A stretch of DNA of 64,000 bases from Lachnospiraceae bacterium. Lineage in GTDB: Bacteria; Bacillota; Clostridia; Lachnospirales; Lachnospiraceae. Within the stretch, counting starts at the first letter, position 1. Each line of letters begins with the position of its first letter. Below are positions 1 to 64,000 of this stretch, one piece after another. The translations under genes were made by a program, and so were the position numbers. A model generated the notes under the pieces. The model worked only from the letters and a program-made list of their open reading frames with translations. It had not been told where the DNA came from and did no database searches. The stretch is from assembly GCA_017472605.1 (NCBI GenBank), contig JAFUPV010000005.1, positions 62,001 to 126,000 on the forward strand, written 5' to 3'.

Positions 1-26
1 TCTGCGGTGAGAGCGGATTCTATTAA
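1..26 (+). CDS. 3' end of a sugar ABC transporter permease (partial)
   Basis: Only the last seven codons of a reading frame that enters from upstream are visible. They end with CGESGFY and a TAA at 24-26, 20 bases before the next start codon. A short polar tail ending in an aromatic residue is common in LplB/UgpA-type permeases, and the next gene is the LplC-type partner, so this is probably the first permease of the same importer. The assignment rests on context; too little sequence is present to show a domain. Confidence 0.45.
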
Positions 27-46
27 AGAAAGGAGAAAGTTTAACG

Positions 47-967
47 ATGGCTAAACAGAAAGAATTTGTGACGTCTCGCCAGAACCGGATTAAACGTTCT
101 CCGGGAGATGCCTGTGTACAGGTGCTTCTGTACCTGTTTGTCGGATTGTTTGCGATTTCTACCGTGCTTCCGTTCCTCTATGTGTTTGCGGGATCCTTCG
201 CAACGGAGCGTGAGCTTCTGGAACGTAAGTTTTTCGTAATTCCGACGGAAATTTCGTTAAATGCGTACCGATACATTGTCAAGGACGGAAGAGTTTTCCT
301 TGGTCTGAAAAACTCTGTGATTGTAACTCTGGTTGGTACCATAATCAACATGGTCTTCAGTACCACCCTTGCTTACCCGCTGTCCCGTTCCGATTTCCGT
401 TTCCGCAACGGTGTAACGAACATGGTTATCGTCACCATGCTGTTCTCCGGCGGTATGGTTCCGGGCTACATCCTTGTTACCAACATCCTTCACCTTCGTG
501 ATACATACTGGGCACTGTGGCTTCCGGGCGCAATGAACGCGTTCAACATGATCATTATCAAAAACTATTTCCAGGGCCTGCCCAAGGAGCTGGAGGAGGC
601 TTCCCACATCGACGGAGCCAGCGATCTCCAGATCTTTGTCAAAGTTGTTCTGCCGCTGTCAAAGCCGGTTCTTGCTTCTGTCAGCCTGTTCTACGCAGTC
701 GGCCACTGGAACGCTTACTTCAACTCCCTGCTCTACATCAGTGAGGTAGACATGCAGGTTGTTCAGCAGATTCTTCGTAATGTAATGAATCAGGCACAGA
801 TGAGTGAAATGGATGAGACTCTGGACTGGGGCTCTCAGGGTGCTCCGCCTTCCAAGGCAGTTCGAATGGCAACAACCGTTGTTGCAACCGTTCCGATCCT
901 GCTCGTTTATCCGTTCATTCAGAAATTCTTTACACAAGGTGTTATGGTCGGCGCTGTCAAAGGCTGA
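47..967 (+). CDS. Carbohydrate ABC transporter permease (LplC/YtcP-like)
   Basis: This 306-residue integral membrane protein should be one of the two permeases of a type I sugar importer that takes up oligosaccharides with the solute-binding protein encoded next. About six hydrophobic segments are visible, the first near residues 24-45. The binding-protein-dependent EAA loop is clear near residues 180-205 (EEASHIDGASDLQIF, then LPLSKP), the site that docks the ATPase subunit. The carboxyl end GVMVGAVKG is typical of the LplC/YtcP branch. GGAG precedes the ATG at the usual distance. No ATPase gene lies here; this branch often uses a shared MsmX-type ATPase encoded elsewhere. The link to rhamnogalacturonan uptake is inferred from the lyases downstream. 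Confidence 0.9.
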   Translation: MAKQKEFVTSRQNRIKRSPGDACVQVLLYLFVGLFAISTVLPFLYVFAGSFATERELLERKFFVIPTEISLNAYRYIVKDGRVFLGLKNSVIVTLVGTIINMVFSTTLAYPLSRSDFRFRNGVTNMVIVTMLFSGGMVPGYILVTNILHLRDTYWALWLPGAMNAFNMIIIKNYFQGLPKELEEASHIDGASDLQIFVKVVLPLSKPVLASVSLFYAVGHWNAYFNSLLYISEVDMQVVQQILRNVMNQAQMSEMDETLDWGSQGAPPSKAVRMATTVVATVPILLVYPFIQKFFTQGVMVGAVKG

Positions 968-1051
968 TCCTGGCATAGAAGCATGTTGACACAGCATGCG
1001 CTTTGCGAACGAAACGCAATAAAATTAACAATATAAGGAGGAAATTGTGTT

Positions 1052-2617
1052 ATGAAAAAGAGATTTTTAGCAGCTTCCATGGCAGCAGCAATGGTAGTTG
1101 GCATGGTTCCGGTAGCAGCTTTTGCTGAAGAGTCCGAACTGCCAACCATTACTTTCATGGTTACCGACTTCCAGGCAGGCGGAAGCCTTGCTCAGGAGAA
1201 CTCCGATAAGGTTATCGCAGCTTACGAGGAGTACACCGGCATCCATGTTGACTGGGTATGGAAAGACAACGGCGCATACGCTGAGCTGTTTGCTACAACT
1301 CTGATGGATTTCGATAACATGCCGATGATTCTGACTGCTACCGGTCAGGAGATGAGCGGTACTGTTGTTGAGGCTGCTGAAGAAGGTGCTTTCTGGGATC
1401 TGGCTCCGTTCCTTGAGTCCGGCGATTACCCGAACCTGGCATCTGCTGAACCGCTGACCATGAAGGGTCTGACCGTTGGCGGCGAAGTTATCGGTATTCC
1501 GCGTCTGCGTGAGCTTGGACGTTACGGTATGTCTTACCGTACTGACTGGGCTGAGGCAGTAGGCATCACCGAGGCTCCGGATACCATCGAAGAAGTTTAT
1601 GACATGCTGTACAAGTTCACCTACAACGATCCGGATGGAAACGGTCAGAATGACACCTATGGTATGGAAATGACCAAGTACACAGGTCCGTTCGACATCA
1701 TCCAGACATGGTTTGGCTGCGGAAAGAACTGGCAGGAAGTTGACGGCGAGCTGGTACCGGTTCACATGACTGCTGAGTATAAGGAAGCAATCGACTGGAT
1801 CAAGAAGCTCTATGATGAGGGCATCATGCGTCCTGACTGGGTAACCGTTGATACTTCCGAATGGTCCAACGGCTGTAAGACAGGTAAGAACGGTGTGTTC
1901 ATCGATGTTATGGACTCCGGCCGCCGTATCTGGGACTACTTCGTAAACAACGAAGTTATGAGCGTTACCAATCCGGAAGAGTACGCTTCCATGACCCTTC
2001 TTGGACCGGTTAACGGACATACCATGGCTACCTCCGGTTTCAATGGCTTCTATGTAATTACCAAGGATGGCGCTAAGACAGAAGAAGATGTTAAGAACTG
2101 CCTGACCTTCCTGGACAAGATGAACGACAGAGAGATGCTGATCCTTGCTGACTACGGTCTGGAAGGCATCACCTACAACTGGGACGAGGATGGATACCTT
2201 GTAAGAGTTGAGGGTCTTGACACTGCTACTACTCCGCACGTTGGTCTGAACCAGGCTGTTGCTTACGTTCCGGGCTATGCTGAGGGCGAGAATCCGCTGA
2301 AGCAGACCGAGAGAGACGCAGCTCTGACCGAGTGCTACGTTGAGAGAACCCGTCCGGTTGCTGTTGGTGACCCGGCTGCTACCTACCTGCCGCTGTCCGA
2401 GACTTATGCGAAGTACGGTTCTGAGCTGACCACTATTCTTGATGATGCAAGAACTCAGTACATCTGCGGTACCATCGATGAGGCTGGTCTGCAGGCTGCA
2501 TGGGATGACTGGTATGAGAGAGGCGGAGCTGACCTGATCGCAGAAGTAAACGCTGCTTACCAGGCTGATCATCCGGTAGCTGATGAGGAAGTTGAGTCCG
2601 AGACTGCTGCTGAATAA
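1052..2617 (+). CDS. Extracellular sugar solute-binding protein (LplA-like)
   Basis: This 521-residue protein should capture the oligosaccharide for the permeases just upstream. The N-terminus has a lysine pair, a hydrophobic core and an AFA-EE site typical of signal peptidase I. The mature part begins like an LplA/family 1 solute-binding protein (TITFMVTDFQAG, then a helix and ITGI-like motif). The length matches the ~500-residue LplA group. Oddly for a Gram-positive binding protein there is no lipobox cysteine, so membrane anchoring is unexplained. The start is supported by AAGGAGG about ten bases upstream. Codon use looks strongly biased, suggesting high expression, and a hairpin follows the stop codon. 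Confidence 0.9.
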   Translation: MKKRFLAASMAAAMVVGMVPVAAFAEESELPTITFMVTDFQAGGSLAQENSDKVIAAYEEYTGIHVDWVWKDNGAYAELFATTLMDFDNMPMILTATGQEMSGTVVEAAEEGAFWDLAPFLESGDYPNLASAEPLTMKGLTVGGEVIGIPRLRELGRYGMSYRTDWAEAVGITEAPDTIEEVYDMLYKFTYNDPDGNGQNDTYGMEMTKYTGPFDIIQTWFGCGKNWQEVDGELVPVHMTAEYKEAIDWIKKLYDEGIMRPDWVTVDTSEWSNGCKTGKNGVFIDVMDSGRRIWDYFVNNEVMSVTNPEEYASMTLLGPVNGHTMATSGFNGFYVITKDGAKTEEDVKNCLTFLDKMNDREMLILADYGLEGITYNWDEDGYLVRVEGLDTATTPHVGLNQAVAYVPGYAEGENPLKQTERDAALTECYVERTRPVAVGDPAATYLPLSETYAKYGSELTTILDDARTQYICGTIDEAGLQAAWDDWYERGGADLIAEVNAAYQADHPVADEEVESETAAE

Positions 2618-2674
2618 TTCAGTCAAAACGAAATAAAAGCTTCACAAGTACTTAAACCTGTAAAAGGTTAAGAG

Positions 2675-2709
2675 CAGAGTGTCACAGGTTCGCTTGTGAC
2701 ACTCTGTTT
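2675..2709 (+). terminator. Intercistronic hairpin after the binding-protein gene
   Basis: A perfect 12-bp stem (CAGAGTGTCACA pairing with TGTGACACTCTG) encloses an 8-base loop and is followed only by a short TTTG. With such a weak U tract it is probably a partial terminator or 3' stabiliser, which would leave the binding protein expressed above the lyases. Confidence 0.6.
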
Positions 2710-2734
2710 GCATGAGAAGGAAGGGAGTTTGGAA

Positions 2735-5359
2735 ATGAAGCTGCATCAACTGGAAAACCGCGCACAAAGCGGTTATGTAACATGGGGAGCAACCTGGGAG
2801 AAAGGAACCGTGAGAGAGGACAGTTCCTTTGTTTTGACGAATGAGAAGGGAGAAACGGTTCCGGTTCAGTCGTCCGTTGCGGCTTACTGGCCGGATCACA
2901 GCGTCAAGTGGACGAGCCACAGTGCAGATGCGGCTCTGATTGGTGCATGCGGAGAGATTCTTCCGACAGAAGAGAAAAGAAATTCGGAACGGATTGCGAT
3001 TGAGGAAAGAGAGAATTGTCTGGCTGTGACGGCGGGATCCGTTTCTGTCAATGTGAGAAAGACAGGAAATCCGGTGCTGACGAATCTGAAGTGTGCCGGG
3101 GAAAAGGAGATCCGGGAGGCGCGTCTGATCCTGATCCTGGAAGAGACAGCTGCAGACGGCGAGGATATCTATAAAAAACAGAGCACCTACTATGGTGAAA
3201 CAAGAGAAGTCCAGGTGGAAGAATGCGGAGAACTGAAGTGTGTGATCCGGATCGAAGGCGTTCACCGTGCAAAAAAGAATGGCCGTGAATGCTGTCCCTT
3301 TGTGCTTCGTGTAACCATCTGGAACGGCAGCAGCAAGGTTGATTTTCAGCATACCTTCATCTATGACGGCAATGTGAGCAGCGATTCGCTGAAAGGACTG
3401 GGGATTCAGTTTCTTACCGGTCTGGAGGGCGCGGTTTATAACCGCCATGTCCGGATGCTGGGCGATCACGGCGACTTCCATGAACCGGCTGTTCTGCTGA
3501 CAATCTGGCGGCCGAGAATTCCGATGGAATGGTATGAGGCGCAGCTTCGCGGAGAAGAACTGCCGACAGAAGATGAGGTGGCGGAACCGTTTCGACAGGC
3601 GCTGGAAGCGATGCCAATCTGGAACAATTACCGTCTTCTTCAGGACGCTGCAAGCCACTATGTCATCGAGAAGCAGACCAGTCAGACCGGATGCTGTTTC
3701 ATTGAAGCGCAGCATGGAAACCGGGCACCTGGTGCAATGGCTTTTGGCGATGCAAAAGGCGGCTTCCTGGTAGGAAAGAAGGATTTCTGGCAGAAATATC
3801 CGTCTTCCTTCGAGGTGAATGGCCTGGCAGAAGAGGAAACCTGCGCAACCGTCTGGTTCTGGTCGCCGCAGGTGCGCGCCTTTGATTACCGTCACTATGC
3901 GACGAGGGGCTATTCCCAGGCGTACTATGAAGGGTTTGACGAATTTGGCGCAACTCCCTACGGAATTGCAAATACAAATGAGTGTTCCATCGAAGGCTAC
4001 AATGGCATGATCGTGTCCTGTGACCGTCTGCAGGTATTTAACCGGCAGGTGCAGAAACCGGCTGTCTATCTTGGCGACATTTCCTACTACCACGAGTTAA
4101 GGGCGTTTGGCTACTGGAGTCTGAAGGAAACCGGTTCTGCGATGGAGCGGTGGCTGGAGGATCAGCTGGAACGCGCTGTTGATTTCTACAAAAATGAGGT
4201 GGAGATCCGCAACTGGTACGGCTTCTACAACTACGGTGATTTCATGCATACCTATGACCGCGTCCGCCACTGCTGGAAATATGACATGGGCGGTTACGCA
4301 TGGCAGAACACGGAACTGGTTCCTACGCTCTGGCTGTGGCTGTATTTCATGCGGACCCAGAGAGAGGACGTGTTTGTTCTGGCAGAAGCAATGAGCCGCC
4401 ACTGTTCTGAGGTTGACACCTACCACATGGGCCCCTATAAGGGAATCGGCTCCCGCCATAATGTCCGCCACTGGGGATGCTCCTGTAAGGAAGCCCGGAT
4501 TGGAATGGCAGGACACCATCGGTATTACTACTATCTGACCGGTGACGGAAGGATGAAGGATGTCTTCGACGATGTCAAAGACGGTGATTTTGCGCTGCTG
4601 AACATCGATCCCCTTCGTTTCTTCTATGAGAAGGAGAAGATGGTTTCTCCGACCCATGCCCGTTCCGGCCCGGACTGGTCCACCTTCTGTTCCAACTGGA
4701 TGACTCAGTGGGAGCGGTTTGACGATAAAACCTATCTGGAAAAAATCCGCACCGGAATTGAGGATCTGAAACAGACACCGCTGAAGCTTGTTTCCGGTTC
4801 CGATTTTGAATATGATCCGGCAGACAGCCATCTGCGCTACATCGGAGAAAAGTCGGGCGGCGGTTCCCATCTGCAGATCTGCATGGGCGGTGCGCAGGTC
4901 TGGTCGGAGCTGACGCTGCTTCTGGATGACCCGGAGTGGACAAAGATGTATGCGGACTATGGCAGGTTTTACTACAGCACAGCCGAGGAACAGGCAGAAC
5001 AGAGCAACGGCTTTGTAAAGGGACGTTTCCTTTCCATTCCGTATCTGGCAGCGGCGACAGGAGCCTTCGGTGCCTGGTATCATCAGGATGAAAAGCTGGC
5101 AAAGACAACCTGGCGGATCCTGATGCGCGCAATGATTTCCGACTATGATACAGACGGTCTGCAGATCCATCCGGTGAAGGATGCCGGAAACCAGGAATCC
5201 TTGCCGGAAATCGACTGGGTAACAACGAACTTTGTTTCTCAGTGGTGCCTGAATGTGATCATGGTTCTGGAATTTATCCGTGACCAGCTTCCGGCAGACT
5301 GGGAAGAGATGAAGGAACTGATGAAGGGAATGCCGAATGACGGATTCCATAAATGTTAA
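2735..5359 (+). CDS. Exo-rhamnogalacturonan lyase family protein (PL26, YetA-like)
   Basis: This 874-residue protein resembles the PcRGLX/YetA family (polysaccharide lyase family 26), whose characterised member removes unsaturated galacturonosyl-rhamnose from rhamnogalacturonan I. The N-terminal stretch (GYVTWGATWEKG, then FVLTNEKGETVPVQS and YWPDHSVKW) fits the family's RIFT-barrel domain, followed by a long all-helical, aromatic-rich region. No signal peptide is visible, so it should act in the cytoplasm on imported oligosaccharides. In Bacillus subtilis yetA also sits beside lplABCD, the same arrangement as here. I chose ATG 2735 because AAGGGAG lies just upstream; a GTG at 2696 falls inside the preceding hairpin. 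It overlaps the next frame's leader but not its chosen start. Confidence 0.75.
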   Translation: MKLHQLENRAQSGYVTWGATWEKGTVREDSSFVLTNEKGETVPVQSSVAAYWPDHSVKWTSHSADAALIGACGEILPTEEKRNSERIAIEERENCLAVTAGSVSVNVRKTGNPVLTNLKCAGEKEIREARLILILEETAADGEDIYKKQSTYYGETREVQVEECGELKCVIRIEGVHRAKKNGRECCPFVLRVTIWNGSSKVDFQHTFIYDGNVSSDSLKGLGIQFLTGLEGAVYNRHVRMLGDHGDFHEPAVLLTIWRPRIPMEWYEAQLRGEELPTEDEVAEPFRQALEAMPIWNNYRLLQDAASHYVIEKQTSQTGCCFIEAQHGNRAPGAMAFGDAKGGFLVGKKDFWQKYPSSFEVNGLAEEETCATVWFWSPQVRAFDYRHYATRGYSQAYYEGFDEFGATPYGIANTNECSIEGYNGMIVSCDRLQVFNRQVQKPAVYLGDISYYHELRAFGYWSLKETGSAMERWLEDQLERAVDFYKNEVEIRNWYGFYNYGDFMHTYDRVRHCWKYDMGGYAWQNTELVPTLWLWLYFMRTQREDVFVLAEAMSRHCSEVDTYHMGPYKGIGSRHNVRHWGCSCKEARIGMAGHHRYYYYLTGDGRMKDVFDDVKDGDFALLNIDPLRFFYEKEKMVSPTHARSGPDWSTFCSNWMTQWERFDDKTYLEKIRTGIEDLKQTPLKLVSGSDFEYDPADSHLRYIGEKSGGGSHLQICMGGAQVWSELTLLLDDPEWTKMYADYGRFYYSTAEEQAEQSNGFVKGRFLSIPYLAAATGAFGAWYHQDEKLAKTTWRILMRAMISDYDTDGLQIHPVKDAGNQESLPEIDWVTTNFVSQWCLNVIMVLEFIRDQLPADWEEMKELMKGMPNDGFHKC

Positions 5360-5370
5360 GGAGAAGAAGG

Positions 5371-7812
5371 ATGGATTTTATTTGCAGAACCGCGTCGGCG
5401 GAGGAATATGTGGATCTGACATGGGGAGCCGTGGACAAAGCAGATCACTATCAGGTATACTGGGCGGACGCGTACCATGAGGAGATGCAGTTTGAGAAGC
5501 TGGAGACAGTGACAGGATGCGGCTGCCGGATCCGCAAAACGACCCATGTGCCGCACTGGTTTTGGATCGCGGCAATGGCAGGGGAAGAGGAGCTGGCACG
5601 GACAGCAGTTGTCAAAACAGAAATCAGAAAGACCTTTCATCCGTTTTTCGAAAAGCTGAACCGGGGACTGGTTGCCGCAAAGACAGGGGATGGAATCTTT
5701 CTTTCCTGGCGTCTGATGAAGGAGGAAGTGACCGGATACGGGGAAAGCGGGATGACAGGAACGGATTTCGTTGTGTACCGAAATGGAAAACGGCTGCAGG
5801 TTGTAACAGACAGCACCAACTATCTGGATCGGGAAGGAACCATGGATGACGTCTATGCAGTGTCCAAGCTGGTCCGCGGAGAAGAAACCGTTCCCTGTGC
5901 CGGGGTAAAGGCGTGGAAAAGCGGAGAAAACTACATCGATCTGCCGCTGAAACGGCCAGAGGGAGGAGTGACACCGGCAGGCGAGGCGTTTGTGTACCAT
6001 GCCAACGATATGAGTGTCGGAGATGTGGACGGTGACGGCGAATATGAATATATCCTGAAATGGGATCCGTCCAATGCCCATGACGTTTCCCATCGCGGCT
6101 ACACCGGAAACTGTATCATCGACTGTTATAAGCTGGATGGAAGGCTTCTGTGGCGTCTGGACATGGGCTGCAACATCCGTGCGGGAGCCCACTACACCCA
6201 GTTCATTGTGATGGACTTTAATCTGGACGGAAAAGCGGAAATGGCGGTAAAGACGGCGCCAGGAACCAGGATGACTGTCTACCATCCGGATGGAACGGTG
6301 AAAAAGGAGTTCTATGTAACAATGCCGAAGAAGGATCTGGAAGCGGGATACAGCCATCAGGACAACTATGTCTGCAGCGCTGCCGATTACAGAGAGGATA
6401 CCATCGCCCGGTTCTGCAGCTGGCAGGAACATCCGGAAGTGAAAGCCGGACACTGGCCAAAAACGCTGGAGGAATGTTTCGGTATCGAACCGGCCTATTC
6501 CTATCCGCTGTCCAGAGAGGACGGGGAAAAGCTGGCGGATTACTTCATTAATACCTGGGCTCTGGAGCGCAGCCCGAAAAACCGGCTGGATCAGTTTGAA
6601 GGCTTCATTTACAAGGGACCGGAGTATCTGACCATGTTTGCCGGTGACGGATCGGAGCTGGAGACCATTTCGTGGAAGTTTGACCGTGTGGATGACGGTC
6701 TGATGTGGGGCGACTATGCCATGAGACGGATCGAGCCGTGCAACCGTGTGGACCGTTTTCTGGCAGGAGCCGCCTACCTGGACGGAGAACGGCCGTATCT
6801 GATCATGAGCCGCGGCTACTATACCCGTTCGACGATTGCCGTCTACAGCTTTTTCAATAACCGGTTTGAAGAAACCTTCAGCGTGGATACCGGCTTTGTC
6901 CCCATGACCAATCCCTTCAACGACAATCCTCATTGTGTGGAAGGAACGGATCCTGTCTTTGGCAGCTTTGCCGGTCAGGGAAATCACAGCCTGTCAACGG
7001 CAGATGTGGATGGAGACGGCAGACAGGAAATTGTTTACGGCGCGGCGGTAATTGACCATGACGGTTCGCTGCTGTACTCCAGCTATGACCGGCTGCCGGA
7101 CGGAACGGTAGCGAAGCTTGGCCATGGAGATTCCATGCATGTGGCGAAGATTGATCCGGACCGCCCGGGACTTCAGATCTTCAATGTGTTTGAAGGAGCA
7201 AAGGCGGCACCCTATGGCTATGCGCTGCGGGACGCGGCAACCGGAAAGGTATTTTTCGGCGAATATGCGGAGACGGACCTTGGCCGCTGCATGATCGGAA
7301 AGACGGTGCCGCAGGTGAGAGGATGGCAGGTCTGGGCAGACAACATCACCTATGACTGCAAAGGAAACGTTCTGGATGTGAAGCCGCTTGGAACCAATCA
7401 GGGAATCCGCTGGGCTGCCGATCTGACGACACAGGTGACAGACGGCGTGGACTATGCCAACACACCGTCCAACCGTGGAATCATCAATGACAATGTCCAT
7501 GGTGTGATGTTGGATCCGGGACCGACGCTGACCAATAACCACACCAAGGGAAATCCCTGTCTGGTGGCAGATGTGCTTGGCGATTTCCGCGAAAACATCC
7601 TGCTTCGTCTGGAGGATGACTCCGCTGTCCGGATTTTTCTGAACACAGAGGTGACACACCATAAGCTGTTTACCATGATGCATGATCTTCAGTACCGGAC
7701 TTCTGTTGCATGGCAGAACAACTGCTACAATCAGACCGGTTATCCGTCCTTCTACTATGGACCGGATATGGACTGGAGCGAAGTGATCCCCGGTCTGAAG
7801 CAGTCCAGATAA
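5371..7812 (+). CDS. Rhamnogalacturonan lyase (PL11, YesW/YesX-like)
   Basis: This 813-residue protein belongs to polysaccharide lyase family 11, which cleaves rhamnogalacturonan I by beta-elimination. Family landmarks are VGDVDGDGEYEYILKWDPSN near residue 217, IRAGAHYTQF soon after, a second DVDGDG calcium-type loop near residue 545, and the C-terminal LQYRTSVAWQNNCYNQTGYP. There is no signal peptide, so it is probably intracellular like YesX. About 90 residues precede the usual family start (LNRGLVAAKTGDGIFLSW); they resemble a fibronectin type III-like module (DLTWGAVDKADHYQVYW). GGAGAAGAAGG directly precedes ATG 5371. The gene starts 11 bases after the preceding stop and should be co-transcribed. 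Confidence 0.88.
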   Translation: MDFICRTASAEEYVDLTWGAVDKADHYQVYWADAYHEEMQFEKLETVTGCGCRIRKTTHVPHWFWIAAMAGEEELARTAVVKTEIRKTFHPFFEKLNRGLVAAKTGDGIFLSWRLMKEEVTGYGESGMTGTDFVVYRNGKRLQVVTDSTNYLDREGTMDDVYAVSKLVRGEETVPCAGVKAWKSGENYIDLPLKRPEGGVTPAGEAFVYHANDMSVGDVDGDGEYEYILKWDPSNAHDVSHRGYTGNCIIDCYKLDGRLLWRLDMGCNIRAGAHYTQFIVMDFNLDGKAEMAVKTAPGTRMTVYHPDGTVKKEFYVTMPKKDLEAGYSHQDNYVCSAADYREDTIARFCSWQEHPEVKAGHWPKTLEECFGIEPAYSYPLSREDGEKLADYFINTWALERSPKNRLDQFEGFIYKGPEYLTMFAGDGSELETISWKFDRVDDGLMWGDYAMRRIEPCNRVDRFLAGAAYLDGERPYLIMSRGYYTRSTIAVYSFFNNRFEETFSVDTGFVPMTNPFNDNPHCVEGTDPVFGSFAGQGNHSLSTADVDGDGRQEIVYGAAVIDHDGSLLYSSYDRLPDGTVAKLGHGDSMHVAKIDPDRPGLQIFNVFEGAKAAPYGYALRDAATGKVFFGEYAETDLGRCMIGKTVPQVRGWQVWADNITYDCKGNVLDVKPLGTNQGIRWAADLTTQVTDGVDYANTPSNRGIINDNVHGVMLDPGPTLTNNHTKGNPCLVADVLGDFRENILLRLEDDSAVRIFLNTEVTHHKLFTMMHDLQYRTSVAWQNNCYNQTGYPSFYYGPDMDWSEVIPGLKQSR

Positions 7813-7956
7813 AAGAAACAGTTTTTCAAAAGAAAACCGCAATTTTTCTTATGGAAGAAGCTGCCTGATTCTGCTATACTGAGGATGCCTTAGAAACGGA
7901 GATCCCCGGTTTTATAAAGTTTCATCTGCGCAGATATGTAATTTTCCCATAAAAAA

Positions 7957-7985
7957 TTTACAAAATCTGAAAAAAGGACTATATA
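7957..7985 (+). promoter_or_regulatory. Candidate sigma-A promoter for the corrinoid module
   Basis: TTTACA (7957-7962) and TATATA (7980-7985) are separated by 17 bases, about 70 bases before the methyltransferase start. The rest of the 242-base gap after the PL11 lyase is AT-rich, with no clear terminator. Confidence 0.45.
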
Positions 7986-8054
7986 CAATTTTTTCAGGAA
8001 ATGGTAAACTGAAAGCAGAAAAAAACTGGGTGTATCGAAGGAAAGGGGTTAGTT

Positions 8055-9107
8055 ATGAACAGTATCGAGCGTTTTTATGCGACGGTGAACAGAGAGCCGG
8101 TTGACCGTCCGGCGGCATGGCTTGGAATGCCGGACATCCATGCACAGCCTGCGCTGTTTGCGCACTATGGAGTAAAGGACTTCCACGAATTAAAGCTGGC
8201 AGTCGGCGATGATTTCTATGCGGTTGAGATTCCGTATCAGTCACCGAATTCGTCTGCGATTTATGCCGCTTTTGACTGGTACATGGATGGAAATGTGGAT
8301 GCAGAGGAGCGTACGCTGACTACGCCCGGATGCTTTGCCGAGGCGGAGGAACCGGAGGATCTGGAATTCTTTGAATGGCCGGATCCGGCAAAGTACATCG
8401 ATGTGGAGGAGTGCAGACGCAGAGTGGAGATGGCTCCAAAGGACAAGGTCTGTCTTGGCGTCATCTGGTCTGCTCATTTCCAGGATACCTGTGCCTCCTT
8501 CGGCATGGAAAACGCTCTGATGAACATGATCGCCAATCCGGAGATCTATGAAGCCGTAGATGCGAAAATCATGGAGTTCTATCTGAAAGCGAATGAGATT
8601 TTCTACGAGGCGACAAAAGGACGGCTCAACGCGGTTCTCATCGGAAATGACATGGGAAGCCAGCGCGGTCTGATCCTGTCCCCGGACATGGTTCGTCGTT
8701 TCATCATCCCCGGCTGCAAAAAGCTGGTGGAGCAGGCGCACAGCTATGGTCTGAAGGTGATTTACCATTCCTGTGGTTCCATTGCGGATGTGATTCCGGA
8801 TCTGATCGAAGCCGGTGTGGACATCATTCATCCGATCCAGGCACTGGCTGCCGGAATGGAACCGAAGGGGCTGAAGGAAAAGTATGGTGATCAGGTTTCC
8901 TTCTGCGGCGGTGTGGACACCCAGGATCTTCTGGTAAACGGAAGCCCGGAGGATGTGCGATTGAAGGTAAGGGAGCTTCGCTCCATCTTCCCGACCGGGC
9001 TGATCATCTCGCCAAGCCACGAGGCAATCCTGCCGGACATTCCGCCTCAAAACATTGAGGCACTGTTTGACGAGGCACAGAAACCGGGCAAAACAAGCCT
9101 GGTATGA
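8055..9107 (+). CDS. Uroporphyrinogen decarboxylase-family methyltransferase (MtaA/MtbA-like)
   Basis: The 350-residue product has the uroporphyrinogen decarboxylase fold. Its position beside a corrinoid protein and a corrinoid reactivase indicates a cobamide-dependent methyltransferase, not a haem enzyme. The zinc-site pattern of MtaA/MtbA relatives is visible: His-x-Cys in YHSCGS near residue 238 and a second Cys in SFCGGVD about 45 residues later. In some systems such proteins move a methyl group from the corrinoid protein; in others they demethylate the substrate. No separate MttB- or MtaB-type substrate methyltransferase lies here, so this protein may do that job. GAAAGGGG precedes ATG 8055. 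The methyl donor cannot be told from sequence. Confidence 0.82.
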   Translation: MNSIERFYATVNREPVDRPAAWLGMPDIHAQPALFAHYGVKDFHELKLAVGDDFYAVEIPYQSPNSSAIYAAFDWYMDGNVDAEERTLTTPGCFAEAEEPEDLEFFEWPDPAKYIDVEECRRRVEMAPKDKVCLGVIWSAHFQDTCASFGMENALMNMIANPEIYEAVDAKIMEFYLKANEIFYEATKGRLNAVLIGNDMGSQRGLILSPDMVRRFIIPGCKKLVEQAHSYGLKVIYHSCGSIADVIPDLIEAGVDIIHPIQALAAGMEPKGLKEKYGDQVSFCGGVDTQDLLVNGSPEDVRLKVRELRSIFPTGLIISPSHEAILPDIPPQNIEALFDEAQKPGKTSLV

Positions 9108-9233
9108 AATCAGGTACATGAATCAGGCACAACGGGAGCTCGCCGGAGCGAATCCCTTTGCAAACCACAGCTGTCCGAAAAGTGTTTGGAGAGCTGTGAA
9201 GAATAAATGAGAAAAAACGATGGAGGATATTAC

Positions 9234-9884
9234 ATGGCAGCAGCAATTATTGAAGAGATTTCTGAGTTTTTACAGAAAGGCCGTGCAAAGAATGTAAAGA
9301 AACTGGTTGAGGAAGCACTGGCACAGGGAATTGACGCGCAGGAGATTCTGAATGAGGGACTTCTTTCCGGAATGATGATTGTCGGCGGAAAGTTCAAGCG
9401 CAATGAAGTGTTTGTACCGGAGGTTCTGGTTGCGGCAAGAGCAATGAACGCAGGCGTTGCGATCCTTGAGCCGCATCTGGTAGCAGCAGGAAACGAGCCG
9501 ATGGGCAAGGCGGTAATCGGAACCGTTAAGGGTGACCTTCACGACATCGGTAAGAATCTGGTTGCAATGATGATGAAGGCAGCCGGCTTCGAGGTGTATG
9601 ACCTTGGCGTTGACGTTGAGGCAGAGACTTTTGTTGAGAAGGCAGAAGAGGTTGGAGCAGACGTGATCGGTATGTCTGCGCTTCTGACAACGACAATGCC
9701 GAATATGCAGTCCGTAATCGATGCACTGAATGCAAAGGGCGTTCGTGAGAAGTACATCGTAATGATCGGCGGCGCACCGGTAACAGAAAGCTTCAAGGAG
9801 CAGATCGGTGCCGACTATTACACCGCAGACGCAACGTCTGCTGCAGAGGTGGCAAAGGCTGCAGTTGAGGCGAAGAAAGCCTGA
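9234..9884 (+). CDS. Corrinoid (cobalamin-binding) methyl-carrier protein
   Basis: This 216-residue protein is a methyl carrier of the MtaC/MtbC/MttC type. An N-terminal helical cap (about residues 1-85, with ILNEGLLSGMMIVGGKF) precedes the cobalamin-binding domain. The signature VKGDLHDIGKNLV contains the Asp-x-His-x-x-Gly motif whose histidine ligates cobalt, and IGMSALLTTTMPNM and VMIGGAPVT are the other conserved stretches. It would carry the methyl group between the neighbouring methyltransferase and an acceptor. I chose ATG 9234 because GGAGG lies seven bases upstream, and the family begins there; an earlier ATG at 9207 lacks this. A hairpin (9166-9198, CACAGCT pairing with AGCTGTG) sits in the leader between this gene and the methyltransferase gene. 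Confidence 0.92.
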   Translation: MAAAIIEEISEFLQKGRAKNVKKLVEEALAQGIDAQEILNEGLLSGMMIVGGKFKRNEVFVPEVLVAARAMNAGVAILEPHLVAAGNEPMGKAVIGTVKGDLHDIGKNLVAMMMKAAGFEVYDLGVDVEAETFVEKAEEVGADVIGMSALLTTTMPNMQSVIDALNAKGVREKYIVMIGGAPVTESFKEQIGADYYTADATSAAEVAKAAVEAKKA

Positions 9885-9918
9885 TTTGCATCAACGATTG
9901 TTGATGAGAAGATTCCGG

Positions 9919-9948
9919 ACGGGATGCTGTGACTGCGGCATCCCGTTT
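9919..9948 (+). terminator. Hairpin between corrinoid protein and reactivase genes
   Basis: A 9-bp stem (ACGGGATGC pairing with GCATCCCGT, 10-base loop) is followed by only a short TTT. It looks like a weak or conditional terminator that lowers expression of the downstream activator relative to the carrier protein. Confidence 0.5.
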
Positions 9949-9977
9949 CCTGCATGAAGGAGGAAAAACAGGCAGTG

Positions 9978-12212
9978 ATGGAACAGTTTTTTGAGATCGA
10001 TGGATTTTGTGTGAATATCAATCAGAAATCAGTCTTTGCGATCATTGACTGCTACGAAGACAGTCCGGTCTACGAAGCCATCGTTGATGAATATGAGGAA
10101 ATTCACGAGGAAATGCTGGCTCTGGCAAAACCGGTTGGAATTCTCGGATTCGGCAGACTTCCAAAGGAACTGGAAACAGAGGAATATAAAGAAAATACAC
10201 CTGTGATCTATGCGTTTACCAGCATAGGAAACGGGATTAAGGAACGCAGCACACAGGCGTTTGATGACGGTGATTACGTGAAGGGAATGCTCTGCGACGC
10301 CATGGCGGACGACGCGCTGTTTTCCATGGAGGAGAGGCTGATTGAGGTGCTGACAGAAGTCTGCAGAGCCCGCCATGTGGGAATTCGGCGCCGTCTGGAA
10401 GCACCGCAGGATATCCCGATGATCGCTCAGCGGATTGCCTGGGAATATCTGGAGCTGGAAAAACGGTTTGGAATCGGAATTACAGAGGGCTTCATGCTGG
10501 ATCCGGTGAAATCGTCCTGCCAGATTTTCATTCTGACAGAGGATGAGAAAACCTTCCGCGCTTCCCATGACTGCCGCAAATGTGCCCGTCTGGACTGTAA
10601 GATGAGGAACATTCCGCCGACGGAAATTACGGTAAAGCGGGGCAGTGAATCGAGAACCGTCACGCTGATTGACGGAGAATCACTGATGGATCTGCTTCTG
10701 CGGGAAGGCTATTACATCAGCGCTGTCTGCGGAGGAAGAGGACGGTGCGGCAAATGCGGTGTGCAGATCCTGGAGGGGTTCTGCCAGCCATCGGCGGCAG
10801 ACCGTGCATTCTATCAGCCAGAGGAGCTGAAGGCTGGCTGGCGCCTTTCCTGTGAATGTTATCCGACGGATGATCTTGTCGTTGCCTTTGATCTGGCGGA
10901 TGAATCGGAGATTGTGGTACCGGATCTGGAAGAAGAGCCGCAGGGCACAGGCAATTGCGCTGGAGACGCTGCAGATGCAGCTGCAGATGGTACCGCAGCT
11001 TCTTATCAGGCGGCGATTGACATCGGCACGACAACCATTGCGATTCAGCTCTATGAAGAGGGAAGGGAAGCGCCGGTTCACACGGTGACGATGATCAACG
11101 GACAGCGGACGTTTGGAGCCGATGTCATTACGAGAATCCAGGCGTCTGTTGAGGGAAAAAAGGAGCAGCTGCAGAAAATCATCCGGACAGATCTGATCCG
11201 CGGATTGGAAAAACTGATGGGAGAAGCACAGGTTCATCCCGATCGGCTGAAAAAAATCGTGATTGCCTGCAACACGACCATGAGCCACCTGCTGATGGGC
11301 TATCCCTGCGATTCCCTTGGTGTGTATCCGTTTACTCCGGTAAACATCGGTCTGATCCGCGGAACCTCCGAGGAGATTTTGGGCAGCTCCAGTCTGGACG
11401 CGGAGGTTGTGATCCTTCCGGGAATCTCAACTTATGTGGGCGGCGACATTACGGCAGGTCTCTATGCCTGCGGATTTGCGCAGAACGGAGAAATCAGCCT
11501 GCTGATCGATCTGGGAACAAACGGAGAAATGGCAATCGGAAACAGGGAGCGGATTCTGACCACATCAACGGCTGCCGGTCCCGCTTTTGAGGGCGGCAAC
11601 ATCAGCTGGGGAACGGGAAGCATTCCCGGTGCCATCTGCTCGGTAACCATTGAAGAGGAAACGGCCCATGTTTCAACGATCCAGAACAAAACAGCGACAG
11701 GTATCTGCGGAACCGGTGTGGTGGAAGCCGTGTCGGAGCTGGTAAAAGAAGGTCTGGTGGATGAAACCGGTCTTCTGGACGAGGACTATTTTGACGATGG
11801 GTTCCCGCTGGCAAAGACAGCGGACGGTCAGACGATTGTCTTCACTCAGAAGGATGTGCGGGAAATTCAGCTGGCAAAAGCGGCCATCCGTGCAGGAATT
11901 GAGACGTTGACTGCGCGCTATGGAATCACGAAAGAGAAGATCGGCACCGTCTATCTTGCAGGAGGCTTCGGCTTCAAGCTGGATTGCGAAAAAGCAATTG
12001 CCATCGGCATGCTTCCGGAAGAATTCCGTGACCGTGTCCGGGCAATTGGAAACAGTTCGCTTCAGGGCGCAGCCCGTTTTCTGAAGGATCCGGACGGCGA
12101 ATCGGTTCTTTTGGGGCTTGCAGCAATTTCAGAAGAAATCGCGCTGTCAACAGATCCGGATTTTAATGCGTGGTATATGGATTCGATGATGTTTGAAGAA
12201 GAAAAGATCTGA
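9978..12212 (+). CDS. Corrinoid activation protein (2Fe-2S plus ASKHA domains, RamA/MtvA-like class)
   Basis: The 744-residue product should reductively reactivate the corrinoid protein after accidental oxidation, using ATP. Residues 1-210 resemble the methionine synthase activation-type domain and end in a cysteine cluster (CRKCARLDCKMR). A plant-type ferredoxin domain follows, with Cys-x5-Cys-x2-Cys in CGGRGRCGKC and a fourth Cys in LSCECYP. The rest is an ASKHA ATPase with IDIGTTTIAIQL, DLGTNGEMAIGN and VYLAGGFG nucleotide motifs. AAGGAGG (9957-9963) is 14 bases before ATG 9978 and 11 before an in-frame GTG at 9975, either of which could be used; ATG 9954 has no ribosome site. Same strand and module as the two preceding genes. 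Confidence 0.88.
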   Translation: MEQFFEIDGFCVNINQKSVFAIIDCYEDSPVYEAIVDEYEEIHEEMLALAKPVGILGFGRLPKELETEEYKENTPVIYAFTSIGNGIKERSTQAFDDGDYVKGMLCDAMADDALFSMEERLIEVLTEVCRARHVGIRRRLEAPQDIPMIAQRIAWEYLELEKRFGIGITEGFMLDPVKSSCQIFILTEDEKTFRASHDCRKCARLDCKMRNIPPTEITVKRGSESRTVTLIDGESLMDLLLREGYYISAVCGGRGRCGKCGVQILEGFCQPSAADRAFYQPEELKAGWRLSCECYPTDDLVVAFDLADESEIVVPDLEEEPQGTGNCAGDAADAAADGTAASYQAAIDIGTTTIAIQLYEEGREAPVHTVTMINGQRTFGADVITRIQASVEGKKEQLQKIIRTDLIRGLEKLMGEAQVHPDRLKKIVIACNTTMSHLLMGYPCDSLGVYPFTPVNIGLIRGTSEEILGSSSLDAEVVILPGISTYVGGDITAGLYACGFAQNGEISLLIDLGTNGEMAIGNRERILTTSTAAGPAFEGGNISWGTGSIPGAICSVTIEEETAHVSTIQNKTATGICGTGVVEAVSELVKEGLVDETGLLDEDYFDDGFPLAKTADGQTIVFTQKDVREIQLAKAAIRAGIETLTARYGITKEKIGTVYLAGGFGFKLDCEKAIAIGMLPEEFRDRVRAIGNSSLQGAARFLKDPDGESVLLGLAAISEEIALSTDPDFNAWYMDSMMFEEEKI

Positions 12213-12224
12213 GCGGGAAGAAAA

Positions 12225-12269
12225 AAATCCGCCGGACATGTCGGTAACATGTCCGGGCGGATTTTTTTT
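12225..12269. terminator. Bidirectional terminator between convergent genes
   Basis: A long stem (AATCCGCC-GGACATG pairing with CATGTCC-GGGCGGATT, one bulge) is flanked by A7 on the left and T8 on the right, so it can end transcription of the reactivase gene and of the deacetylase gene from the other side. Confidence 0.9.
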
Positions 12270-12271
12270 CG

Positions 12272-13096
12272 TTAGAACAGCGTAACCATCTGGCCGCCCG
12301 GAATTTCCCTGATCTCATTGTTCACGGAAATCCAGACAGACTGGAAGTTGGGATTGTAGACCTTGTCCCCGGCAGCGGTGTACTGCAGTCTCTTTGCATC
12401 TTCCATGTAATCCACGATTTCGATGTTGGTTGCATACCAGATGTCATCACGGCCGCCGACCAGCTTACAGAAGTCCTCCATCAGCTCCCAGTTGTTCTGA
12501 AGTCCAAACTCATAGCTGTGTCCCCAGACATACATCATGTACAGGTACTGGGTTTTGAACAGATCGACAAACTGCTGACCAAGCTCCAGAAGATTCCGGT
12601 TGTGGTGGCAGGTTGCACCCCAGGTCAGGAAATTCTCCGGCATGCCGAAGCTCATGGTACTCTGAACGGTTCTCGCATACTTAATGCCAAGGGCGGGAAG
12701 GATATCCACAATTTCCTTCGAATAGGAACCGTTGGGATAGGACATGCCGCGGATCGGATATCCAACCGCTTCTTCCAGAACCTTCCGGTCCTCCATGACC
12801 TGAGCGACCACCTGATCCAGCGGACAGCGGGCGATGGTGGGGTGGGTGTAGGTGTGCGCGGAAACCTCATGTCCCTGATAGAGCTCTTTATACTCCGACA
12901 GCGGAATCCGCTTCGGATCGCCGGCCAGGCACAGACCGGCATTCACATGGAACGTACCCTTGATGCCATACTGATTGAAGATGGAAACAAGACGTCTGTC
13001 TTCTTCTTTTCCATCATCATAGCTCATGGTCAGAACCTTATGCTTTCCGCCCGGAAAACAAACATAAATATTTGGCAGCTTTTTCGTTTCAGCCAT
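12272..13096 (-). CDS. Polysaccharide deacetylase family protein (CE4/NodB-like)
   Basis: This 274-residue protein has the NodB-homology fold. VLTMSYDDGKEED supplies the paired aspartates of motif 1, EVSAHTYTHPTI the metal-binding H-x4-H type motif 2, and GMSYPNGSYSKEIVD fits motif 3. Relatives remove N- or O-acetyl groups from polysaccharides. No signal peptide is present, so the substrate may be a short cytoplasmic saccharide. I chose the ATG whose complement is 13094-13096 because GGAGG lies just upstream in the transcript; the longer open frame runs into the promoter. It is the only - strand gene in the carbohydrate region and is divergent from the aldolase gene. Confidence 0.85.
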   Translation of the reverse strand: MAETKKLPNIYVCFPGGKHKVLTMSYDDGKEEDRRLVSIFNQYGIKGTFHVNAGLCLAGDPKRIPLSEYKELYQGHEVSAHTYTHPTIARCPLDQVVAQVMEDRKVLEEAVGYPIRGMSYPNGSYSKEIVDILPALGIKYARTVQSTMSFGMPENFLTWGATCHHNRNLLELGQQFVDLFKTQYLYMMYVWGHSYEFGLQNNWELMEDFCKLVGGRDDIWYATNIEIVDYMEDAKRLQYTAAGDKVYNPNFQSVWISVNNEIREIPGGQMVTLF

Positions 13097-13142
13097 AACA
13101 AATCCTCCAGATTCATAAAAGAATGATAGTACATGTACAATA

Positions 13143-13170
13143 AGTATAACATGTCCCCGAAAAAAGTCAA
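13143..13170 (-). promoter_or_regulatory. Promoter for the polysaccharide deacetylase gene
   Basis: Read on the - strand, TTGACT (13165-13170) and TATACT (13143-13148) are 16 bases apart. A GTACATGTAC palindrome (13129-13138) lies just downstream of the -10 box and could be an operator. Confidence 0.65.
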
Positions 13171-13216
13171 CTTGTATGCACACAACTTGTTTTTTCAGCC
13201 CAGGCGGTAAAAGAAT

Positions 13217-13245
13217 TTGACTTTCCCCGGTGTTTGTAGTACATT
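13217..13245 (+). promoter_or_regulatory. Candidate promoter for the aldolase-isomerase genes
   Basis: TTGACT (13217-13222) and TACATT (13240-13245) are separated by 17 bases. The -10 region overlaps AGTACATTA, which recurs at 13313-13321 in the leader and resembles the AGTACAT by the divergent promoter, suggesting a shared regulator. Confidence 0.5.
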
Positions 13246-13352
13246 ATAACTAAAGTAATGTGGTGAATTCTGGCATGGAACACTTGTCTGTTCTCTTGCA
13301 GTCAAGGATACCAGTACATTACAAAAATAAGAATATCCGGAGGAAAAAACAC

Positions 13353-14006
13353 ATGAAATTCTTTATTGATACTGCCAATGTGGAGTACATCAAGGAAGCA
13401 AACGACATGGGCATCATCTGTGGTGTTACCACAAACCCGTCTCTGATCGCAAAAGAGGGAAGAGTATTTGAAGAAGTAATCGCTGAGATCGCTTCCATGG
13501 TAGACGGACCGATCAGCGGTGAGGTAAAGGCAACAACGGTTGATGCGGCAACCATGATCGAAGAGGGTATTGCAATCAGCAAGATCCATCCGAACATGGT
13601 AGTTAAGATCCCGATGACAGCAGAAGGCTTAAAGGCAACCAAGGCTCTGAGCGCAATGGGTATCAAGACAAATGTGACACTGGTATTCTCCGCAGCACAG
13701 GCACTTCTGGCAGCAAGAGCAGGCGCAACCTACGTTTCCCCGTTCCTGGGCAGACTGGATGACATCTCCATGCCTGGTATCGACCTGATTCAGTCCATCT
13801 CCGAGATCTTCCAGATCCACGGAATCGAGACCGAAATCATCGCGGCAAGCGTTCGCAACCCGATCCATGTGATCGACTGCGCACTGGCAGGTGCTGACAT
13901 CGCAACCGTTCCTTACAATGTACTGATGCAGATGGTGAACCATCCGCTGACCACTCAGGGAATTGAGAAATTCAAGAAAGATTACATCGCTGTATTTGGT
14001 GAGTAA
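13353..14006 (+). CDS. fsa: Fructose-6-phosphate aldolase / transaldolase-like protein
   Basis: This 217-residue protein matches the short transaldolase family (FSA/TalC, about 215-220 residues). [13 protein letters not shown] opens the barrel, [13 protein letters not shown] is the family signature, the Schiff-base lysine lies in MVVKIPMT, and [12 protein letters not shown] and [11 protein letters not shown] are conserved. It would split or join fructose-6-phosphate or related sugar phosphates with dihydroxyacetone or glyceraldehyde-3-phosphate. The start at 13353 has CGGAGGA nine bases upstream; the longer open frame is untranslated leader. It lies 34 bases before the isomerase gene, so both probably serve one sugar route. 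True transaldolase activity cannot be excluded from sequence. Confidence 0.88.
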
Positions 14007-14040
14007 TTCAAAATAAAAACAATAAGGAGGACAAATTACT

Positions 14041-15525
14041 ATGAACAACATACCACAGGTTAAGCTTGGCATTATCGCAGTAAGCAGAGACTGTTTCCCG
14101 ATGACTCTTTCCGAGTCCAGAAGAGCAAAGGTAGTTGCTGCTTACGCAGCAAAGGGCGGAGAGATCTTCGAGTGCAAGACTACCGTTGAGAATGAGAAGG
14201 ACGCAATGAAGGCGCTGGCTGAGGTAAAGGCTGCCGGATGTAACGCACTGGTTGTGTTCCTTGGAAACTTTGGTCCGGAGACAAGCGAGACTCTGCTTGC
14301 AAAGTATTTTGACGGCCCGGTTATGTACGCGGCAGCTGCAGAGGAAGGCAAGGATCTTCTTCTTGACGACCGCGGCGACGCTTACTGCGGTGTTCTGAAC
14401 CTGAGCTACAATCTGAAGCTGCGCAACATCAAGGCTTACATCCCGGAGAACCCGGTTGGCGACGCTGAGGAAGTTGCTGATCTGATCGCAGGCTTCGTTC
14501 CGATCGCAAGAACGATCCTTGGCTTAAGCAATCTGAAGATCATCAGCTTTGGTCCGCGTCCGCAGGATTTCCTTGCATGTAACGCACCGATCAAGCAGCT
14601 CTACAACATTGACGTTGAGATCGAGGAGAACTCCGAGCTTGACCTGTTCGCTGCTTTCAATGAGCACAAGGACGATCCGAGAATCCCGGCACTGGCTGCA
14701 GAGATGGCAGAAGAGCTGGGCGCAGGAAACAACTTCCCGAACATCCTTCCGACGCTTGCACAGTATGAGCTGACTCTGCTTGACTGGGCTGAGGCTCACA
14801 AGGGATCCAGAGAGCATGTTGTTTTCGCAAACAAGTGCTGGCCGGCGTTCCAGACTCAGTTCGGCTTCGTTCCGTGCTATGTAAACAGCCGTCTGACTGC
14901 AAAGGGAATGGCTGTATCCTGTGAGGTTGATATCTACGGCGCACTGTCCGAGTACATCGGAACCTGCGTATCCGACGATGCAGTAACTCTGCTTGACATC
15001 AACAACACCGTTCCGAAGGACATGTACAACGAGAGCATCAAGGGTCAGTTCGCATATGACTACAAGCTGACCGACACCTTCATGGGCTTCCACTGCGGAA
15101 ACACTCCGGCATGTAAGCTGGCGTTCCGTGAGATGAGAAACCAGAAGATCATGGCAAGAAGCCTTGGCGAGGCTGTTACATACGGAACTCTTGAGGGAGA
15201 CATCGCTCCTGGCGAGATCACCTTCTTCCGTCTGCAGAGCACCTCTGACGCACAGCTTCGCGCTTACGTTGCTCAGGGTGAGGTTCTTCCGGTTAAGACT
15301 CAGAGCTTCGGCGGCATCGGCGTGTTCGCAATTCCGCAGATGGGACGTTTCTACCGTCACGTTCTGGTTGAGAAGAACTATCCGCACCACGGTGCAGTTG
15401 CTTTCGGTCACTACGGAAAGGCAATCTTCGAAGTGTTCAAGTACCTTGGCGTAACCGATATCGGTTTCAATCAGCCGAAGGGCATGATGTACCCGACTGA
15501 GAATCCGTTTGAGGGCTGGGAGTAA
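14041..15525 (+). CDS. L-fucose/L-arabinose isomerase family protein
   Basis: The 494-residue protein fits the L-fucose/L-arabinose isomerase superfamily, which interconverts aldoses and ketoses with a divalent metal. The N-terminal half (KLGIIAVSRDCFPMTLSESR, CNALVVFLGNFGPE) resembles the substrate-binding domains, and CWPAFQTQFGFVPCYVNSRL with AVSCEVDIYGALSEY is the conserved core carrying acidic metal ligands. A precise sugar cannot be assigned. GGAGG lies upstream of ATG 14041. Codon use is strongly biased and suggests high expression. It sits in an apparent operon with the aldolase gene upstream and the DUF4867-like gene downstream, though a terminator lies before the latter. Confidence 0.85.
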   Translation: MNNIPQVKLGIIAVSRDCFPMTLSESRRAKVVAAYAAKGGEIFECKTTVENEKDAMKALAEVKAAGCNALVVFLGNFGPETSETLLAKYFDGPVMYAAAAEEGKDLLLDDRGDAYCGVLNLSYNLKLRNIKAYIPENPVGDAEEVADLIAGFVPIARTILGLSNLKIISFGPRPQDFLACNAPIKQLYNIDVEIEENSELDLFAAFNEHKDDPRIPALAAEMAEELGAGNNFPNILPTLAQYELTLLDWAEAHKGSREHVVFANKCWPAFQTQFGFVPCYVNSRLTAKGMAVSCEVDIYGALSEYIGTCVSDDAVTLLDINNTVPKDMYNESIKGQFAYDYKLTDTFMGFHCGNTPACKLAFREMRNQKIMARSLGEAVTYGTLEGDIAPGEITFFRLQSTSDAQLRAYVAQGEVLPVKTQSFGGIGVFAIPQMGRFYRHVLVEKNYPHHGAVAFGHYGKAIFEVFKYLGVTDIGFNQPKGMMYPTENPFEGWE

Positions 15526-15555
15526 TTCACGGTCTCTGATTTTTGAAATCCGCCT

Positions 15556-15584
15556 ATCCGGGCTGCGGCAGCGGCCCGGATTTT
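15556..15584 (+). terminator. Terminator after the isomerase gene
   Basis: ATCCGGGC pairs with GCCCGGAT around a 10-base loop, followed by TTTT. It may be partial, because the next gene starts 62 bases later in the same direction. Confidence 0.65.
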
Positions 15585-15645
15585 GTATCGAAAGATGTGC
15601 TGTCGATTTTGGCAGCAAACGATGTGAGTGAAAGGACGCTTTGCT

Positions 15646-16269
15646 ATGATTACAATTAAGAAAATTACCGATCCGGCATACAACCGCTACGGAAAAGTAG
15701 TAGAAGGCTATGATCTGGCCGAACTGACAAAAGCAATGGAAGCAACTCCGGTACCGGAAGACGTTGTTTACGTTGGAAGCGTTGCCGAACTGGAAGCAAC
15801 CGATGCGGCAAAGGAATTTGCAGCCCGTTTCTATGGCGGAATGCCGATCCAGCTGGGATATTGCAATGGTCATAACTCCCTGCTGAACGCTCTGGAATAT
15901 CATCGTGATTCCGAAGTAAATGTTGCAATGACAGATCTGATCGTGCTGGTTGGTGCTGTTCAGGACATCAAGGCAGATTATACCTATGACACTTCTCTGG
16001 TGGAAGCGTTCCTCGTTCCGGCAGGAACCGTTTTCCAGATGTATGAGACAACGCTTCACTATGCTCCCTGCGGCGTAAACGGCAACGGATTCAAGAACGT
16101 TGTTATCTTGCCGAGAGGAACCAACGCAGAGTGTGTTCCGGATCCGAACGCAGTTGGTGAGGATAAGCTGAGAACTCATGTAAACAAGTGGCTCATCGCT
16201 CACCCGGATGCAAAGATCGCCGGTGCGGTAAATGGTCTGATTGGTGAAAACATTTCTGTTGCAGAATAA
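15646..16269 (+). CDS. DUF4867-like protein
   Basis: This 207-residue protein looks like the DUF4867 family found beside sugar isomerases in Lachnospiraceae; I recognise it by overall character and setting, not by a catalytic motif. It is a probable soluble cupin-type protein: mixed beta segments, GYCNGHNS, DTSLVEAFLVPAGTVFQMYETTLHYAPC (metal-binding-like Glu and His in the last stretch) and PRGTNAECVPD. Relatives could isomerise or bind a sugar, but no activity is known to me. AAAGGA lies nine bases before ATG 15646. It probably works with the isomerase gene upstream. Confidence 0.65.
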   Translation: MITIKKITDPAYNRYGKVVEGYDLAELTKAMEATPVPEDVVYVGSVAELEATDAAKEFAARFYGGMPIQLGYCNGHNSLLNALEYHRDSEVNVAMTDLIVLVGAVQDIKADYTYDTSLVEAFLVPAGTVFQMYETTLHYAPCGVNGNGFKNVVILPRGTNAECVPDPNAVGEDKLRTHVNKWLIAHPDAKIAGAVNGLIGENISVAE

Positions 16270-16290
16270 AGAATGATGTGATAAACTAGA

Positions 16291-16323
16291 GTGTGTCTGA
16301 AACTGGTATTTCAGGCACACTTT
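16291..16323 (+). terminator. Terminator after the DUF4867-like gene
   Basis: GTGTGTCTGAAA pairs with TTTCAGGCACAC (one G-U pair) around a 6-base loop; only TTT follows, so strength is moderate. It separates the sugar genes from gltX. Confidence 0.65.
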
Positions 16324-16424
16324 GGCGTTATTTATACATTCAGGCGAGCATGCCAATGACAGACTTAATCGTGTTTATGCCCCCGGCACCTGGATGTGGA
16401 TGATAAGGAATTTTGGAGGAAATT

Positions 16425-17885
16425 ATGAGTAAGGTAAGAACAAGATTTGCACCCAGCCCGACTGGAAGAATGCATGTAGGTAACTTGAGAACCGCATTAT
16501 ATGCGTATCTGATCTCAAAGCATGAGAACGGAGATTTTTTGCTTCGTATTGAGGATACCGACCAGGAACGTCAGGTGGAAGGTGCTGTTGAAATTATCTA
16601 CCGTACCATGCAGAAGACCGGACTGATTCACGATGAGGGTCCGGATAAGGACGGCGGCGTTGGCCCCTACGTTCAGAGTGAGCGTCAGGCAAGCGGAATC
16701 TATCTGGAGTACGCAAAGAAGCTGATCGAGAAAGGAGAGGCTTACTACTGTTTCTGTGACAAGGAGCGTCTGGAGACTCTTCACACCACCATCGGCGACA
16801 AGGAGATCAGCATCTACGACAAGCACTGCCTGAATCTGTCCAAAGAGGAAATCGAGGCAAACCTTGCTGCCGGAAAGCCCTATGTCATCCGCCAGAACAA
16901 TCCCCGCACCGGAACCACCACCTTCCATGACGAAATCTATGGTGACATTTCCGTTGACAATGCGGAGCTGGATGACATGATTCTGATTAAGTCCGATGGT
17001 TTCCCGACCTACAACTTTGCCAACGTAATCGACGACCATCTGATGGGAATTACCCACGTTGTCCGCGGCAACGAGTATCTGTCTTCCTCTCCGAAGTACA
17101 ACCGTCTCTACGATGCCTTCGGCTGGGAGGTTCCGATCTATGTTCACTGCCCGCTGATCACGGACGAGGAGCACAAAAAGCTGTCCAAGCGCTGCGGTCA
17201 TTCCTCCTTCGAGGATCTGCTGGAGCAGGGCTTTGTCACGGAGGCAATCGTAAACTTCGTTGCTCTCCTCGGCTGGAGTCCGGAGGACAACCAGGAGAAG
17301 ATGACGCTGCAGGAGATGATCGAGAAGTTTGACTACCGCCGCATGAGCAAGTCCCCGGCTGTTTTCGACTATGGCAAGCTGAAGTGGTTAAACGGCGAGT
17401 ATATCAAGGCCATGGACGACGCAGAATACATGGAAATGGCTCTTCCTTACGTGAAGGAGTATGTAACCAGATCCTGCAACTATGAGAAGATTGCTGCAAT
17501 GGTTAAGACAAGAATCGAAGTGTTCCCGGACATCAAAGAACTGGTTGATTTCTTCCAGGAAGTACCGGAGTATGACATTTCCATGTACACCCACAAGAAA
17601 ATGAAGACAAACGCAGAGAGCTCCCTTGCAGTTCTGAAGGAAGTCCTTCCTGTTCTGCAGGCTCAGGAGGATTACTCCAACGACGCTCTTTACCAGACTC
17701 TTGTTGCCTTTGTCGGTGAGAAGGGCTATAAGAACGGCTATGTGATGTGGCCGATCCGTACCGCAGTTTCCGGCAAGCAGACCACGCCGGGCGGTGCAAC
17801 GGAGCTGATGGAGATCCTTGGCAGGGACGAGTCTCTGGCAAGAATTCAGGCTGCCATTGAGAAGCTGAGTGCAGAACTGGCGTAA
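16425..17885 (+). CDS. gltX: Glutamyl-tRNA synthetase
   Basis: The 486-residue enzyme attaches glutamate to tRNA-Glu in the cytoplasm. The class I HIGH-type motif is [19 protein letters not shown] near the N-terminus, and the KMSKS-type motif appears as HKKLSKRCG near residue 250. Length is typical of bacterial GltX. I cannot tell from sequence whether it also charges tRNA-Gln, though clostridia commonly use the nondiscriminating form with GatCAB. GGAGGA lies four bases before ATG 16425; the open frame's earlier ATG at 16413 sits on that ribosome site. No T-box leader is visible in the 155-base gap upstream. Confidence 0.95.
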
Positions 17886-17905
17886 GTCTGAACAGGAATG
17901 AGGTA

Positions 17906-17940
17906 CTGACCGGCTGTTACGCGTTTCGCGAGCCGGTCAG
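17906..17940. repeat. Strong hairpin after gltX
   Basis: CTGACCGGCT pairs with AGCCGGTCAG, and an inner CGCG-TTT-CGCG stem continues it with a 4-base bulge. There is no U tract, so it is more likely an RNA-stability or processing element between gltX and the next gene than a standard terminator. Confidence 0.6.
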
Positions 17941-17971
17941 AAACCGTGAAGACAGAAAGGAGCAACCGACG

Positions 17972-18295
17972 ATGAAACAGGAATTTGAACAGGATGTAAG
18001 AGATACCGTTGTACTGACTCTGGAAGACAATTCCGAACTGGAATGTGCCGTTGTCACCACCCTTACCGCTGCAGGAAGAAACTACATCGCCCTGCTTCCG
18101 TTAGAGGGAATTGAGGCAGAAGAGGGCGAGGTTTATCTGTACCGTTTTGAACTGGATGCAGACGGAAACCCGGATCTGAAGAACATCGAGACCGATGAGG
18201 AGTATGATGCAGCTTCCGACGCTTTTGATGAGTGGCTGGATTCTCAGGAGTACGATGAGCTGGTTGGCGATGATGAGTTTGAGGATGAGGAGTAA
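17972..18295 (+). CDS. DUF1292 family protein
   Basis: This 107-residue acidic protein matches DUF1292, a small conserved Firmicute family of unknown function. The pattern is a beta-rich N-terminus (TVVLTLEDNSELECAVVTTL, GRNYIALLPLE), YLYRFELDADGNPDL, and an acidic tail (DEEYDAASDAFDEWLDS). In many Firmicutes relatives lie near ruvX/yrzL-type genes; here it follows gltX by 86 bases. AAAGGAG precedes ATG 17972. No catalytic or metal motif is seen. Confidence 0.85.
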   Translation: MKQEFEQDVRDTVVLTLEDNSELECAVVTTLTAAGRNYIALLPLEGIEAEEGEVYLYRFELDADGNPDLKNIETDEEYDAASDAFDEWLDSQEYDELVGDDEFEDEE

Positions 18296-18338
18296 TTTGC
18301 GGACTCGCTGAATGTAAAAAAAATAAGCAAATGAATAA

Positions 18339-18379
18339 GCCGAACCTTTATGTGCTGGTTAAGTACATAAAGGTTCGGC
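18339..18379. repeat. Perfect 15-bp inverted repeat
   Basis: GCCGAACCTTTATGT and its exact complement flank an 11-base loop. No U tract follows, and a second, standard terminator comes 40 bases later, so this is either an upstream helper hairpin or a protein site. Confidence 0.7.
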
Positions 18380-18418
18380 ATTGTGCATTAATTGAGCAGG
18401 AGACAGCGGCAGATCAAG

Positions 18419-18465
18419 CCTGCCGTGCGGAAAGAAAGCACGGCAGGTTTTTTCTTTCTTTTTAG
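18419..18465 (+). terminator. Strong terminator before the BlaI/M56 operon
   Basis: CCTGCCGTGC pairs with GCACGGCAGG around a 9-base loop and is followed by TTTTTTCTTTCTTTTT. This isolates the next operon's promoter from read-through. Confidence 0.92.
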
Positions 18466-18466
18466 G

Positions 18467-18495
18467 TTGACAAGTGTTAACTAATGTGCTATAGT
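18467..18495 (+). promoter_or_regulatory. Promoter of the BlaI/M56 operon
   Basis: TTGACA (18467-18472) and TATAGT (18490-18495) have the ideal 17-base spacing. The expected start site near 18502 falls inside the palindrome described next. Confidence 0.85.
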
Positions 18496-18518
18496 TAGGT
18501 TAACAGAAGTTAACCTAA
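18495..18518. promoter_or_regulatory. Palindromic operator for the BlaI-type repressor
   Basis: TTAGGTTAAC and GTTAACCTAA form a perfect inverted repeat with a 4-base centre, overlapping the end of the -10 box and the start site. A dimeric winged-helix repressor bound here would block transcription, so the BlaI-type gene just downstream is probably autoregulated. A half-site-like GTGTTAACTAA lies within the promoter spacer. Confidence 0.75.
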
Positions 18519-18585
18519 TGGAATAACCGAAAAAAAGCGATTATGCTGTTTGGTATGACGTGGTGTAAAAAGGAGGGAATGCTGC

Positions 18586-18963
18586 ATGAAACAGACGGTT
18601 TTGTCGGATGGTGAATGGAAATTGATGAATTTATTGTGGGACCATTCACCAAGGACCATTGGAGAGCTGGTGGAAGCCTTAAAGGATGATACCGGATGGA
18701 GCAAAACGACTATTTTTGTGATGCTGAAACGAATGATTGAGAAAGAAATTGTTCGAATGGACGGTTCCAAGCGCTGCCAGGAATATTATCCTGTGCTGGA
18801 GCGGGAATCGGCTGCCAGATGTGAGACACAGAATTTTCTGTCGAAGGTGTATCAGGGGAGCATCGGCATGATGGTGTCATCCATGACCAGCCGAAAGGAA
18901 TTATCCAGAGAAGAAATTGAGGAACTGTATCAGATCATTCGTGACGCAAGGGAAAAGGAGTGA
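18586..18963 (+). CDS. BlaI/MecI/CopY family transcriptional repressor
   Basis: This 125-residue protein has the compact winged-helix architecture of BlaI/MecI. LSDGEWKLMNLLWDHSPRT is the characteristic first helix, and the recognition region follows in GWSKTTIFVMLKRMIEK, then a C-terminal dimerisation region. Relatives repress beta-lactamase or penicillin-binding protein genes until cleaved after signalling by an M56 membrane protease. Here the protease-sensor gene follows five bases later. AAGGAGGG lies upstream. The target genes beyond its own operon are unknown; no beta-lactamase is nearby. Confidence 0.93.
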   Translation: MKQTVLSDGEWKLMNLLWDHSPRTIGELVEALKDDTGWSKTTIFVMLKRMIEKEIVRMDGSKRCQEYYPVLERESAARCETQNFLSKVYQGSIGMMVSSMTSRKELSREEIEELYQIIRDAREKE

Positions 18964-18967
18964 GCCT

Positions 18968-21742
18968 ATGGTGGATTGGATTCTTGGCGCCAGCCTGTTA
19001 ATCGTGCTGATGCTTCTGATCCGATGCGTGTTTCGGGGGAAAATCAGTTTTCGTCTGCAATATGCCATGTGGGCCATTGTGCTGATTCGGCTTCTCTGTC
19101 CCATTGGACTTTGGGACAGCAGTGAGGCAGGCGCCTGGCTGAAAGCGCAGGGCCAGAACGTGACGGCTCAGTGGAATCTGGTTGGAGAAGAGTATCAGGA
19201 ATATCCGGTAACGTGGCAGCAGACAGAAACAGAGCCGGTCAGGCCGATGGATGGGGGGAAGACAGATTCGAGGTCTGCGGCAAAGGGAGAACAGACAAAG
19301 ACCATGGATTGGAGCGGCGATAAAGAGGCGCAGGTCTTAGCGGAAATCCCTGGAGCGGACGATGCAGAAAGCTTCCGATTCGAAGCGCTGCCGGTGAAGA
19401 ATGGGAATGGAGCGGAAGAAATTGAGAATGATTTCGGACAAAATCAATCGCGGAGCAGTCAGCAGTTCCTGCTTCAGATGCTGCCAATCCTCTGGGGGCT
19501 GGGAAGTCTGGCAGCTTTTGGATGGATTCTCTATGTGAATGTCAGTTATTCCAGACAGCTGAAACGCAGCCGTGTTCTTCTGGTAAACGGGAACATCACT
19601 TCATGTCTGCCTGTTTATGTAGCAGATTCGCTGAACGTTCCCTGTCTGTTTGGATTGTTTCATCCGGCAGTATATCTGACAAACGATGCATGCCGTGAGG
19701 AAGAGACAGCAAAACTGGTGATCATTCATGAGGAGTGTCATTATCGCCATGGCGATCATCTGTGGGGGCTGGTACGTGGGCTTTGTCTGGCTGTCTGGTG
19801 GTGGAATCCTCTTGTATGGGCGGCAGCAATCTGCGCAGGAAAAGACAGTGAACTTGCCTGTGATGAGGCAGTCATGAAACGAATTGGATGGGAAAGCCGG
19901 TTTGGCTATGCAAAAGCGCTTGTGGATGTGGCATCAGGAAAACGCACCAGAGAGCAGCTGTTTGCGCCAACGATGGCATCCAATCATAAAGATATGAAAA
20001 GGAGGCTTTGTATGATTTTTCAGAAAACAGGAAAACAGGCAGCATCAATGACGATGGCATTTACACTTGTCCTTGGAAGTGCCGTGTTCTGCTTTGGTGA
20101 GAGTGCGGATCAAACAGAACAGGGAGCTTCATTGCCCGTGCTTTGTGCAGAAACGGAATATGTACATGAGCCGACAACAGACGGTGTACAGGAGTTTTGT
20201 GCCAGGATTGGTCTGCAAAACAGCGGAGATTTGTACCAGATTACGCCTGTATTTATGAAAGACACGGAAATCCGGGTGTTTGAGGACTCCTGGAATCACA
20301 GGATTTATGTGGAATATCAGGGCGAAGCAATTCTTGTCTGGGAAAGCGGTCTGTCGGATTCCTTTACAAGCTATGACAATGTCCTGAACATGGCTCTTGC
20401 CGATACAGACAGCAATGGAAGCTATGAGCTGTTTCTGCTTTTGCGAAACTATAAGGAATTTTGGCAGGAGGACGCCGTGTCTGTAACAGGAATGCGCGTG
20501 ATTTCCTGTGATCTGAGCACAAAGGAATGTGATTATCACGTATTTTTGGAAGAAGCGGACAGCCATTCACCGGCAAAAATGCTTTGCACGGATGAAGACG
20601 GCGGATTGCTTCTGCGGGAAGCGGCTCAGTCTCTCGGCGAATTAAGCGGAACCTGGACGCTGTCCGATGCCGGGAAGTATTCAGTAGAACGGCTGAGTGA
20701 TGGAACGAAATACGCGGATGGTACAAAACCGCTGGAGATCATCAGCGATCTGCAGCGTGACGGATGGCTGTTCCCCTGCACAGAGAACGATCTTCGGTTT
20801 GGTGATTCTGTAGAGACGATTGAAGAGAAAATGAAATCTGTGCCGGCGGAAACAAAATCCGGTGACGGGTCGCAGACCTGCTTCTACGAGAATGTCAGTC
20901 TTTACGACTGCAGAGCCGATCTGCTGCTGACAGTGGATGACTATGCGGGGCTGGTGAAGATGGAATACACGGTGAAAGGCGTATTGGATCCGTATGACAG
21001 CATTCGCGCAGAACTGATAAAACGTCTCGGCAGCTGGGAGGAAGGAACCGGGGAGAACGGTCAGTCGGTGGTCTGGAACGGCATGGAGCCCCGTCAGCTG
21101 AGTGTTGACGGCCAGAAGCAGCTGAACGAAATCACAAACCAGCTGTACGGAACCGGTATCGCGGATCCGAGCAGTCCCATGGTTTGGGCGGAAGTGACGA
21201 TGAACAGCGAAGGAACATGCCTCTGTGTTTACGAAGCGAAGCCGGAACTGGTTCTTCTGTATCGTTCTCTGGTCGATGAACGGATTCAGGAAGAGGCGGA
21301 TTACGTGCAGAATGTGCTTTCCGCGTATCCAAAACTGAGTCCTTCCAGAGAAATCGCAGTCTTTTCTCTTGGCTACAGTGATGTTGGCTACACGGTTGCT
21401 GCGGATGATGTGGATGAAGCTGCATTGTGGGAGCTTGGCAAGTCCGTCATTGATCAGGTGACGCCATTTGTGCACGGAGGGCTGGATTCTCTGGCATATC
21501 TGGACGCTGCGATCTGCGAGGATGCCATTGGAGTAACGCTGTATTTTGAGAATACGCCGGATCAGAATGCGCAGGGATTACATTTTGTGATCAGGGAAGA
21601 TGGAAGCGGCACAATTCGGTACGGTGTTGGAAGTGATGGATCAGCACGCATGGCAGCATTTCATGACAATGAGGCGATGAAAGAGTGGTATCAGACATTT
21701 TTGCCGCTGTGTAAGGAAGAAAACATCATTGATTTCTATTAA
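18968..21742 (+). CDS. M56 family metallopeptidase sensor (BlaR1-like) with long C-terminal domain
   Basis: The 924-residue membrane protein is the probable sensor partner of the upstream repressor. Hydrophobic segments lie near residues 2-22, 28-50, 180-205, 263-289 and 355-377. The zinc protease site is HEECH at residues 254-258 with a downstream acidic ligand motif ELACDEA near 295. After the last membrane segment come about 540 residues, much more than the ~260-residue penicillin-binding domain of BlaR1, and I see no SxxK/KTG set, so the ligand is probably different. AAGGAG lies seven bases before ATG 18968; the longer frame overlaps the repressor gene. A signal would trigger cleavage of the repressor. 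Confidence 0.85.
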   Translation: MVDWILGASLLIVLMLLIRCVFRGKISFRLQYAMWAIVLIRLLCPIGLWDSSEAGAWLKAQGQNVTAQWNLVGEEYQEYPVTWQQTETEPVRPMDGGKTDSRSAAKGEQTKTMDWSGDKEAQVLAEIPGADDAESFRFEALPVKNGNGAEEIENDFGQNQSRSSQQFLLQMLPILWGLGSLAAFGWILYVNVSYSRQLKRSRVLLVNGNITSCLPVYVADSLNVPCLFGLFHPAVYLTNDACREEETAKLVIIHEECHYRHGDHLWGLVRGLCLAVWWWNPLVWAAAICAGKDSELACDEAVMKRIGWESRFGYAKALVDVASGKRTREQLFAPTMASNHKDMKRRLCMIFQKTGKQAASMTMAFTLVLGSAVFCFGESADQTEQGASLPVLCAETEYVHEPTTDGVQEFCARIGLQNSGDLYQITPVFMKDTEIRVFEDSWNHRIYVEYQGEAILVWESGLSDSFTSYDNVLNMALADTDSNGSYELFLLLRNYKEFWQEDAVSVTGMRVISCDLSTKECDYHVFLEEADSHSPAKMLCTDEDGGLLLREAAQSLGELSGTWTLSDAGKYSVERLSDGTKYADGTKPLEIISDLQRDGWLFPCTENDLRFGDSVETIEEKMKSVPAETKSGDGSQTCFYENVSLYDCRADLLLTVDDYAGLVKMEYTVKGVLDPYDSIRAELIKRLGSWEEGTGENGQSVVWNGMEPRQLSVDGQKQLNEITNQLYGTGIADPSSPMVWAEVTMNSEGTCLCVYEAKPELVLLYRSLVDERIQEEADYVQNVLSAYPKLSPSREIAVFSLGYSDVGYTVAADDVDEAALWELGKSVIDQVTPFVHGGLDSLAYLDAAICEDAIGVTLYFENTPDQNAQGLHFVIREDGSGTIRYGVGSDGSARMAAFHDNEAMKEWYQTFLPLCKEENIIDFY

Positions 21743-21752
21743 GAAGCGTGAA

Positions 21753-21780
21753 AGGCCCCGGTCAGTGACCGGGGCCTGTT
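21753..21780. terminator. Bidirectional terminator between the M56 gene and the helicase gene
   Basis: AGGCCCCGGTCA and TGACCGGGGCCT form a near-perfect palindrome just after the M56 stop codon and 30 bases from the stop of the convergent helicase gene. T tracts are short on both sides. Confidence 0.75.
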
Positions 21781-21806
21781 TCATCAGCGAAAACATTTCG
21801 CATTTC

Positions 21807-23705
21807 TTATTTCTGCGAATGGCGGGTCGGGCGGGAATGCGTTTTCATCCGCCTGTGATCCTGGCTTTCTTTTGTTTCCTGCCGAATCCCCAGCTCCCCA
21901 AGAAACCTGCTTGGTGTTTTCTGATGGTTCATCCGCTCCCGCAGACAATACAGATAAAGCTCCTGTTTCGCCCGCGTGATCCCCACATAGAACAGCCGGC
22001 GTTCTTCCTCAATGTCGGTATCAAGAGAAGCGCGGACGTGAGGAATGTTGTCTTCGTTGATGTCCGGAAGAAAGACAACCGGATACTCCAGACCTTTGGC
22101 TCCATGAAGGGTGCAGAGAGTCACTGCGTCGGAGGGCTCCGTGGTGCGCTGTTCTTTCAGGGATCTGGTGTAGTTCTCGATGTGCGTTTCCCATTCTTCC
22201 AGCGTTTTGCAGGAACGTGTGCTTTCGTGGACGGCTTCCAGAACATCCATCAGTTCCTGCAGATTCATCCGCCGCTCTTCGGCATAGGAAGCCAGATAGT
22301 CTTCGTAGTGCATGGCATTGCGGATGTAGTGGATGGCGGCATAGGGAGCCATCCGTTTTAACATGGACAAATCGTAAGCAAGACGGTCCAGGCGGTCCTG
22401 CATCCATTCCTTGTCTTTGTAGTAGGGACGAAGCTGGTTGACGGTAATTTCCTGAAACGGAGGAAAGGCATCGCGGCTTACATAGCGGTTGGGACGGTTG
22501 ATGATCCGAAGCCAGAGCGCCCTGTTTTTACTGCCGCTTCCAATCCGCAGATAGGAGAGCAGGTCAAGGGCAATCCAGTGCTCGTAGAGGTTTGGCAGAG
22601 AGTCACGCAGACGGAAGGGAATGTTGGCCTTCATCAACGCATCGGTAACAAACCGTTCGCCAAGATTGGTGCGGAACAGAATTGCCATGTCCTGATAGTC
22701 CATTCCATTTCTGTGGTGGGAGAGGATCTGCCGGACCATCTCCCGGTTCTGCTCGCCCACATCCTGACAGGAAGTCAGATGAACCGGAAGCGCTGCCGGA
22801 TGGGAGGCGCGGATCGCCTTGTCAAAGCGGGCACGGTTGTGGGAGATCAGGGACAGTGCTGTTTTCACGATGTTGGCATCGGAACGGAAGTTGATGTCCA
22901 GAAGGATTTTTCTGGCATTTGGGTAGTCCTTCTCAAAGCCAAGCATGATTTCCGGTCGTGCTCCGCGGAACCGGTAGATGGACTGGTCGTCGTCACCGAC
23001 AATGAAAAGATTGTTGTCCGGTCTGGCCAGAAGACGGATGATCTGGTACTGGACAAAATTGATATCCTGAAATTCATCGATCAGAATGTAGCGGAATTTC
23101 TGCTGCCAGGCGGACAGGATATCGGGGCGCTGCCCAAGAAGTTCCAGTGTCATCAGAAGAATGTCGTCGAAATCCACTTTGCGCAGTTCGGAAAGCTTCT
23201 TCTGGTAAGCGCTGTAAATCGTTCGGAAAATCTGTTCCGGACAGTTTCTGGAATAGTAGTGGTCCAGAGAAAGATTGTTGCTTTTGACCGAGGAAATTTC
23301 GCCGAGAATACCGCTGATAAATTCCTGTTCGTCGGAAATGTCCAGAGAAAGCCGGTCAATGATCTCGCGCATCAGCGTATACTGCTCTTTTTCCGTCAGA
23401 ATGTTGGAGGCATCGTAATTGTAGGCGAAACGGAGAATCCGGAAAAAGACCGAATGGAAGGTGCCGAAGGTGACACCATGGTATTCCCCGTTCATCAGGG
23501 CGCCGAAGCGCGTTTTCATCTCTGCGGCAGCAGCTCTGGTAAAGGTGATGACAAGAATGTTGGAGCCGGGGACAACGCGGTCTGTGACCAGCTGGCGGAC
23601 GCGGTGGGTGATGACCGTTGTCTTGCCTGAGCCCGGACCTGCCAGAACGAGAGCGGGGCCGTTTCTGTGCAGGATCGCTTCCTGCTGTGCTTTGCTGAAT
23701 CCCAT
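21807..23705 (-). CDS. UvrD/PcrA-type ATP-dependent DNA helicase
   Basis: This 632-residue protein is an SF1A helicase expected to unwind duplex DNA 3' to 5' during repair or replication restart. Motifs run in order: LAGPGSGKTTVITHRV (Walker A), YILIDEFQDIN (Walker B), VGDDDQSIYRFRGARPE, ILLDINFRSDANIV, TLCTLHGAKGLEYPVVFLP and RRLFYVGITRAKQELYLY. It is about 100 residues shorter than PcrA, mostly at the C-terminus. GGAGGTG precedes its ATG (complement of 23703-23705). It lies 170 bases downstream of ychF on the same strand with a hairpin in the gap, so it may be partly co-transcribed. Confidence 0.93.
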   Translation of the reverse strand: MGFSKAQQEAILHRNGPALVLAGPGSGKTTVITHRVRQLVTDRVVPGSNILVITFTRAAAAEMKTRFGALMNGEYHGVTFGTFHSVFFRILRFAYNYDASNILTEKEQYTLMREIIDRLSLDISDEQEFISGILGEISSVKSNNLSLDHYYSRNCPEQIFRTIYSAYQKKLSELRKVDFDDILLMTLELLGQRPDILSAWQQKFRYILIDEFQDINFVQYQIIRLLARPDNNLFIVGDDDQSIYRFRGARPEIMLGFEKDYPNARKILLDINFRSDANIVKTALSLISHNRARFDKAIRASHPAALPVHLTSCQDVGEQNREMVRQILSHHRNGMDYQDMAILFRTNLGERFVTDALMKANIPFRLRDSLPNLYEHWIALDLLSYLRIGSGSKNRALWLRIINRPNRYVSRDAFPPFQEITVNQLRPYYKDKEWMQDRLDRLAYDLSMLKRMAPYAAIHYIRNAMHYEDYLASYAEERRMNLQELMDVLEAVHESTRSCKTLEEWETHIENYTRSLKEQRTTEPSDAVTLCTLHGAKGLEYPVVFLPDINEDNIPHVRASLDTDIEEERRLFYVGITRAKQELYLYCLRERMNHQKTPSRFLGELGIRQETKESQDHRRMKTHSRPTRHSQK

Positions 23706-23732
23706 AGTTACACCTCCTTAAAACAGACAACT

Positions 23733-23763
23733 GCCGGGTGAGAACCAACTGGTTTCACCCGGC
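23733..23763. terminator. Hairpin between ychF and the helicase gene
   Basis: GCCGGGTGA-G-AACCA pairs with TGGTT-TCACCCGGC with one bulged base. On the + strand TTTT follows directly; on the - strand, the transcribed side, the U-rich stretch is looser (TTGTCTGTTTT). It could act as a partial terminator after ychF. Confidence 0.6.
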
Positions 23764-23793
23764 TTTTATCATTCGTATCAAACAGTAAGATCG

Positions 23794-23867
23794 GACCGCA
23801 AACGTTTTTTGATTTAGTCTGACGATCGGAAGCCGAGCATCCGGGAAAACGTGTCAGACCGCAAACG
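23794..23867. repeat. Short direct and inverted repeats in the ychF-helicase gap
   Basis: GACCGCAAACG occurs at 23794-23804 and again at 23857-23867. GTCTGAC (23817-23823) and GTCAGAC (23853-23859) form an inverted pair. No function is evident. Confidence 0.4.
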
Positions 23868-23875
23868 CAGACAAA

Positions 23876-24973
23876 TCAGACATTGAACCGGAACAGGATC
23901 ACATCGCCGTCCTGAACCATATACTCCTTGCCCTCCAGACGGATCAGACCTTTTTCACGGGCAACGCTGTAGGCCTTGCAGTCCAGCAGATCCTGATAGT
24001 TGACAACCTCGGCACGGATGAAGCCGCGCTCGAAGTCGGAGTGGATCTTTCCGGCAGCCTGGGGAGCCTTTGTTCCCTTTGTGATGGTCCATGCGCGTGT
24101 CTCCGTTTCACCGGCTGTCAGGTAGCTGATCAGGCCCAGGAGAGAGTAGCTTGCTGCAATCAGTTTCTCCAGACCGGATTCGGAGAGACCAAGATCCTCC
24201 AGGAACATCTTTTTCTCGTCCTCGTCCAGCTCGGCAATTTCTTCCTCAATCTGCGCACAGATCACAAAGACCTCACTGCCTTCCTCCGCAGCGAAGGCGC
24301 GAACCTTCTGAACATAGGCATTGTCTGCGCCGTCATTGGCAAGATCGTCCTCTGCAACGTTGGCAGCGAAGATCACCGGCTTGCTGGTCAGTAGATTCAG
24401 ACTTTCGATCAGAGCAGCCTCATCCTCATCATCCGGAACAACCGTCTTTGCCTGCTTGCCGTCTTCCAGGGCAGCCTTCAGCTTCTTTAAAGTAGCCAGC
24501 TCTTTTGCCAGACCCTTGTCATTCATTGCGGAACGGGTGGTCTTCGCGATGCGGCGCTCAAGAACCTCCAGGTCAGCGAAGATCAGCTCCAGTTCGATGG
24601 TTTCAATATCGCGGACCGGATTGACGCTGCCGTCTACATGGATGACATTGGCATCCTCAAAACAGCGGACAACGTGAACAATTGCGTCAACCTCACGGAT
24701 GTTTGCCAGGAACTGGTTTCCAAGTCCCTCACCCTTGGATGCGCCCTTTACCAGACCGGCGATGTCAACAAACTCGATCACAGCTGGTGTGATCTTGGCA
24801 GAATTGTACATTGCTGCCAGCAGACCGAGACGGAAATCCGGAACGGGAACGATGCCCACGTTCGGGTCAATGGTACAGAACGGATAGTTGGCAGATTCAG
24901 CGCCAGCTTTTGTCAGGGAATTAAATAAGGTACTCTTGCCCACGTTTGGCAGGCCGACGATTCCAAGCTTCAT
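23876..24973 (-). CDS. ychF: Redox-regulated ATPase YchF (Obg family)
   Basis: The 365-residue protein is the universally conserved Obg-family P-loop ATPase YchF, which associates with ribosomes and stress responses. [19 protein letters not shown] is the G1 motif, and the base-recognition motif reads NVAE instead of the GTPase NKxD, as expected for the ATP-preferring YchF branch. The C-terminal TGS-type domain is visible ([19 protein letters not shown] and [12 protein letters not shown]). I start it at the ATG complementary to 24971-24973 with TAGGAGG upstream; the longer frame extends into the leader. A promoter read on the - strand at 25145-25173 gives a leader of about 165 bases. Confidence 0.97.
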
Positions 24974-25144
24974 AGTATAAATCCTCCTAAAACACGGATC
25001 TGGTGGGGCGTGCTCCCACTTTCCACCACCGCAGATGCGATTCTTTCCATTAATAATGGGGAAATCCAAAGCGGAACCCCATACCGGCATTCAAAGTCCC
25101 CACCGTTTCTGTGCGCGGAGTCAATGAGATGCAGACCAGATTTC

Positions 25145-25173
25145 AGTGTAGCATAAAACAGGAAGAAAGACAA
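25145..25173 (-). promoter_or_regulatory. Promoter of ychF
   Basis: On the - strand TTGTCT (25168-25173) and TACACT (25145-25150) are separated by 17 bases. Confidence 0.55.
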
Positions 25174-25242
25174 GAAGTTTTCCGCCGGGAACGGGGAAAA
25201 CATTTGGGAATGTTTCAGGAACAGACGGCATAAGAATAGATA

Positions 25243-25331
25243 GTGGCAGCCCATTCGAAAGAAACCGTGACAGCACATCCGAAGAAACTGTGGCAGTGTG
25301 TCCGGGCCGATTGCGGAAGTGCACCGGGGAA
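25243..25331 (+). repeat. Four degenerate 23-24-bp tandem repeats
   Basis: Copies begin near 25243 (GTGGCAGCCCATTCGAA), 25267 (GTGACAGCACATCCGAA), 25290 (GTGGCAGTGTGTCCGGG) and 25313 (GCGGAAGTGCACCGGGG). The period is 23-24 bases, roughly two helical turns. They lie between the ychF and mraZ promoters. Confidence 0.6.
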
Positions 25332-25430
25332 ACGGACATAAAGTGGAGGAACAGTGGGGAAGAAAAGAAAAAAGGACGAAAAATCGGGACAAAGAGCGTT
25401 AAGGAATTTGTAAGGAATTGAAAAAAGGGC

Positions 25431-25459
25431 TTGTAATTTACTCCATAATGAGATAAAAT
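25431..25459 (+). promoter_or_regulatory. mraZ: Promoter of the mraZ (dcw) operon
   Basis: TTGTAA (25431-25436) and TAAAAT (25454-25459) have 17-base spacing. The start site near 25466 lies just before the MraZ boxes, so bound MraZ would cover the initial transcribed region. Confidence 0.7.
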
Positions 25460-25470
25460 AGGGGTGTTAA

Positions 25471-25506
25471 GTGGTGCAAAGTGGTGATTTGTGCAACAAA
25501 GTGGAG
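25471..25506 (+). promoter_or_regulatory. MraZ-binding boxes
   Basis: GTGGTG, GTGGTG, GTGCAA and GTGGAG start at 25471, 25481, 25491 and 25501, exactly 10 bases apart. This matches the repeated GTGGG-like boxes with 4-5-base spacers that MraZ binds to regulate its own operon. A second, shorter pair with the same spacing (GTGGAG 25343, GTGGGG 25353) lies upstream of the promoter. Confidence 0.8.
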
Positions 25507-25527
25507 AGAAAAGGGGGGTGAGTCGGA

Positions 25528-25965
25528 ATGGAATCCGGATTCTATGGAGAATATAACCACAGTATCGATGCAAAAGGACGATTGATCATGCCGGCTCAGT
25601 ACCGGGAACGTCTTGGTGAGACGTTTCGTGTGACCCGCGGTCTTGACCATTGCCTCTGTGTGTACACGCAGGAAGAATGGGACAAGCTGGAATCCAAGCT
25701 GGATGCCGTTCCGGACATCTCCAACCGCGATGCCAGAACGCTGAAGCGTTTCTTCATAAGCGGAAGCACCATATGTGAGCTGGACAAGCAGGGAAGATTT
25801 TTACTCCCTGCCAATTTGCGTTCCTTCGCCGGACTGGATAAAGATGTCGTTCTGGCAGGTACCGGCAGCCGCATCGAAATCTGGAATCAGGCAGCCTGGG
25901 ATGAGATCAACGACTTTGATGATCTGGATGCGCTGGCGGCTTCCATGGAAAAGTATGGTCTGTAA
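25528..25965 (+). CDS. mraZ: Transcriptional regulator MraZ
   Basis: This 145-residue protein is the first gene of the division and cell-wall cluster. It carries two SpoVT/AbrB-type half-domains: GEYNHSIDAKGRLIMPAQYR near the N-terminus and a second copy, ELDKQGRFLLPANLRSFAGL, near residue 85. MraZ forms a ring-shaped oligomer that binds repeats before its own gene. The repeats are present 20-60 bases upstream. A G-rich ribosome site precedes ATG 25528. rsmH follows after 28 bases. Confidence 0.96.
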   Translation: MESGFYGEYNHSIDAKGRLIMPAQYRERLGETFRVTRGLDHCLCVYTQEEWDKLESKLDAVPDISNRDARTLKRFFISGSTICELDKQGRFLLPANLRSFAGLDKDVVLAGTGSRIEIWNQAAWDEINDFDDLDALAASMEKYGL

Positions 25966-25993
25966 AAACCATAACAGGAAAGGATGAGCAGGT

Positions 25994-26926
25994 ATGGAAT
26001 TTCATCATGTTCCAATCATGCTGAATGAAGTAATCGAACATTTGGATATCAAACCGGATGGCTGTTACGTTGACGGAACACTGGGCGGCGGCGGTCATTC
26101 ATACCATATAGCAGAAAAACTGACCGAAGGCGGACGGCTGATCGGAATCGATCAGGATGCCGATGCCATTGCGGCGGCGGGAAAACGTCTGGAGCCGTTT
26201 GGGGACCGGGTAACCATCGTGCGCAGCAACTATGTCCGTTTTGCTGAAATCCTGGATGAGCTGGAGATTGACCGGGTGGATGGAATCCTTCTTGACCTTG
26301 GCGTTTCCTCCTACCAGCTGGATCAGGCAGACCGGGGATTTACCTACCGCGAGGATGTTCCGCTTGACATGCGGATGGATCAGCGCAAAGAACAGACAGC
26401 AGCAGACATCGTCAACCAGTATTCGGAGATGGAGCTGTTTCGCATGATCCGTGATTACGGAGAAGACAAATTCGCGAAGAACATCGCAAAACATATTGTG
26501 GCTGCCAGACAGAAAGCGCCGATTCAGACAACCGGTGAGCTGGCAGAAATCATCAAGGGAGCCATTCCCGCCAAATTCCGGATGAACGGCCATCCGGCCA
26601 AGCAGACGTTTCAGGCGATCCGCATCGAGCTGAATGCCGAGCTGGACGTGCTGACTGCGTCGCTGGATCAAATGATTGAGCGGCTGGCGCCGGGCGGAAG
26701 ACTTTGCATCATCACCTTCCATTCGCTGGAAGACCGGATTGTGAAGAACTGCTTCCGTGAGAATGAGAATCCGTGCATCTGCCCGTCCCATTTTCCGGTC
26801 TGCGTCTGCGGACGGAAATCAAAGGGAAAGGTGATCACAAGAAAACCGGTCATTCCTTCCGCGCAGGAGCAGGAAGAAAACAGCCGGTCCAGGAGTGCGA
26901 AGCTGCGTGTGTTTGAACGGAGCTGA
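25994..26926 (+). CDS. rsmH: 16S rRNA (cytosine-1402-N4)-methyltransferase
   Basis: The 310-residue enzyme (MraW) methylates N4 of C1402 of 16S rRNA using S-adenosylmethionine. The N-terminus [13 protein letters not shown] is typical, followed by the SAM loop [11 protein letters not shown], the GIDQDADA motif, and the NPPY-equivalent region [18 protein letters not shown]. The C-terminal [12 protein letters not shown] and a short cysteine-rich stretch complete the family pattern. Length is normal. It is the second gene of the dcw cluster, as in most Firmicutes. Confidence 0.97.
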
Positions 26927-26977
26927 ACAAAGCGGAATTCCCGCTGGAACTAGAATGTCGTAGAAAGGACAGCAGGC

Positions 26978-27484
26978 ATGAGAATAGAAGAAAGACATGC
27001 CGGGACAGAACATATGCAATATCAGGCTAGAGCGGTCAACCATGCGAATATTGATTCTGCGACTTCTGTAGAGATTGAAAGAAGAAGGCGGAAAGCAAAG
27101 CAAAAGCAGAGAGAGCGTCAGGAAGCGCGCATCGAGCGTCAGGTAATCATTTACAGACGCCGTGCAGGCATCTACAGTGTCGGACAGATGGCAGCGATGA
27201 TCACATGCTGTGTCGCGTTTCTGGCGGCTGCAATCTTTTTTGTACACATCGAAGCAAACATGAAGCAGGCAGACCAGCAGGTGACAGCGCTTCGTCAGGA
27301 ATATGAAGCACTTCATAAAAACAATGACATTCTGGAGGCAGAAATTGTTGCCGGAATTGATATCAATGAAATTTATCGGGTTGCAACGGAAGAACTGGGT
27401 ATGAATTACCCGCAGAAGAGCCAGATTATTGTATATCAGAAAACAGAGAGTGAGCATGTAAGACAATATGAAGAAATCCCGTAA
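26978..27484 (+). CDS. ftsL: Cell division protein FtsL-like
   Basis: This 168-residue bitopic protein fits FtsL by position and shape. It has a basic, helical cytoplasmic N-terminus (many Arg/Lys/Gln around residues 28-60), one membrane segment near residues 70-90 (MAAMITCCVAFLAAAIFF), then an outer coiled-coil stretch (MKQADQQVTALRQEYEALHK). FtsL bridges division proteins and stimulates the septal peptidoglycan synthase. GAAAGGA lies upstream. It overlaps the next gene by 17 bases. The cytoplasmic part is longer than in Bacillus FtsL. Confidence 0.8.
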   Translation: MRIEERHAGTEHMQYQARAVNHANIDSATSVEIERRRRKAKQKQRERQEARIERQVIIYRRRAGIYSVGQMAAMITCCVAFLAAAIFFVHIEANMKQADQQVTALRQEYEALHKNNDILEAEIVAGIDINEIYRVATEELGMNYPQKSQIIVYQKTESEHVRQYEEIP

Positions 27485-29723
27485 AGAAAGAATCGAAAAG
27501 GAAAAGAAAAAACGCTTAATGAGCCAGATCAATCTTCGGGTCTGGTTCCTTTTGTTACTGATCCTTGGTGCGCTTGTGATTCTGGGTGGACGTGTGCTGA
27601 CAAAGTCACTGTCAACCCAGGAGGAATATGAGATCAAGGCGCTGGATCAGCTGAACTACAGCAGCACGATCAAGGTGGCAATGCCTGGTGATATTCTGGA
27701 TGCCAATCTGTCGCCGGTTGCAACAAGCTATCGGGTTTACATTCTGATTCTGGACCCGAAGGTGATCCTGGCGACGGAGGAAATCTATGAGGGATCCCTG
27801 GACAAGACTATTGAACTGGTGGCAGAAGTCTTTGATCTGGACGAGTCATCCGTGCGCAGCGAGATCATGGCAAATACGGGAAGCAGCTATCTGCGTTACG
27901 GGAAAAAGACGATTGTCACTGAGAATCAGCGGACGGAATTCCTGAAGCAGCAGGAACTGGTCAATAACCCGCCGGAAGCGGAATCGGGAGAAGAAAAGCC
28001 GGTGTCGAAGGCGAAGGTAAAAGGCGTCTGGTTTGAAGAAGAGCCGAGACGATACTACCCCTATGGCAGTCTGGCAAGCAAGCTGATCGGCTTCACCACA
28101 GTAGACACATCCATGGGTCTGTGGGGACTGGAAAAATCCTATGATGATTACCTGCGCGGCACCAATGGGCGTGAATATGGCTACATCAACAGTGAATCCG
28201 ATCTGGAACGCCAGGTCATCGAGCCGCAGGACGGCTATACACTCGTGACTACGCTTGACATGAACTATCAGAAAATCATTGACGATGAGCTCAACGAGTG
28301 GTATTCCGATACCGATGAAAACGGCGAACTGAAAAACAGCGCAAAATCGGTCCGTGTGCTTCTGATGGATCCAAACACAGGAGCAATCAAAGCCTACGCC
28401 AGCAGCAATGATTTTGACCTGAACAATACCACCGATCTTTCTGCCATGTATACGGAAGAGGAGATTGCCGTTTTCGAGCAGAATCAGGAAGAATATGATG
28501 CGGCAAAAGCACTGGCGGAAGCGAATGACGAGGAATTTGTCTGGGATCACGATGCGAAACCGACAAGAAGTGATGCCAGAAATGCCATGTGGAGAAATGA
28601 TCTGATCAGTGATTCCTACGAGCCTGGTTCTACCGGCAAGGTGATGAGCTTTGCAGCGGCAATTGAGGAGGATGTGATCAATGAAGATACGCTCTTTGAG
28701 TGCAATGGCTCCCTGCAGGTTGTGAACTATCTGATGAAGTGCCACAACCAGCATCTGGGCGGCTGCGGCACCATTGATGCCCTTCAGTCTATCGCCAACT
28801 CCTGCAACGTTGCTTTTATTAACATTGGTCAGGCGCTTGGCACGGAACGTCTTGCGAAATATCAGCAGCTGTTTAATCTGGGACAGAAGACTGGCATTGA
28901 TCTGCCCGGTGAGGCAAGCTGTGAGGGACTTCTCTATTCCGCGGAGAATATGTCAGAGGTGGATCTGGTAACCAATGCGTTCGGTCAGTGCTATAATCTG
29001 ACCATGCTTCAGCTGGCCTCCGCAGTATCGGCGGCGATCAACGGCGGTTACTACTATAAGCCGTATCTCGGTGCGCAGATTCTGGACAACAGCGGAAACG
29101 TAGTGAAGAATTTTGAGCCGACTCTGGTCAGACAGGTTGTCAGCGAAGAGACAAGCCGGATCGTCCGGGAGGCAATGAGACAGACGGTAACGACAGAGAT
29201 GGGTACCGGACGTACGGTCGGCTATTCCGACGGAGAACAGCTGGAGGGCTACACCTTCATCGCAAAGACCGGTACGGCGGAGAAACTGCCCCGTTCCGCG
29301 AAAAAATATATAATTTCCGTTGTTTCCGCGGTTCCGCAGGATAACCCGCAGCTGCTGCTTTATGTTGTCATTGATGAGTACGGCGGCGAGCTTCAGGCGG
29401 ACAGCTATCCGGCACAGGAGCTGACCGGCGACATCTGGGGCAGCATTCTGGACTACGCGGGCATCTATTCCACGCTGGATCCGGGACCGGAGATCTACCA
29501 GAACGAAACGCAGGAGGAGACAATCAGCAACGAGGGAATGGCAGCAGGAAACGAAGCATGGCCGGAGGATACCAACATCATTGATAATGTAGACGGCAAT
29601 CCGGAGGATCTGCCGGTTCCTCCAAGCGATGACAGCGGCAGCGGAAGCTTCGATGGAATTATTGTCAGCCCGGACAGCGTGATCAATCCCGAGGATGTAA
29701 TGCCGCAGCTGGGAGATGAGTAA
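27468..29723 (+). CDS. Class B penicillin-binding protein (FtsI/PbpB-type transpeptidase)
   Basis: The 751-residue protein crosslinks peptidoglycan at the septum. It has a short cytoplasmic N-terminus, one membrane segment near residues 28-47 (FLLLLILGALVILGGRVL), a PBP dimerisation domain, and a transpeptidase domain with the active serine in SYEPGSTGK near residue 388, SCN near 445, and AKTGTAEK near 600. The C-terminal ~70 residues are acidic and Pro/Ser/Gly-rich and no PASTA domain is present. There is also an acidic insertion before the active serine (YTEEEIAVFEQNQEEYDAAK). It overlaps ftsL, which supports a joint septation role. Confidence 0.92.
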   Translation: MKKSRKERIEKEKKKRLMSQINLRVWFLLLLILGALVILGGRVLTKSLSTQEEYEIKALDQLNYSSTIKVAMPGDILDANLSPVATSYRVYILILDPKVILATEEIYEGSLDKTIELVAEVFDLDESSVRSEIMANTGSSYLRYGKKTIVTENQRTEFLKQQELVNNPPEAESGEEKPVSKAKVKGVWFEEEPRRYYPYGSLASKLIGFTTVDTSMGLWGLEKSYDDYLRGTNGREYGYINSESDLERQVIEPQDGYTLVTTLDMNYQKIIDDELNEWYSDTDENGELKNSAKSVRVLLMDPNTGAIKAYASSNDFDLNNTTDLSAMYTEEEIAVFEQNQEEYDAAKALAEANDEEFVWDHDAKPTRSDARNAMWRNDLISDSYEPGSTGKVMSFAAAIEEDVINEDTLFECNGSLQVVNYLMKCHNQHLGGCGTIDALQSIANSCNVAFINIGQALGTERLAKYQQLFNLGQKTGIDLPGEASCEGLLYSAENMSEVDLVTNAFGQCYNLTMLQLASAVSAAINGGYYYKPYLGAQILDNSGNVVKNFEPTLVRQVVSEETSRIVREAMRQTVTTEMGTGRTVGYSDGEQLEGYTFIAKTGTAEKLPRSAKKYIISVVSAVPQDNPQLLLYVVIDEYGGELQADSYPAQELTGDIWGSILDYAGIYSTLDPGPEIYQNETQEETISNEGMAAGNEAWPEDTNIIDNVDGNPEDLPVPPSDDSGSGSFDGIIVSPDSVINPEDVMPQLGDE

Positions 29724-29788
29724 CTGCCGGACGGTATGCCAAAATTCCATACAATCAGAAGATTAAGTGAATAAAGTCTGAAACAGGA

Positions 29789-29843
29789 GAACTGCCTGCT
29801 TCCGCCTGAGCGTTTTGTCTCAGGAATGGAGCAGGCAGTTTTT
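29789..29843 (+). terminator. Terminator between the two PBP genes
   Basis: AACTGCCTGCT pairs with AGCAGGCAGTT, extended by an inner GCCTGAG/CTCAGG-type stem, and TTTT follows. It divides the dcw cluster into mraZ-to-PBP and later units. Confidence 0.85.
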
Positions 29844-29877
29844 GCATATGCTGTAAAAAGAATCTCTGGGAGCTGCA

Positions 29878-31614
29878 ATGTATTATGTGAAAACGCTGCA
29901 CAGGCGGGGAATTCTGATCATCGGTCTGCTGTTTCTGCTGGCAGTTACAGCACTGAGTGCACGGCTGGGAAATCTGATGCTGGTCCAGTCCGGGCATTAT
30001 CAGGAGCTGGCAGATGAGCTTCATACGAGGGAGCGAAAGCTGAAAGCAAAACGCGGTGAGATCATCGACCGGAACGGAACTGTTCTTGCTTCGAACCGGA
30101 CGGTCTGCACCGTGTCTGTTGTGCACAGCCAGATCACGGATGAAGAAGCAGTCGTGGAGGTACTCTGCAGGGAGCTTGGGCTTTCCGAGGAGGAAGTGAG
30201 GAAGCGCACGGAAAAAGTAACTGCCAGAGAGATTGTCAAAACGAATGTGGATAAGGAGATCGGGGACCGGATCCGCGAATATGATCTGTCCGGTGTGAAA
30301 GTGGATGAGGATTATAAACGGTACTATCCCTATGGGGAACTGGCATCGAAAGTGCTTGGTTTTACCGGAGGAGACAATCAGGGGATCATTGGTCTGGAAG
30401 TGCAGTACGAAGAGGTGCTAAAAGGGATTGACGGCAGCATTCTGACACTGACAGACGCGGCAGGGCTCGAGATTGAGAATGCGGCAGAGTATCGGGTGGA
30501 GCCGGTGGAAGGAAATACGCTTCAGATCAGTCTGGACTGGAATATCCAGAACTATGTGACACAGGTCTGCAGTCAGATGATGGAACAGAAACAGGCGAAA
30601 CGCGTTTCTGCCATTGTGATGAATCCGGAGAACGGCGAAATCTATGCCATGGTCAGTGTGCCTGAATTTGACCTGAATGACCCGTTTACTCTGCCGGAAG
30701 GGACGACATGGGAGAGCGGGCAGGAGAAACAGAATCTTCTGAATCAGATGTGGCGCAATCCCAACATCAGTGACACTTATGAACCCGGTTCTACCTTCAA
30801 GGTGATTACGGCAGCTGCGGCCCTGTCATCGGGAGCGGTCCGCCTGGAAGACGGGTTTTCCTGTCCCGGATTCTGCATTGTGGAGGACCGGAGGATTCGC
30901 TGCCACAAGACAACCGGTCACGGCGCGGAATCCTTTCTGCAGGGTTTCATGAATTCCTGCAATCCGGTGTTCATTCAGACCGGTCTGCGGATGGGTGTGG
31001 AGACCTTTTATTCCTGGTTTCAGCAGCTGAAGCTTCTGGAAAAGACAGGAGTCGATCTGCCGGGAGAGGCGAAGATGATCATGCATGATCCCGAGGACAT
31101 GGGAGAGGTGGAGCTGGCAACCGTTTCCTTTGGCCAGTCCTTTCAACTGACGCCGCTGCGCCTGCTGACGACAATCAGCTCCATCATCAACGGCGGACAT
31201 ACAATCACGCCTCATTTTGGCGTTGCAGTTTTAAACAGTGACGAGACAGAAGGGTATCGGCTGAAGCGGCCGCAGGAGGAGCAGATCCTGGAGGAAGCGG
31301 TCAGTGAAACGATGCGCTATTGCATGGAAATGGTTGTTGCACAGGGCGGCGGTGCCAATGGCGCTGTGGAGGGCTATGCAGTTGGCGGAAAAACGGCAAC
31401 TTCGGAGAAGCTTCCGCGCGGGAACGGGAAATATATCAGCTCCTTCGTTGGCTTTGCGCCGGCAGACGATCCGCAGGTGATCACGATTCTTCTGATTGAT
31501 GAGCCGGTGGGAACTTATTACGGCGGTGTGATCGCGGCACCTGCAGTAAAGACCGTCTATGAAAATATTCTGCCGTATCTGGGGATTGAGAAGGATGAGG
31601 GAAATAATGGTTGA
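29878..31614 (+). CDS. Second class B penicillin-binding protein (SpoVD/FtsI-like)
   Basis: This 578-residue transpeptidase has an N-terminal membrane segment (residues ~10-30), the dimerisation region and a transpeptidase domain with the active serine in YEPGSTFK near residue 305 and SCN near 360. The third motif reads GGKTATSEK where KTG is usual, near residue 504. SpoVD, the spore-cortex relative of FtsI, commonly follows the vegetative enzyme in this cluster, and its PASTA domain is missing here. GGGAG precedes ATG 29878. Because a terminator lies just upstream, it may be expressed separately, for example in sporulation. Whether it serves division or cortex synthesis is not decided by sequence. 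Confidence 0.88.
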   Translation: MYYVKTLHRRGILIIGLLFLLAVTALSARLGNLMLVQSGHYQELADELHTRERKLKAKRGEIIDRNGTVLASNRTVCTVSVVHSQITDEEAVVEVLCRELGLSEEEVRKRTEKVTAREIVKTNVDKEIGDRIREYDLSGVKVDEDYKRYYPYGELASKVLGFTGGDNQGIIGLEVQYEEVLKGIDGSILTLTDAAGLEIENAAEYRVEPVEGNTLQISLDWNIQNYVTQVCSQMMEQKQAKRVSAIVMNPENGEIYAMVSVPEFDLNDPFTLPEGTTWESGQEKQNLLNQMWRNPNISDTYEPGSTFKVITAAAALSSGAVRLEDGFSCPGFCIVEDRRIRCHKTTGHGAESFLQGFMNSCNPVFIQTGLRMGVETFYSWFQQLKLLEKTGVDLPGEAKMIMHDPEDMGEVELATVSFGQSFQLTPLRLLTTISSIINGGHTITPHFGVAVLNSDETEGYRLKRPQEEQILEEAVSETMRYCMEMVVAQGGGANGAVEGYAVGGKTATSEKLPRGNGKYISSFVGFAPADDPQVITILLIDEPVGTYYGGVIAAPAVKTVYENILPYLGIEKDEGNNG

Positions 31615-31639
31615 GTCCGGCTAAAAAAGGTGTTATACT
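31611..31639 (+). promoter_or_regulatory. Internal promoter before mraY
   Basis: TTGAGT (31611-31616, overlapping the stop codon of the PBP gene) and TATACT (31634-31639) are 17 bases apart, about 35 bases before the mraY start. Confidence 0.7.
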
Positions 31640-31675
31640 AATAACCAAAGAAAGATACAACAGATGGAGGAGATT

Positions 31676-32632
31676 ATGAGTAAAGATGTAATTATTGCAG
31701 TGCTTGTCTCGTTTGCGGTAAGCGCTATTCTGTGTCCCGTCGTGATCCCGATGCTTCACAGACTGAAATTCGGCCAGCAGGTCAGAACAGACGGACCAAA
31801 GGAGCATTTGAAAAAGCAGGGAACACCGACCATGGGCGGACTGATCTTCCTGTGTGCCATCATTCTGGCAGCGCTTCTGTTTGTAGGCGATTATCCCCAG
31901 ATGATTCCGGTTCTGTTCATGACCGTTGGCTTCGGTATCGTTGGTTTTCTGGATGACTACATCAAGATTGTGATGAAGCGTTCGGAGGGACTGAACCCGA
32001 AGCAGAAGATGATCGGTCAGTTTGTGATTACCGCGATTTTCTGCTACTACTGCATGACAACGCCGGAAATCGGTACGGAGATCATCATTCCCTTTACCGG
32101 CGGCAAGACGCTGGATATCAGCTGGTTCTACATTCCGTTTTGTTTTGTGACGGTGCTTGGAACGGATAACGGCGTGAATTTCACCGATGGTCTGGACGGT
32201 CTCTGTTCCAGTGTGACGGTAATGGTGGCAACCTTCTTTGCCGTGGTTGCTCTTGGAACCAACCATCAGGTTGCTCCGCTGTGCGCCGCAGTTGTAGGCT
32301 CTCTGATGGGCTTTCTTCTGTTTAATGTACATCCGGCAAGAGTCTTCATGGGTGACACCGGTTCTCTTGCCCTTGGCGGTTTTGTGGCAGCGACAGCCTG
32401 TGTGATGCGGATGCCGCTCTTCATTCTGCTGGTAGGTCTTGTTTACCTGGTTGAGGTAATTTCTGTCATGATCCAGGTGACCTACTTCCGCAAGACAGGA
32501 GGAAAACGCTTCTTTAAGATGGCCCCGATCCATCACCATTTTGAACTGTGCGGATGGTCTGAGACAAGAGTTGTGGCTGTCTTTTCAATTGTGACCGTTC
32601 TTCTGTGTCTGGTTGCATATCTGGCGCTGTAA
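31676..32632 (+). CDS. mraY: Phospho-N-acetylmuramoyl-pentapeptide-transferase
   Basis: This 318-residue polytopic membrane enzyme transfers phospho-MurNAc-pentapeptide to undecaprenyl phosphate, giving lipid I. About ten membrane helices can be placed. Family motifs are present: PTMGG near residue 45, GFLDDYIKI with the paired aspartates near residue 96, NFTDGLDGL, and the C-terminal HHHFE. I chose ATG 31676 because GGAGGA lies just upstream; the ATG at 31664 overlaps that site. Length and order match Firmicute MraY. Confidence 0.97.
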   Translation: MSKDVIIAVLVSFAVSAILCPVVIPMLHRLKFGQQVRTDGPKEHLKKQGTPTMGGLIFLCAIILAALLFVGDYPQMIPVLFMTVGFGIVGFLDDYIKIVMKRSEGLNPKQKMIGQFVITAIFCYYCMTTPEIGTEIIIPFTGGKTLDISWFYIPFCFVTVLGTDNGVNFTDGLDGLCSSVTVMVATFFAVVALGTNHQVAPLCAAVVGSLMGFLLFNVHPARVFMGDTGSLALGGFVAATACVMRMPLFILLVGLVYLVEVISVMIQVTYFRKTGGKRFFKMAPIHHHFELCGWSETRVVAVFSIVTVLLCLVAYLAL

Positions 32633-32660
32633 GAGGAACGGGAAAACGGAGGACGATTGG

Positions 32661-34022
32661 ATGAAGAAATCAGTATTGGTTGCAGGCTGCGGGATCAGCG
32701 GCATCGGAGCGGCAAAGCTGCTTCTTGGCGCCGGTGAGTCCGTGATCCTGTACGACGGAAATAAACAGAGAGATGCAGAAGAGCTGCGCCGTAAGGTCGG
32801 CACGGAAGGAGAGCTGGAGATTGTCCTTGGCGATCTGACCGATGAGGTGATCAGCCGCGTTTCCTTCTGTGTGATCAGCCCGGGAATTCCGACGGATGTT
32901 CCCTTTGCGCTTCAGCTGAAAGCAGCGGGAATTGCGCTCTGGAGCGAGATTGAACTTGCGTACCGCTACGGAAAAGGCACGGTGATCGGCATCACCGGAA
33001 CAAACGGAAAGACGACAACCACCTCCCTGACAGGAGCAATCATGGCGGCTCATTTTGGCAGTGAGCGGACTTTTGTTGTTGGAAACATCGGCACTCCCTA
33101 CACAGAGCGTGCCATGTTGATGAAGGACGATTCGGTGACGGTGGCGGAAATCAGCAGCTTCCAGCTGGAGACTGCGATTACCTTCCATCCCCATGTTTCG
33201 GCTGTTCTGAATGTGACGCCGGATCATCTGGACCGCCACAAGACCATGGAATGTTATACACAGGTAAAGGAATCCATTTCAGCTAATCAGACAGCGGATG
33301 ATTTCTGTGTCCTGAACTACGATGACCCTGCGCTTCGCGCATTCGGCGCGGTTTGCCCGGCAAAGGTAGTCTATTTCAGCTCCAGAGAGCAGCTGGAAGA
33401 GGGCTTCTGCATGGACGGAACAAAGCTGGTTTACCGCCATGACAAAGAAGAAGAGGTGATCGGTTCCGTGGATGAGTTTCATCTGGTGGGACGCTGCAAC
33501 TATGAAAACATTCTTGCTGCTTCCGCCATCGGCATTTCCATGGGCGTTCCGATGGAAACGGTGAGCCGTGTGGCAAAGGCGTTTCTGGCGGTAGAGCACA
33601 GGATTGAGTACACAGTGACAAAGAACGGTGTCCGCTATTACAATGATTCCAAGGGAACCAATCCGGACGCTGCGATCCAGGGAATCCGGGCGATGACAAC
33701 GCCGACCTGCCTGATCGGCGGCGGCTATGACAAGGGCTCGGAATATGATGACTGGGTGAAGGAGTTTGGAACGACAGTCAAGTATCTGGTCCTGATCGGA
33801 CAGACAAAAGAAAAGATTGCTCAGTGCTGCCGTACCTATGGATTCACCAATTACGAGTTTGCGGAGTCCATGGAGGAAGCGGTGAATAAGTGCGCGGCAC
33901 ATGCGCTGCCGGGTGAGGCGGTTCTTCTGTCGCCGGCCTGCGCAAGCTGGGGAATGTTTGATAATTATGAGCAGAGAGGCCGGATCTTTAAGGAACTGGC
34001 ACGGAATCTGCCGGAAGCATAA
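32661..34022 (+). CDS. murD: UDP-N-acetylmuramoyl-L-alanine--D-glutamate ligase
   Basis: The 453-residue cytoplasmic ligase adds D-glutamate to UDP-MurNAc-L-alanine with ATP. KSVLVAGCGISGIGAAKLLL forms the N-terminal Rossmann-type substrate domain, GITGTNGKTTTT is the ATP loop, and the later NVTPDHLDRH and YNDSKGTNPDA (with the catalytic Asn/Asp/Lys area) are typical of Mur ligases. CGGAGGA lies before ATG 32661; the longer frame overlaps the mraY end. It follows mraY by 28 bases and precedes ftsW by 22. Confidence 0.97.
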   Translation: MKKSVLVAGCGISGIGAAKLLLGAGESVILYDGNKQRDAEELRRKVGTEGELEIVLGDLTDEVISRVSFCVISPGIPTDVPFALQLKAAGIALWSEIELAYRYGKGTVIGITGTNGKTTTTSLTGAIMAAHFGSERTFVVGNIGTPYTERAMLMKDDSVTVAEISSFQLETAITFHPHVSAVLNVTPDHLDRHKTMECYTQVKESISANQTADDFCVLNYDDPALRAFGAVCPAKVVYFSSREQLEEGFCMDGTKLVYRHDKEEEVIGSVDEFHLVGRCNYENILAASAIGISMGVPMETVSRVAKAFLAVEHRIEYTVTKNGVRYYNDSKGTNPDAAIQGIRAMTTPTCLIGGGYDKGSEYDDWVKEFGTTVKYLVLIGQTKEKIAQCCRTYGFTNYEFAESMEEAVNKCAAHALPGEAVLLSPACASWGMFDNYEQRGRIFKELARNLPEA

Positions 34023-34044
34023 AAAATGAATCAGGTGGAATGAT

Positions 34045-35196
34045 ATGACCAAGTCACAGGTTCCACAAAAGAGAAATGGCAGGGAGCGGCGAAAACGACC
34101 GGATCCCTGCCTCGTTCTTGTTCTGAGTTTTCTGCTGTTGTTCGGACTGATCATTCTGTACAGCAGCACAGGCTATGTGGATGCGAAGGAGCATCCGGGA
34201 AATCCGTACTATACCATTACAAGACAATCAGTCTTCCTGCTGCTGGCACTTGCTGTGATGGTGGCTGTCACACGCATTGACTACCACAGGCTGGTTGGAT
34301 TGGCGTGGATCCTTTATCCGGTTTCGGTTCTGCTTGGAATTCTTGTTCTTTTTTTCGGGCGGGAAGTCAATGGGCAGAAGCGATGGTTTGCTGTCGGCCC
34401 CATTTCCTTTCAGCCGGCCGAATTTGCAAAGCTGACGCTGATTCTGACGCTGACCTCTTTTTTTCACCGTCATTACCAGGAATCCAGCCGGCTGAGTCTT
34501 ATCGGAAGAGCGGTTCTGCTGACATTGCCGGTTTTTCTTCCTGTTGTAGATGCCAATCTGAGCTCCGGACTGATCATAGCCGGAATTGCCTTCTTTCTGA
34601 CGTTTACGGCATCGGAGCGAAAGCCGCTGTTTTTTCTGCTGGTTGCCGCTGTTCTTGTGTTCTGTGTGGCGGCATACCAGAGCGGTTTGCTGGCCTCGGT
34701 GCTGGATGAATACCAGATGAATCGTGTCTATGCCTGGCTGGATCCGGAGCAGTTTCCCCTGAGCAATGGATTTCAGGTGCTTCAGGGGCTGTATGCCATC
34801 GGTGCGGGCGGGCTGTTTGGCGTTGGTCTCGGCAACAGTCTGCAGAAGCTGGGCTATCTGCCGGAGGCACAAAATGACATGATCTTTTCCATCATATGTG
34901 AGGAACTGGGACTGACCGGAGCAGTTTTTCTGATGATCCTGTTTGTGATTCTGATGTGGCGTTTTCTGGTGATTGCCGTGCATGCGGCAGATGATGAAGG
35001 GATGTTTCTGACAGCAGGAGTGATGATCCACATCGGAATTCAGGTTCTTCTGAACATTTCCGTTGTCACAAATACGATTCCTAATACCGGTGTCAGCCTT
35101 CCGTTTATCAGCTACGGCGGTTCGTCGCTCCTGTTTTTATTGACAGAAATCGGAATTGTTTTCCGCGTATCAACCGAACCAAATGCGATAAACTAA
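34045..35196 (+). CDS. ftsW: FtsW/SpoVE-type peptidoglycan glycosyltransferase
   Basis: This 383-residue polytopic SEDS protein polymerises lipid II together with a class B PBP. About ten membrane segments are visible. The SEDS core is clear: REVNGQKRW, FQPAEFAKL, and the long loop SNGFQVLQGLYAIGAGGLFG followed by PEAQNDMIFSIICEELG with conserved Asp and Glu. The end YGGSSLLFLL is typical. Position between murD and murA suits FtsW; SpoVE, the sporulation relative, is hard to separate by sequence alone. AGGTGG lies upstream of ATG 34045. Confidence 0.92.
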   Translation: MTKSQVPQKRNGRERRKRPDPCLVLVLSFLLLFGLIILYSSTGYVDAKEHPGNPYYTITRQSVFLLLALAVMVAVTRIDYHRLVGLAWILYPVSVLLGILVLFFGREVNGQKRWFAVGPISFQPAEFAKLTLILTLTSFFHRHYQESSRLSLIGRAVLLTLPVFLPVVDANLSSGLIIAGIAFFLTFTASERKPLFFLLVAAVLVFCVAAYQSGLLASVLDEYQMNRVYAWLDPEQFPLSNGFQVLQGLYAIGAGGLFGVGLGNSLQKLGYLPEAQNDMIFSIICEELGLTGAVFLMILFVILMWRFLVIAVHAADDEGMFLTAGVMIHIGIQVLLNISVVTNTIPNTGVSLPFISYGGSSLLFLLTEIGIVFRVSTEPNAIN

Positions 35197-35307
35197 TAGC
35201 AGACAGAAAGAAACAAAGCGCGGTAAGAGGCGGGAACCGTTTCATGACTGGCTACATACTATATGGTATCGGGGCATCTGGGAACCTGATGGGAAAGGAG
35301 GGATTTT

Positions 35308-36573
35308 GTGACAGCTTTTCAAATCGAGCGTGCCGGTCCTCTGTCCGGTACGGTACCGGTTCAGGGATCGAAAAATACAATCCTTCCGATCCTGGCAGCG
35401 TCTCTGATCAATCCCGGGAAGACGGTGCTTCATAACGTGCCGCGGATCCGGGATGTGGAGAACATGGTTTCTCTCATGAGAGAAATCGGCTGCCGGGTGA
35501 TCTGGGAGAAGAGGACACTGACAATTGATGCAGAGAAGATCCGGTGCGGCTGTCTGCCGAAGGAAGCGGCGGTCAGCATGAGAAGCTCCATCAATCTGCT
35601 GGCTCCGCTCCTTGTCCGATGCGGATGTGTGGAGATGAACCTGCCGGGAGGCTGTTCTCTGGGGAAGCGGCCGATTGATCTGCATCTGCATGCGCTGGAG
35701 CGGATGGGAGCAGCAATTACCATTGAGGACGATCAGATTCATGCCCGGGCATCCGGATTCCGCGGAGCCGAGATCTGCTTTCGCTTTCCATCGGTGGGGG
35801 CGACCCAGCAGGCGCTGACGGCAGCGGCTGCAGCGGAGGGTGAGACCAGGATCATGAACGCGGCGCGGGAACCGGAGGTGGTTCAGCTGTGCTGCTTTTT
35901 GAAAGAAATGGGGATTACGGTCAGAGGAGAAGGAACTTCAATGATACAGGTAACCGGATCCGCAAATCGAAAACCGGTGGAATTTCACATCTGCGCAGAC
36001 CGGATCGTGGCGGCGACCTGCATGAGTGCGGTTGCCGTCTGCGGAGGCTCTGCTTATCTGGCTGGTGTTCGTGCACCGGAAATGGAAGGTATTACGGCAC
36101 CCTTCATGGAAATGGGCTGTGAAGCGGTGTTTGATCCGTCTGGCCTGCGAATCAGCAGGACCGGCACGTTAAAACCCATCTCCTATATAGAAACAAAACC
36201 TTATCCCGGTTTTCCGACGGATGTACAGAGCCTGTTACTGGCTGTGCTGACGCAGGCGGATGGGCAATCTGTCGTGAAAGAAAATGTCTTTGAAGCGAGA
36301 TTTCGTGCTGCTTACCAGTTGCAAAAAATGGGAGCAGACATTATAATAGATAATAACTGTGCGATGATCAGAAAGAGCCGTCTGAAAGGAACTCTGGTGG
36401 AAGCTCCTGATCTTCGCGGCGGAGCGGCGCTGGTTATTGCCGGCCTGGCTGCCGAAGGTACGACGTATATCACCGGCTGTGAGCACATCAGCCGCGGATA
36501 CGAAGATCTTGCAGGGATGCTTCGTCAGCTGGGCGTTGTTGGCGCGGTGCTGACAGAGACGGAATTGCTGTGA
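35308..36573 (+). CDS. murA: UDP-N-acetylglucosamine 1-carboxyvinyltransferase
   Basis: This 421-residue cytoplasmic enzyme transfers enolpyruvate from phosphoenolpyruvate to UDP-GlcNAc, the first committed step of murein synthesis. The EPSP synthase-type fold shows SKNTILPILAASLI near residue 25, RSSINLLAPLL, and the catalytic cysteine loop PGGCSLGKRPIDLH near residue 118. It starts with GTG 35308 behind a strong AAAGGAGG. In most Firmicute dcw clusters murG or murB stands here; murA in this slot is a lineage feature. divIB/ftsQ follows after 35 bases. Confidence 0.95.
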   Translation: MTAFQIERAGPLSGTVPVQGSKNTILPILAASLINPGKTVLHNVPRIRDVENMVSLMREIGCRVIWEKRTLTIDAEKIRCGCLPKEAAVSMRSSINLLAPLLVRCGCVEMNLPGGCSLGKRPIDLHLHALERMGAAITIEDDQIHARASGFRGAEICFRFPSVGATQQALTAAAAAEGETRIMNAAREPEVVQLCCFLKEMGITVRGEGTSMIQVTGSANRKPVEFHICADRIVAATCMSAVAVCGGSAYLAGVRAPEMEGITAPFMEMGCEAVFDPSGLRISRTGTLKPISYIETKPYPGFPTDVQSLLLAVLTQADGQSVVKENVFEARFRAAYQLQKMGADIIIDNNCAMIRKSRLKGTLVEAPDLRGGAALVIAGLAAEGTTYITGCEHISRGYEDLAGMLRQLGVVGAVLTETELL

Positions 36574-36608
36574 GTGTCTGGACTCACGGAAGTTAGAGGA
36601 GTTTTATT

Positions 36609-37355
36609 TTGATTCAGGAAAGCATTAGAAGGCACCGGAGGCGCAAGCGGATGGTGCAGGGGATACTGGTGGCGATAGTGATTTTTGCTGCTGTCGCCAC
36701 AATTCTTTTTTTCAGCACGGATCTGACCAGGATTACGGTAACAGGAACTACATACATCCCTCAGGAAACGGCAGCTCAGATGGTGTTCTCGACCAGGATG
36801 GAAAAGCGCACGTTCTATGCCCGATTCTGTGATCTGTTCGGCAGAAAGAAGGATCTGCCGATGATCCGGTCCTACGAGCTGATTTTTGACGGTATGAATG
36901 CGGTCACAGTGGAGGTAGAGGAAGAACCGGTTGTCTGCGGCATCCGCTATGTGGACAGCTATCTTTACTTTGATCAGGAAGGCTATCTGCTGTCCAGCGG
37001 AAAGGAGCCGATCGAAGATGTGGTTCTCCTGGAGGGCATTGTGATCCGGCAGCCCATGCTCTATAAGCAGATTCAGACAGAGGAACAGGAACTTTTTGAA
37101 GGGGTTCTGGAAGTGACCCGTCTGATGGAAGGCTATGGGATCCGGGCCGATGTGATTTCCTGCGGCGACGACAATACCATCGCGCTTCTGATGGATACAG
37201 TAACTGTGAAGCTGGGAAATGTGGAGCACATGGAAGGCAAGCTTTCCGAGCTGCGCTTTATGCAGGCGGATCTGGAGGGGCTGCGGGGGACTCTGTATCT
37301 TGACACCTATGGGGAGCAGGGAAGCACCGGTTCATATATTTTTGAACGGGATTGA
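36609..37355 (+). CDS. ftsQ: Cell division protein DivIB/FtsQ
   Basis: The 248-residue bitopic protein has a short basic cytoplasmic tail (RRHRRRKRM), one membrane segment near residues 18-38, and a POTRA-type outer domain beginning LTRITVTGTTYIPQETAAQM. FtsQ/DivIB links FtsL and DivIC at the septum. It uses a TTG start at 36609 with AGAGGAG seven bases upstream. The position between murA and ftsZ supports the call; ftsA, usual at this point in Bacillus, is missing. Confidence 0.88.
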   Translation: MIQESIRRHRRRKRMVQGILVAIVIFAAVATILFFSTDLTRITVTGTTYIPQETAAQMVFSTRMEKRTFYARFCDLFGRKKDLPMIRSYELIFDGMNAVTVEVEEEPVVCGIRYVDSYLYFDQEGYLLSSGKEPIEDVVLLEGIVIRQPMLYKQIQTEEQELFEGVLEVTRLMEGYGIRADVISCGDDNTIALLMDTVTVKLGNVEHMEGKLSELRFMQADLEGLRGTLYLDTYGEQGSTGSYIFERD

Positions 37356-37364
37356 GATTTTTTC

Positions 37365-37393
37365 TTGCAAAAATGGAAAGAGTATATTATAAT
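37365..37393 (+). promoter_or_regulatory. Distal ftsZ promoter
   Basis: TTGCAA (37365-37370) and TATAAT (37388-37393) are separated by 17 bases, about 170 bases before the ftsZ start codon. Confidence 0.75.
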
Positions 37394-37501
37394 GGAATGC
37401 AGAATGCGGTGCGCAGGTCTTTTTGTTGTGTTTTACTTGTAAAACAATGAGAGACCGGGTGCCGGATATCGGAAAAAAATTGGGAAATTTCAAAAATCCA
37501 G

Positions 37502-37530
37502 TTGATTATTTCCGGATTTGATACTATAGT
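37502..37530 (+). promoter_or_regulatory. Proximal ftsZ promoter
   Basis: TTGATT (37502-37507) and TATAGT (37525-37530) are 17 bases apart and 34 bases before the ftsZ start. Two promoters allow ftsZ to be expressed apart from the upstream cluster. Confidence 0.7.
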
Positions 37531-37563
37531 AAATAAGATAGAAGAATTAAGGAGGAGAAAACC

Positions 37564-38718
37564 TTGTTAGAGATTAAGATAAATGAATCCGAGGGTTCCG
37601 CAAAAATTGTAGTTGTCGGTGTTGGCGGTGCAGGAAATAACGCAGTTAACCGGATGGTTGACGAAGATATTGTTGGTGTTGAGTTTGTCGGTGTAAACAC
37701 AGACAAGCAGGCACTTCAGTTCTGCAAGGCTCCGACTGCGATCCAGATCGGCGAGAAGCTGACCAAGGGTCTTGGTGCAGGTGCAAAGCCTGAAATCGGC
37801 GAGAAGGCTGCTGAAGAAAACATGGATGAGTTAAAGGAAGCCATGAAGGGTGCCGACATGGTATTCGTTACCTGCGGTATGGGCGGCGGTACCGGAACCG
37901 GTGCAGCTCCGATTATCGCTTCTCTGGCAAAGGAAATGGGTATCCTGACCGTTGGTGTTGTGACCAAGCCGTTCGCGTTCGAGGGAAGAGCGCGCATGAA
38001 CAATGCCCAGAACGGTATTGACAAGCTGAAGGAGTCCGTTGATACCCTGATCGTAATCCCCAATGATAAGCTGCTTCAGCTGGTTGACAGAAGAACAACC
38101 ATGCCGGAGGCTCTGAAGAAGGCAGACGAGGTTCTGCAGCAGGCAGTTCAGGGAATCACTGACCTGATCAACATTCCTGGCCTGATCAACCTTGACTTTG
38201 CTGACGTACAGACAGTAATGAAGGACAAGGGCATTGCCCACATCGGTATCGGAAGCGCAAGCGGCGACGACAAGGCAATCGACGCAATGAAGATCGCTGT
38301 TTCCAGCCCGCTTCTTGAGACCACCATCGAGGGCGCAACCAATGTCCTGATCAATATTACCGGTGACATCAGTCTTCCGGAGGTTCACGAAGCTGCAAGC
38401 TACGTTCAGGAGCTTGCCGGTGATGACGCGAACATCATCTTCGGTGCTACATACGATGACAGCGCTGCTGATGAAGTAACAATCACTGTAATCGCTACCG
38501 GTGTGGAAGACAAGAACATGGAAGACGGAATGGCAAGTGCCGCTGCCAGAAAGTCAACCGGCGCAAAGGCTTCTGATTTCGCATACCGTGCTCCGTCCTC
38601 CTCTTCCAGAGACTACAGCAGAGAAGAGCCGAAGTTTGATCCGATCGGCTATGGCGTACCGAAGCCACAGAAAGAGATCAAGGATATCAGCATCCCGAAT
38701 TTCTTAAAGCGCAGCTGA
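37564..38718 (+). CDS. ftsZ: Cell division protein FtsZ
   Basis: The 384-residue tubulin homologue polymerises with GTP into the division ring. [18 protein letters not shown] is the N-terminal nucleotide loop, [15 protein letters not shown] the tubulin signature near residue 105, and [10 protein letters not shown]-type and DFADVQTVM segments follow. A variable linker leads to the conserved C-terminal tail [10 protein letters not shown] that binds membrane anchors. It starts with TTG 37564 behind AAGGAGGAG, and a strong terminator follows. With ftsA absent from the cluster, SepF or another anchor probably tethers the ring. Confidence 0.98.
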
Positions 38719-38759
38719 TCTGATTTCCTTCATTTCAATGCAATCCTTACAGGAATCAC

Positions 38760-38792
38760 AGAACCTGTCCTTTTGGACAGGTTCTTTTTTTG
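38760..38792 (+). terminator. Terminator after ftsZ
   Basis: AGAACCTGTCC pairs with GGACAGGTTCT around TTTT, followed by seven T residues. It lies only 25 bases before the spoIIGA start. Confidence 0.95.
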
Positions 38793-38817
38793 TGCGCGGA
38801 TACATATACTGAACCGT

Positions 38818-39603
38818 ATGATTGCAATTGATGTTTATTTTTTTCTGAATCTGGCGTTTGACCTGATTCTATTGCAGGCGGTTCTCCTGCGGATGAAAAA
38901 ACGCTGCCGGATCCGGCGCCTTCTGTTGGCAGCGTTAATCGGGGCGCTCTGGAGCTGTGTGATTCTTCTCAACCCCGGTCTGCCGGCTGCCGGTGTGGTA
39001 AACTGGCTTCTTTGTCCTCTGCTGATGTGCCGGATTGTCAAAGCAGGAACGGATAAGCGTGAAACATTGTTTGCTTATATCTGGTTTTATGTTCTGGCAT
39101 GCAGCGGAAGCGGTTTGATGAACCTGATCTCTTCCATGACAAATCGCACGTATCGCGGACCGGTTCTGATTGCGTGGATGATGCTTGTTCAGCTGGTTCT
39201 TGCATGGATCTGGACCGTTTTGCAGAGAAAGGAGGATGATGAAACGTTGTTTTGCAAAACGGAACTGATCTGCCGGGGAAAGCGGGTCGAGCTGACCGGA
39301 ATCTGGGATACAGGCAACCGGCTCTGCAGCTTAACCGGAAGAGCAGTTCATGTGATCGATCCATCAACGGCAGATGCGCTGTTTGGGCAGATGGACTTGC
39401 TGGAATGGAAAGGAGTTCAGATGGTTCCCTTTTGCGCAGTGGGAAAGGAGGGATGTATGACCGCTGTTCCGGTGGAATCCATGACTGTCTGGCGTGGAAA
39501 AAAGCGGTTTCATGTGGAAGATCCGCTTCTCGGTGTTAGTGAAACAATGTTTTACAATGGAAAGAACTATCAGATCATTATTAGTCCCCGGGAGTTTCGG
39601 TAA
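38818..39603 (+). CDS. spoIIGA: Sigma-E processing protease SpoIIGA
   Basis: This 261-residue membrane protease cleaves the pro-sequence of sigma-E in the mother cell at engulfment. Five hydrophobic segments lie in the N-terminal half (first: VYFFLNLAFDLILLQAVLL). The C-terminal aspartic protease-like half has GIWDTGNRLCSL with the catalytic DTG. I chose ATG 38818, although the ribosome site is poor, because the family starts MIAIDVYFF; the longer frame begins inside the ftsZ terminator. sigE follows 178 bases later, an unusually long gap for this pair. No Spo0A box was seen just before this gene. Confidence 0.9.
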   Translation: MIAIDVYFFLNLAFDLILLQAVLLRMKKRCRIRRLLLAALIGALWSCVILLNPGLPAAGVVNWLLCPLLMCRIVKAGTDKRETLFAYIWFYVLACSGSGLMNLISSMTNRTYRGPVLIAWMMLVQLVLAWIWTVLQRKEDDETLFCKTELICRGKRVELTGIWDTGNRLCSLTGRAVHVIDPSTADALFGQMDLLEWKGVQMVPFCAVGKEGCMTAVPVESMTVWRGKKRFHVEDPLLGVSETMFYNGKNYQIIISPREFR

Positions 39604-39676
39604 GGAAGAAAGGAAGGGGAAACAGATGCGGAATCTGTCGATTCTTCCGAGCAATTTCCCTGGATCACACTGCCGC

Positions 39677-39710
39677 TTCGACAGATTGTTTATCTCTGGC
39701 ATGATATGAT
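39677..39710 (+). promoter_or_regulatory. Candidate Spo0A-dependent promoter for sigE
   Basis: TTCGACA (39677-39683) is a perfect reverse-orientation Spo0A box (TGTCGAA on the - strand). It lies 22 bases before TATGAT (39705-39710), which is the unusual spacing known for the Bacillus spoIIG promoter. A near-match box TGTCGAT lies at 39636-39642. The promoter falls between spoIIGA and sigE, not before spoIIGA. Confidence 0.5.
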
Positions 39711-39781
39711 AGGCAGGACTGGATCCGAACCGTACCGGCTGACAGGGTCACAGTCCAATAAAATGGGAGGAATGATGGCTT

Positions 39782-40513
39782 ATGGCAGAAAAAAAACGTG
39801 GGCTCTGGACACGGGGCATGTTTGCGTTCCGCAGCATCCTCTATCCAAACGGGGGAGAGATTTACTACATAGGCGGAGCAGATGTGCTTCCTCAGCCTCT
39901 TGAGGCAAAACAGGAAGAGAAATGGATTGAAAAGCTTTCAACAGAAGATGCGAAGGAGGCAAAATCACAGCTGATCGAGCATAATCTGAGACTTGTTGTG
40001 TATATTGCCAAGCGGTTTGAAAATACGGGAGTCGGTGTGGAGGATCTGATCTCCATCGGTACCATTGGACTGATCAAGGCGATCAACACATTCAACTGTG
40101 ACAAGAAGATCAAGCTGGCGACCTATGCGTCGCGCTGCATTGAGAATGAAATCCTAATGTACCTGCGCAGAAACAGCAAATTGAAGATGGAGGTTTCCAT
40201 TGATGAACCGCTGAATGTGGATTGGGACGGCAACGAGCTTCTGTTGTCGGACATTCTTGGGACGGATGAGGATGTGATCTACCGGGACATGGAGCAGGAG
40301 GCGGAACGGGTTCAGCTGACACAGGCTCTGAGTCGTCTGTCGGACAGGGAACGGCAGATTGTGGATCTTCGCTATGGTCTGAATTCTGCAGATGACCGGG
40401 AGATGACGCAGAAGGAGGTGGCAGATTTGCTTGGCATTTCCCAGTCCTACATTTCCAGACTGGAGAAGAAGATCATCAAGCGTCTGAAGAAGGAGATGAT
40501 GAAGGTCGGATAG
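39782..40513 (+). CDS. sigE: RNA polymerase sporulation sigma factor SigE
   Basis: The 243-residue sigma factor directs early mother-cell transcription. The N-terminal pro-sequence (residues 1 to about 32) ends [11 protein letters not shown], matching the SpoIIGA cleavage region of Bacillus pro-sigma-E. Region 2 is visible in [26 protein letters not shown] and [17 protein letters not shown], and region 4 in [15 protein letters not shown] followed by [24 protein letters not shown] lies about 11 bases before ATG 39782. spoIIGA precedes it and sigG follows 5.6 kb downstream. Confidence 0.96.
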
Positions 40514-40549
40514 AGAGAAAAAATCTCTGAGAAACCGATTGGAAAGAAC

Positions 40550-40578
40550 TGGACAAAAACTGAGGATTTCGCTATACT
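40550..40578 (+). promoter_or_regulatory. Promoter of the ABC-F gene
   Basis: TGGACA (40550-40555) and TATACT (40573-40578) are 17 bases apart. A short CGGCAG/CTGCCG stem lies in the leader just after it. Confidence 0.65.
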
Positions 40579-40629
40579 TTCAACGAGAGAAACGGCAGAT
40601 TAAGCTGCCGTGAGGAAGGGATGAGACCA

Positions 40630-42456
40630 ATGAATTTACTGTCACTGGAACAGGCAGATAAGGTATATGGAGAAAAAACGCTGCTGCGGCATGTGGATTT
40701 CTTCCTGAATGAAGGCGATAAGGTCGGAATAATCGGAATCAACGGAACCGGAAAGTCAACACTTCTGAGAATTCTGGCAGGAACAGAAGAACCGGATGAT
40801 GGAAAAAGGACTGTGGCCAACCATGCGGTAATGCGGATGCTGGAGCAGAATCCGGCTATGCCGGCAGAAATGCCGGTACTGGAATATGTACTGTCTCAGG
40901 AGAAGGAAGAGGAGCGCTGGCTTCTGGAAAGCGATGCGAAGACGCTTCTGACGACCTTTGATTTAAATGATTACACGAAGCCCTGCGGTCAGCTGTCCGG
41001 AGGACAGAAGAAACGCGCCGCTCTGGCAAGAGTTCTTCTGAAGCCGGCAGATATCCTGATTCTGGATGAGCCGACGAACCATCTGGATACTGCCATGTCT
41101 GACTGGCTGGAGGACTTTCTGAAAAAGTACCGGGGTGCCCTGATCATGGTTACCCATGACCGGTACTTTCTGGATCAGGTGACGAACCGGATCGTGGAAA
41201 TTGACCATGCTGCTCTGTATTCCTACGAGGAAAACTATTCCGGTTATCTGGAGAAGAAGGCGCAGCGGGAGCAGAGTGAGGACGCATCCGCGGCGAAGCG
41301 GAGAAACATTCTGCGCACAGAGCTGGAGTGGCTTCACCGGGGAGCACGGGCCCGTTCCACCAAACAGAAAGCGCACATTCAGCGGATTGAGGCAATGCAG
41401 CAGCAGAAGGATCCGATCCATGACCGTCAGGTTGAGCTTTCCAGCATCAGCACAAGGCTGGGCCGGACGACTCTGGAGCTGGAAGGAATCTGCAAGGGAT
41501 ACGATGGGAAGGAGTACATCAGAGACTTTTCCTACATTTTTCTTAAAGGCGACCGGATCGGTATCATCGGACCCAATGGCTGCGGAAAAACAACACTGAT
41601 GAAGATTCTCTCCGGCAGCATGGAGCCGGACGCTGGAAGCAGAAACGCCGGCATCACGCTGAAACTCGGATACTATACACAGGAAATCGCTTCGGATGCA
41701 TCAGCAGGACTGGCATACATGGATCCCCAAAAGCGGGTCATCGATTACATTCGGGACACGGCAGAATATGTACAGACGACGGAAGGACTGGTGTCTGCGT
41801 CGGTGATGCTTGACCGATTCCTTTTTCCGCCGTCTGCGCAGTACCAGCTGATCCGCAATCTGTCCGGTGGTGAGAAGAAACGTCTCTATCTGCTGCGCGT
41901 GCTGATGGAAGCGCCGAATCTGCTGCTTCTGGATGAGCCGGCCAATGATCTGGACATTCAGACGATGACAGTTCTGGAGGACTATCTGGACCGGTTTGAC
42001 GGAATTGTGGTCACCGTTTCCCACGACCGTTATTTTCTGGACCGCTGCGTGAAACGGATTTTTGCCTTTGAGCCGGATCACAGACTCCGTCAGTTTGAAG
42101 GCGGATACAGTGACTATGCGGCGGTGAAAAGACAGGAAGAGGAGCTGTTGAAAGAGCAGGAAGCACCGAAAAAAGAGACGGCTGTCCGCAATGACAAAGG
42201 AAAACCGGTTCGTGAGAAAAAGCTGCGTTTCACGTTTCAGGAACAGAAGGACTATGAGACCATCGAAGAGGTGATCCGAAAGCTGGAGGAAGAGATTGCC
42301 GGTCTGGATCGGGAAATCGAGAAAGCGGCAACCGATTTCGGTAAACTGAGAGGGCTGATGGAAGAAAAAGAGAAAAAGGAAGCACTCCTGGATGAAAAGA
42401 TGGATCGCTGGATGTATCTGATGGATCTGGCTGAAAAAATTGAAGCGCAGAAATAA
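40630..42456 (+). CDS. ABC-F family ATP-binding protein (Uup-like)
   Basis: This 608-residue protein has two ABC ATPase domains and no membrane part, so it acts on the ribosome or nucleic acid instead of transport. Walker A motifs are GINGTGKST and GPNGCGKTT, signature motifs LSGGQKKR and LSGGEKKR, and Walker B regions ILDEPTNHLD and LLDEPANDLD. The linker between domains is charged. The last ~80 residues form a Glu/Lys-rich coiled coil like that of Uup. ATG 40630 has AAGGG nine bases upstream; ATG 40621 abuts the ribosome site. Antibiotic protection cannot be inferred. Confidence 0.92.
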   Translation: MNLLSLEQADKVYGEKTLLRHVDFFLNEGDKVGIIGINGTGKSTLLRILAGTEEPDDGKRTVANHAVMRMLEQNPAMPAEMPVLEYVLSQEKEEERWLLESDAKTLLTTFDLNDYTKPCGQLSGGQKKRAALARVLLKPADILILDEPTNHLDTAMSDWLEDFLKKYRGALIMVTHDRYFLDQVTNRIVEIDHAALYSYEENYSGYLEKKAQREQSEDASAAKRRNILRTELEWLHRGARARSTKQKAHIQRIEAMQQQKDPIHDRQVELSSISTRLGRTTLELEGICKGYDGKEYIRDFSYIFLKGDRIGIIGPNGCGKTTLMKILSGSMEPDAGSRNAGITLKLGYYTQEIASDASAGLAYMDPQKRVIDYIRDTAEYVQTTEGLVSASVMLDRFLFPPSAQYQLIRNLSGGEKKRLYLLRVLMEAPNLLLLDEPANDLDIQTMTVLEDYLDRFDGIVVTVSHDRYFLDRCVKRIFAFEPDHRLRQFEGGYSDYAAVKRQEEELLKEQEAPKKETAVRNDKGKPVREKKLRFTFQEQKDYETIEEVIRKLEEEIAGLDREIEKAATDFGKLRGLMEEKEKKEALLDEKMDRWMYLMDLAEKIEAQK

Positions 42457-42504
42457 GGATAAGCGGCTGACTTTCGGGCAGACTACTGAACAAAACTGAT
42501 TGAT

Positions 42505-42537
42505 AAAAGGCATCCTGCACGGCATCGGATGCCTTTT
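42505..42537 (+). terminator. Terminator after the ABC-F gene
   Basis: AAAAGGCATCC pairs exactly with GGATGCCTTTT around an 11-base loop. It lies within the longest open frame of the next gene, which argues for the later TTG start there. Confidence 0.85.
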
Positions 42538-42553
42538 GGGGAAGGAGACTGTT

Positions 42554-43621
42554 TTGTTTGGCAGAATGATTCGTAATGTAACGGTACGCTATGTGATCGG
42601 GATTTTCGGAGAACCGGCGATGGAAGCAAAGGTGGAGCTGGCGGATCACAGCGTCGGTACGGCTGTTGTTTCCAAGGATGCGTTTGAGGATCCGGATATG
42701 ATTCAGGGGCTGAGACCTCACGAGCAGCTTCGCAGCGCGCAGAGTGTGCTGAGGCAGACGGTGGAAGCGGCAGAACCGCTTTTGCGGGAATGGTTTCAGG
42801 GAATGGACGGGCTTAGCCAGCAGAAGCTGGATCAGAAGCTGACGCAGATGATACAGGAAATGAAGGTTGCGCTTCCGGCGGCGAAGCGCTGCGGCAGTGT
42901 GCTGATGCTGTCGGTATCGCTGGCGGCCGCCAGGGCTGCCGCACAGAGTCTTGGTGTTCCGCTGTACCGCTATCTTGGCGGTGTATCGGCAGACCGGATC
43001 CCGCAGCCGCTCTATGCCATGGTTGAAAAGCAGAGTCAGGATCGGGAACGGCTGGAGGTACTTCTGCTTCCGGCAGGAAATCAGACACTTCAGGAGAGCA
43101 TGTATCAGGTAACGCAGGTCTGGCATGTGCTGGAAGCAATCCTTTGTGAAGCAGGCGTGAAGACAGGGATGGGAAGACACGGAATTTATCTTCACGACAT
43201 GAAGACGGATGAGGAGGCTCTGGAATACATCCTGCGCGCAGCGGAAGATGCGGGATTTCTGCCGGAGCAGGATTTCAGGCTGGTGATTCCGGGGAAGAAT
43301 GGAATTGTCGCAAAAAAGATTCTGGAGAAGTATCCGGTGGAGAGGATTCCTGTTCCGACTGCCGGCATTCCGGAAATCTGCACTGTGACAAGAATTCTCC
43401 GGGAAGCACGTCTGGCCGGGCGGACCAGTGAGAAGCTGATGATTGGAACCAGTTACCGGGAGACAAATGATTCCTTCTGCGCAGATGTGGCGGCAGCTGT
43501 TTGTGCCGACTACTTCCGGATCGGAATTCCGGGAAACGGACAGGGAACAGCAAACATTAACCGGCTTCTGGAGATTGCCAATGAGCTGGAGCAGGCACCA
43601 TTGTCCCGTCCGCTTCTGTGA
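42554..43621 (+). CDS. Degenerate enolase paralogue (probable pseudoenzyme)
   Basis: The 355-residue protein aligns along its length with enolase (about 430 residues). IGIFGEPAMEAKVEL matches the N-terminal DSRGNPTVEVEV, LGVPLYRYLGGVSADRIPQP matches LYRYLGG, TDEEALEYILRAAEDAG matches NEEALE..I..AG, and ANINRLLEIANELE matches the C-terminal KYNQLLRIE. Catalytic positions are lost: DEGG reads GRHG, the metal-ligand block around SIEDGL is deleted, the catalytic Lys of IKFNQ is gone, SHRSGE reads SYR, and the last Lys reads Arg. It therefore cannot dehydrate 2-phosphoglycerate. I use TTG 42554 because AAGGAG lies six bases upstream and the earlier ATG precedes a terminator. Its role is unknown. 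Confidence 0.8.
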   Translation: MFGRMIRNVTVRYVIGIFGEPAMEAKVELADHSVGTAVVSKDAFEDPDMIQGLRPHEQLRSAQSVLRQTVEAAEPLLREWFQGMDGLSQQKLDQKLTQMIQEMKVALPAAKRCGSVLMLSVSLAAARAAAQSLGVPLYRYLGGVSADRIPQPLYAMVEKQSQDRERLEVLLLPAGNQTLQESMYQVTQVWHVLEAILCEAGVKTGMGRHGIYLHDMKTDEEALEYILRAAEDAGFLPEQDFRLVIPGKNGIVAKKILEKYPVERIPVPTAGIPEICTVTRILREARLAGRTSEKLMIGTSYRETNDSFCADVAAAVCADYFRIGIPGNGQGTANINRLLEIANELEQAPLSRPLL

Positions 43622-43703
43622 AACAGACGGAGGTTTCGCTTCGCCGTTACAAAAAGTTAATGAATCATTCGGGATAAATTTATGAATAGTTTAGAATGAA
43701 TCC

Positions 43704-43732
43704 TTGTTTTTTTCAATTTTTGGTATTATACT
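43704..43732 (+). promoter_or_regulatory. Promoter of the zinc-ribbon membrane protein transcript
   Basis: TTGTTT (43704-43709) and TATACT (43727-43732) are 17 bases apart. The transcript should begin near 43740, directly at the hairpin listed next, with a leader of about 145 bases. Confidence 0.6.
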
Positions 43733-43742
43733 GTTTTTACAG

Positions 43743-43771
43743 AACAAAGCAGTCCTCTGGACTGCTTTGTT
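43743..43771 (+). other. 5'-end hairpin in a long leader
   Basis: AACAAAGCAGTCC pairs perfectly with GGACTGCTTTGTT around TCT. No T tract follows, so it would sit at the very 5' end of the RNA, as a stabiliser, attenuator part or small RNA element. A looser CTGCAGG/CCTGCAG pairing lies further along the leader. No known riboswitch pattern is recognised. Confidence 0.5.
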
Positions 43772-43884
43772 GACGAGAGACAGGCAGCCGCGTGTTTTTC
43801 GCAGCCGCAGTCCTGCAGGAGAAGACAGGAAGCTGTTTCCATGCCTGCAGCTGTACAAATTTTAAGGAATTGAGAGGATGAGAG

Positions 43885-44295
43885 ATGAATCGGATTCGTG
43901 AATGGTTTGCCCGTTTTATGGTAGGACGATACGGCGCAGATGAGTTTTCCAGAACGCTGAACTATGTGGTTCTGACACTGTTAATCCTGTCCCTGTTTGT
44001 TCGGAACGGACTTCTTGAACTGGTGACGATCGCCCTTCTGATCTACAGCTACTTCCGCATGTTTTCCCGGAATCACAGCGCAAGATACCGCGAGAATCAG
44101 AAGTACCTGCAGATGACAGCGGACATCCGCCGCAAGTGGAACAGCTTTCTGAATGTGAATAAGCAGAGAAAGGATTTTCACATCTACACCTGCCCCAACA
44201 AGGACTGCCGCCAGAAGATCCGTGTTCCCCGCGGAAAAGGAAAGATTCAGGTGACCTGCCCGAAATGCCGCACCCAGTTTATTAAGAAGAGCTGA
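43885..44295 (+). CDS. Small membrane protein with C-terminal zinc ribbon
   Basis: I do not recognise a named family for this 136-residue protein. Two hydrophobic segments lie near residues 27-58 (YVVLTLLILSLFV, then LLELVTIALLIYSYF). The C-terminus carries a zinc-ribbon pair, CPNKDC and CPKC, about 25 residues apart, separated by basic residues (RVPRGKGKIQ), so the ribbon should face the cytoplasm. TTGAGAGG lies upstream of ATG 43885. It precedes the DUF5685 and J-domain genes in the same direction and may belong to their operon. Confidence 0.75.
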   Translation: MNRIREWFARFMVGRYGADEFSRTLNYVVLTLLILSLFVRNGLLELVTIALLIYSYFRMFSRNHSARYRENQKYLQMTADIRRKWNSFLNVNKQRKDFHIYTCPNKDCRQKIRVPRGKGKIQVTCPKCRTQFIKKS

Positions 44296-44345
44296 CCGGC
44301 AATGCGAAAAAGATTCCTGTTCAGGAGAAAAAAAGGTATACAAGT

Positions 44346-45206
44346 ATGTTTGGATATGTTACAATAAATCGTCAGGAACTGAAAGTAAAAGATCTGGATA
44401 CATACCAGGCCCATTACTGCGGACTCTGTTCTCAGCTTCGCAAACGCTATGGGCTTTTGGGCAGTGCTGTTTTGAATTATGACATGACGTTTCTGTCCCT
44501 CCTTTTATCCGGTCTCTATGAGGAAAAGGAGCATGTTCAGAAGAACCGGTGCGCGCTTCATCCCACAAAGCGGGGACAGTGCCAAAGAGTAACAAGAGCC
44601 AGCGCCTATGCTGCTGATATGAATTTTATGCTTGCTTACCACGATCTGATGGATGACTGGATCGATGAGCGTAACATTACTGCGAGACTTATTACGGCAG
44701 TCTACCATCGGAAATACCAGAAGGCCGCTGAAAAATATCCGCGCCAGCACAGGGCGATTGTCAACTATGTCCGTCAGCTCCACCGCTGTGAGAAGAAAAA
44801 ATCGGCAGATGTGGAGGAAGCAGCCAATCTGACGGGAAGGGCTCTGGCGGAACTCTATGTCTGGAAAGAGGATATGTGGGCACCTCATCTGCGGCAGATG
44901 GGGTTTGCTCTGGGAAAGTTTATCTATCTGATGGACGCCTATGAAGATGTGGAGAAGGACAGAAAGAACGGAAGCTATAACCCGTTCCTTCCTCTCTATG
45001 AACAGAACAGGCTGGAGGAAAAGGCGCAAGAGTATCTGAAACTGATCATGGGCGACTGCTGCCGTGCCTTTGAAATGCTGCCGATTCTGCAGCATGCCGA
45101 TCTTTTACGCAACATTCTGTATTCAGGTATCTGGATGAAATTTGCAGCGGTCAGCAAAAAGCGCCGCCACAGTGCAGAAGGAAAGAAGAAAAATGGATCC
45201 ATATAA
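44346..45206 (+). CDS. DUF5685 family protein
   Basis: This 286-residue protein matches DUF5685, an uncharacterised clostridial family. The N-terminus [25 protein letters not shown] leads into [11 protein letters not shown] with paired cysteines, and further cysteines lie near residues 68-78. The rest is helical. Two acidic helices, [10 protein letters not shown] and [12 protein letters not shown], resemble the paired aspartate motifs of all-helical prenyl-transferring enzymes, but I infer no activity. It overlaps the J-domain gene by 14 bases, which suggests a functional link. Confidence 0.8.
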
Positions 45207-45933
45207 GATTTTGGGAGTATCCAGAGATGCGACCGATGATGAAATAAAGAAAGCATACCGTTCCCTGAGCCGGAAATACCATCCGGACGCGAACATCAAT
45301 AACCCGAACAAAGCGCAGGCGGAAGAAATGTTCAAGCGTGTTCAGCAGGCCTACGAGCAGATCATGAAGGAGCGGCAGTACGGCGGCTCCGCATCCGGTT
45401 CGGGCTATGGTTCCAACAGCGGCTACGGTCAGGGTTACGGAAACAGTGGCTACGGCGGCTACCAGAGCAGAAATGCGAATGGTTACGGTAACTATGGCGG
45501 GTTTGGTGGATTTGGCGGCTTTGGCGGTTATGGAAACAATCAGCAGCGTCAGCGCAATGACAATGATCCGATTGAGTTTCAGGCGGCATCCAATTACATC
45601 AATGCCGGTCATTACCAGGAGGCTCTGAATGTCCTGAACCGCATGACAGACCGCAGTGCCCGCTGGTACTATCTCAGCGCGATTGCCAACTCCGGCCTCG
45701 GAAACCAGATCAACGCGCTGGAATACGCAAGAAAGGCAGCTGCCATGGAACCCGGAAATCAGCAGTACAGCGAACTGGTCAGACGGTTTGAATCCGGCGG
45801 CCGCTGGTATCAGGAACGCAGCGACAGCTATGGCTGGGGAAGCGGTTCCGACATGCGAAGCTGCTGCTCGCAGATCTGTCTCTGCTATTGCTGCAGCAAT
45901 TTCTGCGGCATGCCCATGTGCTGCTTCATCTAA
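45193..45933 (+). CDS. J-domain protein with Gly-rich linker and Cys-rich tail
   Basis: The 246-residue protein begins with a J domain ([21 protein letters not shown], the HPD motif in KYHPDANI), so it should stimulate a DnaK-type chaperone. A Gly/Tyr/Asn-rich linker (residues ~75-130) follows, then a TPR-like helical pair ([21 protein letters not shown] and [20 protein letters not shown]). The last 23 residues hold nine cysteines and no other obvious fold. It lacks the DnaJ zinc-finger and substrate domains. ATG 45193 has AAGGAAAG upstream and overlaps the DUF5685 gene. Confidence 0.88.
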
Positions 45934-45952
45934 ACGAATGATTCCTTATGGC

Positions 45953-45985
45953 TCCCTCTGGTGCGTGCATCAGAGGGACTTTTTT
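45953..45985 (+). terminator. Terminator after the J-domain gene
   Basis: TCCCTCTG pairs with CAGAGGGA around a 10-base loop, followed by CTTTTTT. Confidence 0.9.
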
Positions 45986-46050
45986 GTCAATCGGTTTGAT
46001 CGCGCTGTCGTGCGTCAGCCGTAAACGGGAACTTTACCAGCTTTCTCCAA

Positions 46051-46080
46051 GTATAAACTCCGTGAAAAACGTGAATGATT
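46051..46080 (+). promoter_or_regulatory. Candidate sigma-F/sigma-G promoter for sigG
   Basis: GTATA (46051-46055) fits the forespore -35 consensus exactly, and after a 15-base spacer GTGAATGATT (46071-46080) fits four of the six fixed positions of the sigma-F -10 (GGnRAnAnTW). It lies 36 bases before the sigG start. Confidence 0.5.
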
Positions 46081-46115
46081 ATTTTGTGATAACATTCCGA
46101 TGCGGAGGTATCTAT

Positions 46116-46892
46116 ATGGCAGGCTACAAGGTCGAGATCTGCGGTGTCAACACCGCAAAGCTCCCACTACTGACAAACGAAGAGAAAGAAACTCTGTTTG
46201 AACGGATCCACAAAGGAGACAAAGAGGCAAGAGAGCTGTATATTAAAGGGAATCTGCGTCTTGTGCTCAGTGTGATCCAGCGTTTTTCCTCAAGCGGTGA
46301 AAATGTAGATGATCTGTTTCAGATCGGATGCATTGGCCTCATCAAAGCAATTGACAATTTTGATACAAGCCACATGGTTAAATTTTCTACCTATGCTGTT
46401 CCGATGATTATTGGTGAAGTGCGCAGGTTCCTGCGAGACAACAATGCGATCCGGGTATCCAGGTCGCTGAGGGACATCGCTTACAAAGCGGTGTATGCAA
46501 GAGAGCAGCTGACAAGAAAGCTGGACCGGGAGCCCACAATCTGCGAGATATCACAGGAGGTTGGGATTCCAAAAGAGGAGATTGTTCAGGCGCTGGACGC
46601 GATTCAGACACCGGTCAGTCTCTATGAGCCGATCTACAGTGACGGCGGCGACACGCTCTACGTCATGGATCAGATCAGCGACAAAAAGAACCGGGAAGAA
46701 AACTGGGTACAGGACATTTCTCTCAGCGAAGCACTGAAACGTCTGCCCGACCGGGAGCAGCACATCATAAGGATGCGGTTCTATGAAGGAAAGACGCAGA
46801 TGGAGATTGCGGAGGAAATCCACATTTCACAGGCGCAGGTCAGCCGGCTGGAGAAAAGCGCTCTGAAATCGATGCGTACCTATCTGAGCTGA
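46116..46892 (+). CDS. sigG: RNA polymerase sporulation sigma factor SigG
   Basis: This 258-residue late forespore sigma factor starts YKVEICGVNTAKLPLL, nearly the Bacillus SigG start (KVEICGVDTSKLP). Region 2 is seen in NLRLVLSVIQRFSSSGENVDDLFQIG and region 4 in LPDREQHIIRMRFYEGKTQMEIAEEI with the helix AQVSRLEKSALK. There is no pro-sequence, as expected. CGGAGG lies before ATG 46116; the longer frame crosses the upstream terminator. In Bacillus sigG follows sigE directly, whereas here five genes intervene. Confidence 0.95.
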   Translation: MAGYKVEICGVNTAKLPLLTNEEKETLFERIHKGDKEARELYIKGNLRLVLSVIQRFSSSGENVDDLFQIGCIGLIKAIDNFDTSHMVKFSTYAVPMIIGEVRRFLRDNNAIRVSRSLRDIAYKAVYAREQLTRKLDREPTICEISQEVGIPKEEIVQALDAIQTPVSLYEPIYSDGGDTLYVMDQISDKKNREENWVQDISLSEALKRLPDREQHIIRMRFYEGKTQMEIAEEIHISQAQVSRLEKSALKSMRTYLS

Positions 46893-46895
46893 GAA

Positions 46896-46924
46896 TTGAC
46901 AAAGGTTCCATGAATCATTACAAT
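46896..46924 (+). promoter_or_regulatory. Promoter of the HAD phosphatase gene
   Basis: TTGACA (46896-46901) and TACAAT (46919-46924) have 17-base spacing and lie directly after the sigG stop codon. Confidence 0.75.
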
Positions 46925-46968
46925 AGAGCTATCAGAGAGTGATAACAGCAGACAAAGGAATGGTGCAT

Positions 46969-47676
46969 ATGGATACAATATTGTTTGATATGGATGGAAC
47001 ATTGATCGATACGGAAGGATACTATAATCGCTGTTGGGTACAGGCAATCCGGGAAGCCGGATTTTCCATTACCAATGAGCGGGCGCTGGAACTGAGAAGT
47101 CTTGGCCGTCCGTTCGCCTGCGACTGGTTCCTGCGGGAATTTGGAGCGCAGGCGGACTATCAGGCGATCCGGAGCCGAAGAAAGGAACTGATGAATGAAT
47201 TGATGAAGCGTGAGGGACTGCGGCTGATGCCCGGGGCAAACGAGCTGCTGGAAACGGTAAAAGCCAGCGGCCTTCGTGCTGTCATTGCAACGGCAACGGA
47301 TCTGGAACGGACAGAACAGTACCTGAGCGAACTGGGAATTGCCCATTATTTTGATCAGCTGATTTGCGCAACCATGGTGAAGCAGGGAAAACCGGCGCCT
47401 GATATTTATCTCTATGCATGCAGTCAGGCAAACCGCAGACCGGAAGCGTGCGTTGCTGTTGAGGATTCGCCCAACGGTGTCCGTTCTGCGGCTGCTGCCG
47501 GCTGCCGGGTAATCATGGTTCCCAATCAGAGTCAGCCGGATGAGGAGTTAAACCGGCTGATATGGAAAAAGGCGGACAGTCTTTCTGTACTTCATCAGTG
47601 GATTCTGGATGGAACCCTGTTTGATTGTCAGAGATCCGGCAGCGTTCCGAAGGTGTGTGCAGGGAGAATCGGATGA
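46969..47676 (+). CDS. HAD family hydrolase (beta-phosphoglucomutase/phosphatase type)
   Basis: This 235-residue protein has the HAD fold: ILFDMDGTLIDTEGYY holds the nucleophile and acid-base aspartates, followed by a helical cap, ATATDLERTEQYLSELG with the motif II threonine region, KQGKPAPDIYLYA with the motif III lysine, and VAVEDSPNGVRSAAAAG for motif IV. It is likely a small-molecule phosphatase or phosphoglucomutase; the substrate cannot be given. I chose ATG 46969 because AAAGGA lies nine bases upstream; ATG 46960 is too near that site. It is probably monocistronic. Confidence 0.9.
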   Translation: MDTILFDMDGTLIDTEGYYNRCWVQAIREAGFSITNERALELRSLGRPFACDWFLREFGAQADYQAIRSRRKELMNELMKREGLRLMPGANELLETVKASGLRAVIATATDLERTEQYLSELGIAHYFDQLICATMVKQGKPAPDIYLYACSQANRRPEACVAVEDSPNGVRSAAAAGCRVIMVPNQSQPDEELNRLIWKKADSLSVLHQWILDGTLFDCQRSGSVPKVCAGRIG

Positions 47677-47713
47677 TATGCACAAATGTAAGGGAATAGT
47701 AAGAAAAAGATTC

Positions 47714-47742
47714 TTGCACAGATGTGGCATTTGAAGTAAAAT
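47714..47742 (+). promoter_or_regulatory. Promoter of the SH3 lipoprotein-pepF operon
   Basis: TTGCAC (47714-47719) and TAAAAT (47737-47742) are 17 bases apart, 33 bases before the lipoprotein start. Confidence 0.7.
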
Positions 47743-47775
47743 GGAATCAGTTGAGTACATAGAAAAGGGGAGTTT

Positions 47776-48225
47776 ATGAAAGGAATCAGAAGATACGCGT
47801 GTATGACGGCAGCCGCAGTCCTTGCTGCAATGGTTCTTGGCGGCTGTGAAAACGGAGACGGATCCGGGAAACCTGCTGACGATGGAATTGTGACTGTGCT
47901 GGCTTCGTCTCAGGATGCGGACGGCTATGTCTATGAAAGAAGAAGTGAACTGGTCTATGCCACTGGAGATGTGAACATCCGCTGTGCGGCTACTGCCCAG
48001 TCGGAGATTGTAGGAGTTTTAAAAGCGGGAGAGTCGATTATCAGGACTGCCTATAACTATTCCTGGAGCAAAGTGGTTTATGAAAACACGACCTGCTACG
48101 TTTCGTCCGCTTACCTTTCCGAAAAAAATCCGTTGGTGAAGGAGACGGAGGAAGAGGAACCGGCTGAAAATGCCGATGATACGACGGCTTCAGAAGAGAA
48201 ATCAGAGAAAGGGGAAACGAAATGA
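47776..48225 (+). CDS. SH3 domain lipoprotein
   Basis: This 149-residue protein has a lipoprotein signal peptide with lipobox VLGGC (Cys near residue 24), so it should be anchored on the outer face of the membrane. A bacterial SH3 domain follows near residues 60-112 (TGDVNIRCAATAQSEIVGVL, then SWSKVVYENTTCYVSSAYL), a fold that often binds peptidoglycan. The C-terminal ~30 residues are acidic. Its TGA overlaps the ATG of the next gene (ATGA), so translation may be coupled to oligoendopeptidase F. Confidence 0.88.
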   Translation: MKGIRRYACMTAAAVLAAMVLGGCENGDGSGKPADDGIVTVLASSQDADGYVYERRSELVYATGDVNIRCAATAQSEIVGVLKAGESIIRTAYNYSWSKVVYENTTCYVSSAYLSEKNPLVKETEEEEPAENADDTTASEEKSEKGETK

Positions 48226-50015
48226 GTGAGTTAAAAGAAAGAAGCCAGATTGCGGTGGAGGATACCTGGAATCTGGAATCAGTTTATGCGACAGATGCGC
48301 TTTGGGAAGCGGATTTTGAGTCGATTCAGGCAGATGTGGATGCGTTTGAGAAAAACAAAGGAAGGATTGCTTCCGATATTGGAAACCTGAAGGATGTGAT
48401 CGTGTCTCTTTACGAGCTGGCACGCCGGCTGGACAAGCTCTATGTCTATGCGTCCATGCGTTCCGATCAGGATACAGGAAATACCTTCTATCAGGCAATG
48501 CGTTCCAGAGCGCAGTCCCTGTATGTCCGTTTCAGTGCGGCAAGCGCCTTCTTTGAGCCGGAAATTCTTTCACACAGCGAAGAAACGGTGCTTTCAGCCA
48601 TAGACGCGCAGGAAGGACTGGAACCATACCGCCGTGTTCTGACAGAGATTCTGCGCCGCAGTGCGCACACGCTGGATGACCGGACAGAAGCGCTGCTAGC
48701 GCAAGCGGAGAACATGGCCGGTGTGCCGAGAAATGTGTTCAGTGTGTTCACGAACGCGGATCTGACCTATCCGGATGCGGTTCTCTCCGATGGAACCCGG
48801 GTGCCTGTGGCAAACAGCAATTTCATCAGCCATCTGGAATCGGAAAACCGGGAGCTGAGAGAGGCGGTCTTCAAGACCTACTATAAACAGCTGGGAAGCT
48901 TCCGCAATGCCATTGCCGGCATGCTGGAAGGAAATGTGAAGCAGGCGAGCTTTTATGCGAAGGCGAGAAACTATTCGTCCAACCGTGCCAGTTATTTAAG
49001 CGGTTCCCACATTCCGGAGGAGGTTTATGACAATCTGATCGAAGCGGTTCATCAGGCGCTGCCAGCCATGTACCGCTATGTTGCGATCCGTAAGAAGATC
49101 CTCGGTGTGGACGAGCTGCACATGTATGATGTTTACACACCGCTGTTTGAGGCAGGCGGTAAGAAATATCCGATCGGGGAAGCAAAGAAGATTGTAAAGG
49201 AAGGCTTAAAGCCGATGGGTGAGGAGTACCTTTCCATTCTTCAGGAAGGCTTTGACAACCGCTGGATCGATGTGTATCCAAACAGGGGAAAGCGCGGCGG
49301 TGCTTACTCATCCGGCTGTTTCGACACAATCCCGTTTGTTCTTCTGAACTATCAGGAGACACTGGACAATGTGTTCACACTGGCTCATGAGATGGGTCAT
49401 TCCATTCACAGCTACTATTCCCACAAAAACCAGCCGTTCCAGACTGCTGATTACCGGATCTTTGTGGCGGAGGTGGCTTCCACCTGCAACGAAGCGCTTC
49501 TGATCCATGACATGCTCCAGAAAACAACGGATAAGGCAGAGCGTGCGTACCTGCTGAATCACTATCTGGATACCTTCAAGGGAACGCTGTTCCGCCAGAC
49601 TATGTTTGCGGAATTTGAACATAAAATTCATCAGATGAATGAGAAGGGAATTCCGCTGACGGCAGACGCGCTCTGCAAGCTGTATCTGGAGCTGAATCAG
49701 CTGTATTTCGGACCGGATATGGTCAGCGATGAGGAGATTTCCTGCGAGTGGATGCGGATCCCCCATTTCTACACACCGTTTTATGTGTATCAGTATGCGA
49801 CCGGATTTTCTGCAGCGACTGCATTGTCTTCCCGGATTCTTCGTGAGGGAATGACGGCAGTGGAGGAATATAAGAAATTCTTAAAGGGCGGCGGAAGCAT
49901 GGATCCCATTGATCTGCTGAAAATGGCAGGTGTTGATATGACAACAAAGAAACCGGTAGCAGATGCGCTGGCGCTTTTTGAGCAGCTGGTCGGCGAACTG
50001 GAGGAACTGGTATAA
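48222..50015 (+). CDS. pepF: Oligoendopeptidase F
   Basis: The 597-residue cytoplasmic M3-family zinc peptidase cleaves oligopeptides of moderate length. The HExxH zinc motif is TLAHEMGHSIHSYYS near residue 388, and the third ligand glutamate follows in VAEVASTCNEAL. The N-terminal helical region has AEN-MAGVPRNVFS-type family features and length is normal. No signal peptide is present. The start overlaps the stop of the lipoprotein gene by four bases, and a terminator follows. GAAAGGGG precedes ATG 48222. Confidence 0.95.
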   Translation: MSELKERSQIAVEDTWNLESVYATDALWEADFESIQADVDAFEKNKGRIASDIGNLKDVIVSLYELARRLDKLYVYASMRSDQDTGNTFYQAMRSRAQSLYVRFSAASAFFEPEILSHSEETVLSAIDAQEGLEPYRRVLTEILRRSAHTLDDRTEALLAQAENMAGVPRNVFSVFTNADLTYPDAVLSDGTRVPVANSNFISHLESENRELREAVFKTYYKQLGSFRNAIAGMLEGNVKQASFYAKARNYSSNRASYLSGSHIPEEVYDNLIEAVHQALPAMYRYVAIRKKILGVDELHMYDVYTPLFEAGGKKYPIGEAKKIVKEGLKPMGEEYLSILQEGFDNRWIDVYPNRGKRGGAYSSGCFDTIPFVLLNYQETLDNVFTLAHEMGHSIHSYYSHKNQPFQTADYRIFVAEVASTCNEALLIHDMLQKTTDKAERAYLLNHYLDTFKGTLFRQTMFAEFEHKIHQMNEKGIPLTADALCKLYLELNQLYFGPDMVSDEEISCEWMRIPHFYTPFYVYQYATGFSAATALSSRILREGMTAVEEYKKFLKGGGSMDPIDLLKMAGVDMTTKKPVADALALFEQLVGELEELV

Positions 50016-50024
50016 GACGCAAAG

Positions 50025-50054
50025 AAGCGGAAGGCATAGTCCTTTCGCTTTTTT
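50025..50054 (+). terminator. Terminator after pepF
   Basis: AAGCGGAAGG pairs with CCTTTCGCTT (one G-U pair) around a 6-base loop, followed by TTTT. Confidence 0.85.
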
Positions 50055-50075
50055 CATAGACTGAAAAGAAGAAAC

Positions 50076-51302
50076 ATGTGGCAGGTGAAGCCTGTGAATC
50101 GAAAGCGGAGGGGTAGGAACAGACTGTTCTGTCTGATGCTGGCTGGTTTGATTTTACTTGCATCCGTCAACGGATATGGAGAAGAGGAACCGCAGCCTCA
50201 GGAATTGTATTCCAGGGCGGCTGTTCTTCTCGATGGGAACAGCAAACGGGTACTTTATGGAAAAAATGAGACAGAGAAACTGCCGATGGCAAGTACAACA
50301 AAAATCATGACCTGCATTCTTGCTTTGGAACATGGTGATCTGAGTCAGGAATGTGAAGTGTCGTCTCTGGCCGCGGCGGCACCGAAGGTGAAGCTGGGAG
50401 CGCCTGCGGGACGGCGGTTCCTTCTGGAAGATCTGCTCTATTCACTGATGCTGGAGAGTCACAATGATTCTGCTGTTGTGATCGCGGAAGCCATCGGAGG
50501 CAGTGTGGAAGGATTTGCTGTGCTGATGAACAGGAAGGCAGAAGAACTGGGACTGGCAGATACGTCCTTTGTGACGCCGAACGGACTGGATGCGGATGGT
50601 CACTATACAACAGCGGCTGACCTGGCAAAGCTGATGAGCTATTGTGTCGCGGAATCGCCGAAAAAAGAAGAATTTCTGACAATCACGCAGAGACAGAGCT
50701 ATACGTTTTCCGACACCGGACAGAACGGAAGCTATTCTGTGGTCAACCATAATGCATTTCTGAACATGATGGACGGCGTGATCAGCGGCAAGACCGGCTT
50801 CACGGGGAACGCCGGCTATTGCTATGTGTGCGCGCTGGAACGGGAGGGAAGGCTGTTTGTGGTTGCGCTGCTTGCCTGCGGATGGCCGGGAAATCGAACC
50901 TGGAAATGGTTTGATACAAGACTGCTGCTGAAATATGGAATTGACAATTACCGGTACTATGAGGAACAGGTGGATTCCGTTAATCTGCCGCAAACGCTTT
51001 CGGTGGAACAGGGCGCCTATGACTGGAGCAGCGGGGAAACGGAGTCCCGTGTGAAAATTGAGTCCGGCCATTCGCTGCGCATTTCCACACTGAGGCGGGA
51101 GGATGAGAAGCTGCGTGTCCGGGTAAAGCTTCCGGAGAAACTGGAAGCTCCTGTTTCAAAGGGAGAGACGATCGGAATCATCGAGTACTGGCTGGAGGAC
51201 TTCTGCGTCCGGACCGATCCTGTCATAGTGGCGGAATCGGCGGCAAAAACGGATCAACGCTGGTATTTCAGGGAAGTTCTGGAGCAGTTTTTTATGAAGT
51301 AA
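50076..51302 (+). CDS. D-alanyl-D-alanine carboxypeptidase (S11, DacF/PBP5-like)
   Basis: This 408-residue secreted enzyme trims terminal D-alanine from peptidoglycan stem peptides. A basic N-terminus and hydrophobic segment (CLMLAGLILLAS) form a signal peptide ending near residue 37. The three active-site motifs are present: MASTTKIM with the serine near residue 73, SHNDSA, and SGKTGFTG. A beta-rich C-terminal domain follows. The ribosome site before ATG 50076 is weak (AAAGAAGAAA). Relatives include vegetative DacA and sporulation DacF; I cannot separate them here. It lies alone between two terminators. Confidence 0.9.
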   Translation: MWQVKPVNRKRRGRNRLFCLMLAGLILLASVNGYGEEEPQPQELYSRAAVLLDGNSKRVLYGKNETEKLPMASTTKIMTCILALEHGDLSQECEVSSLAAAAPKVKLGAPAGRRFLLEDLLYSLMLESHNDSAVVIAEAIGGSVEGFAVLMNRKAEELGLADTSFVTPNGLDADGHYTTAADLAKLMSYCVAESPKKEEFLTITQRQSYTFSDTGQNGSYSVVNHNAFLNMMDGVISGKTGFTGNAGYCYVCALEREGRLFVVALLACGWPGNRTWKWFDTRLLLKYGIDNYRYYEEQVDSVNLPQTLSVEQGAYDWSSGETESRVKIESGHSLRISTLRREDEKLRVRVKLPEKLEAPVSKGETIGIIEYWLEDFCVRTDPVIVAESAAKTDQRWYFREVLEQFFMK

Positions 51303-51364
51303 AGAATGGAAATCAATGGCTGTGGCCGGCGTTTTTATTTCTTAATAATGTTAAAGAAATCGTA

Positions 51365-51396
51365 AACACTCCCCGGCTTGTCATCCGGGGAGTGTT
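51365..51396 (+). terminator. Terminator after the carboxypeptidase gene
   Basis: AACACTCCCCGG pairs exactly with CCGGGGAGTGTT around an 8-base loop. The T tract is poor. Its loop and right arm are part of the next promoter. Confidence 0.7.
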
Positions 51397-51406
51397 GTGC
51401 TATAGT
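51378..51406 (+). promoter_or_regulatory. Promoter of the VWA-tubulin-like operon
   Basis: TTGTCA (51378-51383) lies in the loop of the preceding hairpin, and TATAGT (51401-51406) follows after 17 bases. The start site near 51413 gives a leader of about 80 bases. Confidence 0.65.
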
Positions 51407-51490
51407 TACAGTATAGACGGAATTTTGACAAAAGTTTGGAAGATTCGTACAAAATGCATGTGATACCGTCAGGAATGAAAGGGAGATACT

Positions 51491-54316
51491 ATGAGAAAAT
51501 ACATCGCGATTTTTGTGCTGTTGATGATGATCGCAGCCGGAATTTCCGGACAGTCAGCTGTGTATGCCGATTCGTCATCGGGAAAGAAAATTGTAACGAT
51601 CGTCTATGATGATTCCTGGAGTATGCAGACAGGAAACCGATATTCCAATGCCAATTACGCGATTCAGGCATTTATTGCGCTTCTGGATGAGGAGGATGAA
51701 CTCTATCTTGTCTACATGAGCGATGTGCAGCGGGCGGTGCAGGCGGATCCGTCCAATCCGGAACCGTCCGGTCTTGCCTATGCCATTGATCTGTCCAATC
51801 CTCAGGCTGCTGTCGATCAGGTGCGGACACAGCCGTGGAACGGAGGCGGAACGCCCTATGGATCGATCCGTGTTGCCTACAACGAATTGTTCACCCATGT
51901 GGATTCGGATCCGTCTACTTCCTACTATCTTGTGGTTCTCTCCGACGGCGGATTTATGGATGACCTGACCAATCAGATTACCATTGATACCAGCCAGGTT
52001 CAGGCACAGTTTGAATCCTTTTTCCAGACACTGGCTCCCAACCAGACGAGGCTGAACACCTATTATCTTGCCATTGGCTCAGAAGCGGTGCCTCTGACCG
52101 ATCGTCCGGATCTGAATTTCCACGCGCTGGTAACGGTGGATGGCCAGAGCATGATCCATGCCATTGGCCAGATGGCGGACATGATTTCCGGCCGCTATCG
52201 CCTGGATCCGTCCGAGATAACGGTGGTCGATGGAAAAACGGTTCATGTCACCTCCCATCTGCCGCTGCGCAACATCGCGTTTCTGTCGCTGGGAAGAGAA
52301 GCGGAGGTTTCATCCGTCACCGGACCGGATGGAACGGCCTATTCCATTACAAGAAATGTGAAGCTGTCTCCGGATGCCTACAATGTGGATCCTTCTCTGT
52401 TCGGCAATGCAATTCTGGCAGATAACAGCGGGACAAACATTCCGGCTGGGACCTATACCGTTGCGTTTACTTCCGAGATTGATCCGGCCAGTCTGACCGT
52501 CGTGTTTGAACCGGCTGTGGAATACCAGCTGCGGTTCACCTGTCAGGGAAAAGAGATTCCGCAGGAAGCACTCCCCAATCTGATGGAGGGCGAGGAGGTA
52601 ACGGTAACAGGCGTTGTCGTGGAGGCCGGGACCGATACGGTCATTGATCCGGCACTGCTGGAAGCCGGGACTTCCTATCAGCTGATGTACTATAATAAAG
52701 ATAACGTTGTTTCGCAGACCGAAGGGCAGGAACTGAACATTGTTTTGGGAAGCGGCGGCAACCGGATTGTCGGAACCATGTCCATGCCCGGTTTTCTTCC
52801 AATCACCGATGATGTCCGTTTCAGCATGGAGTCTGTTGTATTTGGGATTGAGACAGACCGGGACCTTGTCAGTGCCAGACAGAATGAGATGGATCAGTGC
52901 GATTCCATCCGTTTTTACATAACCGATAATGGAACACGCCTTTCCAGTGATGATGCGATGCGCTATGAGCTGACGGAACCGGTAATCACTGGAGGAACGC
53001 TGGAATACAGCTGGATGAGAGAAGAGGACGGTTCCTATGTGTTTCGTCCGTCAGGAAAAACGGAAAGCGTCGGTACGCTGACCGTGACCACGTCTCTGGA
53101 AGGCCTTCCGACTGTTCTGGAGCAGCTTGGCACGATGCAGCTGTCCAAGTCGGTCACGGTAGAATCTCTGGAAAAAATCGCATATGCCTATGAAGCGGTG
53201 CCCGGACGTTCTGACGGAAAGACAATGACAGCCAGGCAGAATGAACTGGATGCATGTGAACCGGTTTTCTTCTACCTGACTGCAGACGGCGTCCGCGTCG
53301 GTGCAAAGGAAGCTTCCCGGTATGCCGTCTCGGAACCGGTCATTGAAGGCGGAATGTTTGAATACCAGTGGTACTTTGATGAGGAACAGGGCTGCTATGT
53401 GTTCCAGCCTGCCGGTGAAACGGAAGATACCGGAGAAATGAAGATTTCCGTTGCCTGTGAGGAACTGGAGGCGGCTGGAGAAATCAGTCTGACCGTGCTG
53501 CCGAAAATCAGCTACGGAATAACAGGCCACGGGGGAGAGGACGTTGTCCTGCAGTCTGCCCTCGGCTCCCTTGCGCCAATTACCTTCTATCTGACAGCAG
53601 ATGGGGTACGGATGACAAAGGAAGAGGTGGAAGCGCTGAACCTGAAATGCAGCTCTGTCTTTGAAGATTCCGTTTTCTTCCTGTGGGAAACAGGCGGGCG
53701 GAAAGCAGGGATCGGGCGGAAGGTAAAGATTCAGGAAGACGGCTCCGTTACATACCAGCCGCGGGGCGTCAGCTGGTTTTACGGTGATGTGACAGTAACA
53801 CTGTCAATCCCGGGGGAAGCGGAATGTCAGGTTTCCTTTACAATCGGCAGAAACATGTGGATGTACTGGATTCCTCTGATTGCTCTTTGTGTTCTGCTGT
53901 TTCTGATCTGGTGTATCATTGGCTGGATTCGTCAGCCGAAATTCCACAACCAGATCATGGAGATTGTGGTCTACACGAAGTTCGGTGTAGGAATTCAGGA
54001 GTCGCCAAGGATCAAGGTCATGAAGCACAGAGTCGGCCTGATTCCCTGGAAAGCCTGCCGGATGCGCGTTGGTGACATGGTATTTGTTGCCGGTGCAAAC
54101 CGGAAAATTCTTGTGGATAAGGATTGTCTGCGCCACAGACTGGCCTATGCCGGGAAGGTAAGGTTCATGGGACGGAATGCTTCCAACATGAGCCGCCTTC
54201 TTCGAATGATGGAACCGACGAAACGGGACATTCGTCTGGTGCGCGGAATGGAATTATATGTTGCAGATGATAAAAATTCGGAAGCGGTAACAGGATACCG
54301 TCTGACCAGCAACTGA
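51491..54316 (+). CDS. Membrane-anchored VWA domain protein with three internal repeats
   Basis: The 941-residue protein has a signal peptide (residues 1-26, cleavage near VYA-DS), then a von Willebrand A domain from about residue 33. The metal-ion site IVYDDSWSMQ carries Asp40, Ser42 and Ser44. Repeated Ig-like units follow: ARQNEMDQCDSIRFYIT near 463, ARQNELDACEPVFFYLT near 580 and LGSLAPITFYLTADGVRM near 688, each of about 100 residues. One membrane segment (MWMYWIPLIALCVLLFLIWC near 789) separates them from a ~130-residue cytoplasmic tail. The outside part probably binds a protein or wall ligand; the tail could contact the tubulin-like protein next door. GGGAGA precedes ATG 51491. Function is unknown. 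Confidence 0.85.
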   Translation: MRKYIAIFVLLMMIAAGISGQSAVYADSSSGKKIVTIVYDDSWSMQTGNRYSNANYAIQAFIALLDEEDELYLVYMSDVQRAVQADPSNPEPSGLAYAIDLSNPQAAVDQVRTQPWNGGGTPYGSIRVAYNELFTHVDSDPSTSYYLVVLSDGGFMDDLTNQITIDTSQVQAQFESFFQTLAPNQTRLNTYYLAIGSEAVPLTDRPDLNFHALVTVDGQSMIHAIGQMADMISGRYRLDPSEITVVDGKTVHVTSHLPLRNIAFLSLGREAEVSSVTGPDGTAYSITRNVKLSPDAYNVDPSLFGNAILADNSGTNIPAGTYTVAFTSEIDPASLTVVFEPAVEYQLRFTCQGKEIPQEALPNLMEGEEVTVTGVVVEAGTDTVIDPALLEAGTSYQLMYYNKDNVVSQTEGQELNIVLGSGGNRIVGTMSMPGFLPITDDVRFSMESVVFGIETDRDLVSARQNEMDQCDSIRFYITDNGTRLSSDDAMRYELTEPVITGGTLEYSWMREEDGSYVFRPSGKTESVGTLTVTTSLEGLPTVLEQLGTMQLSKSVTVESLEKIAYAYEAVPGRSDGKTMTARQNELDACEPVFFYLTADGVRVGAKEASRYAVSEPVIEGGMFEYQWYFDEEQGCYVFQPAGETEDTGEMKISVACEELEAAGEISLTVLPKISYGITGHGGEDVVLQSALGSLAPITFYLTADGVRMTKEEVEALNLKCSSVFEDSVFFLWETGGRKAGIGRKVKIQEDGSVTYQPRGVSWFYGDVTVTLSIPGEAECQVSFTIGRNMWMYWIPLIALCVLLFLIWCIIGWIRQPKFHNQIMEIVVYTKFGVGIQESPRIKVMKHRVGLIPWKACRMRVGDMVFVAGANRKILVDKDCLRHRLAYAGKVRFMGRNASNMSRLLRMMEPTKRDIRLVRGMELYVADDKNSEAVTGYRLTSN
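52865..53812 (+). repeat. Three internal protein repeats in the VWA protein
   Basis: Units begin near 52865, 53226 and 53550. The first two share ARQNE(M/L)D.C, then EPVI.GG..EY.W and YVF(R/Q)P(S/A)G(K/E)TE. The third is weaker but keeps FYLTADGVRM, and later VTYQPRG. They are too diverged at DNA level for recent duplication. Confidence 0.75.
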
Positions 54317-54401
54317 GCAGAATTGCCCGACCGGCGTCAGGTAAGACTGCGGCAGAAACGCAGCCAGGCTGCGGCGGCAGAGGGATCAGAGGAGGATAGC
54401 A

Positions 54402-57400
54402 ATGGAAAACGAGTATATCTATGAGGAAGCCGGCAGAAAAATTCTGCAGGATACACAGGGCGCACCGATTCTCCTGATTGGAGTCGGCGGCGTGGGAGGA
54501 AGGATCGTAGCGCAGGTTGACCGCATGCTGGCCGCGGATTCACCGAGAAGAAATAAAGTCGCGATTGTGGCGATTGATACCAATGTAAAGGATCTGAGAA
54601 AGCTGCGGGACCAGGGAATTGAGACAATTCAGATCAGCGATGAGCGTCTTGTCCGTCAGTATCTGAAAGACCATCCCCAGTACATGAGCTGGTTCCCCAG
54701 CAACATCTTCCTCAACAACAGAGGAATGCTGGAAGGAGCCGGTCAGATCCGGGCGATTTCCCGTCTTGCCGCTCTGGCAGCGGAAGAGGAAGGAAAGTTT
54801 CTGCCCATCGAGAATGCGGTCCGCAGGATCGCGGCGATCACGGGAAGCGGTCTGAAAGAGAATGTGCTGACCATGGTGGTTGGTTCTGTCTGCGGAGGAA
54901 CGGGAGCAGGTATGTTTATTCAGATCCCGTTCTATGTAAAGCGGGTAATTCAGAAGATTCTTGCCATTCCCAATGTAATGGTCCGCGGTATGTTTCTGGG
55001 ACCGGATATCATGGCTCCGATTCAGCCGGGTGAGCTGAACCGTCAGGCGGTTTATGTGAATGCCTATGCCTGCCTGAAAGAGCTGAACGCGTTTTACATG
55101 CTCCAGCGCCGTGATGCGGCGGATTCGCTGCTTCGGATGGAGTACTATGACTATGGAGAAAATGAGGATCTGGAAGCAGAGGTCATGGAGTCGCGTGCCA
55201 TGTATCAGAACTATGCCAGAGACATGGCAAGTCAGGGTGCTTCCATGGAAGACGAGATTCCGGACGATATCCAGGAGGAATATCTGAAACGGAACGGAAC
55301 CATTCCCTATGACCATCTGTTTTTGTTTGACAGCAGCTTCAATGGCGGAACCATTGGTCAGAAGCAGCTGGCAGAGGTAGAGAAAATGGTAGCTGGAATG
55401 GCCTATGTTCATCTGCTGACGGACGTTGGTGAAAATGCGCTTTCGGTGGAGGATAATTTTATTCTGTCCACAATCGGAAGCAATGGCATGTCCCGTTATG
55501 GCAGCGCAGGTCTGTGTAAGCTGATCTATCCTGGTGATCAGGTGATGCAGTACTGTTCGCTGCGCTGGCTCACAGAGCTTGTGGATCGTTACTGGCTGCG
55601 GATTGACCATCAGTTTGAAGAAGAGCTGTCTATGGCAAGAGAGGAACAGAACCTGAACCCGAGAGTGGTTCTGCCCAATATTCAGGAGCGTTACCAGGAG
55701 CTGTTTCTGGAAGAGACAAGGGGGGAGCATGCCGGTCTTTCCGCTCTGTATTCTCAGGTGTTCATGGAAACAGAAGACGGCGGTGAGATTTCCCTTGCCG
55801 GTCAGTTTCTGGAAGCGATGGAACAGGAAATTGAGGATGCTATCGGCGGCGACAGTCTTCAGAAGATGGCAGAATCCTGTCTGGACATTTCCATTGAACA
55901 GTGGGCACAGTCTCCCGAGGCTGCCCGCCAGGGCGTTGCAACAAATAAACAGTCCATCCGCAATTACCGCGCAGCGGTGATGAAGGTGATGGAGGATAAC
56001 AAATATTCACTGCCCAACCAGTTTATTCCGGCGACTCTGTCTGCCATGATCAGTGTCAGCGACAGAGAAGCGTGCATTTCTTCGATTCTGGGCCGTGTTC
56101 ATCCCATTGCGGCGAGATATCTGCTCTATGTGATCCTGGAAAACATTCGTGCCAGAAGAAAGGAAGCGGAGGAAGACTGCTATGGACTGGAGCTGGATCT
56201 GGTCAGCAGCGCTGATTATGATATCTCCGGTGATAATCCCAACGCGCCCATCGAGGCAGTTCTTGGAAAGCGGATGCGCAGGCGGGAGCTGAAGCGTGTT
56301 CTTGAGGTATATGAAGATGCGGCAGGAAGAACGGTGTCCAATCTGACAGCTTACGCTTCCTGCGGACTTCGTGCGAAAATTTATCTGACTCTGGAAAAGC
56401 GCCTGGAAAAGCTGTGTGATCTGTATCAGCGGTTCTTCCGGATTCTGGAAGGCGCGACAGAGGACATTCGCCGTCAGGTGAAAGAGCTTCGTTCCATGGA
56501 AAAGCAGTCTTCCGTCGGTGAGCAGTATGTCTGCTGCAGTGAGGATTGTCTGGATGTGCTGTATTTCCGTTTTGCGCTTCAGTGCCAGTCATCCAGCTCT
56601 GCTCTTCCTCAGGAATCCTCCAGGGCAATTCTTCGCTGCATTTACGGTGAGATGGAACAGCAGCTGAAGCAGACCGGCATGGCACAGCGAAAAAAGGAGG
56701 AATATGCCTATCATAACCGCATGCTCCAGATCTTCCGCCAAGCAGTTGTTCTTGTGATGCAGGAGAAAGCGAAGGAAGAGGCATCCTCGCTGATCGCAAT
56801 GAACATTTATGACGCCCTTGCGCTGGAGATGGAAACGATTGTCGGCGTTTCCAGGGAAAATAACCGGGAAGCCTATGACTATCATCTGGATAACTGGATT
56901 AAAAATAAAGTGGCAAGAGCCATGACAATGGCGCAGCCATGGATCGGAATCTGTAACATCGTTGGAAAAACAACCATGTCTGTATATCTGGCAATGCATC
57001 CGGACAATGCGGTAAAAATGGATGGAACAGCAAGCGTGGAAGCAACGGCGCAGCGCTTTCTGAAGGATACGGCGACGCCGGACGGCCATGCCGTGACGGT
57101 CCTGATCCACGACAATTTCCGGGCGGATGAGCTGATCTGCTACAAAGCCAGATACAATTTGCTGATTGAGAATCTGGATAAATTTAAGAGGGGAGGAGAG
57201 GCACACCGCCATTATGAGGAACGGATGATCCAGATCGGAAAAATGCCGAGAACATCGCAGGAGGCGGATGTCATTACAGTGATCAATCCCCATCTGAACA
57301 AGTTCTGGTGTGAAGAAGCCTATCTTCCCAGCATCTATCCTTCCCAGCGTGCAGTGGATGAGAAGAATAACATCCGTGCCTTTTTCTATTCTCTGACGCT

Positions 57401-58097
57401 GGATAAGCCATGCTGTGTCCGGCTGAAAAATAAAAAAGGAAACATCTCATGGTGGTTCCTCCACGGAATGGAGACAATCCGGGTAAAAGCGGCGGGAATA
57501 CCGATTGGAAACTCCTATGCAGATCTGTACGAGTCTATGAAATTTAACCGGGAAATGAAATATACGCTTCTCTATGATGGAAGAAACCATCTGCGCCGCA
57601 CCAAGGCACTGTCCTCACCGGATACCATGGAAGAAGAAATTTACCGTCAGACCATGATTGCCGACATGATCCAGCAGGAGAAGGAACCGGATGACGAAAA
57701 CATGCTGGATATTCTGGAAAAGATGAGCCGCGGCATGGAAACAGGCGCGTTTAACAATCTTCTGCGCGGTTTCGGTGTGTTCATTCGGGAATACTGTGAG
57801 TTTATGTTTGACCGTGACGAGGTGAAGACGCTGTATGCCTGCCGCAACATCCGCAATGCAATCGTAAGCTTTTCCAGACTCTATCAGAAACGTAAGAATG
57901 AAACATTGACTTACCGGGAAGAAACATTGTTACGAAACTTCCTGGATCTGTACGAGGAGGAGGAACTGATCAATTCCAACGCAGGTCTGACCAGAGTTCT
58001 CTATGGAGAGGACGAGGAAGCGGAGGCTGCCGCGGCAGCGGCCGATGAGCCGGGTGAGCGTGTTTTGTATACCGGGGATTATGATGATCTTGCATAG
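54402..58097 (+). CDS. Tubulin/FtsZ-superfamily protein (Tubulin-like domain)
   Basis: This very large 1231-residue protein belongs to the tubulin/FtsZ superfamily but is not FtsZ. The N-terminal nucleotide loop reads ILLIGVGGVGGRIVAQVD (residues ~24-41), VAIVAIDTNVKDLRKL follows, and the tubulin signature is SVCGGTGAGMF near residue 165. It is about three times the length of FtsZ. After about residue 500 the sequence is helical, with charged stretches that may form coiled coils. An Ala/Glu-rich acidic tail ends the protein. No membrane segment or signal is visible, so it is cytoplasmic and may polymerise with GTP. GGAGGA precedes ATG 54402. Its neighbours (VWA, coiled-coil membrane protein) suggest work at the membrane. 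Confidence 0.85.
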   Translation: MENEYIYEEAGRKILQDTQGAPILLIGVGGVGGRIVAQVDRMLAADSPRRNKVAIVAIDTNVKDLRKLRDQGIETIQISDERLVRQYLKDHPQYMSWFPSNIFLNNRGMLEGAGQIRAISRLAALAAEEEGKFLPIENAVRRIAAITGSGLKENVLTMVVGSVCGGTGAGMFIQIPFYVKRVIQKILAIPNVMVRGMFLGPDIMAPIQPGELNRQAVYVNAYACLKELNAFYMLQRRDAADSLLRMEYYDYGENEDLEAEVMESRAMYQNYARDMASQGASMEDEIPDDIQEEYLKRNGTIPYDHLFLFDSSFNGGTIGQKQLAEVEKMVAGMAYVHLLTDVGENALSVEDNFILSTIGSNGMSRYGSAGLCKLIYPGDQVMQYCSLRWLTELVDRYWLRIDHQFEEELSMAREEQNLNPRVVLPNIQERYQELFLEETRGEHAGLSALYSQVFMETEDGGEISLAGQFLEAMEQEIEDAIGGDSLQKMAESCLDISIEQWAQSPEAARQGVATNKQSIRNYRAAVMKVMEDNKYSLPNQFIPATLSAMISVSDREACISSILGRVHPIAARYLLYVILENIRARRKEAEEDCYGLELDLVSSADYDISGDNPNAPIEAVLGKRMRRRELKRVLEVYEDAAGRTVSNLTAYASCGLRAKIYLTLEKRLEKLCDLYQRFFRILEGATEDIRRQVKELRSMEKQSSVGEQYVCCSEDCLDVLYFRFALQCQSSSSALPQESSRAILRCIYGEMEQQLKQTGMAQRKKEEYAYHNRMLQIFRQAVVLVMQEKAKEEASSLIAMNIYDALALEMETIVGVSRENNREAYDYHLDNWIKNKVARAMTMAQPWIGICNIVGKTTMSVYLAMHPDNAVKMDGTASVEATAQRFLKDTATPDGHAVTVLIHDNFRADELICYKARYNLLIENLDKFKRGGEAHRHYEERMIQIGKMPRTSQEADVITVINPHLNKFWCEEAYLPSIYPSQRAVDEKNNIRAFFYSLTLDKPCCVRLKNKKGNISWWFLHGMETIRVKAAGIPIGNSYADLYESMKFNREMKYTLLYDGRNHLRRTKALSSPDTMEEEIYRQTMIADMIQQEKEPDDENMLDILEKMSRGMETGAFNNLLRGFGVFIREYCEFMFDRDEVKTLYACRNIRNAIVSFSRLYQKRKNETLTYREETLLRNFLDLYEEEELINSNAGLTRVLYGEDEEAEAAAAAADEPGERVLYTGDYDDLA

Positions 58098-58109
58098 TGA
58101 GGTGGGTTC

Positions 58110-60230
58110 ATGCTTTTATATGTAATTAATGTGGAAGCCTGCATCCATGCGGAAAACTACCGGATTTTCTTCTATGAGCCGGTGGCAAAAAAGCAGCTGG
58201 AGCTGTTTGAAGCTTCCTGGGAACCGGCTTCTCTGACTAAGGCATTTCGTGAAGTTGCCAGCCACATCAATCGAAGAGGGTTTGAAGGCGGCGACTATCA
58301 GGTGATCGTCTGTGTCCGGAGAAGAGAAAGCGACCGCTGGAAGGAAACGACTCTCTATGCAAAAGCCATGGTTTGCAGGGCATTGGAAAAATCGGGAACA
58401 ATCCCGGTGATCACCGGCTCTTACACACGGAAAGTGATGGTTCTGTTTCAGGTGGAACAGCCCTATTACGGAACGGTTCCAAAAACGGCAGTCTGGGAAG
58501 AAGAACTGAATGGAATCCAACGTTTTCTGGATCTGCTGGAAATCCGAACTTCCATGAGTGAGACGGATGAAGAAAATGGAACATTGTTACAGGCAGCGGG
58601 GCTCTGGGGAAAAAGGCCGGCAAGCCAGTGGGAAGAAGAGCTGGCTGCAGCTGTGGAACGGGAAACCGCTCCGGGCTTTGGAAAAGACGGGGAGACGGGA
58701 GCTGTAAAGAAACCGGAAAAGAAAACAGACCGGATTTTTGCTGACCTGAAGGAGCGTCTTCGTCTGGCGATGGATGCGGAGCGGGAAAGCGGGAAGGAAA
58801 AAGAAGAAGAGGCTCCAGACGCGGATGAGGCGCTGGATGCACTGCTGGCAAAACAGGAAGAGGAGCAGGAAGAAGAAGGATTTGACTACATCAGTCACAG
58901 AATCCGGAGTCTTTTCGACGGCAGCGGTCTGAACCGCTGTACAGATGTGATCTACTGGCCCGTCGCTAGGGAAATCAGCCGCGCCAACCGGATCAGCATG
59001 CTGAGTCTTGTGGATCTGCTTCGGAACGGCGAAGAAGTGACAAGAGAAGCTGTTCAGTCGTACTACAGCAGTCAGGACACGGAAGCGGAGGAACGTCTTC
59101 TGGATAAATACCGGGCTGCTCTGGCGGGGTATCGAGAGCAGCTGAGTCAGAAGCATGACCGGATTCTTCAGGAAGTGATTTCGCAGGAAGAGCAGCCGGT
59201 TCAGAAACTGTCGCTTTCTCTTCCCGAGCTGTCGTTTCGTCTGGCTGAGCGGATTGAATCCGCAAAGCAGCAGCTGGAAAGCTGCCGGATCTCTCTAAAG
59301 CGCAGCAAACGACTGGAAGTCCGTGACCGTGTGGAAGAAATCAGTCAGTCGCTGACTGCTTCGTTCACCGGTCTGGAAGAGGAACTGACTGCCTATGAGA
59401 AAGAAGTGACCGACTGTCTGTACCGGGAAATTGAAGGGCACAGCTATGCCGGCTTTGCAGAAGCAGCCTATGGGAACGCAAAGAAGGATTCCGGTTTCTG
59501 GAATCGGCCGGACCAAATCGGCAGCCGTTTGCAGGAAGGGATTCCATCCTTTGGAACAGGAAAGAAAAACCGGGAGACGGCCGACGAGAAAACAGGAAAA
59601 GCAGGCATCCGTCAGTGGCGCCGGGAAATGCAGGTGCTGATTGACTGTACCAGACTGACCGGAGCAGCTGCAGCTGTTTTTTATCTGACCGGAGCAGCAG
59701 CTCTGGCTTTTGTGCCATGGCTGGTGTATCAGGGAACGGTTCTTGAGAATAAGGAACTTCTTCCTGTTTCTGTGAGTCTGTTTGGGATTCTGCTTCTGGC
59801 TCTTGTCATTTGGCGTGTGTTCATGCCCGGCTATTTTATCCGAAGCATCACTGCTGCATATTCCCAGCTGGAAGAAACATTGAACCAGGTGCTGGATCAG
59901 TATCAGGAGAGAGCCAATGAGTACAGAGACTGCGCAGCCGACTGGCTGGAGCAGGAATACGAGCTGCAGAATGAGAGAAGACGGAATCAGAAAAAGCAGG
60001 AGATGTCCGAACTGGTTTCCATGAGAGCCTGGCATCTGGCAAACATGCAGAAGACGCTGGCCGGTCTGGAGACGTTTCAGAGCTTCGGTGAGGAGTGGCC
60101 GAAGGCAGCAGAGAATCCGGAAGTGACAAGGCGCATTCTGCAGCCGATGGATTACAAAAAGAAGGAACTTGGAAATGAGGTCTACTGGCCTGTGATTGAG
60201 AAGGAAGAAGGAAGGCGGATTCATGAATGA
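58110..60230 (+). CDS. Coiled-coil protein with two C-terminal membrane segments
   Basis: I do not recognise a family for this 706-residue protein. Residues 1-120 form a compact beta/alpha domain (MLLYVINVEACIHAENYRIF, YQVIVCVRRRE, YAKAMVCRALEK). A Glu/Lys-rich linker follows (residues ~190-260), then helical coiled coil to about 500. Two membrane segments lie near 516-536 (AAAVFYLTGAAALAFVPWL) and 550-572 (VSVSLFGILLLALVIW), and another coiled coil (LEETLNQVLDQYQERANE) fills the C-terminus. Both large parts face the cytoplasm. It starts 12 bases after the tubulin-like gene and overlaps the next by 8, so it is probably a membrane adaptor for that protein. Confidence 0.75.
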   Translation: MLLYVINVEACIHAENYRIFFYEPVAKKQLELFEASWEPASLTKAFREVASHINRRGFEGGDYQVIVCVRRRESDRWKETTLYAKAMVCRALEKSGTIPVITGSYTRKVMVLFQVEQPYYGTVPKTAVWEEELNGIQRFLDLLEIRTSMSETDEENGTLLQAAGLWGKRPASQWEEELAAAVERETAPGFGKDGETGAVKKPEKKTDRIFADLKERLRLAMDAERESGKEKEEEAPDADEALDALLAKQEEEQEEEGFDYISHRIRSLFDGSGLNRCTDVIYWPVAREISRANRISMLSLVDLLRNGEEVTREAVQSYYSSQDTEAEERLLDKYRAALAGYREQLSQKHDRILQEVISQEEQPVQKLSLSLPELSFRLAERIESAKQQLESCRISLKRSKRLEVRDRVEEISQSLTASFTGLEEELTAYEKEVTDCLYREIEGHSYAGFAEAAYGNAKKDSGFWNRPDQIGSRLQEGIPSFGTGKKNRETADEKTGKAGIRQWRREMQVLIDCTRLTGAAAAVFYLTGAAALAFVPWLVYQGTVLENKELLPVSVSLFGILLLALVIWRVFMPGYFIRSITAAYSQLEETLNQVLDQYQERANEYRDCAADWLEQEYELQNERRRNQKKQEMSELVSMRAWHLANMQKTLAGLETFQSFGEEWPKAAENPEVTRRILQPMDYKKKELGNEVYWPVIEKEEGRRIHE

Positions 60231-62610
60231 TATTCTGATGATATGTTTGCTGGCGGGGATTCTGTTTCTGACCGGCTGCCTGATTCAGTCCATCCGCCGG
60301 ATGACTGCCTCGGACAGCAGAAGGATCCGATGGTGCCGCCAGACTGCGGCAATTGTGATTTTCTGTGCGGTTCTGCTGCTTTTGCCGGTTCGAACACTGC
60401 TGTTGGAACGTTTTCAGCAGCTGATGGAATCCGGGATTCTGGCGGAGTTTCGAACGGCTGTGTTTGTCAGACGAAATTATCAGCTGCAGTATGTGCTGCT
60501 GTTCTATCTCTATGCAAATCTGATTATTCTGTTCCTGGGCTGGCTGATTCTGAGCGTTCTGAATGCGGCGGCTGACCGCGGTGAGGTTCTTGTGTTTCGC
60601 AAGCTGCCTCCTGAGGGAAAGCTGCTTCACCTGCCCTGGGTGCTGGCAGATCTCTGTTACGAAGAAAAGGAAGAGGGAATGGTGCTTCGTCCCTGGGCAG
60701 CAGTTCTCGGGAAATGGATGAAGAATCTTTCTTCTCTTCTTCTCCTGTTGGCTGTGATTCAGGCTTTTATTGCGATTCTTGCACTGTATATCCGGATTCC
60801 ATGGCTGAACCAGGCAGAGGGAGCTGCTTTTTTCTCCGCCAGCTATCTGGTGCCTTCGATCCCCTGGCTGTTTGCGGAGGTTTTGGCGGGATTTCTGAAA
60901 TACTGTCCCAAAGAGCGTCCGGACCGAAAACGGGAAAAAAAGCAGGAGAAAGACCTGCAGAGCGAAGAACTGTATCGTCTTCTGATGGAAGAAAACAATG
61001 TTGCAGTAACAGGCACAGTGTTCGATTTTCATGAAACAATGATTCAGAACAGAGAATGCGAGTGGCTGACTGCCTTTCTGTTTGATGGATTTCAGAAGCG
61101 CAGAAGATGTGTATTTGTCTGCAGAGATGAAGAGGAAAAAAGGCAGTGGGAACAGTACCTTTGTCAGAGTCTTTCCCATACGTTTGACCGGATTCCGGTG
61201 ATCCGGATCGGCGGTGTGATGGAAATTCAGAATCAGCAGGATATGGATCTTCTTCTTGTTACAGGGGAACAGCTGGCTGCCCTGGAACCGGACCGTGTCT
61301 ATCCGTTCTGGTATCGGGAAGCACGTCTTGTTGTTCTGACGGATACCCATCCGCTGCTGGCAAAAACAGGCCGGACTGCTGACGCGGTATTTGCATTATG
61401 GAATAAAAAGGAAGAACCGGTACAGTACCTGTTTCTGCAGTGCACCGGAAGCGGCCAGGAACAGCAGGCGCTGCGTTACTATGCGGCAGAGGAGGTTACT
61501 GTTTTCGGTGATTCCTGCCAGCGGATGCAGGACACTGCAGGAGAAGGAAACCCTGCGGTGCAGGAGAAAGAGAGCGGACAGAACTATCCGATCTTTGATC
61601 TGGTCTGCTGGTGTCTGGATTCCCAGCAGGGAAGAATGCGCCGTCTTCTCTTCGCCATGGAGCAGGAGGGCGGAGTTTCGGAGCAGTGGATTCGAAAGCA
61701 GCAGGAGCGTTTTGGTATGGAGAACCTGGGAACGGAGGAATTTCTGACTCATGTCCTTCACGTGGTATTCCCGGGGATTGCAGTTTCCAATCTGTATGAC
61801 ACGTTTCTGTTTCAGGAGGAAGCCGCTCAAAACAGAAGCAGCTGGACGGTCCGCCTGACAGACCGCGGCGCGCTGGCACTGCTTAGCCAGGCGCAGGAAG
61901 AGGAAACGGATAGCGGAGAGCAGGGGATACCGGTCAATCCGTTTGCCATGACAAGAGGAAATGTTCTGATAGAAGACCAGATTTTCCATGTGTCGGATCT
62001 GTCGCCGCTGCTGGCTGATCTGGATCAGGAAAAGAAGCGGCTGATTCTGTACCAGGCTGTCATGAGCTGTGAAAAGAAAGGCGTTTTCTCTTTTCCTGCC
62101 AGAGAGGGGGGAACCGATTACAGTCTGGAATCCTATCTGGAGGAGAAAAAATCCGCTGGTCCATATGAGGTAACCATGCTGCGGATTGTGATTCCTCCAA
62201 AGCATCCATCGGAAGAAAGCAGTTATTTATCAGCTCTGCTTTCGCTTGTCTGCAGCCAGGTTCTTCGGGAACTGTTTCCCTGGAATCCGAAGGAGGCAGT
62301 CGCCTGCTGTGATCTGGAAACGGAACAGAGGTGCATCTTTAACCGTGTCCGGATGAATGAGGAAGACAGACCTGCCGTGCACTGCATTACCGTAGACATT
62401 CTGGAAACGGGAAAACGGGAGGCGGGGCTGACAGCAGTTCTGCGCATTAACAGCAGAGAATTGTTCTGCGCATGCAGAAACTGGCTGCTTCGTGTCCGGG
62501 CAGATGTAAATTCGGAAGAGGGACGATTGATGGCGTATGCACATCAGCAGCTTGGCAAGTCGATGGAAGAATGGGATGGAACCGGAAAGCTGCTGGAACT
62601 GCTGAAATAG
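60223..62610 (+). CDS. Polytopic membrane protein with large cytoplasmic domain
   Basis: This 795-residue protein is not recognised. Five hydrophobic segments lie in residues 1-240: ILMICLLAGILFLTGCLI, IVIFCAVLLLLPV, YVLLFYLYANLIILFLGW, LSSLLLLLAVIQAFIAILAL and YLVPSIPWLFAEVLAGFL. The remaining ~550 residues are soluble. Parts look like a worn helicase-type core (VTGTVFDFHETMIQNRE, RRRCVFVCRDEEEKRQ, LLVTGEQLAALEPD, LVVLTDTHPLL), but there is no Walker A, so any ATPase resemblance is weak inference. I chose ATG 60223, which follows GAAGGAAGG and overlaps the previous stop by 8 bases. Close coupling indicates one complex with its neighbours. Confidence 0.7.
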   Translation: MNDILMICLLAGILFLTGCLIQSIRRMTASDSRRIRWCRQTAAIVIFCAVLLLLPVRTLLLERFQQLMESGILAEFRTAVFVRRNYQLQYVLLFYLYANLIILFLGWLILSVLNAAADRGEVLVFRKLPPEGKLLHLPWVLADLCYEEKEEGMVLRPWAAVLGKWMKNLSSLLLLLAVIQAFIAILALYIRIPWLNQAEGAAFFSASYLVPSIPWLFAEVLAGFLKYCPKERPDRKREKKQEKDLQSEELYRLLMEENNVAVTGTVFDFHETMIQNRECEWLTAFLFDGFQKRRRCVFVCRDEEEKRQWEQYLCQSLSHTFDRIPVIRIGGVMEIQNQQDMDLLLVTGEQLAALEPDRVYPFWYREARLVVLTDTHPLLAKTGRTADAVFALWNKKEEPVQYLFLQCTGSGQEQQALRYYAAEEVTVFGDSCQRMQDTAGEGNPAVQEKESGQNYPIFDLVCWCLDSQQGRMRRLLFAMEQEGGVSEQWIRKQQERFGMENLGTEEFLTHVLHVVFPGIAVSNLYDTFLFQEEAAQNRSSWTVRLTDRGALALLSQAQEEETDSGEQGIPVNPFAMTRGNVLIEDQIFHVSDLSPLLADLDQEKKRLILYQAVMSCEKKGVFSFPAREGGTDYSLESYLEEKKSAGPYEVTMLRIVIPPKHPSEESSYLSALLSLVCSQVLRELFPWNPKEAVACCDLETEQRCIFNRVRMNEEDRPAVHCITVDILETGKREAGLTAVLRINSRELFCACRNWLLRVRADVNSEEGRLMAYAHQQLGKSMEEWDGTGKLLELLK

Positions 62611-62624
62611 AAGGAGAAAGGAAG

Positions 62625-63695
62625 ATGCGGACAATGGGAAGAAAAGTTCAGCTGTTGTTTCATGGGCTGATGGTCGTTTCTCTTTTGGCTCTGTCCGGCT
62701 GCGGGAGTCTGTCAGATTCCCTGCTTGGCCAGGCGGAGCAGTTCGCAAAGGGAAAGGAAGAAGACGGGTACTATCTGGAACCGCCTGCGTACCGGATGAA
62801 AGATCTGGTGGAGCAGTATACCGGTCCATACCGTCAGGTGATCTGGACCGACCAGGGCAGTGGAAAACAGGAACCGGCCGGCTGGGAAGAATTGGGCGAT
62901 CTGCAGTTGAAATCGGATGACTGCATCAGCAGTACCCGGGAACTGGAGCAGCTGCTGGAAACTGCCATGGAAAATGTGGTACTTGGCATTGAGCTGCATT
63001 TTGATAAAAGCCGTTATCTGCCCAAAGAGGGGCAGCTGGAGCAGTGGCAGAGAAGCTTCGAGGCCAATCATCCGCTCCTGACGCTTGGTCTGGAAGAGAT
63101 TCGATGCAGTCAGACGGAAAGCGGACCAGGTCAGGTAACCTGTCTTCTTCTGGATTACAGTCAGGGACTGGAAGAAATCCGTTCGATCCGTGAGCAGGTG
63201 AATGATGCGGCAGAGGAAATTCTGGAAACAATCACGGCAGATGCTGCCCAAAGCGGATCTAAAGCAGAATCAATGACGGAAAGGGAGAAGGCAGAGGCTG
63301 TGTGGTCATATATGACAGTGATGACGGCATATCCGCAGAGTGAGGACGCAGCTTTGTCTGAGTCATGCAGCCGGGCAGATGGTGCGCTGTTGGATCATCT
63401 GGCAACTGGCCAGGGATTTGCGGAAGCGGCAAAGCTTCTTCTGGATGGTCTTGGACTGGAAAATGAGATTCTTGTCCAGGCACAGGAAACGTCGGAATCC
63501 GCAAAAACGAAGGAACCGGCAGAAAATCAGTTTGATGTCAGGGACGAACTGCAGATGTTGGAAGATCGTTACCGGTTCATCAACCGGGTGAAAATAGACG
63601 GTGAATGGTGGCAGATGGACTGCTGCTTTGGAGCGGTGACGGAAGGAAACAGAGATTTCTTCAAGAAAGAAGCTGTGGATGAGGATGCGAATTAA
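62625..63695 (+). CDS. Lipoprotein with inactive transglutaminase-like fold
   Basis: The 356-residue protein has a lipoprotein signal (lipobox LSGC, Cys near residue 26) and should lie on the outer membrane face. After helical segments, residues ~255-335 resemble a transglutaminase core. ATGQGFAEAAKLLLDGLGL matches the family's GVCQGYAEAF..LL...G, but the catalytic Cys is Gly. RFINRVKIDGEWWQMDCCFG matches HAWN.V..DGEWY..D.TW, but the His is lost and the Asp motif is altered. It is thus probably a binding protein, not an enzyme. AAGGAG precedes ATG 62625, 14 bases after the previous stop. Confidence 0.75.
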   Translation: MRTMGRKVQLLFHGLMVVSLLALSGCGSLSDSLLGQAEQFAKGKEEDGYYLEPPAYRMKDLVEQYTGPYRQVIWTDQGSGKQEPAGWEELGDLQLKSDDCISSTRELEQLLETAMENVVLGIELHFDKSRYLPKEGQLEQWQRSFEANHPLLTLGLEEIRCSQTESGPGQVTCLLLDYSQGLEEIRSIREQVNDAAEEILETITADAAQSGSKAESMTEREKAEAVWSYMTVMTAYPQSEDAALSESCSRADGALLDHLATGQGFAEAAKLLLDGLGLENEILVQAQETSESAKTKEPAENQFDVRDELQMLEDRYRFINRVKIDGEWWQMDCCFGAVTEGNRDFFKKEAVDEDAN

Positions 63696-63756
63696 AGCGG
63701 AATAAACAGAATAAAACAATGTATTACCGAACGGAGAATCAGGAGGTTTGAAAAAA

Positions 63757-64000
63757 ATGAAGGAAGCGTTGGATGTACTGAAGAATCGAAGGAGCATTCG
63801 TAAGTACAGGAAGGAGCAGATCACAGAGGAGCAGCTGGAGCAGATTCTGGAAGCTGGAACCTGGGCTCCTACCGGAATGGGAAAACAGTCTCCGGTGATG
63901 GTCGTTGTGCAGAAGCAGGAACTGATCCAAAAGCTGTCGAAAATGAATGCAGCCGTGATGGGTGTGGATACAGATCCGTTTTACGGCGCGCCGACTGTGA
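63757..64000 (+). CDS. Nitroreductase family protein (partial, 5' end)
   Basis: The first 81 codons of a gene that runs out of the window. MKEALDVLKNRRSIRKYRKE is the FMN-binding start typical of NfsA/FRP-type nitroreductases, and EAGTWAPTGMGKQSPVMVVV is the second conserved stretch (usually APSG.N.QP). The enzyme family reduces nitro compounds, quinones or flavins with NAD(P)H. AGGAGG lies ten bases before ATG 63757. It starts 61 bases after the transglutaminase-like gene with no clear terminator between, so co-transcription is possible but its role there would be unclear. Confidence 0.85.
   Translation, partial: MKEALDVLKNRRSIRKYRKEQITEEQLEQILEAGTWAPTGMGKQSPVMVVVQKQELIQKLSKMNAAVMGVDTDPFYGAPTV

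Follow-up and report, generated by a model that had tools for sequence, protein, structure and literature searches.

Organization of the locus

The window analysed here is a 64,000-nt stretch of the Lachnospiraceae bacterium assembly GCA_017472605.1 (contig JAFUPV010000005.1, forward strand, 62,001–126,000). It carries five neighbouring genes on the + strand: VWA (51491..54316, 941 aa), TUB (54402..58097, 1231 aa), CC3 (58110..60230, 706 aa), TM4 (60223..62610, 795 aa from the ATG at 60223; 804 aa, 60196..62610, from an alternative TTG start at 60196) and LP5 (62625..63695, 356 aa). An earlier sequence-only reading of this DNA had proposed the five-gene group, and the re-derived ORF coordinates bear it out, with spacings of 85, 12, -8 and 14 bases exactly as given; all five frames are open and tightly packed. 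The single promoter that it placed ahead of the operon fares less well: one promoter-like site (TTGTCA-17-TATAGT, 51378..51406, + strand, 10/12 matches) does lie 5' of the VWA gene, but sites of this quality are no more frequent in the region than expected by chance (4 observed against a mean of 7.5 in shuffles). The stretch from LP5 to the following ORF yielded no terminator-like site. The cassette is flanked by dacF-type and nitroreductase-type genes, and no defence island is visible around it.

Hydropathy analysis agrees with the proposal of a secreted VWA protein with one membrane segment and three further proteins at the membrane. In the VWA protein, a signal segment and a single TM near residue 793 are consistent with an extracellular VWA domain and ectodomain followed by a short cytosolic tail. 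CC3 has a predicted cytosolic N-domain, a coiled coil and a TM hairpin near residues 521 and 550; TM4 has four N-terminal TM helices (3, 43, 91, 172) ahead of a helicase-like module; LP5, a transglutaminase-like lipoprotein, has a signal segment and the lipobox LSGC. The one borderline segment of TUB (155) is a strand in the predicted model.

The VWA and coiled-coil proteins

The window VWA protein is not recognised by Pfam, and within its family VWA_2 matches 6 of 41 members and VWA 2 of 41. The MIDAS motif of VWA proteins consists of the residues DxSxS, T and D. DxSxS occurs within the first 160 residues in 75 of 78 complete members, a set that includes the window protein and a few duplicate loci, and conservation among 41 proteins reaches 90% or more at columns D40, S42, S44, T121 and D152. 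The MIDAS of the window protein is intact. This motif is also described in the accessible text of PMC2875224. CC3 has no Pfam match above a cut-off; its marginal PADLOC match to ZorA was judged to be coiled-coil noise.

TUB and its divided tubulin fold

TUB matches Pfam Tubulin_2 (PF13809) with an E-value of 5.8e-47 (161 bits against a family cut-off of 27), and no other protein of the 3.68 Mb assembly does so; this upholds its assignment to the tubulin superfamily. It is not a canonical FtsZ, scoring 15.4 bits against the 295.2-bit cut-off of the TIGR00065 equivalog; the genome's own FtsZ is encoded at 37564..38718 of the window. The predicted GTPase domain (residues about 20–400; 54459..55601, + strand) carries the loops GVGGVGG and GGTGAG, presumably T1-like and T4-like, respectively. 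Conservation of these loops among relatives supports a tubulin-like GTPase, as had been claimed, and TUB retains the columns invariant across 62 proteins. The GTP-binding signature loops and the VWA operon partner place TUB with the FtsZl1/Tubulin_2 proteins. Marginal PADLOC matches of TUB to Cas8 and Cas10 were judged to be coiled-coil noise.

Beyond the GTPase domain, secondary structure and FtsZ/CetZ chain coverage in the predicted model point to a helical insert at residues about 419–845 (55656..56936, + strand), followed by strands that would complete the tubulin C-terminal domain at residues about 846–982 (56937..57347, + strand), all boundaries being approximate. The tubulin fold thus looks complete but divided by a helical insert of ~430 residues. 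When TUB was compared with the window FtsZ by hhalign, the N-terminal domain alone aligned; the C-terminal half therefore rests on the predicted model, which suggests that the tubulin fold can accommodate an insert of this size.

TM4 is a membrane-anchored pseudo-helicase

The soluble part of TM4 (residues 232–795; 60916..62607, + strand) is a pseudo-helicase module of the YprA/MrfA-type SF2 class. MrfA is its top Foldseek match (2.8e-5). An hhalign comparison with 15 aligned MrfA orthologues covered 634 columns with an E-value of 6.2e-9 and a score of 86; the reversed profile scored 31, and none of 20 column shuffles exceeded 24. The homology is collinear over MrfA 61–733 of 812 alignment columns. 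A single-sequence hhalign of TM4 against one MZB protein had no signal, and the chemokine-receptor matches of the TM4 profile reflect generic TM similarity. Helicase motifs I (GKT/S), II (DE) and VI (QxGR) are each kept in 0 of 34 TM4 members, so TM4 is a pseudo-helicase and not an active member of the YprA/MrfA family; of the 52 aligned members, 34 were searched at E 0.1 and showed no DEAD, Helicase_C or MZB Pfam match. TM4 is, as judged from sequence, a four-TM anchor bearing a full-length, motif-dead YprA/MrfA-type helicase, an architecture that is new here. The sequence-only reading had described this protein as polytopic and overlooked its helicase identity. With TM4, the YprA family, central to several phage-defence systems, gains an inactive, membrane-bound branch.

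The helicase part is followed in 51 of 57 loci by the peptidase motif HExTHxWQ, likewise new here. Both the Zn ribbon and the HExTHxWQ peptidase found at the C-terminus in relatives are missing from the window TM4, and its motif VI columns are gapped. A marginal Peptidase_M76 match by Pfam falls in its helicase part and was disregarded.

LP5 loss of catalytic residues

An extracellular transglutaminase-like protein is present in only part of the relatives. The LP5 family profile matches 9crn_A, a solved transglutaminase-like domain protein, with an E-value of 1.3e-32. The Cys-His-Asp set is kept in 17 of 17 relatives and Cys and His are present in 9crn_A, whereas in the window LP5 the triad is incomplete: Gly occupies the Cys column, His is missing and Asp is retained. 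The earlier description of a pseudo-transglutaminase lipoprotein was thus correct. A marginal Pfam match of this protein to HicB was disregarded. With neither the peptidase nor the transglutaminase Cys and His, the window copy is best read, at the level of sequence, as a reduced, enzyme-less form.

Conservation of a four-gene core

Related loci keep the gene order VWA–tubulin–coiled-coil–polytopic protein: the VWA gene lies 5' of the tubulin gene in 70 of 72 testable loci, the coiled-coil gene 3' of it in 62 of 65, and the polytopic protein is in its expected place in 58 of 60. Four loci (L040, L043, L044, L060) were excluded from these context counts because a longer antisense ORF overlaps the TUB ORF, which was dropped. 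L019/L036, L020/L051 and L021/L104 are identical contigs, so counts mixing L019–L023 with L029–L108 contain duplicates.

Among 381 genomes, there are 6 strong TUB and 6 strong TM4 matches, 5 of them common to both (hypergeometric P 5.5e-10; without the window's own genome, 4 shared, of 5 and 5, P 2.9e-8). The boundary between strong and weak matches was set by eye and excluded the TM4 matches of 4 genomes (E 6e-4 to 8e-4) and the TUB matches of 6 genomes (no more than 89 bits), and some of these genomes may overlap the source of the training loci. In the two unshared genomes, the TUB match reaches a contig end (G504), or the TM4 match is C-terminal only (1077–1278 of 1285, in a 238-aa frame; G747). 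In G447, the two matches are on separate contigs and the TUB frame contains a stop. The neighbours thus form a conserved cassette, and the lack of co-occurrence in related genomes that the sequence-only reading had named as evidence against itself is not what is seen. From sequence comparison, the cassette is a defined four-gene core (VWA, TUB, CC3, TM4) with variable partners. Two other genomes of the genus have no TUB match; a search there for an empty site via dacF was fruitless, as they have only distant dacF homologues.

Variable partners of the core

In 5 of 11 cassette-bearing genomes, with 0.36 genomes expected, a TIR gene is located no more than 10 kb from the cassette; 7 of 30 TIR_2 matches are proximal (P 5.8e-6; 1.2e-4 once G237, the source of the TIR gene that motivated the test, is left out). 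This test was made after the first TIR case, with coordinates entered by hand and TIR as the sole gene class, and therefore may only reflect the landing of the cassette in defence islands; several contigs are also shorter than 10 kb on one or both sides. In G234, the TIR gene forms part of a co-directional run, placed after TM4 and before LP5. For 6 of the 11 genomes the search gave no TIR neighbour; one of these is the window's own genome, with 0 TIR_2 matches, and a looser sequence search finds such neighbours in only 6 of 80 loci. A RyR-type family occurs in 12 of 80 loci, with 7 of 13 ORFs in-run; of 5 members scanned, Pfam recognises RyR in just 2, one with a score under the cut-off. An FtsK-type ORF family lies 3' of TM4, also in 12 of 80 loci, and runs in the direction of the core in all 12. 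PADLOC 2023 gave only marginal matches to the window VWA, TUB, CC3 and TM4 (best E 0.0021).

Relation to described systems

The FtsZl1/VWA association was published in 2010 by Makarova and Koonin (PMC2875224). The accessible text of that paper describes the same tubulin family with a VWA partner, a membrane-protein-rich operon and a large helical tubulin part. The partners it lists include GTPases, kinases and OmpA proteins, whereas no GTPase gene was found here. It also reports no tubulin C-terminal domain in FtsZl1; here, the modelled fold is apparently complete but split, an arrangement that is new relative to the 2010 description. The main text mentions no helicase, peptidase or transglutaminase, in contrast to the dead YprA-type helicase, the peptidase motif of the relatives and the transglutaminase-like lipoprotein described here.

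Kaur et al. 2020 (PMC7159879, section 29) describe a different tubulin/VWA arrangement, the GAP1-N2 DO-GTPase systems of Firmicutes and Actinobacteria, with a predicted conflict role. They share with the present cassette a tubulin with a C-terminal helical region and an extracellular membrane VWA. The DO-GTPase2 protein of one such operon, at locus L024, a single query that remote members could escape, had no match in any locus or the window stretch; neither did its 636- and 231-aa neighbours, and the 595-aa neighbour matched in L036 and L047. CC3 and TM4 have no Pfam DO-GTPase or GAP1 match, but the GAP1 candidate of L024 also lacks a Pfam match.

YprA/MrfA (DUF1998, MZB) helicases include members of DISARM, Dpd, Druantia and ARMADA (PMC12458937). 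The soluble part of TM4 is collinear with MrfA; unlike these helicases, TM4 is membrane-anchored and has lost motifs I, II and VI, with a metallopeptidase motif added in its relatives. The main text of that preprint does not mention tubulin, vWA, transmembrane or metallopeptidase. Literature and structure searches found no function or solved structure for FtsZl1 tubulins, and a literature search with limited coverage of subscription journals found no prior description of this gene set. For the FtsZl1 tubulins, first described in 2010, the four-gene core with its dead helicase, peptidase motif and, in part, TIR/RyR-type neighbours provides testable parts and a testable role.

Possible function of the cassette

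The dead helicase module and some immune-type neighbours of relatives raise the possibility that the cassette is a hitherto unrecognised apparatus for defence or stress sensing. We tentatively prefer to see it as a membrane-bound surveillance machine, for conflict or envelope stress, of the FtsZl1/VWA kind. The VWA ectodomain would sense a surface event and relay the signal across the membrane to the tubulin, which would assemble as a polymer or switch on a CC3/TM4 platform; the dead helicase would not be a motor but a scaffold that binds a partner or nucleic acid, and may also lack a nucleic-acid role altogether. Proteolysis or cleavage would be the output, joined where the genes occur by the action of FtsK ATPases, TIR proteins or channel-like proteins of the RyR type. 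Sensor, switch and platform remain in the window copy, but both enzymes have been lost; this copy would therefore be a scaffold or signalling form, or use effectors encoded elsewhere. A narrower version, more doubtful than the general one, makes it an undescribed immune or stress system with a MIDAS receptor outside the cell driving a split-fold tubulin polymer on the dead YprA-helicase platform, gating the metallopeptidase and recruiting TIR/RyR-channel effectors, with the window as an enzyme-stripped derivative.

The surveillance reading draws on the conserved core order and co-occurrence, MIDAS, GTPase loops, dead-helicase homology, HExTHxWQ and the TIR, FtsK and RyR neighbours; the conflict role predicted for the other tubulin/VWA system (PMC7159879) also counts in its favour. 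Against it stand the minority of genomes with TIR, the marginal PADLOC matches, the sparse Pfam support for RyR and the lack of a defence island. The trans-envelope machine originally envisaged is retained insofar as the predicted topology crosses the membrane and the cassette is conserved, and an external signal might be converted into a filament; the helicase, peptidase motif and split tubulin fold had been overlooked, as had the TIR, RyR-type or FtsK genes beside some relatives and the reduced state of the window copy.

Membrane remodelling or vesicle formation, which Makarova and Koonin proposed for FtsZl1 (PMC2875224), is unlikely to be the main role here. GTP-driven tubulin assembly would bend the membrane with VWA as adhesion partner, in keeping with the shared family, the VWA partner and the mostly membrane-bound products, but this leaves the conserved dead helicase and metallopeptidase motif unexplained, as well as the TIR, RyR-type and FtsK neighbours. 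Still less probable is DNA handling at the envelope, in which the tethered dead helicase would bind DNA while an FtsK-type ATPase and the tubulin polymer move, hold or block it during uptake, conjugation or segregation. The full-length homology of TM4 to a DNA helicase family fits, as does the FtsK_SpoIIIE domain of the one ORF scanned, which adjoins TM4 in L101 and has long relatives in 6 more loci. However, the FtsK-type family is confined to the 12 of 80 loci, 5 with short ORFs of 132–208 aa, none was seen beside the window cassette, and the dead helicase motifs imply no translocation by TM4. That the window copy is a decaying relic is equally improbable: the missing peptidase part, the lost transglutaminase Cys and His, the gapped motif VI and the absence of TUB from the two congeneric genomes would fit decay, but the five frames are open and tightly spaced, TUB keeps its invariant columns and the VWA MIDAS is intact.

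Operon layout and tubulin identity

The five genes lie within 51378..63695 of the window, all on the + strand and with spacings of 85, 12, -8 and 14 bases, as the sequence-only reading had it. Its assignment of the second product, TUB (1231 residues), to the tubulin superfamily was confirmed: TUB belongs to the FtsZl1/Tubulin_2 family (PF13809, E 5.8e-47) and gives the only match to it in the window assembly, and an ordinary FtsZ is encoded separately elsewhere in the window. The proposed single promoter stood only in part: one promoter-like site lies upstream of the operon, but such sites are no commoner in the region than expected by chance. An ORF at 63748-63999, which we take to be nitroreductase-like, begins 52 bases past LP5, the lipoprotein gene that ends the operon; no terminator-like site was listed in this gap, and the ORF may be co-transcribed with the operon.

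Conservation of the gene set

A profile built from six TUB proteins and run on GTDB contigs returned 302 relatives, the best 80 of which were analyzed (usable TUB ORF in 76/80), with a separate profile for each gene and denominators restricted to loci with enough flanking sequence. The extracellular VWA protein is encoded immediately upstream of TUB in 70 of 72 testable loci, the coiled-coil protein CC3 downstream in 62/65, and the four-TM protein TM4 in context in 58/60; in two of the three loci missing CC3, TM4 is still present further downstream. A scan of 839 ORFs gave 248 non-TUB profile matches, only six of them out of cassette context, all at loci whose TUB ORF had been dropped by the ORF caller. 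The loci were picked by TUB alone; however, the partner profiles were trained on those same loci, and co-occurrence was therefore tested a second time, in 381 genomes of the class. Strong matches to TUB and to TM4 were found in six genomes each, five in common (P 5.5e-10); without the window's own genome, four are shared from five and five (P 2.9e-8). The expected co-occurrence of the neighbors is thus borne out, with gene order kept in relatives. Tandem copies also occur: three VWA-family ORFs in L107, likewise in G442 (L176), and two consecutive cassettes in L078.

Distribution and phylogeny of TUB

TUB matches occur in 11 of 250 same-family genomes, the window's own counted and some matches to shorter or other-type tubulins included; at genus level, the window's own is the one match among three genomes. 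By label, Clostridia from gut and rumen make up most of the best 80 of the 302 relatives; the others include Coriobacteriia, Erysipelotrichia, Microbacteriaceae, Treponema, a Myxococcales bin, Saprospiraceae and a small number of further groups. In the tree, a nine-row clade is the sister group of the window TUB (SH-aLRT 100 for all ten, 97 for the nine). A Methanobrevibacter-labeled contig (L033) falls inside this sister clade, within the Clostridia clade of the cassette, and its label probably reflects a binning error or contamination. Four family genomes (L025, L026, L027, L028) carry a shorter Tubulin_2 relative of about 800-843 aa, which in L025, L026 and L028 adjoins a release-factor-like gene, presumably peptide chain release factor 3-like.

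LP5

The call of a pseudo-transglutaminase held for the window LP5, which has Gly at the Cys position and lacks the His; the Cys-His-Asp set is kept in 17/17 LP5 relatives. Among solved proteins, 9crn_A is matched by the LP5 family profile with E 1.3e-32.

Neighbors of the core

TIR-like proteins lie at six distinct loci of the best 80 of 302, one as a cut ORF. Eleven cassette-bearing genomes hold 30 TIR_2 matches, seven of them ≤10 kb from the cassette, in 5/11 genomes versus 0.36 expected; this test was set up after a TIR gene had been noticed beside the G237 cassette, and without G237 the count is 4/10 (P 1.2e-4). A TIR_2 search of the window genome gave zero matches. The ORF directly 3' of the G237 cassette (L168:2825-5014) joins a TIR domain to leucine-rich repeats, and in L052 a Pfam TIR-like domain fused with a methyltransferase domain adjoins the cassette, with a related ORF in L073.

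Three further families were found. One lies 3' of TM4 in 12 of the best 80 of 302 loci, always in the same co-directional run; seven members measure 828-1023 aa (ended by the locus edge) and five 132-208 aa, and the sole member scanned (L101) has an FtsK_SpoIIIE domain (6.5e-18). A three-TM family (13 ORFs at 12 of the same 80 loci, seven in-run) matches the Pfam RyR domain in two of five members scanned (L170, 7.8e-8; L171, 3.9e-5, below cut-off), and one member weakly matches TrkA_N. A two-TM family with a weak, below-cut-off Castor/Pollux match (0.0069) adjoins the core in L067, G234 and G154, these three being clearly related. In G234, a single co-directional run holds, in this order, TM4, a small ORF and Castor-like, RyR-type, TIR and LP5 genes.

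Possible function

The VWA, TUB, CC3 and TM4 core would form a membrane-spanning sensor, switch and platform, each functional step being inferred. Some of its neighbors belong to types familiar from prokaryotic conflict systems, and a tubulin/VWA system other than this one has been predicted by Kaur et al. to act in conflict (PMC7159879); for these two reasons we prefer a surveillance role, tentatively and at somewhat less than an even chance. The alternatives are membrane remodeling (PMC2875224) and DNA handling. The window cassette is a form lacking its enzymes. The literature search, at the level of listings, found no earlier description of this gene set; comparison drew on passages of PMC2875224, PMC7159879, PMC12458937 and PMC9871819.

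A second tubulin operon type

L024 (7007-10534 and neighbors) carries a different FtsZl1 operon, comprising VWA, tubulin, a DO-GTPase2 protein (PF19993) and others, that resembles the GAP1-N2-type systems of 2020 (PMC7159879). A membrane protein of 575-595 aa lies beside this operon and also upstream of the window-type cassette in L036/L117 and L047, accompanied by an AAA gene in L036 and L047 and by a TIR gene too in L036.
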